Assembly: GCA_020631655.1 (NCBI GenBank)
Contig: JAHDGV010000005.1
Location: forward strand, 1 to 40,325
Reading direction: 5' to 3'
Length of the DNA stretch: 40,325 nt
DNA from: Chloroflexota bacterium
GTDB lineage: Bacteria > Chloroflexota > Anaerolineae > Promineifilales > Promineifilaceae
A program made the position numbers and the translations under genes. Of the stretch, positions 1 through 40,325 are shown piece by piece. Position 1 is the stretch's first letter, and each line of letters starts with the position of its first letter. A model generated the notes under the pieces. That model made no database searches. It had not been told where the DNA came from and saw only the letters and a list, made by a program, of their open reading frames with translations.

Positions 1-586
1 ACATTTCGATATTGCTTCCATTGGTTGTATCGGCCCATGGTAAATCAAGACATTGGCCGCCAACGCCCTGCATTGGGCCAACAGTTGTTTGAACAGGCGC
101 TGGGAAAAGCCACTTTTGAGCAGCAGTTTGATTACAACCATACATCCAAACTTTGGTCTTTGGCTCTGAGCCAGAGTACGCAACGTCTAGACAAAGATTG
201 GGGTGCCGGCCGCTACGAATTTCACCAGCCCCCGTCATGTACCAATCAGGATCGCCATCGTTCTGACAAGATCTTATTTCAACATATGCCCCTTCTCGCA
301 CATCGCCTTCAATCGACAAACACTTCCCTTTTACCGAAAGTTGGCCGCCTGACAGTGTCCATTCTTGAGCTTTAGACCCATTACACGTGTACATCTCAAG
401 GTTGCTCCCCTCGGTTGTATCTGCATAGGGCAAATCCAAACACTGACCTGCATACCCTTTCAATTGCCCAATTACGGCCGATACTTGAGCATTTGTAACC
501 TGCGGATCAATTTGGCTGAGCAAAAACACACCCAACATTAGACTAAACATCACGCATAGCCTCTTTCCAAATTTTGTGATTTTCAC
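1..586 (-). CDS. Exported ricin-type beta-trefoil lectin (CBM13-like) protein, C-terminus cut by window edge
   Basis: This frame is missing from the ORF track because its stop lies beyond base 1. I translated the minus strand from GTG at 586, which follows an AAGGAG box seven to eight bases upstream. The product starts VKITKFGKRLCVMFSLMLGVFLLSQ, a signal peptide ending near residue 30. It continues with a beta-trefoil lectin pattern: GQCLDLPYADTTEGSNLEMYTCNG, then QEW, a degenerate DPDWYM, and QKW, with a second GGQCLDLPWADTTNGSNIEM starting as the window ends. These QxW and CLD repeats are typical of ricin B-lectin (carbohydrate-binding family 13) domains. The role is probably binding of sugars outside the cell. 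Any catalytic domain would lie beyond the edge. Signal peptide and fold are seen in sequence; ligand is inference. Confidence 0.85.
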   Translation of the reverse strand, partial: MKITKFGKRLCVMFSLMLGVFLLSQIDPQVTNAQVSAVIGQLKGYAGQCLDLPYADTTEGSNLEMYTCNGSKAQEWTLSGGQLSVKGKCLSIEGDVREGAYVEIRSCQNDGDPDWYMTGAGEIRSGRHPNLCLDVAYSGSEPKTKVWMYGCNQTAAQKWLFPAPVQTTVGPMQGVGGQCLDLPWADTTNGSNIEM

Positions 587-940
587 TGTTTTCTCCTTAA
601 AACTAATTTTTAACTAAAAACAGCGTAAGGTGAACCGTCCTGCAAATCATTGACGTTGCCGTCAATTTCATTGTAACTCTCCAATTTGAGCGCCAATTTA
701 ATTGACAAACACGCAATATCAGTGAAATCTACTCAGAATTTTGAGGGTAAACTCCACCCAGATTGAAAATTTTGATTTCTTAATTCATAATCTAGTTTCG
801 AATCGCTAAAAAAGACAGTCATTCTAAAAAATACGAAATAGATTCTTAAGGGGGTTAACACAATTTTTGGGGCCAAGAATCATTTCCTACTTTTGTTTTA
901 AACACCAAACCAACCAACACAACCAAGGAATAGGGAAAAT
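587..940. promoter_or_regulatory. Divergent intergenic region with a TTGACG-CGTCAA palindrome
   Basis: This 354-base AT-rich gap separates the divergent lectin gene and the HTH membrane protein, so it must hold promoters for both. It contains a tight inverted repeat, TTGACG-TTGC-CGTCAA (650-665), suitable as an operator. It also has a consensus -35 hexamer TTGACA at 701-706, but the -10 candidate 17 bases later (AAATCT) is weak. No ORF or RNA gene was recognised. Placement of promoters is inference. Confidence 0.4.
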
Positions 941-2566
941 ATGGGAAATCAAAATGAGGTTTGGGGAGCCCAGCTTAAAAAATTCCGCATGACAACGGGC
1001 CTTTCGCAAGCTAAGTTTTCCGAAGAACTTTCGCTAAAAATCGCAAACCTTGATGCATCAAAGAAAGAAAGCTTGGAGAAAATCGGCCTGTCCTATGACT
1101 TTTTAGACAATACAGAGTTGAGTCGATATGAAAACGGGAAGCGATTGCCCCGCTACCGAAGCCGTTATATTTTCTTGATTTGGGGGCTTGTAGAGCTCGG
1201 GGGCATTAAGTCAATTGAGGAGGCTAACGATTGGTTGTTTTTGGTAGACCAATCTTATTTAACAGAATCCGAAACTGAAACCATCTTTATTAACAACGGC
1301 ATAAATCCATCTATCCCCACACAATCATTCAGCAACGAAGGCAACCCCAAACAAATTGTTCCATCTAACAGTTTAACGTTGTGGGGCATCGGTTTGGGCA
1401 TTCTCCTCCTCTTATTGGTATTTGGCTTTTTATTTCGGGGGCAATTTTTTGGTGGAGATCAGCCGACAGCGATCACTGAGTCGAACAATGCAAATATTCA
1501 GGCAAAAGCAGAGCCGGAGCAGGTTGAAGTTGCTCCTACAGCTACGGAGATTCCCCCAACCGCAATTCCCACCGATACGCCTACTGCAACGCTATCCCCA
1601 ACAGAAACGGCGGTTCCAGCGACGCCAACTGAAGTTCCTCCGACAGAAGAACCTCAACAAGAACCGGCCGAGTCTCTTACCGCATTAATTAGCAATTTCG
1701 ACAATTGGAAATCGAATGCAAGCGGAGAAGCGGTTCAAAACATTGAAATTAAAGACGGCCGCATGTGCTCGACCATCCTTAAGAACAGCATCTATCCATG
1801 GGAGCTAAGGCTTACCCTCGATCAAGTCCCGCTTGATGAATTGACGGCTTACGAGCTTTCATTCAAAGTTGAGTCTGATGTGGAAGGAAGTGTAACGGTC
1901 TCTTGGGCCAACGATGGTGAAGACGGTGTTGGGTATTTGTATAGCACTCAGCCCTTAATTGCCGGAATAAATGAAATTAAAATCCCATTTACTCAAACAG
2001 TCGCAGATCCAGAAACAACTTTAAAATTTTGGCTCGGCCGCAGTGGAGAGGGTGTTGTTTGTTTTGAAGAGGTTGCCTTAAACCCCATCGGAACAATCGA
2101 TGCTACGGCCGTGGGCGAGCCGGTTTCAGCAGCGTCTCTCATCAAAAAAGGGGACTTTTCTAAGGGCGGGCTCGAAAGACCATGGTGGATGTTTGAGGAA
2201 GGCATTGGTGCATTTAGGATCACCGTTGAAGATCATCAATTGTGCGGTCAGGTAATCAAGCCACCGCCCAACTTATGGGATTTGACCCTTGGCCAGCACG
2301 AAATTATGATGATGCCTGAAGGCAAATATAGGCTTACGTTTGATGTTGAGACAGATCGTGATATGGATTTACTTGTCTTATTGAAAAGCAACATCCATAC
2401 CCATCTAGATGAAACCACAACGATTCAAACTGGGAGCACTCAAAGTTTGAGTTATGAATTTAGCTCAGAAATCGAAGATTCCGCAACCTTCTCGCTTCGC
2501 TTTGGCGGGCAGGATGGAAAAATCTGCTTTGATAATATCGAGCTCCTACCGATTGTTGAGCAATAA
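941..2566 (+). CDS. Membrane-anchored HTH protein with Thr/Pro linker and two beta-sandwich-like ectodomains
   Basis: The N-terminus (about residues 1-100) resembles an XRE/Cro-type helix-turn-helix: WGAQLKKFRMTTGLSQAKFSEELS followed by ELSRYENGKRLP. A single hydrophobic segment, LWGIGLGILLLLLVFGFLF, lies near residues 147-165. A Thr/Pro/Glu-rich linker (TPTATLSPTETAVPATPTEVPPTEEP) follows. Two similar C-terminal modules start ALISNFDNWKSN and LIKKGDFSKGGLERPWWMFEE and look like carbohydrate-binding-type jelly rolls. The order cytoplasmic HTH, TM, linker, external beta domains is the topology of RodZ, but the ectodomain is much larger. A GGAA-containing ribosome site precedes ATG. It may couple envelope or glycan state to DNA or cytoskeleton; that function is speculative. 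Confidence 0.7.
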   Translation: MGNQNEVWGAQLKKFRMTTGLSQAKFSEELSLKIANLDASKKESLEKIGLSYDFLDNTELSRYENGKRLPRYRSRYIFLIWGLVELGGIKSIEEANDWLFLVDQSYLTESETETIFINNGINPSIPTQSFSNEGNPKQIVPSNSLTLWGIGLGILLLLLVFGFLFRGQFFGGDQPTAITESNNANIQAKAEPEQVEVAPTATEIPPTAIPTDTPTATLSPTETAVPATPTEVPPTEEPQQEPAESLTALISNFDNWKSNASGEAVQNIEIKDGRMCSTILKNSIYPWELRLTLDQVPLDELTAYELSFKVESDVEGSVTVSWANDGEDGVGYLYSTQPLIAGINEIKIPFTQTVADPETTLKFWLGRSGEGVVCFEEVALNPIGTIDATAVGEPVSAASLIKKGDFSKGGLERPWWMFEEGIGAFRITVEDHQLCGQVIKPPPNLWDLTLGQHEIMMMPEGKYRLTFDVETDRDMDLLVLLKSNIHTHLDETTTIQTGSTQSLSYEFSSEIEDSATFSLRFGGQDGKICFDNIELLPIVEQ

Positions 2567-2590
2567 GTCAATATCCCCCTAAAAATAAAA

Positions 2591-2625
2591 AGCGCCCCGC
2601 TTTCGCGGGGCGCTCAATGCATTAC
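2591..2625 (-). terminator. Intrinsic terminator of the nuo operon
   Basis: The sequence AGCGCCCCGC-TTTC-GCGGGGCGCT (2591-2614) forms a ten-pair GC-rich stem with a four-base loop. Read on the minus strand it is followed by TTTTTATTTTT, a good U-tract. It sits 38 bases after the nuoM stop and also separates nuoM from the convergent plus-strand HTH gene. It marks the end of the complex I transcript. Confidence 0.9.
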
Positions 2626-2651
2626 TATTCGATTGTAGGCATCTGCCTCAA

Positions 2652-4196
2652 CTAGTTTCCAGCGATCGCCGTAATTGATTCGATTGCAGGAGCAATTTGT
2701 GTGTTAACCAAGTCAGCTACGGTTGCATCCATTGCGGCAAACCATGGTTGTGAATTAACACCAATCCAAACGATGAAGATCAAGAATGACAACATGATCG
2801 CCATCTCGCCACCGTTCATTTCGCGCAAGTTGGCGTTTTCTTCTTTGTCCAGCGGCCCCATGAATACACCTTGGTACATTTTCATAAGGTAAACGGCCGC
2901 CAAGATCACACCGGTCGTAGCAAATGCGGTGTAGATCCATGGACGGCTACCACCAACTGCCAATGCGTCTGAGCCCATAGAGCCAAGCAAGATCGAGAAC
3001 TCACCTACGAAGCCGTTCAATCCCGGAAGACCCATCGAAGACAAGCTCACAACCAATGAAAGAACTGCGAATACAGGGATTGATTTCCACAATCCACCAA
3101 ATGCGCTTAGCTCACGGGTGTGACGTTGTTCATAGATGAATCCTACAATGAAGAACAATGCACCGGTACTTAAACCATGATTCACACCCTGTAGAATCGC
3201 ACCTTGGATACCGATCTCGTTAAGAGAGAAGATACCAAGCATAACGAAGCCAAGATGGGAAATCGATGAGTAAGCAACCAGTTTCTTAATGTCAGTTTGA
3301 GCAAATGAAACGATTGCACCGTAAATGATACCGATGATGGCAAGCACTGCGATGATGGGTGCAGCTTCAACAGATGCCTCTGGGAACAGAGGAAGGTTGA
3401 AGCGGGTAAAGCCGTATGTACCCATTTTCAACAACACACCGGCCAAGATGATAGAACCGGCCGTTGGTGCCTGAGTATGTGCATCTGGCAACCATGAGTG
3501 GAATGGGAAGACCGGAACCTTGATTGCAAACGCAATCGCAAAGCCCCAGAACAGCCAGTTGTTTCCAACCCACAGGTCATTTTGTGCGATGAGTTCTGGC
3601 AAGTTGAATGTTTCAGCTTGAATCCCCATATAAAGGATCGCCAACAACATCAACAATGAACCAGCCATCGTATAAAGGAAGAATTTAAGCGAAGCATAGA
3701 CGCGATCTTTGCCACCCCAAATCCCGATCAAGAAATACATCGGTACAAGGGTAAATTCCCAGAAGATGTAGAACAAGAACAGGTCTTGAGCAAAGAACAC
3801 ACCCAGCATACCGGTCTCTAGCAAAAGCAAGAAGATGTAGTATTTTTTGATTTGCTCTGTAATCATGTTCCATGACGCGCCGATGGCTAGCGACATGATG
3901 AACGTTGTTAGACCCAAGAAAAGGATACTAAGACCGTCGATACCCATGTGATAGGTGATTCCCAAAGCAGGAATCCAACTGAATTTATCTTCGAATTGAA
4001 GACCAGGGTCAGTCCCATCAAATGAGATCATGATTATGATTGAAAAGACCAGCGCAACGGCCGCAACCAAGTTGGCCGCGATTTTAATTCCTTGCGCACC
4101 CTCTTCAGTCTCATCAGACATGAAGAGTAAGATGAGCACACCCACTAGAGGGATGGCCATCAAAATTGTAAGTAATGCAGAAAAAGAGCTTTCCAT
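2652..4196 (-). CDS. nuoM: NADH-quinone oxidoreductase subunit M
   Basis: NuoM is one of the antiporter-like membrane subunits of respiratory complex I. The 514-residue product is strongly hydrophobic with about 14 TM segments. It carries family motifs: the LYIFWEFTLVPMYFLIGIWGG glutamate-bearing helix, FAIKVPVFPFHSWLPDAHTQAPTAGS, and DIKKLVAYSSISHLGFVMLG. The track start at 4220 adds eight residues. I prefer ATG at 4196 (MESSFSALL), which has GGAG five bases upstream. It is the last gene of the operon; a strong terminator follows, and no nuoN is present downstream. A small hairpin (GCCC/GGGC) lies between nuoL and nuoM. Confidence 0.97.
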   Translation of the reverse strand: MESSFSALLTILMAIPLVGVLILLFMSDETEEGAQGIKIAANLVAAVALVFSIIIMISFDGTDPGLQFEDKFSWIPALGITYHMGIDGLSILFLGLTTFIMSLAIGASWNMITEQIKKYYIFLLLLETGMLGVFFAQDLFLFYIFWEFTLVPMYFLIGIWGGKDRVYASLKFFLYTMAGSLLMLLAILYMGIQAETFNLPELIAQNDLWVGNNWLFWGFAIAFAIKVPVFPFHSWLPDAHTQAPTAGSIILAGVLLKMGTYGFTRFNLPLFPEASVEAAPIIAVLAIIGIIYGAIVSFAQTDIKKLVAYSSISHLGFVMLGIFSLNEIGIQGAILQGVNHGLSTGALFFIVGFIYEQRHTRELSAFGGLWKSIPVFAVLSLVVSLSSMGLPGLNGFVGEFSILLGSMGSDALAVGGSRPWIYTAFATTGVILAAVYLMKMYQGVFMGPLDKEENANLREMNGGEMAIMLSFLIFIVWIGVNSQPWFAAMDATVADLVNTQIAPAIESITAIAGN

Positions 4197-4237
4197 TGGA
4201 ACTCCAAATTTATTGCCCAAACTGGGGCAGTTAAAGT

Positions 4238-6565
4238 TTAGCTAGCGAAAATAAAGTAAACGACGAGAACGGTTACACCAATAAATAAACTTAGGGCGTA
4301 ATTTCCGACGTTACCAGTTTGAATACGACGTAATTGAGTTGAGAAGGCACCGATAAGTTTACCTGTCCCATTCACCACACCGTCAACACCATCAGGATCT
4401 ACGGCGTTAGATAAAACATCTGCAACAGAGATGAATGAGTCTCGGATCAGGTTGTTGTGCACATAGTCGTGCCAGAAATCCCAATCAAGTCTCTCTGATA
4501 AAGCGGCCATCGGTTTGAATATTGTTTCAACCCAGCCGTTGATCATGAGCCGGTCAAAGGGCAAGCTCTGGAAGAAGAGCCAGACGCTACCCACAACGGG
4601 TATCGCTTCAAGCCTGTCTTTGGCAAACGGTTCTTCCTTGGACCAACCACTATAGAAGAGCCAACCAAGCACAATCGCCGCTATCGCTATGATCGAAGAC
4701 TGGATCGCAACTCTAAAGTTTAGGGTTGTTGGCCAGTGCGGCATTTCAAGAACTGGAGGATCAGCTTTGTTGGTTAAGTAGTAAGATTCAATTGAATGCT
4801 CGAGCCAGTGCTCAAGGGCCAATGTTGGAATCAAGCCAGCTTCTTCCTCTTCGGCCGGAGCTACAGCGGCTAGTACACCTGCATAAGCTTGTTCCCCGCC
4901 ACCAAATTCAATTTTGGGGAAGTTAATCGCTCCTGCAAAGATTACTGCGATGGCTAAAACAACCAGTGGGAAGGTCATGTACCCATTGCTTTCTGGCACA
5001 TGCTCAACCGCTTCATGACGGCCTTCACCGAAGAAGACCATTTTCACTTGACGTGTCATATAGAAGGCGGTGCAGAAAGCCGCAATTGTTAGCGTCCATC
5101 CCACAAAGGTAAACACGGCACCTTGGTCTGGATTGTCAGCAACCGTGGCCAAGATCTCGTCTTTTGACCAGAACCCAGCAAGTGGGAAGATACCGGCCAA
5201 AGCCAATGAGCCAACCATGTATGTCCAGAAGGTAGTTGGCATTTTGTGCCGCAAGCCACCCATCGTCCGCATGTCTTGTGGATCAAAATCATCGTGGTGA
5301 TCTTCACCCGGATGTTCACCGTGGTCATCTCCATGATGATCGTCGTGATGATCATGCAAATGATGATGCCCGTGCTCCATACCGTGGATGATTGAACCCG
5401 AGCCCATGAACAACAGCGCCTTAAAGAACGCGTGTGTGATCAGGTGGAACATACCAGCGATGTATGATCCCATACCAACGGCCGCAATCATAAAGCCAAG
5501 CTGACTAACAGTTGAATAAGCCAATACTTTCTTGACGTCGTTTTGTGTAAACGCCACCAACCCCGCATACAGTGCAGTCAGTGCGCCCACAATCGCCACC
5601 AAGTCTGGCGTTGAAATATTTCCAAATAAGTGGCCCGAATCTCCAGATGCCCGGACGATCTCAAATAGAACGTTGCTACGGGTGATCAAGTAGATACCCG
5701 AGGTAACCATGGTTGCCGCATGGATCAGCGCAGAAACCGGTGTTGGACCAGCCATCGCGTCTGGCAACCAGATGAATAGTGGAATCTGGGCAGATTTACC
5801 GGCCGCACCAACCAAAAATAGGAAGGTGATCCATTTTAGAACTGCGCCTAAGCTGTATGTTCCCCAAGGAAGAACAACTTCTTCACCGGCTTTGAACATC
5901 TCAATCGCACTTTCAAATACCGGTTCATAGTCCATTGTGCCAAATACCCAGAAGGTTAGGCACATGGCCAAGATCATGGCAAAGTCACCAACGCGGTTGG
6001 CGACAAACGCTTTGCGCGCCGCCATCGAGTTAGCCCAGCCAACCCCATCTGGCTTATCAAACCAGAAACCGATCAGTAAGAATGAGCACAATCCAACCCC
6101 TTCCCAGCCCACGAAGAGCATCAGGTAGCTGCTACCTGTGACCAGAATGATCATGAAGAAGAGGAATAAGTTTAAGTAAGAGAAGAAGCGAGCAAATTCT
6201 TTGTCGCCGTGCATGTAGCCAATGGCGTAAATGTGAATCAACGAGCCAACACCGGTGATCACCAACAACATGGTTGACGATAAGGTGTCTAGTTGAAACG
6301 CCCATTGAATACGGAATAGGCCACCTTGAATGTTAAACCAGTCAAACAGCGGAATGATGTGTGAATGGTGATCGTTGAGTAGTGATACCCAGATGAGGAC
6401 TGCGATAACAAACGAAAGCAGTGCCATGCCGGTTGAAAAGAATCCGGCCCATTTTTCACCAACTTTGGCATCAGCCCGTACAAAACGATAGCCAAACCAG
6501 CCGTTGAAAATTACCCCGATCATCGGGAAAACGAGTAAAAGTGGTGCGAGTCCAAATGCGTTCAT
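4238..6565 (-). CDS. nuoL: NADH-quinone oxidoreductase subunit L with His/Asp-rich insertion
   Basis: NuoL is the distal antiporter-like proton-pumping subunit with the long lateral helix. Recognisable motifs include LMLFVGWEGVGLCSFLLIGFW, AAGKSAQIPLFIWLPDAMAGPTPVSALIHAATMVTSGIYL and NDVKKVLAYSTVSQLGFM. At 775 residues it is longer than the roughly 610-residue E. coli protein. Part of the excess is a His/Asp/Glu-rich loop around residues 392-428 (HGHHHLHDHHDDHHGDDHGEHPGEDHHDD), placed just before the conserved DMRTMGGL segment. A final C-terminal TM helix is present (YALSLFIGVTVLVVYFIF). It starts nine bases after nuoK; the GGGATAA of the nuoK stop region may supply the ribosome site. Confidence 0.97.
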   Translation of the reverse strand: MNAFGLAPLLLVFPMIGVIFNGWFGYRFVRADAKVGEKWAGFFSTGMALLSFVIAVLIWVSLLNDHHSHIIPLFDWFNIQGGLFRIQWAFQLDTLSSTMLLVITGVGSLIHIYAIGYMHGDKEFARFFSYLNLFLFFMIILVTGSSYLMLFVGWEGVGLCSFLLIGFWFDKPDGVGWANSMAARKAFVANRVGDFAMILAMCLTFWVFGTMDYEPVFESAIEMFKAGEEVVLPWGTYSLGAVLKWITFLFLVGAAGKSAQIPLFIWLPDAMAGPTPVSALIHAATMVTSGIYLITRSNVLFEIVRASGDSGHLFGNISTPDLVAIVGALTALYAGLVAFTQNDVKKVLAYSTVSQLGFMIAAVGMGSYIAGMFHLITHAFFKALLFMGSGSIIHGMEHGHHHLHDHHDDHHGDDHGEHPGEDHHDDFDPQDMRTMGGLRHKMPTTFWTYMVGSLALAGIFPLAGFWSKDEILATVADNPDQGAVFTFVGWTLTIAAFCTAFYMTRQVKMVFFGEGRHEAVEHVPESNGYMTFPLVVLAIAVIFAGAINFPKIEFGGGEQAYAGVLAAVAPAEEEEAGLIPTLALEHWLEHSIESYYLTNKADPPVLEMPHWPTTLNFRVAIQSSIIAIAAIVLGWLFYSGWSKEEPFAKDRLEAIPVVGSVWLFFQSLPFDRLMINGWVETIFKPMAALSERLDWDFWHDYVHNNLIRDSFISVADVLSNAVDPDGVDGVVNGTGKLIGAFSTQLRRIQTGNVGNYALSLFIGVTVLVVYFIFAS

Positions 6566-6574
6566 ATTTATCGT

Positions 6575-6889
6575 TTATCCCTTGAGCAAGTTAACTTCGC
6601 TAATGTCGATTGATTTCTTCGATTGGAAGATCGCTACAATCAACGCCAACCCAACTGCCACTTCGGCCGCCGCTACCGTCATCACGAAGAAGACGAGCAC
6701 TTGCCCCGTTGCATCACCCAAATGATGGGCAAAAGCAACCAGCAATAAATTGGCCGAATTGAGCATTAGCTCAACAGACATGAAGATGATGATGGCATCG
6801 CGGCGAAGCAAAACCCCTAGTGCACCAATGGTGAACAGGATTGCGCTTAGAGCGATATACCATTCAATCGTTACGGTTGTTAAATCCAT
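6575..6889 (-). CDS. nuoK: NADH-quinone oxidoreductase subunit K
   Basis: NuoK is a small three-helix membrane subunit of complex I, part of the proton path next to NuoJ and NuoN. The 104-residue length is normal. The conserved glutamates are visible: one in [21 protein letters not shown] and one in [23 protein letters not shown]. The start is four bases after the nuoJ stop, so the genes are tightly packed and probably translationally coupled. Nothing is unusual. Confidence 0.97.
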
Positions 6890-6893
6890 AAGT

Positions 6894-7412
6894 TTATGCG
6901 TCCTCCATTCTTTCTTTGTTGGTCAGCTTGCGGCTCATAACGTAGAGTCCAACAACGGCCACCAAAAGCAAAACACCGGTCACTTCGAAGGGGAAGACAA
7001 ACTCTTCGAACAAAATGACAGCTAAGGTGCGTGGTCGGGTATCAGCCACAACTGAAGCAGGTGCAGTGCCACCCATCTGGGTAACAGCCACAATAAACGA
7101 ACCAACAACCAATACTGCGCCGATAATCCCGGCCGTTAATTGTCCTGTTCGCGTGCTCAGCACACCTGCACTTTCTTCTGCCCCCAAAAGCATGATGACA
7201 AAGAGAAAGAGAACCATGATCGCCCCGGCGTACACCGTGATTTGCACGGCCGCCAAAAATGGAGCATTTAAAATCAGATAAAACACAGCAATAGCGGCAA
7301 AGTTCAAAATCAAGAACAGTGCGCTATGCACAGCGTTTTTACTGGTTAGCATCGATACAGCCGCGAAGACCGAAATCGTTGCTAAAATCAAAAATAGTAC
7401 TGGACCACCCAT
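6894..7412 (-). CDS. nuoJ: NADH-quinone oxidoreductase subunit J
   Basis: NuoJ is a five-helix membrane subunit of complex I. The product reads [75 protein letters not shown], matching the family, including the [23 protein letters not shown] helix. The ORF track begins at 7496, but those 28 extra residues come from a hairpin-rich spacer and are unlike NuoJ. ATG at 7412, with AGGA eight bases before it, gives the usual 172 residues. A 247-base gap separates it from nuoI, the largest inside the operon. Confidence 0.95.
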
Positions 7413-7659
7413 AAGGTTTTTCCTGAAATTGGGAGTTTTAAAACGGAGTTTCCTAAACTGACACACACGGAAAAAGAGCGCACCACAAGGGTCCATCTCT
7501 TTTTCTCCGTTTTATCTTTTAAACTTAAAAGGGAAACCGTTCCCCTTTTTCCTTTTCTTCTTTCTGAGTGTCAACGACATTCATGTTGACACAGTGGCTA
7601 AAAATTATTGTCTAGCGCATAAAACAGCGGAACGAAGTTCCGTGCGTAAGCGAAGCGAC
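7413..7659 (-). promoter_or_regulatory. Hairpin-rich nuoI-nuoJ spacer
   Basis: This spacer interrupts an otherwise tightly packed operon. It has four inverted repeats: ACGGAAAAAGAG with its near-complement at 7468-7511; AAAAGGGAA-ACCG-TTCCCcTTTT at 7528-7550; GTGTCAAC-N9-GTTGACAC at 7568-7592; and CGGAAC-GAA-GTTCCG at 7628-7642. The second, followed by T-runs on either strand, resembles an intrinsic terminator or attenuator. No credible ORF lies here. A role in setting subunit ratios or mRNA processing is inference. Confidence 0.5.
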
Positions 7660-8169
7660 TTATTTTGGATCAGCCATGTCGGGGATTGCCCGATCAAATG
7701 CGCCAGGTTCAACTTGGCGAGGAGAGCCTTCTACTCCTTCAGCCGGGTTAACGATCAACATCTCTTTGGTGTAGATGGCGCTCGCCCGATCATAGAATGA
7801 GAGCTCGTAGTTATTTTCAAGCACAATCGCTTCAGTTGGACAGGCATCTTCGCAAAAACCGCAGAAGATACAGCGCAACATGTTAATTTCGTAGGTGCTT
7901 GCGTAACGCTCACCGGGAGAGAAACGAACATCGTCCGTATTTTCAGATGCCTCTACGAAGATTGCATCGGCCGGACAAGCGGCAGCACACAACGCACAAC
8001 CGATACATTTTTCTAGCCCATTGTCGTACCGTTTTAGCTCGTGACGCCCTTTAAAACGATAGCGAGTCGGCCGTTTGATTTCCGGATACTGAATCGTGAC
8101 CGGGTCTTCGAACATATGTCGAAAAGTAATTCCCAGTCCGCGTAAAAGTTCTACAATTCCGTTTAACAT
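7660..8169 (-). CDS. nuoI: NADH-quinone oxidoreductase subunit I (two [4Fe-4S] ferredoxin-like subunit)
   Basis: NuoI carries clusters N6a and N6b, passing electrons from the peripheral arm toward N2 and quinone. Both cysteine sets are intact: CIGCALCAAACPADAI and CIFCGFCEDACPTEAI. The N-terminal helix (VELLRGLGITFRHMFEDPVTIQYP) fits the family's membrane-contact segment. Length is 169 residues, which is normal. It begins 13 bases after nuoH. The stop lies just before a hairpin-containing spacer that separates it from nuoJ. Confidence 0.97.
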   Translation of the reverse strand: MLNGIVELLRGLGITFRHMFEDPVTIQYPEIKRPTRYRFKGRHELKRYDNGLEKCIGCALCAAACPADAIFVEASENTDDVRFSPGERYASTYEINMLRCIFCGFCEDACPTEAIVLENNYELSFYDRASAIYTKEMLIVNPAEGVEGSPRQVEPGAFDRAIPDMADPK

Positions 8170-8182
8170 AGCGTTTTTATCT

Positions 8183-9307
8183 CTAGAATAATCCGTTGAT
8201 GGTATTTAAAATCCCATCAAACACGCCCTCTTCAGCCAAAACGATGAAGATACCGGTGACGATTACATTGAGTACCGCAATAGGTAAAAGCGTTTTCCAG
8301 CCAAGATCCATCAATTGGTCATACCGCATCCGAGGCCATGAAGCCCGGATCCAGATCATGATGAACAAGCTGAACAAAATTTTGATAATTAGATACAGTG
8401 GTCCAAGCATTGGAGCCGCATCTAAGAACGGGCCATGGTAGCCACCCAAGAACAGGGTTGCCCAAATCGCACTGAAGATAATCATCTTCATGTACTCAGC
8501 CATCATGAACATCGCGAAACGCATCCCTGCATATTCAACGTTGTATCCAGAGGATAGCTCCTGCTCAGCTTCGAGCAGGTCAAATGGAGCCCGTTGTAGC
8601 TCGGCTAATGCTCCAATAAAGAACAAAATACCAGCGATTGGTTGCAATAAGATGAACCAAGCAGAGTCGATTTGAGCTTGAACGATATCGTTAAGGTTAA
8701 GCGAGCCGGCGATCATGACGGGAATCAGCAAAGTCAAACCAAGTGACAATTCATAGCTGATCATCTGAGCCGTTGAGCGAATACCGCCCAAAATCGCATA
8801 TTTCGAGTTAGATGCCCATCCGGCCAATACCACACCGTAAACTTCGATAGAGGTAATCGCCAAAATGAAGAGGAGTGCGATGTTTAGACCTGGGGCAATG
8901 GCAAGATATTCATAGCGTCCCAAATAGTCAGGAACCAGTTCCCACAACCAAGGGATTCGTGGGGCCCATGGAATCACGGCCAAACTAAACACGGCCGGAG
9001 CCACGGTCAGCATCGGAGCCAGATTGTAAACAACAGGATCAACGTGTGTTGGGGTCAAGTCTTCTTTCATGAACAACTTAACCGCGTCAGCCAATGGCTG
9101 CATCACACCACCCAGCAAACGGCGTTCCGATTGCCCACGACGTGGAATGGGGATGTATCCTGCCCGGTTTGGACCAACTCGCACCTGCATGCGAGCCAGC
9201 AACTTACGCTCAAGAAGCGTTGAATATGCAAATCCGGTGATCACCACAAAAACGATGATCCCTGCAACTGCTAGAGTTTGTAATGCGATTTGGCCTGCTA
9301 TACCCAT
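8183..9307 (-). CDS. nuoH: NADH-quinone oxidoreductase subunit H
   Basis: NuoH forms much of the quinone chamber at the junction of the two complex I arms. It has about eight TM helices. Family motifs seen are LLERKLLARMQVRVGPNRAG, GVMQPLADAVKLFMKED, ELQRAPFDLLEAEQELSSGYNVEYAGMRFAMFMMAEY and WIRASWPRMRYDQLMDLGWK. The 374-residue length is slightly above the usual 320-350. No Shine-Dalgarno is visible: the ATG follows directly on a degenerate repeat (AATCGTAAATC...CAATCAAAATT), the same kind of element as before nuoF. Confidence 0.97.
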   Translation of the reverse strand: MGIAGQIALQTLAVAGIIVFVVITGFAYSTLLERKLLARMQVRVGPNRAGYIPIPRRGQSERRLLGGVMQPLADAVKLFMKEDLTPTHVDPVVYNLAPMLTVAPAVFSLAVIPWAPRIPWLWELVPDYLGRYEYLAIAPGLNIALLFILAITSIEVYGVVLAGWASNSKYAILGGIRSTAQMISYELSLGLTLLIPVMIAGSLNLNDIVQAQIDSAWFILLQPIAGILFFIGALAELQRAPFDLLEAEQELSSGYNVEYAGMRFAMFMMAEYMKMIIFSAIWATLFLGGYHGPFLDAAPMLGPLYLIIKILFSLFIMIWIRASWPRMRYDQLMDLGWKTLLPIAVLNVIVTGIFIVLAEEGVFDGILNTINGLF

Positions 9308-9387
9308 AATTTTGATTGGGGATTTAAGATTTACGATTCAGGTTGCTTTAGCGAAACCGTATCGTAAATCCAAAATCGTAAATCGGT
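9308..9387. repeat. Word-like GATTTACGAT/ATCGTAAATC intergenic element before nuoH
   Basis: The nuoG-nuoH gap carries GATTTACGAT at 9328-9337 and its perfect complement ATCGTAAATC at 9361-9370, repeated again at 9375-9384. The loop holds a smaller imperfect hairpin (GGTTGC-TTTA-GCGAAACC). The element abuts the nuoH ATG on the minus strand. A related sequence precedes nuoF at 13201-13240. Confidence 0.7.
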
Positions 9388-11907
9388 TTATCCTTTAGTA
9401 ATTTCCGCGTCGATCACACCCGCTACGTGCGGCACACCGTTAAGCAGCGCAACACCTTGTGGAGCTACACCGTTTACGTATGCTTGGAGTGTCATCGTTT
9501 CACCATTCACCCGAACTTGAACTTCATCACCCGTAGCGATGCCATTAGCATCAGCTTCGTTGATCATAATGCGTGGCGTCGCCATGCGTGGCTCAAGCAG
9601 TTCAGAGTGCTGTAGCAAACTGCCATTGGTGTAAAGCGCCGCGGTGCGAATGGTCGCAATTCCGCTCACTTTTGATGATTTTGCATCTGGGATATCCAAT
9701 GAGGTGACTTCGCCAGACTCAGCCGCCGATGCCCATTGTTGTCCCATGCCATGTTTATTTTCGTACGAGTTACCGCCGTAGTACAGATCAGCGCCGCCCA
9801 CATCTGGGAACTGTTTTTCTACCTGTGCCAATGAGCGATAATCCATCCCTTTGTATTGGGCAACTCCGGCCGCAATTGCTTTCTTAAAGACAAGGCTCGC
9901 AGCCATTTTCGGCTTATCGCCACCCATCTTTTCGTTAAGCATGCCGATAATTTGCCAATCCGCCTTGCTTTTACCCATTGGGGCAATTGCAGGGTAGTAA
10001 AGTTGAATACGACGTTCACCATTGGTGAAGGTCCCATCCCGCTCGGCCCAGCTTTGTGCTGGCAAAACAACATCAGCAAGTTCGGCCGTGGCGTTCATGA
10101 ACAGCTCTTGAACAACCATGAAGCCAACATTTTTGCGGCCGTTCATCAAGCCATCACCTACAGGGTCAGCACCCATCACATAAAGTGCATCTGCACCGCT
10201 TTCATAAATATCAGCGGCCGATTTTCCAGCTTTGTCCAATGCTTTATAGCCAGGACCAAATGCTGGATGGATGCCCATGTCCCATGCACCTTGAGTGTTG
10301 TTATGTGGCCAGACGGCAATCAAACCGTTGTTTGCTTTGCCAACATTGCCATTTACAAGCAACACATTCGCCAAAATGCGAGACAATGAATCTGTTTCTT
10401 CGTAGGTAAGACCTTCAAATCCGTAGAAAGCAACAACGTTTTCTGCATCAGCAATTGCGCTTGCAATTGCACCAACGCCATCTTTGGCTTTTTGGTCAGA
10501 TACGTTGAGCGCATTAAGCAACGCACGTGCAGTGTCGATTGCGTCTCCCGGTTTGTAGAGTGTGGTTTCAGCCGCAACTGCGTCTAAGCGAGTTTCACGA
10601 ACATTAAAGGTAAACACTTTTGCGCCACGTTGTGCCGCTTGTTTCACCCGTAACCACCAGATCGGTGCTTCTTCGTGCAGGTCACTCGCAAATACAATGA
10701 CCGCATCTCCAGCGCCCATGTCTGCTAAGTTGGTTCCGGTTCCAACACCCACTTGTGCGGTCACATCCCCACCAGCAATCCGGCCGTTGGCCAAATCGAT
10801 GTTGTTGGTGCCAACGGTGTTGCGCATCATGTCTTGGAATGCGAACAAGTCTTCGTTGCTCATCCGATCGCCAGACAATCCGGCCGCATTTGATCCGGCC
10901 GCTTTAAATTTGTCAGCAACTAAGCTTAGCGCTTCGTCCCAAGATGCCGCCTGCAATTCACCATTTTTACGAACCATTGGAGTCATTAAACGGCCGTCAG
11001 CATCAGCAAAGTGATGTCCGAAGCGGGTCCGGTCAGAAATCCAAATTTCGTTAACCTGTTCGTTTTGGCGCGGCATGATCCGTTTGATCACAACCCGGCC
11101 GCCAGATTTCGCTTCTTGGCGGGTAGACATGGTGATGTTTTCACCTTCTGGGCCATGTGGCGAAATTGATGCAACAGGTCTTAATTCCCAAGGACGCGCA
11201 CCAAAGCGGAAGTCATTGGTGGTCAAAGCACCTACCGGGCAAATGTCTGTCGTGTTTCCTGACCAGTAGCTGTCAAAGCCAGGGTCAGAATAGGTGATAA
11301 TTTCAAGTTTACGGCCGCGGTTGTGGAACCCAAGCACAGGATCATCTACCACTTCATCTTGGAATCGAACGCAACGGGCACATTGGATGCACCGCTCACG
11401 GTCCAGGGCGATCAAATCACCCAAAGGCACGTGCTTATCGTTCTTCATCTTTTGATCAAATGGGAAATGGCTGTCGCCCAAACCATGAGCCATCGTTAGA
11501 TTCTGTAGCGGGCACTCTCCACCTTTGTCACAAATTGGACAGTCAAGCGGATGGCTGGTAAGCAAGAATTCGATGACAGTGTTGCGCGCGTCCAAAACCC
11601 CTTCGGTGTTGGTACGAACGTTCATCCCATCTGCCACACGAACCGTACAACCGGTTTGCATACCGCGTCCCCAGTTGATTTTTTGAGTCCCGTCATCATC
11701 CATGACCGGTTCACGTGTTTCACGATCAAACATCGGCATACCGATATCAACCAAACACATGCGGCACATGCCAACTGGCTCTAGTTTAGGATGATGGCAG
11801 AAAACCGGAATATCAACGTCAACCATTTTGGCTGCGTCTACAACGGTTAACCCTTTTGGAACTTCGGCCTCGATGCCGTCTACAATTATGTTTACAGTTT
11901 CAGACAT
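9388..11907 (-). CDS. nuoG: NADH-quinone oxidoreductase subunit G
   Basis: NuoG is the large iron-sulfur subunit of the NADH-oxidising module. The N-terminal 2Fe-2S domain is recognisable (VFCHHPKLEPVGMCRMCLVDIG). It is followed by CPICDKGGECPLQNLTMAHG with the His-Cys region, the ferredoxin-like CIQCARCVRFQDEV and TTDICPVGALT. The rest (about residues 230-740) is a molybdopterin-oxidoreductase-like fold that holds no cofactor in complex I. The C-terminal part (NEADANGIATGDEVQVRVNGETMTLQAYV) is a molybdopterin dinucleotide-binding-like beta barrel. At 839 residues it is in the normal range. It follows nuoF by 24 bases with no clear ribosome site. Confidence 0.97.
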   Translation of the reverse strand: MSETVNIIVDGIEAEVPKGLTVVDAAKMVDVDIPVFCHHPKLEPVGMCRMCLVDIGMPMFDRETREPVMDDDGTQKINWGRGMQTGCTVRVADGMNVRTNTEGVLDARNTVIEFLLTSHPLDCPICDKGGECPLQNLTMAHGLGDSHFPFDQKMKNDKHVPLGDLIALDRERCIQCARCVRFQDEVVDDPVLGFHNRGRKLEIITYSDPGFDSYWSGNTTDICPVGALTTNDFRFGARPWELRPVASISPHGPEGENITMSTRQEAKSGGRVVIKRIMPRQNEQVNEIWISDRTRFGHHFADADGRLMTPMVRKNGELQAASWDEALSLVADKFKAAGSNAAGLSGDRMSNEDLFAFQDMMRNTVGTNNIDLANGRIAGGDVTAQVGVGTGTNLADMGAGDAVIVFASDLHEEAPIWWLRVKQAAQRGAKVFTFNVRETRLDAVAAETTLYKPGDAIDTARALLNALNVSDQKAKDGVGAIASAIADAENVVAFYGFEGLTYEETDSLSRILANVLLVNGNVGKANNGLIAVWPHNNTQGAWDMGIHPAFGPGYKALDKAGKSAADIYESGADALYVMGADPVGDGLMNGRKNVGFMVVQELFMNATAELADVVLPAQSWAERDGTFTNGERRIQLYYPAIAPMGKSKADWQIIGMLNEKMGGDKPKMAASLVFKKAIAAGVAQYKGMDYRSLAQVEKQFPDVGGADLYYGGNSYENKHGMGQQWASAAESGEVTSLDIPDAKSSKVSGIATIRTAALYTNGSLLQHSELLEPRMATPRIMINEADANGIATGDEVQVRVNGETMTLQAYVNGVAPQGVALLNGVPHVAGVIDAEITKG

Positions 11908-11931
11908 AGTCTTTTTTAGCTGGATAAAGCT

Positions 11932-13200
11932 CTAGTCGGCCGGAACCGCTTCAGCTTGTCTTACTTTAGCCACATACTCACTACGGAAATGTTTGAGCGT
12001 GCCAATTACCGGGCTAACAGCAAATTCGCCTAATGCACACAGGCATTTGCCCTGCATTGAGTGAGCCACCCGATCTAATGTTTTAATATCTTCTTCAGTG
12101 CCGTGTCCTTCCATAATGCGGTGGAGCGTTTTCTCCAACCAGAAGGTTCCTTCGCGACACGGGGTACATTTACCACATGATTCATGTTTGAAGAAATGGG
12201 TCATTTTCAGTGCGGCCCATACCATATCGGTGTCCTCATCCATCACGATGACAGATGCAGATCCCATCATTGAACCATAGTCGTTCAACCCTTCAAACGA
12301 GACGTTTCCGTCCAATGCGTCTGGCAATACTACAGGACCAGATCCGCCTGATGGCAATAGAGCTTTAAACTCTTTGCCGTCACGCATCCCTTGGCAGTAC
12401 TCATCACCGTAAATCAGCTCACGATAAGTCACTTTGCCCATTTCAACTTCGTAGTTGCCGGGGCGAGCCACATGGCCACTCATACATACGATTTTGACAC
12501 CGTTGCTTTGATCTGTACCCAAGTTGGCATACCAGTCAGCACCATTCACCATGGTTGGTGGAACGTTTGCTAAGGTCTCTACATTGTTAACAACAGTTGG
12601 TTTGTCATAGGCTCCAGCTTGTGCTGGGAAAGGTGGCTTAGACCAAGGTTGGCCCAAGTTACCCATTAATGAGTTCAGCAGAGCGGTTTCTTCGCCGCAA
12701 ATGTATGCACCAGCTCCAAAGTGATTGTGATAATCACAGTCAAAGCCACTCCCTAAAATGTTTTTGCCCAAGTAACCGGCTTTGTATGCATCTTTGATCG
12801 CTTTCTCGGCCGGATATGCAGCATCCATGTACTCACCACGCCAGTAGCAGTACACCATGTCAGCGCCTACAGCATAAGCAGCAATCAAAGCGCCTTCAAT
12901 AACTTGATGCGGGTTGCCTTCAAGAATCTCGCGGTCTTTGAACGTGCCGGTTTCCGATTCGTCGTTATTGATAACGATGTATTTTTGGCCGTCACCTTTG
13001 GGCATAAAGCTCCATTTGATACCGGCTGGGAAACCTGCCCCACCGCGACCTCGAATACCGGCCGCCTTAATTTCGTTTACAACTTCTTCGGGGGTCATGC
13101 TCAACGCTTTTTTGAGCCCTTCGTACCCGCCGTTCTTTACGTAAACGTCTAGTTCTTTAATATTCTCTACATCTCTGTGCCGTAAAATTACATGAGCCAT
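11932..13200 (-). CDS. nuoF: NADH-quinone oxidoreductase subunit F (NADH/FMN-binding)
   Basis: NuoF binds NADH, FMN and cluster N3, and is where electrons enter complex I. Motifs present are GIRGRGGAGFPAGIKWSFMP for nucleotide binding, YIVINNDESETGTFKDREI, GAGAYICGEETALLNSLMG, and the cluster ligands ESCGKCTPCREGTFWL plus a downstream CLCALGEFA. The track start at 13242 would prepend MVGSILNRKSTIKI, which is translated from a repeat-like intergenic element. ATG at 13200 (MAHVILRHRDVENIKELDVYV) gives 422 residues and fits the family. No Shine-Dalgarno is visible before that start. Confidence 0.96.
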   Translation of the reverse strand: MAHVILRHRDVENIKELDVYVKNGGYEGLKKALSMTPEEVVNEIKAAGIRGRGGAGFPAGIKWSFMPKGDGQKYIVINNDESETGTFKDREILEGNPHQVIEGALIAAYAVGADMVYCYWRGEYMDAAYPAEKAIKDAYKAGYLGKNILGSGFDCDYHNHFGAGAYICGEETALLNSLMGNLGQPWSKPPFPAQAGAYDKPTVVNNVETLANVPPTMVNGADWYANLGTDQSNGVKIVCMSGHVARPGNYEVEMGKVTYRELIYGDEYCQGMRDGKEFKALLPSGGSGPVVLPDALDGNVSFEGLNDYGSMMGSASVIVMDEDTDMVWAALKMTHFFKHESCGKCTPCREGTFWLEKTLHRIMEGHGTEEDIKTLDRVAHSMQGKCLCALGEFAVSPVIGTLKHFRSEYVAKVRQAEAVPAD

Positions 13201-13281
13201 AATCTTGATTGTCGATTTACGGTTTAGGATTGACCCAACCACCGTTTATCGATACTTGTACCTTCATACTTTCCACTAAGC
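13201..13281. repeat. Word-like intergenic element before nuoF, related to the nuoH element
   Basis: On the minus strand the sequence before the nuoF start reads AATCCTAAACCGTAAATCGACAATCAAGATT-ATGG. The nuoH start is preceded by AATCGTAAATCTTAAATCCCCAATCAAAATT-ATGG. The two share the words TAAATC and CAATCAA-ATT in the same order and the same contact with the start codon, so they look like copies of one degenerate element. Confidence 0.6.
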
Positions 13282-13818
13282 CTAGTGGTGAGTTTGGATT
13301 AAAATCTTATCTACAACCGTTGGTTCGCTATCACCAGCGGCCGCTTTGGCACGATAATCCGCGATTAGTTGGTCAAATTTTGCTTCGTCTAGATTCTCAT
13401 GGAACTTGAGATTACATTGCAACATAGGAGCCCGATCACAGGCACCCAAGCACATCACATTTTTTAATGTAAACATGCCATCTTCTGTGGTTCCTTCAAG
13501 ATCGATGCCAAGTTTGCCTTCAGCCATCTTGATGAACTCGTCTGCACCTCGCAATGCACACGCTAAGTCGTTGCAAACTTCTAGAACGTACTTGCCGACC
13601 TCTTCTTCATAATAAAGAGAGTAGAAGCCTGCAATACCGCGAACGTGGGTTGGATCACAGCCGATGATCTCAGCCACTTCTTTCATCGCCTCTTCGCTTG
13701 AATACCCATACTCTTGTTGAGCAATGTGTAGCAACGGCAATACGGCCGATTTACGTTGGTCGGCCGGATACCGTTCAAAGAGCGATTCGATTTCTTTTGC
13801 GTATTTCTCTGCAATCAT
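13282..13818 (-). CDS. nuoE: NADH-quinone oxidoreductase subunit E
   Basis: NuoE is the thioredoxin-fold subunit carrying 2Fe-2S cluster N1a. It contains SAVLPLLHIAQQEYGYSSEEAMKEVAEIIGCDPTHVRGIAGFYSLYYEE. Ligand cysteines are in EVCNDLACALRGADE and NVMCLGACDRAPMLQCN; the first set is CNDLAC, within the spacing range of the family. The track start is TTG at 13836 inside nuoD. ATG at 13818 (MIAEKYAKEIESLFERYP), with AGAAG just upstream, is more likely and gives 178 residues and a 7-base gap from nuoD. Confidence 0.95.
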   Translation of the reverse strand: MIAEKYAKEIESLFERYPADQRKSAVLPLLHIAQQEYGYSSEEAMKEVAEIIGCDPTHVRGIAGFYSLYYEEEVGKYVLEVCNDLACALRGADEFIKMAEGKLGIDLEGTTEDGMFTLKNVMCLGACDRAPMLQCNLKFHENLDEAKFDQLIADYRAKAAAGDSEPTVVDKILIQTHH

Positions 13819-13825
13819 AATTCTT

Positions 13826-15082
13826 CTAGCGATCAATCTCGCCTAAAACAATATCGGTTGATCCGATAATCGCGATCAGGTCCGCTACATATAAATCTTT
13901 TGACAAGACGGGAATCGCCGCCAAGTTAACATACGACGGGGTCCGGAAATGAACCCGGGCCGGTTTTGCTGATCCATCTCCACGGATATAGCACATGAAC
14001 TCACCACGTGGCGATTCGATGCTTACTTTCGCGTATCCTTCAGGGGCTTTGAAGCCTTCAGTCCACAATTTGAAGTGGTGAATCACAGCTTCCATGCTTT
14101 GTCCTAGAGTAGAACGAGGCGGAGGAACAATTTTTGGATCGTTTAGGTTAAATTCTTTACCTGCTTTTGGAAGCATGTCCATACACTGCTGGATGATGCG
14201 CAAGCTTTCACGCATCTCACGCATACGGCACGAGTAACGTGCGTACACATCGCCTTCATGCTCTACAGGTACATCAAATTCAACTTCATCATATTTTAGA
14301 TACGGGAATTTTTTGCGAATGTCCCAGTCAACACCAGAACCGCGCAAACATGCACCGGTCATTCCCCACTGAATCGCATCTTCACCCGAAATTACACCAA
14401 CATCTTTGGTCCGTTTCAAAAAGATTGGATTATTGGTCAACAACCCTTCGTAGTCGTCGATGCGTGATGGCATGAAGTCTAGGAATTGGCGAACCGCATC
14501 TTCAAATTCTTCAGGCACATCGCGCCACAAACCACCCGGCCGGAAATAACTACCCATCATCCGTTGCCCAGCAACCATTTCAAACACGTCTAGAATGTAC
14601 TCGCGTTCGCGGAAGGCGTACAAGAATACGGTCATAGCCGCAAGGTCAAGGGCTGAAGTGCCTAGCCAAACCAAATGGCTAGAAATACGTTGGAGCTCAA
14701 CCAAAATCATGCGGATGAGCTGTGCGCGTGGTGGAGATTCCACACCGAGTAATTTTTCAACGGCCAAAATATAGCCGAGATTGTTTGACATTGGCGCGAG
14801 GTAATCCATGCGGTCTGTCATGACCAACCCTTTGGTATAGGTTTTGGATTCCATCGATTTTTCTACACCTGTGTGTAAAAAGCCGATGTCAGGGGCTAAA
14901 TTGACGATTCTTTCGCCATCTAGCTCAAGCAAAAGACGAAGAACACCGTGGGTTGATGGATGCTGAGGCCCCATGCTGAGAAGCATGTGCTCTTCATCTT
15001 CAATCTCCATGAGCGTGCCCATTTTGGCACGAAGCTCTTCGACTGTAATTTCTGCAACTGTATCGCCTGATGGAGCTAACAT
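13826..15082 (-). CDS. nuoD: NADH-quinone oxidoreductase subunit D
   Basis: NuoD is the 49-kDa-type subunit that forms the quinone site with NuoB and descends from hydrogenase large subunits. Family segments are clear: MGPQHPSTHGVLRLLLELDGE, DIGFLHTGVEKSMESKTY, DRMDYLAPMSNNLGYILAVEKLLG and ESPRGEFMCYIRGDGSAKPARVHFRTPSYVNL. The C-terminus IGSTDIVLGEIDR is intact. The 418-residue length is normal. NuoC and NuoD are separate genes here, unlike the fused NuoCD of E. coli. The spacing to nuoC is 19 bases. Confidence 0.97.
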   Translation of the reverse strand: MLAPSGDTVAEITVEELRAKMGTLMEIEDEEHMLLSMGPQHPSTHGVLRLLLELDGERIVNLAPDIGFLHTGVEKSMESKTYTKGLVMTDRMDYLAPMSNNLGYILAVEKLLGVESPPRAQLIRMILVELQRISSHLVWLGTSALDLAAMTVFLYAFREREYILDVFEMVAGQRMMGSYFRPGGLWRDVPEEFEDAVRQFLDFMPSRIDDYEGLLTNNPIFLKRTKDVGVISGEDAIQWGMTGACLRGSGVDWDIRKKFPYLKYDEVEFDVPVEHEGDVYARYSCRMREMRESLRIIQQCMDMLPKAGKEFNLNDPKIVPPPRSTLGQSMEAVIHHFKLWTEGFKAPEGYAKVSIESPRGEFMCYIRGDGSAKPARVHFRTPSYVNLAAIPVLSKDLYVADLIAIIGSTDIVLGEIDR

Positions 15083-15101
15083 AGTTTTTTATCCCTAACT
15101 A

Positions 15102-15641
15102 TTATTCGTCACCGATTTGTTTTTTACCGGCGTATGGCTTCTTGCCTTGAATCGCATCATAGTTGAACGAGAACTGAACTTCTTCGTAACCGAGCGGGTA
15201 ATCTTTGCGCAATGGATGGCCGACCCAGTCTTCCGGAAGGAACAAGCGACGCTGGCTGTTATTCCCTTCAAAACTGATCCCCATCAAGTCATAAACTTCC
15301 ATTTCTAACCACGTTGCGATTTTCCAAACGTCACCAACAGTTTTTGGCCCTTCGTCAGGATCCTCTACGGTTGTGCGCAGACGGAAATCATGCACGTTGT
15401 CCATAGACCGCAAATGGTAGCTAACGGCAAAACGAGGATACTCTGGCAACATGTCATCACCGACAATATCGATGATGAAGTTGTACTGGAGATCCTCGTC
15501 GTCACGCAGTAGCTGACAGATGTCATGGACAAATTCTTGCCCTACAACAACTGTAAGTTCACCCCGGAAATCTCCGGTTGACTCAACGGCTTCTGGAAAA
15601 GCCTCTTTAATTTTGCTTACTACTAAATCGTCTTGACTCAT
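15102..15641 (-). CDS. nuoC: NADH-quinone oxidoreductase subunit C
   Basis: NuoC is the 30-kDa-type peripheral subunit that holds the hydrophilic arm to NuoB and NuoD. It carries the hallmark region WLEMEVYDLMGISFEGNNSQRRLFLPEDWVGHPLRKDYPLGYEEVQF, where the ERExxDMxGIxFxGHPDLRRILxPxDWxGHPLRKDYPL pattern is well kept. Asn-Asn replaces the more usual His-Pro. Length is 179 residues. It starts six bases after nuoB ends. The C-terminal tail (KKPYAGKKQIGDE) is short and basic. Confidence 0.95.
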   Translation of the reverse strand: MSQDDLVVSKIKEAFPEAVESTGDFRGELTVVVGQEFVHDICQLLRDDEDLQYNFIIDIVGDDMLPEYPRFAVSYHLRSMDNVHDFRLRTTVEDPDEGPKTVGDVWKIATWLEMEVYDLMGISFEGNNSQRRLFLPEDWVGHPLRKDYPLGYEEVQFSFNYDAIQGKKPYAGKKQIGDE

Positions 15642-15647
15642 GATGGT

Positions 15648-16157
15648 TTATCCGCGTTCTTCGATGCTCCAAGTTTTGAAGTCTTCCTGACGGATTGATT
15701 CGTGCAGGGTCATAATGCCGTCAATCAAAGCTTCTGGACGAGGTGGGCAACCGGCCACATACACGTCAACAGGAATGATTTCGTCTACACCCTGTACGAT
15801 CGCGTAGTTGTTGAATATGCCTCCGCAACTTGCGCAGTCGCCCATAGCGATAACCCATTTGGGTTCTGGCATTTGATCATAGAGGCGGCGAACAACCGGA
15901 GCCATTTTGCGGCTTACCCGGCCGGCAACAATCATAAGGTCTGATTGGCGTGGTGATGGGCGATTAAGCTCCATACCAAAACGAGACGCATCATAATGTG
16001 AAGATTGAGACGCCATCATCTCGATAGCACAACAGGCCAAACCAAAAAGCATAGGCCACATCGCATTGGTACGTCCCCAGTTAACAAGATCCTCTAGACG
16101 GTGAGTAACAATCCCCGCCATTCCGCTTTTGTCGTTTTGTGGTGTTATTAATCCCAT
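15648..16157 (-). CDS. nuoB: NADH-quinone oxidoreductase subunit B
   Basis: NuoB binds cluster N2, the last iron-sulfur centre before quinone. Its ligands are present: the tandem cysteines in [12 protein letters not shown], the cysteines in [11 protein letters not shown] and that in [11 protein letters not shown]. The track start at 16184 is possible. ATG at 16157 ([15 protein letters not shown]) has AGGGG eight bases upstream and yields the usual length of 169. That start overlaps the end of nuoA by ten bases, indicating translational coupling. Confidence 0.96.
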
Positions 16158-16516
16158 TCGAGCAACCCCTTGCGCCAAGCCCATAAGTCACCCACGATAA
16201 ACATCGCGATGAAGATGAGTACGGCCCACAAGCCAAATAATCCTAAGTCACGCAGAGCCACTGCCCACGGCATGATTAGGATGATGTCAATATCAAATAA
16301 AATAAAAAGTACGGCTACCCGGTAAAATTTAATCGGATACCGCTTTTTAGCGTCGCCAACAGCGGTCATACCAGATTCGTATGGCTGCATTTTGCGAAAG
16401 TTATCTCTTTTTGGTGGTCCGAGGGTAACGGAAAGTGTCGGCAAAAGTACGGCTAAAAGTATGGATATACCAAGCAATACTGCGACAGGTACATATGGAA
16501 GTAAATAATCAGGCAT
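16148..16516 (-). CDS. nuoA: NADH-quinone oxidoreductase subunit A
   Basis: NuoA is a three-helix membrane subunit at the hinge between complex I arms and the first gene of this operon. The product (122 residues) has the expected [21 protein letters not shown] helix, then the conserved loop [47 protein letters not shown], which includes the acidic residues near the quinone channel. The upstream 450 bases presumably contain the operon promoter. No clear ribosome site precedes the ATG, only an A-run. Confidence 0.96.
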
Positions 16517-16966
16517 TGATTTTTTGTCTGTACTTCTTAATTCTGATTTTACCCATTAACCCGATCGGCAAAGAGTAACTTCCAGAATTTATGGTTAAAT
16601 AATTTTTGATATCCAAATAGAACTATAAAACGGCCGGGGCCGTTTTTTGTCGCATTCAAATATTAAAATTGCAAATTTTTAAACTGGCTAATGAGTGAAA
16701 CGTGAGGAGTTTGTTCATTTTATCACAATCGATCAAATTTTATCAAAAGTCAGTACAAGTGGGTAGGGAAAATTGGGCTGGTACAGCAACGCCTAATCAA
16801 ACGAATACATTTTTATGTGAAGAAACAGCCCTTTCGTTACTCCTGATGAATCGTTTTGACCCAAAATCTACAAATATTTGCGTACCTGCATTTATAAATG
16901 AATTGTAAAACTTTAATCATTTAGACCCGCCATCATTTAACACCTGACTCTGTTTTAGGGTCTAGA
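16517..16966. promoter_or_regulatory. Divergent promoter region between nuoA and the CAP-domain gene
   Basis: This 450-base AT-rich stretch must drive the nuo operon leftward and the CAP gene rightward. It contains a symmetric hairpin (AAAACGGCC-GGG-GCCGTTTTTT, about 16628-16648) about 110 bases before nuoA. A 7-bp inverted repeat (TAGACCC at 16922-16928, GGGTCTA at 16958-16964) ends just before the CAP start codon. A weak nuo promoter candidate on the minus strand is TTGGAT, 17 bases, CATAAA. The 68-aa plus ORF at 16702 shows no family features. Confidence 0.4.
16628..16649. terminator. Symmetric terminator-like hairpin upstream of nuoA
   Basis: AAAACGGCC-GGG-GCCGTTTTTT forms a near-perfect hairpin bordered by A-run and T-run, so it could act in either direction. 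No gene ends nearby on the plus strand. On the minus strand it would lie ahead of nuoA, either insulating the operon from antisense reading or acting in its leader. The function is uncertain. Confidence 0.5.
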
Positions 16967-17665
16967 ATGATTGGTATGACTATGCAAGATGACTTTCAGA
17001 GGATCAAAAAAGCGGGACTCATTTTATTTATTTTTATTATTTGTGTACTGCAGCTATCTGGTGTGATGGCAGATGGATCAGACGAAGAGACGGCTCCAGA
17101 GCCAACAACTTCGTCGGCCGTTAATGAATTGCCACCACATCAGATAGCAGACCCTATAACCTCTCAACAAGCAAAAGACGCCGAATCTACCGCCACAACC
17201 ATCTTTCTCACCATGATCTTTCAGCCCGGCACACCAGAACCGGAAACTGAAGAAGGGGGAGAAGATTTACCGTTCATGAACGAGTTTGAACAGGCTGTTC
17301 TAGATCTGGTCAACGTTGAACGACAAAATGCAGGATGTGGCCCGGTCGAAGGGGAGTATTATTTGCGAACCGCCGCGTTTTTACACAGCAAAGATATGGC
17401 TGACAACGGTTACTTCTCTCATACGGGGCAGAACGGCTCTCGTTTTTGGGAACGGGCTTCAGCAGCTGGCTACGAAGGCTTCGCGGCCGGTGAGAACATT
17501 GCGGCCGGGTACAGGACACCAGAATCTGTGATGAACGGCTGGATGAACAGCTCGGGTCACCGCGCTAACATCTTAAATTGTAGCCACACACATTTGGGTG
17601 TCGGGTATTACTACGGCGATGGATCCCCGTATGGAGCTTACTGGACGCAGGTGTTTGGCCGATAG
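16967..17665 (+). CDS. Exported CAP/SCP-superfamily protein
   Basis: The protein starts with a hydrophobic segment (LILFIFIICVLQLSGVMA, about residues 17-35) that looks like a signal peptide or anchor. A low-complexity acidic stretch follows, then a CAP (SCP/PR-1) domain from about residue 105. CAP signatures include LVNVERQNAGCGPV, FLHSKDMADNGYFSHTGQNG, GENIAAGYRTPESVMNGWMNSSGHRANILN and LGVGYYYGDGSPYGAYWTQVFG. The His and Glu residues forming the usual CAP cavity are present. Bacterial CAP proteins are secreted and mostly of unknown role. AGGG six bases before ATG supports the start. It converges with the lipoprotein downstream. Confidence 0.9.
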   Translation: MIGMTMQDDFQRIKKAGLILFIFIICVLQLSGVMADGSDEETAPEPTTSSAVNELPPHQIADPITSQQAKDAESTATTIFLTMIFQPGTPEPETEEGGEDLPFMNEFEQAVLDLVNVERQNAGCGPVEGEYYLRTAAFLHSKDMADNGYFSHTGQNGSRFWERASAAGYEGFAAGENIAAGYRTPESVMNGWMNSSGHRANILNCSHTHLGVGYYYGDGSPYGAYWTQVFGR

Positions 17666-17693
17666 GCAACTGCCAGACAACCTCTAAAATCAG

Positions 17694-17730
17694 CTCGGCC
17701 GTAGCTCCTAAGGGGCAAACTGCGGCCGAG
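17694..17730. terminator. Hairpin between convergent genes
   Basis: CTCGGCCGTAG (17694-17704) pairs with CTGCGGCCGAG (17720-17730) with one mismatch and a 15-base loop. It overlaps the 3' end of the minus-strand lipoprotein gene and lies 28 bases after the CAP gene stop. The following TTCCGTTT is only partly T-rich, so terminator activity is plausible for the plus strand but not certain. Confidence 0.4.
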
Positions 17731-18784
17731 TTCCGTTTAAAACAAAGCTCATTTCACCTGATTCAACATCTACCAGCCAAATCTCTGGTTGTGCATCAGC
17801 CTCAGTCAGATTAAAGCGCTGAAACAGCAACTGTGTCCCATCGCTGTTCCAAGAGAGTGCTCCATTTTGGATTGAGAGGTCATCGGTCAAGCTCCGTGCA
17901 TTAGCCCCGTCAGAATCCATCACCCAAACTTGCCGCCCAACTCCCCCCCGTGGCGGCTTACGGGTAAATGCCAACTGGCTCCCGTCAGGGGACACAACAT
18001 ATCCTCCATCATCAACGGCCAACCCCTCTCCGGTTAAATCTGTCACATTTTCGCCACGTGCATTGGTTTTAAAAATGTGGGTCGACGCCCGCTCCTGATC
18101 AACCCGAAGCGCAGAAAAGTAAAGGTCTGAGTCAGCCCCCCACACGGCCGCAACATTTGATCGAGACGAAATCACCCCAATTTCCCCCGTTTGCAAATCA
18201 AAAATCTGAATCTCATCAACGGCAGGCACGACGTAAGTCAGCTTACGACCGTCGGCCGAAAATCGAACATCTTCTCCCAACCAATTCTCATCTGCAAACA
18301 TCGGAATCAGCTGGAACGATTCTAAGTCGTACCACCACAGCCGAGACTCTTTTCGAGCAATCTCGCCATCGTAAATGGGGGATTGTTCATAGGCAAACAC
18401 ATTTTGAGACGGTGACCAACGCGGGTTTTGACAGGCTCCGGTGGGACCGCATTCAACCAGCGGAACAGTATCGGGCATCTTGTTCCACAACAGCCAAATA
18501 TCAAGGCTGTTATCATCATCGGATTGTGTAAATGCCGTATGCCCTTTGGGGCTAATATTAAACTCTAAAATATCCTGAGCTTGTGTCGTTAATTGTTTTG
18601 GAGCTGGGTTACGGGCAGATGGGTCATAGGTGAAAAGCTGATACCGACCGTTATCACCCACATCTATATAAACGATATGGTCAGTCGTGAAATGACTTTG
18701 ATTTTGACAGGATGCAAGGCTCAGCAGCAAGGCAAGAAAAACAACTATTTTTTTGGCTGAAAAAGACTTAAAAGGGAAAAACAC
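17708..18784 (-). CDS. TolB-like beta-propeller lipoprotein
   Basis: The N-terminus (KIVVFLALLLSLASCQNQ) is a lipoprotein signal peptide with lipobox LASC, so the protein is probably tethered outside the cytoplasmic membrane. The rest shows PD40/TolB-type propeller repeats: FNISPKGHTAFTQSDD, RWSPSQNVFAYEQS, RFSADGRKLTYVVP, VVSPDGSQLAFTRKP and SWNSDGTQLLFQRF, followed by EIWLVDVESGE. Such proteins act as binding scaffolds; no catalytic residues are seen. The start is GTG with a weak ribosome site. It lies downstream of the Fur-family gene, separated by a 24-bp perfect palindrome. Confidence 0.8.
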   Translation of the reverse strand: MFFPFKSFSAKKIVVFLALLLSLASCQNQSHFTTDHIVYIDVGDNGRYQLFTYDPSARNPAPKQLTTQAQDILEFNISPKGHTAFTQSDDDNSLDIWLLWNKMPDTVPLVECGPTGACQNPRWSPSQNVFAYEQSPIYDGEIARKESRLWWYDLESFQLIPMFADENWLGEDVRFSADGRKLTYVVPAVDEIQIFDLQTGEIGVISSRSNVAAVWGADSDLYFSALRVDQERASTHIFKTNARGENVTDLTGEGLAVDDGGYVVSPDGSQLAFTRKPPRGGVGRQVWVMDSDGANARSLTDDLSIQNGALSWNSDGTQLLFQRFNLTEADAQPEIWLVDVESGEMSFVLNGTRPQFAP

Positions 18785-18843
18785 GGCGACATCTTATCAT
18801 ACGAGATATCGACTGCGCCCCATTCTCATGACTTTTTTCCCTT

Positions 18844-18867
18844 GTTGTGCCAACGCGTTGGCACAAC
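18844..18867. promoter_or_regulatory. 24-bp perfect palindrome directly after the Fur-family stop codon
   Basis: GTTGTGCCAACG and CGTTGGCACAAC meet with no loop, giving a 24-base perfect palindrome touching the TGA of the Fur-family gene. On the minus strand it is followed by AAGGGAAAAAA, not a U-tract, so an ordinary intrinsic terminator is unlikely. It sits 60 bases before the lipoprotein start and could be an operator for that gene. Confidence 0.6.
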
Positions 18868-19287
18868 TCATTGACACGACTCGCAAACCCCGTAGATTTC
18901 AAGCATGTGCCCTTCGATCTTAAATTTAAACTGCTCGGCCAACTGTTGGCTTAGGTCATCTGCAAAAGAACATTCAGCAAATTCAACCGAGTTGGAACAG
19001 CGTATGCACACCAAGTGATGGTGATGGCCATCCTCGAGAAGGACAAAGTGTGCGGCGCCACTGCCTCCATAGGCCGGCCGCACAACGCCAATTTCTGCTA
19101 GCAGATCAAGGGTGCGAAATACGGTCATCCGGCCTACGTTCGACTCATCATCACGCATTTTTTCGAACAGATCATCGGCCGTCATATGACCGTGATATTT
19201 AAGCAGGGCATCAACTACTTCCATTCGAGATGAGGTTGCTCTATGCCCCAGTTCAGTCAATTTGGCTTCAATTTGTGACTTATTCAT
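18868..19287 (-). CDS. Fur/Zur-family metal-responsive repressor
   Basis: This is a 139-residue ferric/zinc uptake regulator family protein. The N-terminal winged helix reads LTELGHRATSSRMEVVDALLKYHGHMTADDLFEKM...VGRMTVFRTLDLLAEIGVV. The metal-binding half contains EDGHHHHLVCIRC and a C-terminal GVCESC; the two CxxC motifs form the structural zinc site of the family. The track start at 19362 overlaps the permease gene; ATG at 19287 (MNKSQIEAKLTELG) gives a normal length and lies seven bases after the permease stop. Its place behind a zinc/manganese ABC importer suggests it represses that importer. Zinc rather than iron or manganese is inference. Confidence 0.88.
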   Translation of the reverse strand: MNKSQIEAKLTELGHRATSSRMEVVDALLKYHGHMTADDLFEKMRDDESNVGRMTVFRTLDLLAEIGVVRPAYGGSGAAHFVLLEDGHHHHLVCIRCSNSVEFAECSFADDLSQQLAEQFKFKIEGHMLEIYGVCESCQ

Positions 19288-19294
19288 AGCTGAT

Positions 19295-20155
19295 TTAAGG
19301 ATTTGTACTAACGGTGGGAGCGGGTGCCATCCACCTAGAGAATACACCTTGATTGGGTGCAAACAAAAATATCAAAACAAAAATAACTGTAGCTACCAGC
19401 ACAACGGCCGGTCCTGATGCGATGTTTAAATAAAAGCTACTGTAAAGCCCAACCGCACCAGAGACAGCGCCAATCGTAGCTCCGATACCCATCATCGGTA
19501 GCAAGCGTTTGGTTAAAAACGAAGCGGCTGCGGCCGGGGTAATGATCATAGCCAACATGAGCGATATGCCCACCGCATTTAATGCCACAACAATTGTTAC
19601 AGCGATAAGGACAAGAAGTAAATAATTGTAAAAGCGAACGGGCAAACGGAGCGTGCTTGCCAAAGTTTGATCAAACGAAACGACAAGGAGCTCTTTGTAG
19701 AACAGAATGATCACCGTAAATACGATAAGGCTTAGCCCCAACATTGTCCACAGATCAGAAGACGAAACACCCAGCAGGTTGCCAAACAAAAAGTGGGTCA
19801 AATCAACCGCATAGCCGTCTGTAGCAGAAAGCATAGCAATTCCCAAGGCAAATGCACCGGCAAGAATGACTCCAATGGCGGAATCTTCGCGCAAGAGATT
19901 GCTTTCACTTAGTGCACCAATGGCAAAAGCCGTCAGGATACCCATCACCAACGCCCCGATCACAAGCGGAATGCCGGTTAAAAATGCGATGACAACCCCT
20001 GGCAAAATAATGTGAGCCAGTGCATCACCTAAAAATGCCATCCCCCGCAGGACTACATAGGTCCCCAAAACGGGGCAAAGCACGCCAACTATGAGGGCGG
20101 CTGCCAATGCTCGTTGGAAAAAGCTAAAGGTTAAAGGGTCTGTGATGAATGACAT
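19295..20155 (-). CDS. Zinc/manganese-type ABC transporter permease (ZnuB/MntB family)
   Basis: This is a 286-residue membrane protein of the ABC-3 family with about eight helices. Family segments include RALAAALIVGVLCPVLGTYVVLRGMAFLGDALAHIILPGVV and NAVGISLMLAMIITPAAAASFLTKRLLPMM. It begins two bases after the ATPase stop and precedes the Fur-family regulator, forming a three-gene unit. The partner metal-binding protein is not in the window. Substrate (Zn or Mn) cannot be fixed from the permease alone. Confidence 0.9.
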   Translation of the reverse strand: MSFITDPLTFSFFQRALAAALIVGVLCPVLGTYVVLRGMAFLGDALAHIILPGVVIAFLTGIPLVIGALVMGILTAFAIGALSESNLLREDSAIGVILAGAFALGIAMLSATDGYAVDLTHFLFGNLLGVSSSDLWTMLGLSLIVFTVIILFYKELLVVSFDQTLASTLRLPVRFYNYLLLVLIAVTIVVALNAVGISLMLAMIITPAAAASFLTKRLLPMMGIGATIGAVSGAVGLYSSFYLNIASGPAVVLVATVIFVLIFLFAPNQGVFSRWMAPAPTVSTNP

Positions 20156-20157
20156 AT

Positions 20158-20979
20158 TTAATGATCACAACATGTGTCTGCGATCAGAACACCGTCTTGT
20201 GCATGCAAATGGCCACCATAAGCGGTGACTAAATTATCGGCCGTCAATACTTCATTCGGCCGGCCAAGCGCAACAAGTTCACCGTTGAGCAGTAAAATTT
20301 TATCAAATCGGGTGGCTGCCATATTAAGATCATGCGTTGCAACAATGGTGGTAATGCCACTGGCGGTAACACCCTCCAGCACCTCAAACACCTGATCTTG
20401 GCTCGGTATGTCTAACCCTGCTAGCGGTTCATCCAGCAACAAAAGCTCCGCCTCTTGTGCTAAAGCCCGGGCAATAAACACCCGCTGCTGCTGACCACCA
20501 GATAGCTCGCCTATCTGCTTTTTGGCAAGATGGGTTGCACTGACTCGTTCCAGACTTTGCTGAACGATATTGCGATCGTGTTGCTTGGCCCAACGAAAAA
20601 GCCCGATTTTTGCTGTGCGGCCCATCATCACTACATCTTCAACTGTGACGGGAAAATTCCAATCAACCGTTTGCCGCTGGGGGACATAGGCGACACACAA
20701 ATGCTCGGCCGGGTCGCTACCGTGTAACGTGGCACGGCCGCTTGTCGGTGACAGCTCCCCTACCATAAGCTTAAACAAGGTGCTCTTGCCCGCCCCATTT
20801 GGCCCCACAACCGCAACCTGTTCACCCGTTTTGAGCGTAAACGACAAATTGCTTAGAGCCACATGGGAGCCATAACTCACTGTAACACCGGCCGCATCAA
20901 ACAGCGGTGCATCAGGTAAATGCTGAACCCCGTATGTTTTTTCATTATTGTTGAGAATTGGTTTTATTGCTTCAGCCAT
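20158..20979 (-). CDS. Zinc/manganese-type ABC transporter ATPase (ZnuC/MntA family)
   Basis: This is a 273-residue ABC ATPase. Walker A is GPNGAGKST, the Q-loop lies in YVPQRQTVDWNFPVTVEDVVMMGR (typical of metal-ion importers), the signature is LSGGQQQR, Walker B is LLLLDEPLAGLD, and the switch His is in VATHD. The C-terminus ends LIADTCCDH, a short Cys-Cys-Asp-His tail that could bind metal; similar His/Cys-ended tails occur in this family. It is the first of a three-gene unit with permease and Fur-like regulator, 36 bases after an aldo/keto reductase gene. Confidence 0.92.
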   Translation of the reverse strand: MAEAIKPILNNNEKTYGVQHLPDAPLFDAAGVTVSYGSHVALSNLSFTLKTGEQVAVVGPNGAGKSTLFKLMVGELSPTSGRATLHGSDPAEHLCVAYVPQRQTVDWNFPVTVEDVVMMGRTAKIGLFRWAKQHDRNIVQQSLERVSATHLAKKQIGELSGGQQQRVFIARALAQEAELLLLDEPLAGLDIPSQDQVFEVLEGVTASGITTIVATHDLNMAATRFDKILLLNGELVALGRPNEVLTADNLVTAYGGHLHAQDGVLIADTCCDH

Positions 20980-21015
20980 ACTGGTATTTTATATCAATAT
21001 TGTCTGAGATGAGAC
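20980..21015 (-). promoter_or_regulatory. Possible operator/promoter before the metal transporter operon
   Basis: On the minus strand the short gap reads TCTCATCTCAGACAATATTGATATAAAATACCAGT-ATG. It includes an imperfect dyad (GTCT-CATCTC-AGAC, partly inside the upstream gene) and a TATAAA -10-like word. It could bind the Fur-family regulator, but the sequence does not match a classical Zur or Fur box. Confidence 0.25.
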
Positions 21016-22479
21016 TCATTCTTGCGAAACTTCAGCATCTACTTCGATTTCAACCAAATAATCGCTTCCAACTAGCTCAGCTTGTACAAGAGTGTTTGCT
21101 GGCAAAATATGGGCAAAGCGTTCCCCATGTGCTCGAGCAACAGGCTCCCAATCATCGATATTGGGAACATAGATGCGTGACCGCACGACATCTTCTAGTC
21201 GGCCGCCCAGCGACTGCAGAGCCCCCTCAATTTTATCGATAATAAAATGGGTTTGTGCCCCCGGATCAGTCCCCCCAATCACCCGGGTGCCATGTGTTGC
21301 CGTGGTTCCTGAAACGGAAATTTTGTTACCGTGTCGTACCGCTCGGCAGTAACCGGCCAGCGATTCCCACGTTGTGCCGGTCAACACCCGTGTCCGGCCG
21401 TCGTTCCACGTTTCTGTAGGATACGGAGCTGGAAATGTCTCAAGATGATCGCTCAGGTCACCTGTCGCAGTCAAAAACGGTGGTTTGCGATATTCGTCGC
21501 CGCAATCTCCGGGGATAGTTTTTAGCTCGGCCAAGGCTTCTCCAATCAACGCCTGATCAGCGTCATCCAGCTTAAAGTCAAACAAACGCAAATTGTCTGA
21601 GATATGCTCGCTCTTGCCTAAACGTGCGCCAATAATTACCCCGCCTACGGCCGGTTGATCGAGCAAATAGCGCGTTGAAATGTTGGCCAAAGAGACCTGA
21701 TGTTTGTCGGCCGCTTTTTTCATTTGGCTCAACAGATTTTGGAACGGTCCCCAGCCCCCAGCTTCCCGAATATATCGGCCGTATTTCATTTGTGACCATG
21801 TTTCTAGATTGTCCCAATCTGGCTCTGGCTTACCCAGCCATTTATCGGTCAGAAAGCCACCGGCTAGCGTGCCAAAAGCCAGTAGTTTCACCCCAAACTC
21901 AGCGCACAAATCGGTCATTCGGCCGCGGGCGCGCTGGTCTAGCATCGAATAACAGACCTGATTGGTGACAATTTCCACCCCGCTGGTCAGCGCCATGCGT
22001 AGATGGGCCGTATCTACATTGGTTAACCCAAGATGTCTGATCAGCCCTTCCTCTTTTAGCTCTTGTAGCCAAAACAGACAGTCGAGCCAAACCGGATCAG
22101 AGTATGTCCAGCAGTGGAATTGAAGCAGATCCAGCGTCTCCATCTGCATCCGATCAAGTGAGGTTTGCACGGCCGCACGCACCTCATCCCGTGTGACAGG
22201 CCCCGGCTTGGGGACCCATTTGGTAAAGGTTTGAACCGCGTTTGGATCGGGCAACGTTTGCCGAAAGGTTCCCGCAATTATTTCGGCCGAACCATAATGG
22301 TCCGCCATATCAAACGTTGTTAAACCAGCATCGAAATAGGGTTGCATGGCTGGGGCGGTTGCAACTGGATCAAGCGTTTGTCCATGTCGCTCCATATCTG
22401 CAATTTGCCACAGGCCGGTTAATACGCGTGATATCGAAAATCCGGGGGCTATTTCTATCCGCTCAACAGTGCCGTTCAT
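21016..22479 (-). CDS. Aldo/keto reductase fused to a RidA/YjgF-family domain
   Basis: Residues 1-330 form an aldo/keto reductase TIM barrel. FDMADHYGSAEIIAGTF holds the catalytic Asp and Tyr, FTKWVP the Lys and LLQFHCW the His, with GVIIGARLGKSEHISDNL in the cofactor region. Residues from about 365 form a RidA/YjgF domain: TRVLTGTTWESLAGYCRAVRHGNKISVSGTTATHG...LQSLGGRLEDVVRSRIYVPNIDDWEPVARAHGERF...TLVQAELVGSDYLVEIEVDA. The usual RidA catalytic Arg (RSRIYV) is present. ATG at 22479 has GGAG seven bases upstream; the track start at 22554 lacks support. The fusion may couple carbonyl reduction with enamine/imine hydrolysis; substrate is unknown. Confidence 0.9.
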   Translation of the reverse strand: MNGTVERIEIAPGFSISRVLTGLWQIADMERHGQTLDPVATAPAMQPYFDAGLTTFDMADHYGSAEIIAGTFRQTLPDPNAVQTFTKWVPKPGPVTRDEVRAAVQTSLDRMQMETLDLLQFHCWTYSDPVWLDCLFWLQELKEEGLIRHLGLTNVDTAHLRMALTSGVEIVTNQVCYSMLDQRARGRMTDLCAEFGVKLLAFGTLAGGFLTDKWLGKPEPDWDNLETWSQMKYGRYIREAGGWGPFQNLLSQMKKAADKHQVSLANISTRYLLDQPAVGGVIIGARLGKSEHISDNLRLFDFKLDDADQALIGEALAELKTIPGDCGDEYRKPPFLTATGDLSDHLETFPAPYPTETWNDGRTRVLTGTTWESLAGYCRAVRHGNKISVSGTTATHGTRVIGGTDPGAQTHFIIDKIEGALQSLGGRLEDVVRSRIYVPNIDDWEPVARAHGERFAHILPANTLVQAELVGSDYLVEIEVDAEVSQE

Positions 22480-22649
22480 CTTTTTTCTCCAAACCAAATT
22501 TTTATCGATTCTACTGTTGAACGGCGAAATATCGAAAAAGAATAACGGAGTCAACTGGCTTGGAACATATTCTAAAAAGTTTCAGCTTGCTTATCTCCTA
22601 TATCCCACTAGGATTAAGACCTAGGAGGTAGCCAAAACTAGGAGAGAAA

Positions 22650-24041
22650 ATGGAAAACTTTGACTATGACTTGCTGGTAATTGGGACAGGGCCTTCAGGG
22701 CAAAAAGCGGCCGTTCAAGGGTCAAAAGCGGGCAAAAGGGTAGCCATTGTGGACAAGCGCAGTTTTATGGGAGGCGTGTGTGTCAACACCGGAACTATTC
22801 CCAGCAAAACTTTGCGTGAGGCGGTTCTTTATCTGTCTGGTCACCGCGAGAAAAACATTTATGGCGCTTCTTACCGGGTGAAGGACCAAATTTCGATGAC
22901 CGACCTCAATTTTCGCTGTGATTATGTGATGCACAACGAAATGGATGTGGTGGCTCATCAGCTCCAGCGGAACGGAATCAAGCTCATTAATGGATTAGGG
23001 AAATTTGTTGATCCGCACACGCTGATGGTGCAAACGTCTGATGGAGATCAAAAAGTTTCGGCCGCCAAAATCGTCATTGCTGTCGGGACTTCTCCCACCC
23101 AGCGGAAAGATATTCCATTTAAAGAAAACGTCATTTTTACCAGTGATGGCCTATTGCAAATGACAAATATCCCGCGGTCACTGGCTGTGATTGGAGGCGG
23201 TGTTATCGGTATCGAGTATGCCAGCATCTTTGCTGCATTAGGGGTGCGTGTCACAGTGGTAGATATGCGGGCTAACTTACTTGGCTTTGTAGACGATGAG
23301 ATTGTGGGAGCACTTATCTATCATCTGCGACAAAATCGAGTCACCTTCCGCTTAGGCGAAAAGGTCACAAAAATGGAGCTGGATGAAGAGGACAATGTCG
23401 TTACAACTCTGGAAAGTGGCAAGATGATTACCACAGAAAAAGCGCTGTATGCGGTCGGCCGGACCGGTGCCACAGCCAGTCTAAACCTAAAGGCGGCCGG
23501 ACTGTCAGCCGACAACCGCGGCCGACTAAAGGTCAACGAACATTACCAGACAGAGGTGCCACACATTTATGCGGTTGGGGACGTGATTGGCTTCCCAAGC
23601 TTGGCTTCAACCTCGATGGAGCAAGGCCGTTTGGCCACCTGCCATGCATTCGACATACCAACCAGCTCGATCCACGGGTTATTCCCATACGGCATTTACG
23701 CCATACCAGAAATTTCGACAGTTGGTAAAACTGAGGCAGAGCTCACAGAGGCCGGAATCCCATATGAAATCGGCAAAGCCCACTACAGAGAAATTTCTCG
23801 TGGTCAGATTATTGGGGACCAAATCGGGATGTTGAAGATCATTTTCCACCTCGATACCCATGAAGTGATGGGGGTTCACATCATTGGAGAAGGGGCGAGT
23901 GAGTTAATTCACATCGGCCAAGCGGTGATTGCGTTTAAAGGCAAGCTGGAATACTTCATCAACACGGTTTTTAACTACCCTACTCTGGCCGAGGCCTATA
24001 AAGTTGCCGCACTTGATGGGTACAATCGGGCTCACCATTAG
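22650..24041 (+). CDS. sthA: Soluble pyridine nucleotide transhydrogenase-like flavoprotein
   Basis: This is a 463-residue member of the pyridine nucleotide-disulfide oxidoreductase family. It has the FAD-binding GTGPSGQKAA, the second Rossmann GGGVIGIEYASIFAALGVRVTVVD, and YAVGDVIGFPSLAS near the C-terminal third. The usual redox motif CxxxxCIP is CVNTGTIPSK: the second cysteine is replaced by Thr. This is the state seen in SthA-type transhydrogenases (NADPH + NAD exchange), not in lipoamide dehydrogenase or glutathione reductase. AGGAG lies about five bases before ATG, and a second AGGAGG occurs 27 bases upstream. Confidence 0.88.
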   Translation: MENFDYDLLVIGTGPSGQKAAVQGSKAGKRVAIVDKRSFMGGVCVNTGTIPSKTLREAVLYLSGHREKNIYGASYRVKDQISMTDLNFRCDYVMHNEMDVVAHQLQRNGIKLINGLGKFVDPHTLMVQTSDGDQKVSAAKIVIAVGTSPTQRKDIPFKENVIFTSDGLLQMTNIPRSLAVIGGGVIGIEYASIFAALGVRVTVVDMRANLLGFVDDEIVGALIYHLRQNRVTFRLGEKVTKMELDEEDNVVTTLESGKMITTEKALYAVGRTGATASLNLKAAGLSADNRGRLKVNEHYQTEVPHIYAVGDVIGFPSLASTSMEQGRLATCHAFDIPTSSIHGLFPYGIYAIPEISTVGKTEAELTEAGIPYEIGKAHYREISRGQIIGDQIGMLKIIFHLDTHEVMGVHIIGEGASELIHIGQAVIAFKGKLEYFINTVFNYPTLAEAYKVAALDGYNRAHH

Positions 24042-24054
24042 GTACAAGATCTAC

Positions 24055-24414
24055 TTAGCTCTCTCGATTTTGAAACAGCCACTGGCCACCGGCGTTAATC
24101 ATCACGATACACAAAACCATCATCGAGCCGCGTGACAAAATCGATGCCATACTGGCGGAGTTGGTAAACACGTCTGAGATCACATTGGCGGCGCCTGCGG
24201 CCCCCAGCACAGCAATCACAATCGCGATAATCGTCATCAACCGCGTTCTTTCAGAATTGCGCGCAATCCATCCCAAGATAGCGATGGGAACCCCGAAAAA
24301 GAGCGGGATTAAAGCGGTGATGCTTGTGGTAGCGGTCAAAATTCGGCCCAACAAACCAACAATAATTAATAAAACTCCCACAACAATCATCGTGGTTGAA
24401 ACGTTATCCTTCAT
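24055..24414 (-). CDS. Small four-helix membrane protein of unknown function
   Basis: The 119-residue product has four likely membrane helices: TTMIVVGVLLIIVGLLGRIL, TALIPLFFGVPIAILGWIA, LMTIIAIVIAVLGAAGAANVI and GSMMVLCIVMINAGGQWLF. I do not recognise a family. AGGAG six bases upstream of ATG supports the start. It lies 33 bases after a second membrane protein gene on the same strand, so the two are probably cotranscribed. It converges with the transhydrogenase gene. Confidence 0.7.
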   Translation of the reverse strand: MKDNVSTTMIVVGVLLIIVGLLGRILTATTSITALIPLFFGVPIAILGWIARNSERTRLMTIIAIVIAVLGAAGAANVISDVFTNSASMASILSRGSMMVLCIVMINAGGQWLFQNRES

Positions 24415-24447
24415 TCTGTCTCCTTCATTGCAAAATGGGAAATAGGC

Positions 24448-25398
24448 TTAAGCATCTTTTTCGCTGTCTTTGAGCTTTTGAATCTCGTCGGCCGCTTTGT
24501 CCGGCGTTTTTTCATAGGTTCCACCACCCAGTTCCAATAGCTGATTCACCCGCATTTCAAGCGTATTGAACATCTCTTTATCGGCCGCCAGCTCTCTCTC
24601 AAACTGGAGCAGTGCATATGACCCTGAAATAGCCAGATTATGAAACTCGCGCATGTTAGTAATTTGTGCCAGACCGGGATTGGCATCAACCCATTTTTGG
24701 ACCAATGTGTTTTCATTCGGCCGCCCATACACTTTTAGCTCTTTTGAATCCATTTTTCGCACAAAGGTTGTAATCTGCCGATATCCGAGCCTCAGCCGCT
24801 CGTCATGCAGTTGCCCGTTTAAGACTCTACGATTCGAAATATCTGATTTACGCAGTGTCGTTTCAAGAGGTTTTAGACCGTAAGCAATCAACATGTCTGG
24901 GAATGTTTGATGTGCAAAGTTGACCATAATGGCTGTCTCTCCCAAATTCCCATCGTTATCAAACACCCATGACCGGCCGTTAGTGTGCTCCCGCTCAACA
25001 ATGTGGCTCACATCCCACCTGTCGGTCTGAACACCGGCCGAATTTTTGAGCAGGTTTTGTTGCAAAGTCTCATCGCTCCGCAAATACAAAGACCCTTGCT
25101 CGGCCGTGAGCACTTTCAGATCAACCTCACGCAAATCATCCCCCTCTACTTTTGAGAACCACAAAAGGAAGATACCATAGGGTACCAAGAACAAGAACAT
25201 GCCGATTACACCGATTACCAGCCATCCATTGCCCAAACCGGCCACGTTGTTATCAGCCAAAATTCCGATAATGATGGCCCCCACAACGATGGCACCAATT
25301 CCGATGTAGCCACCATATCCGCCATCCTGATTTTGCTGATCATTTGGCCCCCAAGGTGGCTCAATAACTCTTCTGCCAAATCTTCCGAATCTTCTCAT
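24448..25398 (-). CDS. Membrane protein with cytoplasmic or external helical domain, function unknown
   Basis: The 316-residue product has a basic, Gly/Asn/Gln-rich N-terminus (RRFGRFGRRVIEPPWGPNDQQNQDGG). Two membrane helices follow (YIGIGAIVVGAIIIGILA and WLVIGVIGMFLFLVPYGIFLLWF), then a soluble domain of about 220 residues with VDLKVLTAEQGSLYLRSDE, MLIAYGLKPLETTLRKSDISNRR and a Lys/Glu-rich helical C-terminus (TPDKAADEIQKLKDSEKDA). I do not recognise the family and see no catalytic motif. It is probably the first gene of a two-gene unit with the small membrane protein after it. Confidence 0.65.
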   Translation of the reverse strand: MRRFGRFGRRVIEPPWGPNDQQNQDGGYGGYIGIGAIVVGAIIIGILADNNVAGLGNGWLVIGVIGMFLFLVPYGIFLLWFSKVEGDDLREVDLKVLTAEQGSLYLRSDETLQQNLLKNSAGVQTDRWDVSHIVEREHTNGRSWVFDNDGNLGETAIMVNFAHQTFPDMLIAYGLKPLETTLRKSDISNRRVLNGQLHDERLRLGYRQITTFVRKMDSKELKVYGRPNENTLVQKWVDANPGLAQITNMREFHNLAISGSYALLQFERELAADKEMFNTLEMRVNQLLELGGGTYEKTPDKAADEIQKLKDSEKDA

Positions 25399-25584
25399 AG
25401 CTTTAGCGTGATGGTAAATGCCTCACCAAACACGAATTGTTGAAATGTAATTGCACTCAGTTAAAACATTGTCCACAGAAACCGTCCGTATTACAAGGAT
25501 CAAAACGAACACCAGTCCCCAAGGCTAGGAATTTTGGGTCCAACCGAAATAATAAAAAACACAAGTATCAACTCAGGAGAAGCA

Positions 25585-26589
25585 ATGTCAACCACCCCTT
25601 TAACCGTCAGCGAAATTTTTGATTTAGCCAAGCAATGTTTGTTGAACAACGGCTGTAACGTAGACAATGCGGAAGCGGCCGCCCGCACCATTAGCACGGC
25701 CGAGCGTGATGGCTCTGAGTCACACGGACTGTTTAGATTGCCCGGTTACATCAAGTCATTGCGGAGCGGCAAAGTCAACGGCCACGCAGTGCCTAAACCT
25801 GAGCCGCTTACCCCGGCCGCCATTCGGCTAGATGGAGACAATGGCTTTGCTCCGCTCGCCATCGAAGTGGGAACACCCTTGCTGGCAGAAGCGGCCGAGC
25901 AGTTGGGAGTCGCCGTGCTTACCATTCGCAACAGCTTCCATTTTGCCGCCCTTTGGCCAGAGGTTGAAGCACTGGCCGCAAAAGGCTTGGTTGGCTTAGC
26001 TTGCACCGTTCACACCCCAATGGTCGCCCCGTTTGGCGCCAAAAAAGCTTTTTTCAGCACCAACCCGATTTCGTTTGCGTATCCTCGGCCAAACAAAAAC
26101 CCGTATGTGTTTGACATGGCAACAGCAGCCAAAGCCCGCGGTGACATCGGGGTAGCGGCTCGGGACGGGCATGAACTGCCTCTGGGTATTGGGCTCGACT
26201 CTGACGGGAACCCAACAACCGATGCCAAAAAGATTCACCAAGGGGGGGTAATTTTGCCGTTTGGCGGCTACAAAGGGTCAGCGATTGCGACGATGATCGA
26301 ATTGCTAGCGGCCGGTTTGGTAGGAGACTATTTTAGCTATGAGGCGGCCGAGGCGGATAACAAAGACGGTGGTCCAGCGCGAGGTGGTGAATTTATTATG
26401 GCCCTCTCCCCAAAGATTTTGGCCGGTACAGATTGGGGCGATCACAGTGAAGCGTTTTTGACCAAACTTGAGCAAATGGAAGGGATACGCATGCCGGGGC
26501 AACGTCGTTTTGAAAACCGACTATCGCAGGCTCCAAGGCAAATTAATAGTGAGTTAGTAGAAACAATTAGAGAGTTAACGGCCGGATAA
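25585..26589 (+). CDS. Ldh/malate dehydrogenase-family NAD(P)-dependent oxidoreductase
   Basis: This 334-residue protein belongs to the malate/L-lactate dehydrogenase family distinct from classical LDH/MDH (YlbC/YiaK/ComC group). Visible motifs are RTISTAERDGSESHGLFRLPGYIKSLRSGKVN with the Ser-His pair, NSFHFAALWPEVEALAAKGLVGLACTV, FFSTNPISFAYPRPN and TTDAKKIHQGGVILPFGGYKGSAIATMIELLAAGLVGDYF. It oxidises or reduces a 2-hydroxy/2-oxo acid; the exact substrate cannot be read. ATG at 25585 with AGGAGA five to six bases upstream is preferred over the track start at 25534. It converges with the MFS gene eight bases later. Confidence 0.9.
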   Translation: MSTTPLTVSEIFDLAKQCLLNNGCNVDNAEAAARTISTAERDGSESHGLFRLPGYIKSLRSGKVNGHAVPKPEPLTPAAIRLDGDNGFAPLAIEVGTPLLAEAAEQLGVAVLTIRNSFHFAALWPEVEALAAKGLVGLACTVHTPMVAPFGAKKAFFSTNPISFAYPRPNKNPYVFDMATAAKARGDIGVAARDGHELPLGIGLDSDGNPTTDAKKIHQGGVILPFGGYKGSAIATMIELLAAGLVGDYFSYEAAEADNKDGGPARGGEFIMALSPKILAGTDWGDHSEAFLTKLEQMEGIRMPGQRRFENRLSQAPRQINSELVETIRELTAG

Positions 26590-26597
26590 CAGACGGC

Positions 26598-27938
26598 TCA
26601 ATCGACCGGTTTCAGGCGAAACCACATTAATCCCAACAGGCAAAATGCCGCAATCCCGCCAAGCAGAAAGACCCAGTTGGGCCCAATCCCTTCAAAAATA
26701 GCACCACCAACTAGGGGGCCTACAACCGAGCCCAGTGCCGTAAAGGCTGCGGCCGTTCCCAGCACTTCGCCGATCTTTGATGGGTCGGCCCGTTTGGTTA
26801 GCAAACTGCTGATATTTGGGTTCAGCATGCCTATGCCAACAGGCACCAAGAGCATGGTAAACAGCATGTAGGTCAATGCGCCGTTCCCTTGCTCAGCCCC
26901 CTCGGCCGGTAAAAGCTTTAACTGTTCGTCTAAGGTGTCTTGCGGAGTATTAGCAGATCCCTGCTGTAGCTCAGCCACCAAAGCATCGCGCGAATACCAT
27001 GTGACAGGCTGAGACGGGGTAAATCCGGTTAGCACAAAGCCCAACCCAAATAAAAACAGCCCCGTGAAAACGAGTTTTTGTTCCCCAAAGCGTTTGTTCA
27101 GCGGGCCGGCCAGTCCCCCCTGCATGATGGCCGAGATAATTCCAAAGACGCTGAAAAAGATAACGTTACCCAAGCTGTTAAGCCCCAGTTTGGTTAAGGT
27201 AAATGGGGCAAATGTCAGCTGAAAAGAACCAAAAATCACTTGATTTAGAAAGACAAATAAAAAGATGATCCCCAAGGCTGGGTGAAGCATATAGTCTTTC
27301 ATCCGGCCGAAGTTCAAGCCGCGCTCTGCCGTTTCCGCTTTGCCACGTTTTTCGGGGGGATGGGTTTCTTCAAGCACAAACGTTGTGAGAATCACGCTGA
27401 CAAATGCAAAGCAAGCGGCTAAAAACGCAGGAGCGCTGTAATTATTGCCGCTAATCCATAAGGCAAGCCCACTCAACGCGGGGCCGATGACAAAACCAAT
27501 CCCAAATGTTGCACCGATCAAACCGAGGCCGCGTGCCCGATTTTCTTCGTCGGTGCTGTCTGTGATTACTGATTGGGCCGTTGAGAGATTGGCACCGGTA
27601 ATCCCGTCGAGAATGCGGGACAAGAAGACGATCCACAGCGCATTTGAAAAGCCCAGAATGATTAGGCTGATAAACGTCCCCATTTGAGCCGTGGCTAAAA
27701 CCGGCTTCCGGCCGACTCTGTCTGACAAGCCCCCCAAAATAGGGGCAAAAATGAACTGCATGGCCGGATAGGCTGAACCCAGAAGCCCAATCGTAAAGGC
27801 ATCCGCCCCAAATGCAATGGCGTAATATGGTAGAACCGGGATCAAAATAGTTAGCCCCAACACGTCTACCAGTACGACAACAAGCACGGGAACAAGCTTT
27901 TTAAAATCGAGTGAGTTTTCTTCTTTTGCTTCGGCCAA
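26598..27938 (-). CDS. MFS transporter (DHA1/TetA-like)
   Basis: The 446-residue product has twelve predicted helices in two six-helix halves. It carries the MFS motif A (GGLSDRVGRKPVL) between helices 2 and 3, a motif-A remnant GPLNKRFGEQKLV in the second half, and a motif C-like ATFGIGFVIGPALSGLALW in helix 5. This fits drug:H+ antiporters related to TetA. A polar loop of about 45 residues (SRDALVAELQQGSANTPQDTLDEQLKLLPAEGAEQ) follows helix 9. The start is TTG, with AAGGAAA nine bases upstream. Substrate unknown. Confidence 0.88.
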   Translation of the reverse strand: MAEAKEENSLDFKKLVPVLVVVLVDVLGLTILIPVLPYYAIAFGADAFTIGLLGSAYPAMQFIFAPILGGLSDRVGRKPVLATAQMGTFISLIILGFSNALWIVFLSRILDGITGANLSTAQSVITDSTDEENRARGLGLIGATFGIGFVIGPALSGLALWISGNNYSAPAFLAACFAFVSVILTTFVLEETHPPEKRGKAETAERGLNFGRMKDYMLHPALGIIFLFVFLNQVIFGSFQLTFAPFTLTKLGLNSLGNVIFFSVFGIISAIMQGGLAGPLNKRFGEQKLVFTGLFLFGLGFVLTGFTPSQPVTWYSRDALVAELQQGSANTPQDTLDEQLKLLPAEGAEQGNGALTYMLFTMLLVPVGIGMLNPNISSLLTKRADPSKIGEVLGTAAAFTALGSVVGPLVGGAIFEGIGPNWVFLLGGIAAFCLLGLMWFRLKPVD

Positions 27939-28044
27939 GTGGCTGTTTCCTTTACGAAATAATAAGAGATGGAATTAAAACCTGATTGAGTTGATTCACC
28001 AATCTTCAATACTAAAAATCTAACAGAGCAAAGCGCGGATCACA

Positions 28045-28060
28045 CCATACTTTTGCACAT
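28045..28060. promoter_or_regulatory. Shared 16-bp site CCATACTTTTGCACAT upstream of the MBL lipoprotein
   Basis: The same 16 bases occur at 30184-30199, ahead of the AraC regulator and the phosphatase lipoprotein. The core TTTTGCACA recurs there in direct and inverted orientation. It lies about 90 bases before the MBL lipoprotein start. It is probably an operator for the AraC-type regulator encoded at 30254; that link is inference. Confidence 0.6.
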
Positions 28061-28100
28061 TTTCACTACATTTTTGATCTTCATTCTCCTTGCTCGAATC

Positions 28101-28121
28101 GTCACAATCATTCTGTGTGAC
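28101..28121. promoter_or_regulatory. GTCACA-N9-TGTGAC inverted repeat in MBL lipoprotein leader
   Basis: A 6-bp inverted repeat (GTCACA at 28101, TGTGAC at 28116) lies about 30 bases before the start codon. It could be a second operator or a leader hairpin. It is the reverse polarity of a CRP site (TGTGA-N6-TCACA), so CRP binding is not claimed. Confidence 0.35.
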
Positions 28122-28150
28122 ATGACTTTTGACTAAAAAGGAGAATTTAA

Positions 28151-29128
28151 ATGGTCCGAAACAAATTTGTACTAATCAGCCTGCTAGCCTTTGCTTTTGT
28201 GCTAGCGGCTTGCGGTGGCTCGGCCGAACCCGTGCCTGAAACAGATGGTGAAACATCTAGCAATACAGAACCAACTGAAGTCGTTATTGTGGTTGAAGAA
28301 GCAACGGAACCTGTTGTTGAAGAACCAGAGCCGGAAGCGGTTCGTGTGGAAGGCATCCCAGTGCCAACAACATCAGACTACCCATCAGGCGCAGAGATAA
28401 TGGTGTATGACTTTGGCGATATGGTGCTCCACGCGTTTGTGAACCCGCCTCAGGGTGCAGGCAACGGCACCTATGTGATTGAAAGCGCCAACACGCTCGT
28501 CTTAATCGATGCTCACTTTGCAGAAGAGTCATCTCGGGCATTCAGAGAGTATGTAGACGCCATCGGTAAACCGATTGACCGGATTTATGCGACTCATGAG
28601 CACCCAGATCACATCAATGGATTAGGGAATGCATTTGCTGACATCGAAAGCTATGCCTCGGCCGAAGTTGTTGAACTTGCTGCTCAAGCGGGCATCACAA
28701 TCGACAATGTTGTGGGTGAAGGGAGCGAGACGATTGACGGCATTAACTACGAATATCAGATTTTCAAAGATGCTGAATCGGAAGAAGCGCTTGTGATTAA
28801 ATTCCCCGATTACGCCGTCATGGCAACGGGTGACCTGATCTACAACAACTACCACATGGTCATGAATCCAAACATTCCAAACTGGATTGATCAATTGGCT
28901 CAGCTTGAAGCGATGACAGAGTATGAACTGCTTTTATCAGGGCATGGGGCTCCGGCCGACCGAAGCGTTTACGCTGAATCAACCGATTATCTTGAAACTG
29001 CTTGGGAAATCTATAATGAGATCGATGACCCAGACGCGTTTCAGGCCGCTTTGGTTGAAGCATACCCTGATTATCAAGCGCCATTCTTTTTAGGATTGGC
29101 GGCACAGCGACTCTACCCAAAACCGTAA
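28151..29128 (+). CDS. Metallo-beta-lactamase-fold lipoprotein
   Basis: The N-terminus (FVLISLLAFAFVLAACGGS) is a lipoprotein signal with lipobox LAAC. An acidic linker of about 55 residues (PVPETDGETSSNTEPTEVVIVVEEATEPVVEEPEPE) follows. The MBL domain has NTLVLIDAHFAEESSRAF, the zinc motif THEHPDHINGL (HxHxDH), YAVMATGDLIY in place of the usual TGD metal ligand strand, and LLSGHGAPADRS with a third His. Together these would bind one or two metal ions. It would act outside the membrane; the substrate is unknown. GGAG seven bases upstream supports the start. An operator-like site is shared with the AraC gene region. Confidence 0.88.
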   Translation: MVRNKFVLISLLAFAFVLAACGGSAEPVPETDGETSSNTEPTEVVIVVEEATEPVVEEPEPEAVRVEGIPVPTTSDYPSGAEIMVYDFGDMVLHAFVNPPQGAGNGTYVIESANTLVLIDAHFAEESSRAFREYVDAIGKPIDRIYATHEHPDHINGLGNAFADIESYASAEVVELAAQAGITIDNVVGEGSETIDGINYEYQIFKDAESEEALVIKFPDYAVMATGDLIYNNYHMVMNPNIPNWIDQLAQLEAMTEYELLLSGHGAPADRSVYAESTDYLETAWEIYNEIDDPDAFQAALVEAYPDYQAPFFLGLAAQRLYPKP

Positions 29129-29201
29129 AGTGAATCGGCTGTCTCCATCAATCAAGATGGCCGAGCGGTAAAACGGATAAACATTCGGCAACCCCAGAGG
29201 T

Positions 29202-29257
29202 CAAGAATGACTCAGAAGGCGACTCATCACTAAAAATGAGTCGCCTTTATTCTTGAT
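29202..29257. terminator. Bidirectional terminator between convergent lipoprotein genes
   Basis: AAGGCGACTCAT (29216-29227), eight loop bases and ATGAGTCGCCTTT form a perfect 12-pair stem followed by TTTATTCTT on the plus strand. An outer pair, TCAAGAAT and ATTCTTGA, flanks it. It terminates the MBL lipoprotein transcript and abuts the stop of the convergent phosphatase gene. Confidence 0.88.
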
Positions 29258-30098
29258 TCAGAGCCGCCATCACCGGCCAATCGTAGAGCCCGATGCGGCC
29301 GACAAACTCATAGTTTCCATCCCCCGTCGGCCGATAGACAAACGAATCCCCTTCCTCAAACGTATCATCCAAATCGCGCCAGTTGCGCAACGTACCGATG
29401 TGGGCCACCACAATTGTGTTGGTGCCAGACTCAGGTTCAGTTGCCAAAACCTCTCCAAGCGTTTCTCTCAGCTCAGTACGTGACACAACAAACGGAACAT
29501 CAAACGCTAAAATGGCGGTTTCAAGCGTTCGGCAGTATTGGGTGCTGGTGATTTTGCTGATGGGTAGCTCCAGCTGATCATACGCGTTGCGAATCATAAG
29601 GGCTTCATCCCGGCCGCGTTCGCTCAAAATCCGCTGTGTCTCACAACTCCCCAAGCTGACATCTGTATCCCCCCGACTGCGATCGGTGTGGGTGTGGCGC
29701 ACATAAATCACATAGCCGCCCTCATAGAGCTTGTTGAGCAGTGACTCAAGCTCGGCCGGATCAGAAAGCTCAAAATTGTCTGGCTGACATTCGGCCGCTA
29801 TTCCGGCCGTGATGACATTGACCCATTTATTGAGATCAAGCAACGCATCGTTTTGAGCGTTAAACTCCGCAAACGCCTGTTCAATTAAAAATTGCTGGCC
29901 GGTAACACTGCACAATTCTTCTGGCGGAAGTTCCTCAGCAACAGGTGCCGGTGTATTTGTTGGCTCTGGGTCAACTTCAACACCAACTTCTTGAATGGCG
30001 TCAGGAATTGGATCGGGCGGCGTGGCACATGCAAAAAGTAGGCCAAGGCTTAACAAAACAACTAATCTTTTTATGAGCATTGGTTTCTCTCTATCCAT
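29247..30098 (-). CDS. Histidine-phosphatase-superfamily lipoprotein
   Basis: The N-terminus (MLIKRLVVLLSLGLLFACATPP) is a lipoprotein signal with lipobox LFAC, followed by a Pro/Glu linker. A helical segment with SVTGQQFLIEQAFAEFNAQ lies before the phosphatase domain. The catalytic motif is YVIYVRHTHTD (RHT instead of the usual RHG). Then come LSERGRDEALMIRNAYDQL, STQYCRTLETAILAF with the second Arg, the acidic ELRETLGE, and the second His in IVVAHIGTLRN. It is probably an extracytoplasmic phosphatase. The track start at 30197 would put 33 unsupported residues before the signal. I prefer 30098 (GGGGGAG ten bases upstream); 30080 is also possible. Confidence 0.85.
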   Translation of the reverse strand: MDREKPMLIKRLVVLLSLGLLFACATPPDPIPDAIQEVGVEVDPEPTNTPAPVAEELPPEELCSVTGQQFLIEQAFAEFNAQNDALLDLNKWVNVITAGIAAECQPDNFELSDPAELESLLNKLYEGGYVIYVRHTHTDRSRGDTDVSLGSCETQRILSERGRDEALMIRNAYDQLELPISKITSTQYCRTLETAILAFDVPFVVSRTELRETLGEVLATEPESGTNTIVVAHIGTLRNWRDLDDTFEEGDSFVYRPTGDGNYEFVGRIGLYDWPVMAALNQE

Positions 30099-30253
30099 CA
30101 CAAATTTTCTCCCCCACAGATGCTGTGGTAAGTTGGAGTTATACTTCAAGCTACTAAACCGATGATATTTGACTGTGCAAATTCCATACTTTTGCACATC
30201 ATTTCTATAGTTTTACTATTTTTTGCACAGGTCGCTTTTGATACTCTAACTTT
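30099..30253. promoter_or_regulatory. Divergent regulatory region with three TTTGCACA half-sites
   Basis: TGTGCAAA (30174-30181) and TTTGCACA (30191-30198) form an 8-bp perfect inverted repeat with a 9-base centre. A third copy, TTTTGCACA, is at 30221-30229, 31 bases (about three helical turns) from the second. The middle copy sits in CCATACTTTTGCACAT, shared with 28045-28060. This arrangement between an AraC gene and its divergent neighbour is typical of AraC-family control with looping. Confidence 0.65.
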
Positions 30254-31141
30254 ATGCAAGACGATAAAGACGTATTTTCAGAAATCCCTGTTATCCCGCA
30301 CGCTCAAGAGTTGGTCACGATCAAAGCCTACATTGGCCAAGGGACCAGTCAATTTTGCTGTGTAGACCACCCCTTTCATCGGCACGCCTTCTACGAAATC
30401 GCTTGGGTCAGTCATGGGGCATCTTCATACTATGTCGACTTTAAAAGCTACGACGTCCCGCCGGGCTCACTCGTTTTTATCTCGCCCGGGCAAGTCCACC
30501 AGTGGCATGAGATCCAAGAAAAATCCCAGCTTACGGTAATTGGATTTGTGCCCGAGCTTTTTGCGATGGATATCACCGATGTGCAAAAGACGCTGATTAA
30601 TTTGCCGTTTTTTGTGGAAGATGCTTCCCCCGTTTACACCGTTCCCCAATCGCTTACCCCGATATTCGACCAGCATTTCAAAACGGCCGTTGCTCGTGCC
30701 TATGTCGATCCGTCCCAAGCGGAAACGCTCATTCGTGCTTATCTAAACCTGATTTTGACCGAAGCTCAAAATACACTTGCAAACAACCCAACTCCCAAAG
30801 TAACTGATCAGCCTGCCCCAATTCGACTAACCCGTCGCTTTCGACTGTCTGTTGAAAAAAACTATTTGCAACGGATTCAGGTTCAGGATTATGCGGATCA
30901 ATTGGGAGTCTCCACAAACCATCTTGTTGAAACGGTGCGTCAAACGGCCGGGCAAACGCCTAAACGGATCATTCAAGACAGATTGTTGCTTGAGGCCAAA
31001 AGATTGTTGGCTTACTCAACACTTTCAGCCGCCGAAATTGGAATCGAGCTCTCATTCCCCAACTCGTCGCAGTTCGGCCGCTGGTTCCGCACAAACGAAG
31101 GGATGGCTCCAGGGCAGTTTAGGCAACAGGTTTTGCAATAA
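30254..31141 (+). CDS. AraC-family transcriptional regulator
   Basis: The N-terminal half is a cupin-type sensor: HPFHRHAFYEIAWVSHGASSYYVDFKSYDVPPGSLVFISPGQVHQW. The C-terminal 100 residues are the double HTH of the AraC family, with LQRIQVQDYADQLGVSTNHLVETVRQTAGQTPKRIIQDRLLLEAKRLLAYSTLSAAEIGIELSFPNSSQFGRWFRTNEGMAPGQFRQ. It is divergent from the phosphatase lipoprotein and close to the MBL lipoprotein; TTTGCACA sites lie before all three transcripts. It probably autoregulates and controls both lipoprotein genes. The effector is unknown. A clear Shine-Dalgarno before ATG is not visible. Confidence 0.9.
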   Translation: MQDDKDVFSEIPVIPHAQELVTIKAYIGQGTSQFCCVDHPFHRHAFYEIAWVSHGASSYYVDFKSYDVPPGSLVFISPGQVHQWHEIQEKSQLTVIGFVPELFAMDITDVQKTLINLPFFVEDASPVYTVPQSLTPIFDQHFKTAVARAYVDPSQAETLIRAYLNLILTEAQNTLANNPTPKVTDQPAPIRLTRRFRLSVEKNYLQRIQVQDYADQLGVSTNHLVETVRQTAGQTPKRIIQDRLLLEAKRLLAYSTLSAAEIGIELSFPNSSQFGRWFRTNEGMAPGQFRQQVLQ

Positions 31142-31173
31142 CATATATCCCGTTTACTGAGTTTGCCGCCATT

Positions 31174-32262
31174 TTAGCGGCCGAACCAGCGCAAGGTCAG
31201 CTGATCATACACCCCATTTTCTTGCACCCTTAGCAGAGCCTGATTAATCTCTTCTGTGCGGGAACTCCCTTGAGGCAACACAATCCCATAATTCTCATTT
31301 TGAAAGATGTTGGGAACCAGCTGAACGTCCCCTGCAATTGCTAGGTTGGAAAAATACTGCAGCACGGGTGCATCATACACCAGCGCATCGGCTGACCCAT
31401 TTTGTAATGCCTCAAGCCCCGCCTGAACATCAACAACGGTTGAATGGGAAATCCCACGCTCGGTCAGGTATGCGGCCGATGTGGTACCGGGAAGCGTGAT
31501 CACTTCGTGGTTGCGCAAATCTTGCGGCCCGGCAATGCCGGATTCAAGTCGGCCAACGGTCAGGCTACTTGTAACGGTCGCCGTAAAGTACGAGACCAAG
31601 AATAGGCTCATCAGCATCCAGACCACCGCCAACAGTCGGCCGCGACTGTCTTTAAGGACCGTGTCCCCGTATCCCACCGTCGAGGCAGTAACAATGGTCC
31701 AATAAAAAGCTCCCCAAATTCCACGCAGGTAACTCCCTTGAAAATCAGGATTTTCATCTCGCTCCAGCAGCCAGGCGACATGCGCCACCAGTAATAGCGT
31801 GGCTAATGTTGCAATCAAAAATCGAACCAGATTCGGAGTGAAAATAGATCTAAACGCCGCCAAAGCCCCTTGGTCAACATCTGCCGCCGTCATGATTTGC
31901 AATCCAGCCGCAAAAAATGGGAGCGAAAAATCGACGACTTCTTCGCGGGAAGCCCGAATGCTCGTTGCTCCAATCCCCAAGTCAACGTCTCCCGCCTGAA
32001 CAGCCTCGAGCAGTGCAGATACATTTTCTAGCTCAACAAACTCGTATTCAATCCCAGCTTCATTGGCGATTGCGTCCCACAAGTCAACGCTAAATCCACT
32101 TGGCACAGGCCCATCTAAAAATACAAACGGCTCGACAGGATTGATGCCAACCCTAAGCACCCCATCACTTTGAGCCTGCGCAGTAGCCCCAAAGGCCAAG
32201 CCAACCAGCACGGCAACAAACAGACACACAAAAACTTTAGTTTTTCGTAGTGTTTCCCACAT
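31174..32262 (-). CDS. Prokaryotic ionotropic glutamate receptor-like channel (GluR0-like)
   Basis: The 362-residue protein has the order signal peptide (VFVCLFVAVLVGLAFGATAQAQ), ligand lobe S1, two membrane helices around a pore loop, and ligand lobe S2. S1 has VGINPVEPFVFLDGPVPSGFSVDLWDAIANEAG and GATSIRASREEVVDFSLPFF, where the Arg matches the ligand-carboxylate position of the family. The pore is WGAFYWTIVTASTVGYGDTVLKD with the potassium filter TVGYGD. The last helix has FLVSYFTATVTSSL, resembling the SYTANLAAF motif of animal receptors. S2 continues to LPQGSSRTEEINQALLRVQENG. ATG at 32262 with GGAGAAGGGA upstream is preferred. Amino-acid gating is inference. Confidence 0.9.
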   Translation of the reverse strand: MWETLRKTKVFVCLFVAVLVGLAFGATAQAQSDGVLRVGINPVEPFVFLDGPVPSGFSVDLWDAIANEAGIEYEFVELENVSALLEAVQAGDVDLGIGATSIRASREEVVDFSLPFFAAGLQIMTAADVDQGALAAFRSIFTPNLVRFLIATLATLLLVAHVAWLLERDENPDFQGSYLRGIWGAFYWTIVTASTVGYGDTVLKDSRGRLLAVVWMLMSLFLVSYFTATVTSSLTVGRLESGIAGPQDLRNHEVITLPGTTSAAYLTERGISHSTVVDVQAGLEALQNGSADALVYDAPVLQYFSNLAIAGDVQLVPNIFQNENYGIVLPQGSSRTEEINQALLRVQENGVYDQLTLRWFGR

Positions 32263-32315
32263 TTTCCCTTCTCCACACACCTAAATTTGACATGTAGTCT
32301 ACCAACAAGCTTGAC

Positions 32316-33392
32316 TCAATCAACCCACTCAAACGGCTTTGTGAGCTTTAAGCGTCGCTCGGCCGGTTTGTACCACCCCGTTGGGGCATAAAGATCACTG
32401 TGTAAGTAACACTCAACCAGCACTTCATCGCTTCCCTCTTCAAACGTCAAGCGGCGGCTCATCGGCACAACGGTTCGTTTTACGTGCCAGCGGGTCAACG
32501 CCCCAACGTTTAAAAACCAAGTTCCCCATTTCTGTTCGATGTGGGATCGGCCGCCGTACGTATCGTCTGGATTGGTATGGGTGTGACCACCGAGCCACAG
32601 GGCTGTTGCGGCCGGGTTTTCAGCCAAATACCCTTCAAACGATCCAGAGTCCTCTTGACCACCAACCCAGTACAAATACGAAGCACCGTGCGGCGTCCCT
32701 TCTGGATAATAGCCGTGGTAGTGAGTGCGCCAATTCCCATTTTCATCTTTGCGCATTCCTTCCCAGTCTCCCGAAGCAACGGTTGTGTTTTTAAGCATGT
32801 AGTGATGGGCTGACACAATGATGTCGTTGGGATGGCTCGCCACCATATCCTTCCACCACTCAAAGGTTTCTGCACTTACCACACCGCCCGGATTACCCCC
32901 TAGCGTTCCCCGGCCGATCGTTTGACTTGGCTCATTCCGATCGCTCATCATTAAAAACAGCAGGTTGCCAACACGGAATGAATATCGCTCCCACGTGCCC
33001 GTGATTTCATAAGGCCGCTGTGATTGATCAACTTTTGAAAACTGCGCAAACTGCCCAAGCGGATCAACCCATTTCTGCCACCACCAAGCATCTGGCTCGT
33101 CTAAACCGCTCCGGTCATGGTTGCCACAAATGCTGTAAATCGATTCTCGTTTGTGTTGTTGTAAGGCTCCCAGCTGTCGAACAACTTCTGCCCCTTCTTC
33201 ATCGTCAGGCACATCGTGTCCACCAGACATATCCCCAATGTCGATGGCAAAGTCCCATTCAAACGGAGGTCCGTTCTCCGAGCCTTGTTCTGATTGGGTG
33301 ATCGCATCTGCCAAGCTGGTCCGGCCGTGTTTGATGTCAGTGCCGACATGGGCATCGCCAAACGCCCAAATCCTCAGTTTCCCATCTTTCAT
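32316..33392 (-). CDS. Calcineurin-like metallophosphoesterase
   Basis: All five metal motifs of the family are present in order: FGDAHVGTD near residue 11, DIGDMSGG near 51, CGNHDR near 89, SAHHYML near 200, and GGHTHTN near 265. These bind a dimetal centre for phosphoester hydrolysis. No signal peptide is seen, so it is probably cytoplasmic. The 358-residue length leaves a C-terminal extension with LVECYLHSDLYAPTGWYKPAERRLKL. Substrate is unknown. AGGG nine bases before ATG is the only ribosome-site candidate. It lies 25 bases after the methyltransferase gene on the same strand. Confidence 0.85.
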   Translation of the reverse strand: MKDGKLRIWAFGDAHVGTDIKHGRTSLADAITQSEQGSENGPPFEWDFAIDIGDMSGGHDVPDDEEGAEVVRQLGALQQHKRESIYSICGNHDRSGLDEPDAWWWQKWVDPLGQFAQFSKVDQSQRPYEITGTWERYSFRVGNLLFLMMSDRNEPSQTIGRGTLGGNPGGVVSAETFEWWKDMVASHPNDIIVSAHHYMLKNTTVASGDWEGMRKDENGNWRTHYHGYYPEGTPHGASYLYWVGGQEDSGSFEGYLAENPAATALWLGGHTHTNPDDTYGGRSHIEQKWGTWFLNVGALTRWHVKRTVVPMSRRLTFEEGSDEVLVECYLHSDLYAPTGWYKPAERRLKLTKPFEWVD

Positions 33393-33417
33393 GTTAATGC
33401 CCTGTCAAAGATTAAAA

Positions 33418-34293
33418 CTAAAATCCACGCGCTTGCCAAGCGGAGTAAAGCACAACTGATCCAGCCACGGCCGCATTGAGCGATTCAACGTGTCCGCGCT
33501 GTGGAATCTCGAGCACAATGTCGCAGCTATCTCGCACCAAGCGACGCATCCCCTCACCTTCATGCCCTACGATGATGGCCAACGGCCTGTCCAGATCAAT
33601 GCTACCCAGCTTTTGCGCATCCTCTCCAAAATCAAGACCGGCTACCCAAACATCGGCCGCTTTAAGCGTGTCGAGCGCTTTTACTAAGTTAGTCACTTTG
33701 GCAATGCGCAGATGTTCGGCCGCCCCCTGCGAATGTTGCACAATTACCGGCGTGATCTCCGGTGCACGACGATCCTGCAAAACAACACCGTGTACCCCCA
33801 CAATTTCGGCCGTGCGCAACAGTGTCCCAACATTATAAGTCCCCTGCACAAGGTCCATCACCAAAATCAGCGGCTTTTCACCGATGGCTTGTGCATGCTC
33901 TAAAATATCTTCAACTTCACAATAGGGGTAATCCCCGATCCCCAGCACAACCCCCTGATGATCTCCGGCTCCAGCCAAGTTGCCCAAACGATTCTTATCG
34001 ACACGCTCCACATTAACACTGGCTTGCCGAGCCGCATGCAACAGCGGCTTCGCCTGCTTGTCAGACATATCGGCCGCCAAATAGAGCGTTTTAAATTTTC
34101 GTCGATTGGCCCGTAAAGACTCCAGAACCGTGTTGCGTCTCGTTAAAACACCACCCACTGGCGGCTTCTTTTTATCTTTACGCTTCTCCCCTTTTGGCTT
34201 TTGACTAGGCTGTTTTTGGCCGGGTTTTTGATTACCACGATCGCTTTTCCCTTTACCCCTCTTCTCTTGAGCCTTTCCCTTTTTTTGTCTCAA
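33418..34293 (-). CDS. TrmH/SpoU-family RNA 2'-O-methyltransferase (RlmB-like) with Lys-rich tail
   Basis: The C-terminal two thirds is a SPOUT-fold methyltransferase. It has LVMDLVQGTYNVGTLLRTAE (motif 1), IIVGHEGEGMRRLVRDSCDIVLEIP (motif 2) and QRGHVESLNAAVAGSVVLY (motif 3), plus an L30e-like substrate-binding domain before it (TVLESLRANRRKFKTLYLAADM). The target is a ribose 2'-hydroxyl of rRNA, most likely 23S, by similarity to RlmB. The first 45 residues are very Lys/Gln/Gly-rich (KKGKAQEKRGKGKSDRGNQKPGQKQ) and probably bind RNA. The TTG start overlaps the TGA of the upstream MBL gene by four bases (TTGA), giving translational coupling. Confidence 0.88.
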   Translation of the reverse strand: MRQKKGKAQEKRGKGKSDRGNQKPGQKQPSQKPKGEKRKDKKKPPVGGVLTRRNTVLESLRANRRKFKTLYLAADMSDKQAKPLLHAARQASVNVERVDKNRLGNLAGAGDHQGVVLGIGDYPYCEVEDILEHAQAIGEKPLILVMDLVQGTYNVGTLLRTAEIVGVHGVVLQDRRAPEITPVIVQHSQGAAEHLRIAKVTNLVKALDTLKAADVWVAGLDFGEDAQKLGSIDLDRPLAIIVGHEGEGMRRLVRDSCDIVLEIPQRGHVESLNAAVAGSVVLYSAWQARGF

Positions 34294-34919
34294 CCCATTC
34301 TCTCTTTGATAAAGGCCTCACGGCTGGCCGCCAGCATAAATCGGTTGGTCTTTTTCTGATTCCCAATCGTGTCAGTTGTGGTTGGGCCGTAATTATGGCC
34401 GGGATAAATCACCGTGGAGTCAGGTAGCTTCATGAGTACGCCATGGATCGAGTCATACATCGCATTCACATCGCTCTGGGGCAGATCACAACGGCCGCAC
34501 CCATCAACAAACAACGTGTCACCCACAATCATATGATCTCCGTGTTTGAAGCACACACCACCGGGAGAATGGCCCGGGGTATGGAAAACCTCAAACGTCA
34601 ATTCACCCAACTCCATCTCATCTTCGATATCGCTAGTAGGATAGTTTGGATTAAATGAGTCAAGCGTATTAGGGGAAGCCCAGATTTCAATGGTAGGATA
34701 TTCCTCAATTACCGCTTCAACCCCTTCCACATGATCACCGTGAGCATGGGTGAGCCATATTCCGACCAAGTTATATCCGTTTTCATCGATAACATTGAGC
34801 AACGCAGGTACATCCCACGCTGGATCAATAATCACAGCGTCTTTTGTTGCATCATCTGCCAAAACACAGATCAAGTTGTCGTACGCGCCAAGCGCCAATT
34901 GGTGTATTTTTAGTCCCAT
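34290..34919 (-). CDS. MBL-fold hydrolase, glyoxalase II-like
   Basis: The 209-residue cytoplasmic protein has the full MBL motif set: GIWLTHAHGDHVEG (HxHxDH), FHTPGHSPGGVCF (third His), MIVGDTLFVDGCGRCDL (bridging Asp) and VIYPGHNYGPTTTDTIGNQKKTN (fourth His). This pattern fits glyoxalase II-like thioesterases and persulfide dioxygenase relatives; the GCGRCDLPQ segment is typical of that group. The track start at 34973 translates a repeat-rich spacer; ATG at 34919 (MGLKIHQLALGAYDNLICV) fits better, though no Shine-Dalgarno is present. The stop overlaps the start of the methyltransferase gene. Confidence 0.88.
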   Translation of the reverse strand: MGLKIHQLALGAYDNLICVLADDATKDAVIIDPAWDVPALLNVIDENGYNLVGIWLTHAHGDHVEGVEAVIEEYPTIEIWASPNTLDSFNPNYPTSDIEDEMELGELTFEVFHTPGHSPGGVCFKHGDHMIVGDTLFVDGCGRCDLPQSDVNAMYDSIHGVLMKLPDSTVIYPGHNYGPTTTDTIGNQKKTNRFMLAASREAFIKERMG

Positions 34920-34991
34920 ATTGCGAGAGGTGGGTGGCGAGTGGCGGGTTGTGGACGGGCAAAAACCCGCCACTTGCTACTCGCAGACCCG
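34920..34991. repeat. Word-like GTGGCGGGTT/AACCCGCCAC inverted-repeat element
   Basis: GTGGCGGGTT (34941-34950) and AACCCGCCAC (34964-34973) form a 10-bp perfect inverted repeat. Around it are variants of the same words (GGGTGGCGAGTGGCGGG; CCACTTGCTACTCGCAGACCCGC). On the minus strand the element ends at the ATG of the MBL gene. It belongs to the class of degenerate intergenic spacers also seen before the ABC-F, NuoF and NuoH starts. Confidence 0.65.
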
Positions 34992-36626
34992 CTAAATATT
35001 AATCATCTTTTCGCCGTGGTAATACTCTTCCCGTAACGCCAGAACCCGCTCATCTTTCAAATATTCGTTGAGCGGCAGGCTACGGTCAATCACACCGCCG
35101 GGGGCGATTTCAACGATGCGGTTCGCAATCGTATCAATAAACTGGAAGTCGTGCGAGGTAAAGAGCAGTGCTCCTTCAAACGAGATCAAGCCATCGTTCA
35201 AAGCGGTGATCGCTTCAAGATCAAGGTGATTGGTCGGTTCGTCCATCACCAATGCGTTGGCACCTGACAACATCATCCGGCTGAGCATACAGCGCACTTT
35301 TTCCCCTCCGGAAAGTACTGTGGCTGATTTAAACACTTCATCGCCCGAGAACAGCATCCGGCCGAGGAATCCTCGAATGTAGCTCTCGCTGTCATCGTCT
35401 GAATACTGACGTAGCCATTCAACCAAGTTGATGTCGTCGCTAAACCATTCACTATTTTCTTTTGGAAAGCTAGATGGGGTGATGGTGGTTCCCCACATGA
35501 ATTTACCGCTGTCTGCTTCACGTTGACCGGACAAAATTTCAAACAGAGTTGTTTTGACTAAGTCGTTTGGTCCGATAAAGGCGATTTTGTCACCTTGATT
35601 TACATTGAGCCTAAAATCTTTGAGCAAGTGTTCACCATCAACCGTCGCATTTAAATCTTCAATCTCAAGGATCATTTTGCCTGCGGGGCGTTCCGGCCGA
35701 AAATCGACATAGGGGAAGCGGCGGCTTGAGGCGGGTAGCTCATCAATTTTGATCTTATCGATCATATTTTTACGGGCGGTGGCTTGCTTTGATTTAGATG
35801 CGTTGGCACTAAAACGGCGGATAAAGTTTTCAAGCTCTTTAATCCGATCATCCGCGCGCAGTTTTGCGTTTTTGCGCTGTTGTTGGGCCAACTGACTGGC
35901 TTGATACCAGAAATCGTAGTTCCCCACGTACATTCTAATCTGCCCAAAGTCGATATCGACAATGTGGGTAGACACGTTATTCAAAAAGTAACGGTCATGC
36001 GATACGACGATAACGGTGTTGGGAAAGTTGATCAAAAACTCTTCAAGCCAGCGAATGGTGCCCAAATCTAATTGGTTGGTAGGCTCGTCCAATAGCAGGA
36101 TATCTGGGCTACCAAACAGCGCTTGCGCCAAAAGCACCCGCACTTTTTGTCCCGCTTCCATATCCCGCATCAGGGTCAGATGGAACTCTTCGGGGATACC
36201 GAGGTTGGCCAACATCACGGCCGCATCTGATTCTGCTTCGTAACCGTTCATGTCAGCCATCTTTTCTTCAAGCTCGGCCGAGCGCAACCCGTCTTCTTCA
36301 GAAAAGTCCGGTTTGCTGTACAGGGCTTCCCGCTCTTTGATCACTTCAAACAGCTCTTCGTGCCCCATCATCACCGTATCAAGCACAGAATGCTCGTCAT
36401 ACGCAAACTGATCCTGACGGAGCATGGCCAAACGTTCCCCTTTCCCCATGCTCACGGTTCCACTGGTCGATTCAAGCTCGCCAGCTAACACTTTTAGAAA
36501 GGTTGATTTTCCAGCCCCATTTGCCCCGATTACCCCATAGCAGTTGCCGGGTAAAAATTTTAGATTGACATCTTTGAAGAGGGTCCGCTCTCCAAAAGAA
36601 ACATTTAATTCACTAACAGATAACAT
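34992..36626 (-). CDS. ABC-F family ATPase (YkpA/YbiT type)
   Basis: The 544-residue protein has two ABC domains in one chain and no membrane segments. The first has Walker A GANGAGKST and Walker B ILLLDEPTNQLD with a degenerate signature (DMEAGQKVRVLLAQAL). The linker FSANASKSKQATARKNMIDKIKIDELPASSRRFPYVDF is characteristic of the YkpA/YbiT subgroup. The second has signature LSGGEKVRCMLSRMMLSGANALVMDEPTNHLD, but its Walker A is GPNDLVKTT rather than GxxGxGKT. A similarly altered second P-loop is, as I recall, normal in YkpA-like members. ABC-F proteins act on the ribosome. The start follows a word-like repeat. Confidence 0.92.
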   Translation of the reverse strand: MLSVSELNVSFGERTLFKDVNLKFLPGNCYGVIGANGAGKSTFLKVLAGELESTSGTVSMGKGERLAMLRQDQFAYDEHSVLDTVMMGHEELFEVIKEREALYSKPDFSEEDGLRSAELEEKMADMNGYEAESDAAVMLANLGIPEEFHLTLMRDMEAGQKVRVLLAQALFGSPDILLLDEPTNQLDLGTIRWLEEFLINFPNTVIVVSHDRYFLNNVSTHIVDIDFGQIRMYVGNYDFWYQASQLAQQQRKNAKLRADDRIKELENFIRRFSANASKSKQATARKNMIDKIKIDELPASSRRFPYVDFRPERPAGKMILEIEDLNATVDGEHLLKDFRLNVNQGDKIAFIGPNDLVKTTLFEILSGQREADSGKFMWGTTITPSSFPKENSEWFSDDINLVEWLRQYSDDDSESYIRGFLGRMLFSGDEVFKSATVLSGGEKVRCMLSRMMLSGANALVMDEPTNHLDLEAITALNDGLISFEGALLFTSHDFQFIDTIANRIVEIAPGGVIDRSLPLNEYLKDERVLALREEYYHGEKMINI

Positions 36627-36949
36627 GTTTAGTTTTCAGCCTTCAGTTATCAGTTTTTAGCTTGTTTCTGCATGAACGAGCTACACAGATACTGAAACTT
36701 ATCTTACAGGCTAAAAGGCCTGTAGCAATAAAACAGTAAAGCGGGATGGTATCCCGCGCCACAAAATTTGATTTTTTAAACTATAGATTGCGTAGGGAGC
36801 CCTGAGGAACGGAACTTACAGAAGCATCTTAAGAAATTTATCGTTCCTCCCCAGCCAAAGAAAAATATTTCTCTTTGGCCTTATTCTAACCGGAACGGCT
36901 GAATTCTGGAACAGGAAATATCTTTTTCTTGTAGGTAAATTTTATTTTA
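36627..36949. promoter_or_regulatory. Hairpin-rich intergenic region upstream of the ABC-F gene
   Basis: No gene is recognised in these 323 bases. Next to the ABC-F start is a word-like run (minus: AAAACTGATAACTGAAGGCTGAAAAC). Further out are hairpins TACAGGC-N6-GCCTGTA (36705-36724), GCGGGAT-GGT-ATCCCGC (36741-36757), GAGGAACG/CGTTCCTC (36804-36849) and GCCAAAGA-N10-TCTTTGGC (36854-36879). The second, followed on the minus strand by TTTACTGTTTTATT, may terminate the membrane-protein gene. Confidence 0.5.
36741..36757 (-). terminator. Candidate terminator after the 36950 membrane-protein gene
   Basis: GCGGGAT-GGT-ATCCCGC forms a 7-pair stem with a 3-base loop. On the minus strand it is followed by TTTACTGTTTTATT. 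It lies about 190 bases beyond the gene end, so assignment is tentative. Confidence 0.4.
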
Positions 36950-37486
36950 TTACGGCTCATTCTCTCGATTCATACTGATGATGACAATCGATCCGATGAT
37001 TTCAATCGCTCCGCCAATAAAGCCGCCCCATGCAAACGGAGCATTGAAAGCCAAGCAAAGCCCTCCGGCCACAGCCAGTAACCCACCCACAATCCAGTAA
37101 ATGCGCATGCCGTAAATCGTTTGAAATGTCAGATACCGGCTGCCGATGATTAACAGCATAATCGGAAAGAAAAATGATGGCTCGATGTTCACCATCACAT
37201 ACGCGATAAAAAGCCCGATAAACAAAAGAAAGGTGCCTTCTAAGGCTAAAAATGAAAGCGGATTCCCTTGCTCATGGGCCCCTGCCCGGCCGAGCAGTTT
37301 GGAAACCTGCTGACTGGCCGGCACAATCAGCATCCCACCAAAAAATAGAGTCAAAACGGCCGCTTGCACACCCACGAACCATCCAACCAACCCAGCAATC
37401 AGCCACACAATTCCAGACACAAGCATGCCCGGCCCACCGCCAACGTAGGCATCCCTCATATTTTTTTGCGCATCAACAAAGTTCAT
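36950..37486 (-). CDS. Small multi-helix membrane protein of unknown function
   Basis: The 178-residue product has about five or six hydrophobic segments: GMLVSGIVWLIAGLVGWFVGV, AAVLTLFFGGMLIVPAS, GTFLLFIGLFIAYVMV, FFFPIMLLIIGSRYLTF, YWIVGGLLAVAGGLCLAF and FIGGAIEIIGSIVIISM. I recognise no domain with confidence; it resembles short DUF-type integral proteins common in many bacteria. ATG at 37486, preceded by AGGAAGAG, is a better start than 37504. It lies 95 bases after ilvE on the same strand, with a word-like spacer between them. Confidence 0.7.
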   Translation of the reverse strand: MNFVDAQKNMRDAYVGGGPGMLVSGIVWLIAGLVGWFVGVQAAVLTLFFGGMLIVPASQQVSKLLGRAGAHEQGNPLSFLALEGTFLLFIGLFIAYVMVNIEPSFFFPIMLLIIGSRYLTFQTIYGMRIYWIVGGLLAVAGGLCLAFNAPFAWGGFIGGAIEIIGSIVIISMNRENEP

Positions 37487-37504
37487 TTTCTCTTCCTGAT
37501 GCAT

Positions 37505-37581
37505 AGGCTTTTTCAGTAATAAGTAAGTCAGTAACCAGTGAATCAGTGGCTGGTCAACACCGACCTACTGAAGCCCATTGA
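37505..37581. repeat. Word-like CACTGATTCACTGGTTACTGAC spacer
   Basis: On the minus strand the spacer after ilvE reads ...CCACTGATTCACTGGTTACTGACTTACTTATTACTGAAAA, built from variants of ACTGA/ACTGG/TTACTGA. It closely resembles in style the TGATAACTGAAGGCTGAAAAC run before the ABC-F gene at 36631-36662. No coding sequence was found. Confidence 0.5.
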
Positions 37582-38649
37582 CTAACCTATTGTCAGTGTC
37601 CAACCAAAGCGGTCAGGGATACGGCCGAACTGAATGCCGGTGAGCTCGTCGTACAAATGACGAGTGACTGAGCCAACTTCGTTGTTGTTCACAATCACAT
37701 CTTCACCCTTGTAACCCATTTTGCCGATTGGTGCGATCACGGCCGCAGTCCCACAGGCAAAAGCCTCGGTACATGCACCAGATTTTATATCAGCCAGCAA
37801 CTCATCAATATCAATCATGCGCTCTTCTGTTTCGTAACCTAGGTCTTTGGCCAAAATCAGCAGAGAATCACGCGTGACGCCGGGCAAAATCGTGCCGGTT
37901 AAAGGAGAAGTGACCAGCTTGTTTCCATACACAAAGCAGATGTTCATCCCACCCATCTCTTCCACGTAACGTCGCTCAATCGCATCGAGCCAAACAACTT
38001 GTTTATAGCCAGCTTTGATCGCTTTATCGGTTGCATGCAGGCTGGCCGCATAGTTGCCGCCGGTTTTAGCTTCGCCCACGCCGCCACGAACGGCCCGCAC
38101 ATACTCATCTTCAACAAAAACAGAGATTGGAGCAAAGCCGTTGGCAAAGTAAGGGTCAACCGGGCTGAGCAGGATAAAAAAGAGTGCTTCGTTTCCGTTA
38201 AGCGATCCGATTGTTTCTTCGCTACACACAAGCGTCGGCCGGATATAGAGCGATGAGTCTGGCTGGCTAGGAACCCACTCATGGTCCAGCTCAATCAGCT
38301 TCACAATTGCCTCTAAATGTTCCTCTTCATCCATCTGCGGTAGCTCCATCCGTTTGGCCGAGCGATTGAACCGTTTGATATTTTGATCGATCCGAAACAG
38401 ATTGATCTTCCCATCCGGCCGACGATACGCTTTGGTCCCCTCAAAAATTTCTTGAGCATAATGAAAAACCGACATCGATAGGCTCATAGAAATGGGGCCA
38501 TACGGTTGGATTTGAGCATCCTCCCAGCCGCCTTCGCCAGAATACTGACGGGTGAGCATATGGTTGCTAAATGTGCGGCCGAAACCAAATTTGCCGTCTG
38601 GCAAGCTACGAGCTTGTGCTTCATCAATTTTATTTAATTCAATTTTCAT
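37582..38649 (-). CDS. ilvE: Branched-chain amino acid aminotransferase (class IV PLP enzyme)
   Basis: This enzyme carries out the last transamination in Leu, Ile and Val synthesis, and their first breakdown step. The 355-residue protein has the large-form (BCAT1/2-like) signature: YAQEIFEGTKAYRRPDGKINLFR, then LYIRPTLVCSEETIG, the PLP lysine in GEAKTGGNYAASLHATDKA, WLDAIERRYVEEMGGMNICFVYG, TSPLTGTILPGVTRDSLLILAKDLG and EAFACGTAAVIAPIG. GGAG lies ten bases before the ATG. It is complete and of normal length. No leader-peptide attenuator with branched-chain codons was seen upstream. Confidence 0.95.
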   Translation of the reverse strand: MKIELNKIDEAQARSLPDGKFGFGRTFSNHMLTRQYSGEGGWEDAQIQPYGPISMSLSMSVFHYAQEIFEGTKAYRRPDGKINLFRIDQNIKRFNRSAKRMELPQMDEEEHLEAIVKLIELDHEWVPSQPDSSLYIRPTLVCSEETIGSLNGNEALFFILLSPVDPYFANGFAPISVFVEDEYVRAVRGGVGEAKTGGNYAASLHATDKAIKAGYKQVVWLDAIERRYVEEMGGMNICFVYGNKLVTSPLTGTILPGVTRDSLLILAKDLGYETEERMIDIDELLADIKSGACTEAFACGTAAVIAPIGKMGYKGEDVIVNNNEVGSVTRHLYDELTGIQFGRIPDRFGWTLTIG

Positions 38650-38814
38650 CCTAACAAATCTCCAAATGTTTCGTTTGGTGCTCTATTTTGCTCAAAGGGT
38701 CAATCTGAAACAGAATCAATGACAAAGGATTTTGCAAAACAATTCAACCCATATCAAGTCTAGCGATTTTTGACATTAATCAAGAAACTCATATAGCTCG
38801 CCAACTGTAGACAC

Positions 38815-38856
38815 AAAAAAAGCGGGGCGATATTTCTATCACCCCGCTTTTAATCA
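38815..38856 (-). terminator. Intrinsic terminator of the FKBP gene
   Basis: AGCGGGGcGATA-TTTC-TATCaCCCCGCT forms an 11-pair stem with one mismatch, centred at 38834. On the minus strand it is followed by TTTTTTTGTGT, an ideal U-tract. It lies just after the FKBP stop. Confidence 0.92.
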
Positions 38857-38873
38857 GTTTCAGTCTTCTTGGA

Positions 38874-39605
38874 CTATTGTGAGCCAACAATCTCAACTAA
38901 TTCAACTTCGAAAATAAGTGTCGCGTTGGGCGGGATGGTTGGAGGGCTACCCTGTGCACCATATGCCAATGCAGATGGAATGGTTAGGATCGCTTTTTCA
39001 CCCACAGTCATCTCAGCAATTCCAATTTCCCAGCCGGGGATCACAAAGCCTTGACCCAATGGGAATTCAATCGGTTCACCCCGATCAATCGAGCTATCAA
39101 ATACGGTTCCATCTTCAAGCGTACCTGTGTAGTGAACGCGTACGGTATCCCCTTCTTGAGGTTGTGCGCCGTCCCCTTCTTCAAGAACTTCACGTTCAAC
39201 ATCTAAAATATTCAAGATTTCAATCTCGAAGTGGAGATCAGCGTTGGGTGGAATTGAAGGAGGAGCACCTTGCTCACCAAAAGCGTCTTCGGCCGGTACA
39301 TCAACCGAAATCAGGTCGCCTACTTTTTTGCCCTCAAAGATGGGATCCCAGCCGGGGAAGAAAATCCCTTCACCGTATGGGAAAACAATTGGTTGGCCAA
39401 CTTCATTCGTGTCAACAAATACGTCGCCGGTATCAACTAAGGAGCCTACCATAGCAATTTCAAGAAAATCCCCATCTTGAATCAAGCCATCGCTAGACAT
39501 GCTATCACCACCGCTACTATCTGCAGGTGGTCCACCCGGAGGAGGTCCGCAAGCCGCAAGGAAAGCGGCAAATACGACAAATAAAATACTCAGTTTAAAT
39601 TTCAC
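38874..39605 (-). CDS. Lipoprotein with two FKBP-type peptidyl-prolyl isomerase domains
   Basis: The signal peptide [23 protein letters not shown] has lipobox LAAC, so the protein is exported and lipid-anchored. Two FKBP domains follow. The first (about residues 45-135) is divergent: [22 protein letters not shown]...[47 protein letters not shown]. The second (about 150-243) is canonical: [62 protein letters not shown]. It probably aids folding of exported proteins. The track start is 39623, but GTG at 39605, preceded by AGGAG with a six-base spacer, fits the ribosome site better. Confidence 0.92.
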
Positions 39606-39768
39606 AATTATCTCCTGATCCATGACAATGGATTTGGTAATTTAATTAAGATGTTGTCAGACCAAGAGGTCACTATGCTTTCAAGGTCGCTATGCATCCA
39701 AGATCTTGAAAATACATCTTTGCATTATAAAGTTTAGGTTGAAAAGGGAGGAAGGCTTACACAGCAAT

Positions 39769-39892
39769 TTGCTTAGGAACGTGACTTAAATAACTGTTCC
39801 AACTAAATCGCAGTTCCTGCCAAACTGAAGTTTAAATCACTAGAAATCAATTTACAGATGGGACAGTTTTTTAAACTTCAGTCCTTAAGCAA
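39769..39892. repeat. Nested inverted repeat, MITE- or ncRNA-like
   Basis: Outer arms TTGCTTAGG (39769-39777) and CCTTAAGCAA (39883-39892) pair with one bulge. Inside are ACTGAAGTTTAAA (39824-39836) and TTTAAACTTCAGT (39870-39882), a 13-bp perfect inverted repeat, plus AGGAAC/GTTCCT at 39775-39780 and 39813-39818. The arrangement fits a folded element of about 124 bases. Confidence 0.5.
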
Positions 39893-39969
39893 TCGAATGT
39901 AGAGGAGTATAACAGGCCAAATGAAGTTTGTCAGAGGTTATTAGGAAAATTATGTAGGTAAAAAAGGTG

Positions 39970-40114
39970 AGATTCAAAGAGTGAGTAAGGCCTATTCTGA
40001 AAATTAATTAGGATGAATCATTGCAAATTTTCAGAATAGGCTCGAGGCGTTTTCGGTTTGATTATTTTTATTTTTCCGAAAACGCCCAATTGCACAAGAT
40101 TCACTCTTTGATCT
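39970..40114. repeat. Three-way inverted-repeat element (closing stem plus two internal hairpins)
   Basis: An outer stem pairs AGATTCAAAGAGTGA (39970-39984) with TCACTCTTTGATCT (40101-40114) with one bulge. Within it are a 16-bp perfect hairpin GCCTATTCTGAAAATT/AATTTTCAGAATAGGC (39990-40005, 40026-40041) and an 11-bp perfect hairpin GGCGTTTTCGG/CCGAAAACGCC (40046-40056, 40076-40086). Three stems in this nesting are very unlikely by chance. Neither inner hairpin has a terminator-like U-tract on the minus strand. Confidence 0.65.
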
Positions 40115-40131
40115 ACCAGCTCCGGCAAAGA

Positions 40132-40325
40132 TTACGGCTCTATCGGTTCTTCGGCTAGGCGGACAACGCACAACACATAATCCGCTTCCGTTTCTTCAGA
40201 ACTACACCGTGGGTCTTTGCTCCACCCGAGGCTACTTAACGTTGGTGCTTCTTCATTTCGATTAAAATTCCCGAATTCGGCCGTCGGTAACGGCGTCATT
40301 GTAGGTGTCGGGGTCATTGTTGGCT
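40132..40325 (-). CDS. C-terminal fragment of a protein with a (TP)n linker
   Basis: The frame is open to the window edge, so the track start is internal. It reads PTMTPTPTMTPLPTAEFGNFNRNEEAPTLSSLGWSKDPRCSSEETEADYVLCVVRLAEEPIEP and then stops. The Thr/Pro repeat is an extracytoplasmic linker of the same kind as in the HTH membrane protein at 941. The last 45 residues are acidic with two cysteines and match nothing I recognise. The main body of the protein lies outside the window. Confidence 0.65.
   Translation of the reverse strand, partial: PTMTPTPTMTPLPTAEFGNFNRNEEAPTLSSLGWSKDPRCSSEETEADYVLCVVRLAEEPIEP

Follow-up and report, generated by a model that had tools for sequence, protein, structure and literature searches.

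The 145 bases near the right edge of the window, the whole 40,325-nucleotide stretch from a Chloroflexota (Anaerolineae) bacterium that was analysed, are very probably the result of an insertion: a 98-bp MITE, a passenger probably mobilised by an ISAzo13-type transposase, has transposed into the loop of a pre-existing stem that is probably a terminator. This reading is directly supported by the copies of the element, by their target duplications, by an empty site for the copy on contig C380, by a MITE-free version of the window locus in G049, a genome of the same genus, and by a match between the ends of the element and those of an ISAzo13 insertion sequence (IS). The features concerned are these:

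38874..39623, minus strand: downstream gene, FKBP-type peptidyl-prolyl isomerase (PF00254, from the domain match)
39776..39884, no strand assigned: second MITE, 109 bp, its terminal repeats of a different ISAzo13 type; perfect duplication of TTA (39773-39775 and 39885-39887)
39960..39985, minus strand: 3' arm of an older host stem, then TTTTTT, a probable intrinsic terminator (from the stem with T6 and the MITE-free stem in G049)
39986..39988, plus strand: left target duplication, TAA (from flank comparison)
39989..40086, plus strand: MITE, 98 bp, with GGC...GCC ends and two hairpins (from three own-genome copies aligned with relatives, the 3-bp duplications and the C380 empty site)
39990..40041, plus strand: hairpin A (hairpin 1), perfect 16-bp arms 39990-40005 and 40026-40041, 20-nt loop; left terminal repeat and its inverted copy
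40042..40045, plus strand: linker TCGA, 4 nt, between hairpins A and B; mostly TNGA in relatives
40046..40086, plus strand: hairpin B (hairpin 2), perfect 11-bp arms 40046-40056 and 40076-40086, 19-nt loop; right terminal repeat and its inverted copy
40087..40089, plus strand: right target duplication, CAA, one base off the left (from flank comparison)
40099..40117, minus strand: 5' arm of the older host stem (same basis as its 3' arm)
40132..40323, minus strand: 3' part of the upstream gene, ending in ...RLAEEPIEP*; 15 nt separate its stop codon from the stem; end residues conserved in G049

The fold itself is far beyond chance. The 145 bases form a three-way junction of -63.4 kcal/mol on the plus strand, against -31.7 +/- 3.6 in dinucleotide shuffles (z -8.7, none of 200 as low), and reach -58.9 kcal/mol (z -9.6) on the minus strand, bearing out the sequence-only reading, which had described perfect hairpins of 16 and 11 bp inside a closing stem. 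The closing stem pairs 39966-39984 with about 40099-40116 and has two small bulges. A search of the window against Rfam gave no match at gathering score. A BLAST search with the region in the genome it comes from returned two more copies, on contigs C380 and C824, making three in total, and the alignment shows that similarity ends exactly at the hairpin ends, the flanks, closing stem included, being unrelated (hairpin A is inverted in the C824 copy, so that hairpin B of this copy was compared separately). Because the similarity is confined to the inner hairpins, two components have to be told apart, the element (39989-40086) and a stem of the host; the three-way junction arises from the two hairpins of the former together with the latter, a probable terminator stem. 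The inner element is short, non-coding, multi-copy and found at unrelated sites, as bacterial MITEs are; it is a MITE, a class that is itself already known. The earlier suggestion of a non-autonomous mobile element, to be recognized by copies with variable flanks, thus holds for the two inner hairpins, but not for the whole 145 bases, because the closing stem falls beyond the target duplication.

Duplications and an empty site show that the element was inserted by transposition. Comparing the three bases before the first G with the three after the last C, we found them identical in 20 of 25 distinct copies, where 7.4 were expected, and never as often in 20,000 shuffles that kept the target preference. 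The identical flanks are TTA, TAA, ATA, CAA and TTG, and identity over 4 bp was seen in none of the 25 copies. The TAA/CAA copies suggested a duplication of 2 bp (AA/TA), but the copies flanked by ATA/ATA, CAA/CAA or TTG/TTG speak for 3 bp. TAA/CAA is the imperfect duplication of the window copy and of the C824 copy; for the window copy we take the mismatch as decay, a weak point of the argument. The site of the C380 copy is empty in G049, which reads AGTTAAG-CAA-CCTAAAATC where the window's genome reads AGTTTAG-CAA-[97 bp]-CAA-CCCAAAATC, so that CAA occurs once in the empty site and twice around the copy. For the C824 copy no exact empty site could be placed. At the locus orthologous to that in the window, G049 lacks the MITE but has the closing stem.

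The MITE-free stem in G049 means that the stem predates the insertion. On the minus strand it is formed by GGTAGATCAAAGAGTGA and TCACTCTTTGAATCTCACC soon after the stop at 40132 and is followed directly by TTTTTT (AAAAAA at 39960-39965 on the plus strand); when the flanks are joined without the MITE, they fold with -19.2 kcal/mol (z -4.8), then T6. G049 has the orthologous gene with the same terminal residues, then GATCAGAGAGTGA-13 nt-TCACTCTTTGATC and CTCCCCATTTTT without a MITE, and the FKBP gene next. A stable stem with a U-tract directly after it, just past a stop codon and conserved in G049, is the make-up of an intrinsic terminator, and the closing stem, read on the minus strand, is probably that of the upstream gene. 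A simple scan for the terminator consensus (loop of 3-8, G-C rich) did not list it, because its loop is long, about 15 nt even without the MITE, and its G-C pairs are few. The sequence-only reading, which saw no U-tracts, is right about the plus strand only, and its conclusion that there is no terminator here is probably mistaken where the minus-strand version of the closing stem is concerned. Termination may have survived the insertion.

With the stem dated in this way, there is next to no chance that all three stems make up one 145-bp element, be it mobile or a site of replication or recombination. The three strong stems are indeed nested in the window copy, but the outer one accompanies this copy only. 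It is missing from the C380 and C824 copies, lies beyond the target duplication and stands MITE-free in G049, a locus that refutes the reading; evidence for a replication or site-specific recombination site was not found either. The place of the MITE within a terminator loop is a single case and accidental, since the 25 copies show no general preference for hairpin loops: their joined flanks fold no better than shuffles, except for the window copy and the copy at locus L111, whose strong hairpin is next to the insertion instead of enclosing it. At the right edge of the window there is a scaffold gap of 100 N (L159, 2327-2426) with the same sequence on both sides (PTMTPTPTMTPLPTAEF, coding); it is probably a false gap, or a small repeat in the gene that enters there.

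What moved the MITE was probably an ISAzo13-type transposase, as judged from its terminal sequences. A search with the left terminus alone led to contig ends in the genome G027, as a repeated IS would give, and to one nearly complete copy on its contig C144. This IS is about 1.28 kb long, bounded by GGCATCTTCCAAAAAATAATC and GGCGGTTTCCGAGAAATAAAC, and its reading frames match PF07592 DDE_Tnp_ISAZ013 (7.5e-60) and NF033519, ISAzo13 family transposase (2.3e-53), the latter in two frames that each stay below the whole-protein cut-off. Compared with the two ends of this IS, those of the window MITE are identical at 13 to 17 of 20 bases; the right end reaches 17 of 20 against the left end of the IS (0 of 5,000 shuffles) and the left end 15 of 20. 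They do not agree with ISAzo13 elements of other terminal-repeat types. The ISAzo13 ISs of G024, G007 and G042 are flanked by TAA/TAA duplications, and duplications of 3 bp have been reported for ISAzo13 and its eukaryotic relative Zator (PMC10045372). The transposase of the G027 IS (L154, 46-1265) is spread over two frames of 174 and 220 aa near a T run, possibly by programmed frameshifting or because the gene is broken, and several other ISAzo13 matches in the family likewise have the N-terminal part in another frame.

Transposase and element occur together in G027 and G024. The window's own genome, the assembly of which is 82% complete, gave no ISAzo13 transposase at E 1e-10, and many other genomes that carry the MITE are without one; present absence from the window's genome is compatible with past mobilisation. 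The automatic search for IS ends returned none for most of the fragmentary transposase loci. Together, the data suggest a model in which the MITE is the short passenger of an IS that belongs to the ISAzo13 family and has a DDE transposase. A transposase acting in trans would recognize the approximately 20-bp ends of the MITE (GGC...TTTTCGGAAAAATAA) and make a staggered cut of 3 bp at TTA/TAA-like targets. In the window the MITE would have landed in the loop of the older intrinsic terminator that stands between the upstream gene, on the minus strand, and the FKBP gene. Each terminal repeat stands beside its own inverted copy, which makes each end its own hairpin. In the open literature, which excludes subscription journals and ISfinder, we found neither an ISAzo13 MITE nor self-folding ends, and a MITE group tied to ISAzo13 appears to be undescribed.

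Relatives were gathered by searching with the hairpin-B motif and by scanning GTDB genomes for a pattern. The same order of parts (GGC-hairpin A, a linker of 4 nt that is mostly TNGA, GGC-hairpin B-GCC) is seen in elements of the Chloroflexota MAGs KLAP72, Bse_26, SJ142, NAT123 and Dive96, and in one element of Bse_31, a bin labelled Halieaceae that shares its sample series with Bse_26. Hairpin A is missing from the matches to the hairpin-B pattern in Verrucomicrobia, Salinimicrobium, Holophagaceae, Pontibacter and one uncultured MAG, which look like chance and were discarded. A covariance model built from 19 copies and run on 52 genomes of the family detected the element in 17 of them, with most matches in G030 (26, including weak opposite-strand matches to the same copies); 20 of 21 checked copies are intergenic, at unrelated sites. 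In G030, one double-hairpin MITE (L116, contig C834) contains a further repeat that forms a hairpin, GTAATTGGCAGA...TCTGCCAATTAC, and splits the loop of its hairpin B.

The arms differ among subfamilies and yet pair: 98.1% of cells are paired, seven pairs have changed on both sides (for example GC in 12 copies and CG in 7), and the covariation score of the arms is 0.237, where shuffles give 0.094 and sliding the partner gives no more than 0.065. The covariation that the sequence-only reading proposed to look for is there between subfamilies. Because the arms differ in this way, a pattern with exact arms had no matches in the genome and viral collections. Such covariation, together with the strength of the fold, would suit a structured non-coding RNA, cis-regulatory or small, whose fold is under selection and whose dispersal is secondary. 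DNA palindromes can, however, covary without RNA function, and covariation of palindromic arms can stem from arm-to-arm correction or selection and is no proof of such a function. Moreover, the 3-bp duplications and the empty site indicate insertion, the inverted loops of some copies would alter an RNA loop altogether, the flanking genes are unrelated, and Rfam holds no match. We therefore consider the RNA reading very improbable; a structured transcript could arise as a side effect, but the explanation does not require it. Adjacent intergenic hairpin pairs with covarying arms also resemble BIMEs, and a further reading makes the region a pair of REP/BIME-type palindromes that a RAYT (Y1, HUH) transposase has mobilised. 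Y1 elements leave no target duplication. The presence of 3-bp duplications, and ends that match a DDE-type IS, make this reading even less credible than that of an RNA. A strong multi-branched fold that resembles a designed RNA is, on the preferred reading, a mobile element within a terminator, an example that can be followed to the base; with its covariation coming from DNA palindromes, it is also a warning for structure-based discovery of non-coding RNA.

The hairpins at the ends of the MITE are not a feature of the ISs. In the MITE there is an inverted copy beside the terminal repeat at both ends (13 and 11 of 14 bases), whereas four autonomous ISs have none (best 8 of 14), which counts against the preferred reading. 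The loops sometimes change orientation. In the C824 copy (L003, 1504-1603), hairpin A has its loop turned round with respect to the remainder of the element and to copies of the same subfamily (17 of 20 bases agree inverted, 7 of 20 direct), and the loop of hairpin B is oriented differently in two copies of SJ142 (L054 and L055). Loops inverted among copies argue against a conserved RNA loop; such inversion happens at the level of DNA, and we infer either strand switching at the hairpin or recombination between the arms.

The second MITE, which shares the intergenic space of the first, has 11 matches in its own genome, 9 in G049 and 7 in G050, and is absent from the orthologous G049 locus. Its ends agree at 17 of 20 bases with the ISAzo13 IS of G007, and its GGACTGAAG end also folds back on itself (12 of 14). 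Elements of a third terminal-repeat type (L099 in G018) show, by eye, the same order of two hairpins. G025 has MITEs with a single stem (L125 and L134); their ISAzo13 ends are of the GGCCAA type, their duplications are TTA/TTA or TAA/TAA, and their interior is the common CAGATTACGCAGATT palindromic repeat. Many contigs of G044 contain a perfect TTTTCGGGGC(A/C)TTCGCCCCGAAAA palindrome, a distinct high-copy repeat with 209 matches; these TTTTCGG palindromes belong to another repeat and were set aside. The architecture of self-folded terminal repeats thus recurs with different terminal repeats, and a mechanism is called for. It is conceivable, if rather unlikely, that the paired hairpins play an active part, in that an ISAzo13 (Zator-like) transposase or the replication of its passenger makes use of single strands with folded ends, or produces them; this would account both for the covarying hairpin ends across terminal-repeat types and for the inverted loops.

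Among known systems, the ISAzo13-family ISs (PF07592 / NF033519) are closest, with terminal repeats that agree at up to 17 of 20 bases (G027 IS) and 3-bp duplications of the TTA/TAA type (PMC10045372). Unlike them, the MITE has no transposase, measures 98 bp instead of about 1.3 kb and carries hairpin-forming inverted copies at its ends, which the four ISs examined do not have. Correia elements, RUP and the QMITEs of Coxiella (PMC10969869) are likewise short, non-coding, AT-rich and intergenic, with terminal repeats and a target duplication; their transcripts are predicted to fold, and the repeats are inserted beside or into each other. They differ in their parent IS, and they form one stem in which the two ends pair with each other, whereas the MITE described here has a separate hairpin at each end. 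REP/BIME sequences with their RAYT transposases share the adjacent intergenic hairpin pairs with covarying arms, but the MITE is set apart from them by its 3-bp target duplication and its DDE-type terminal repeats.
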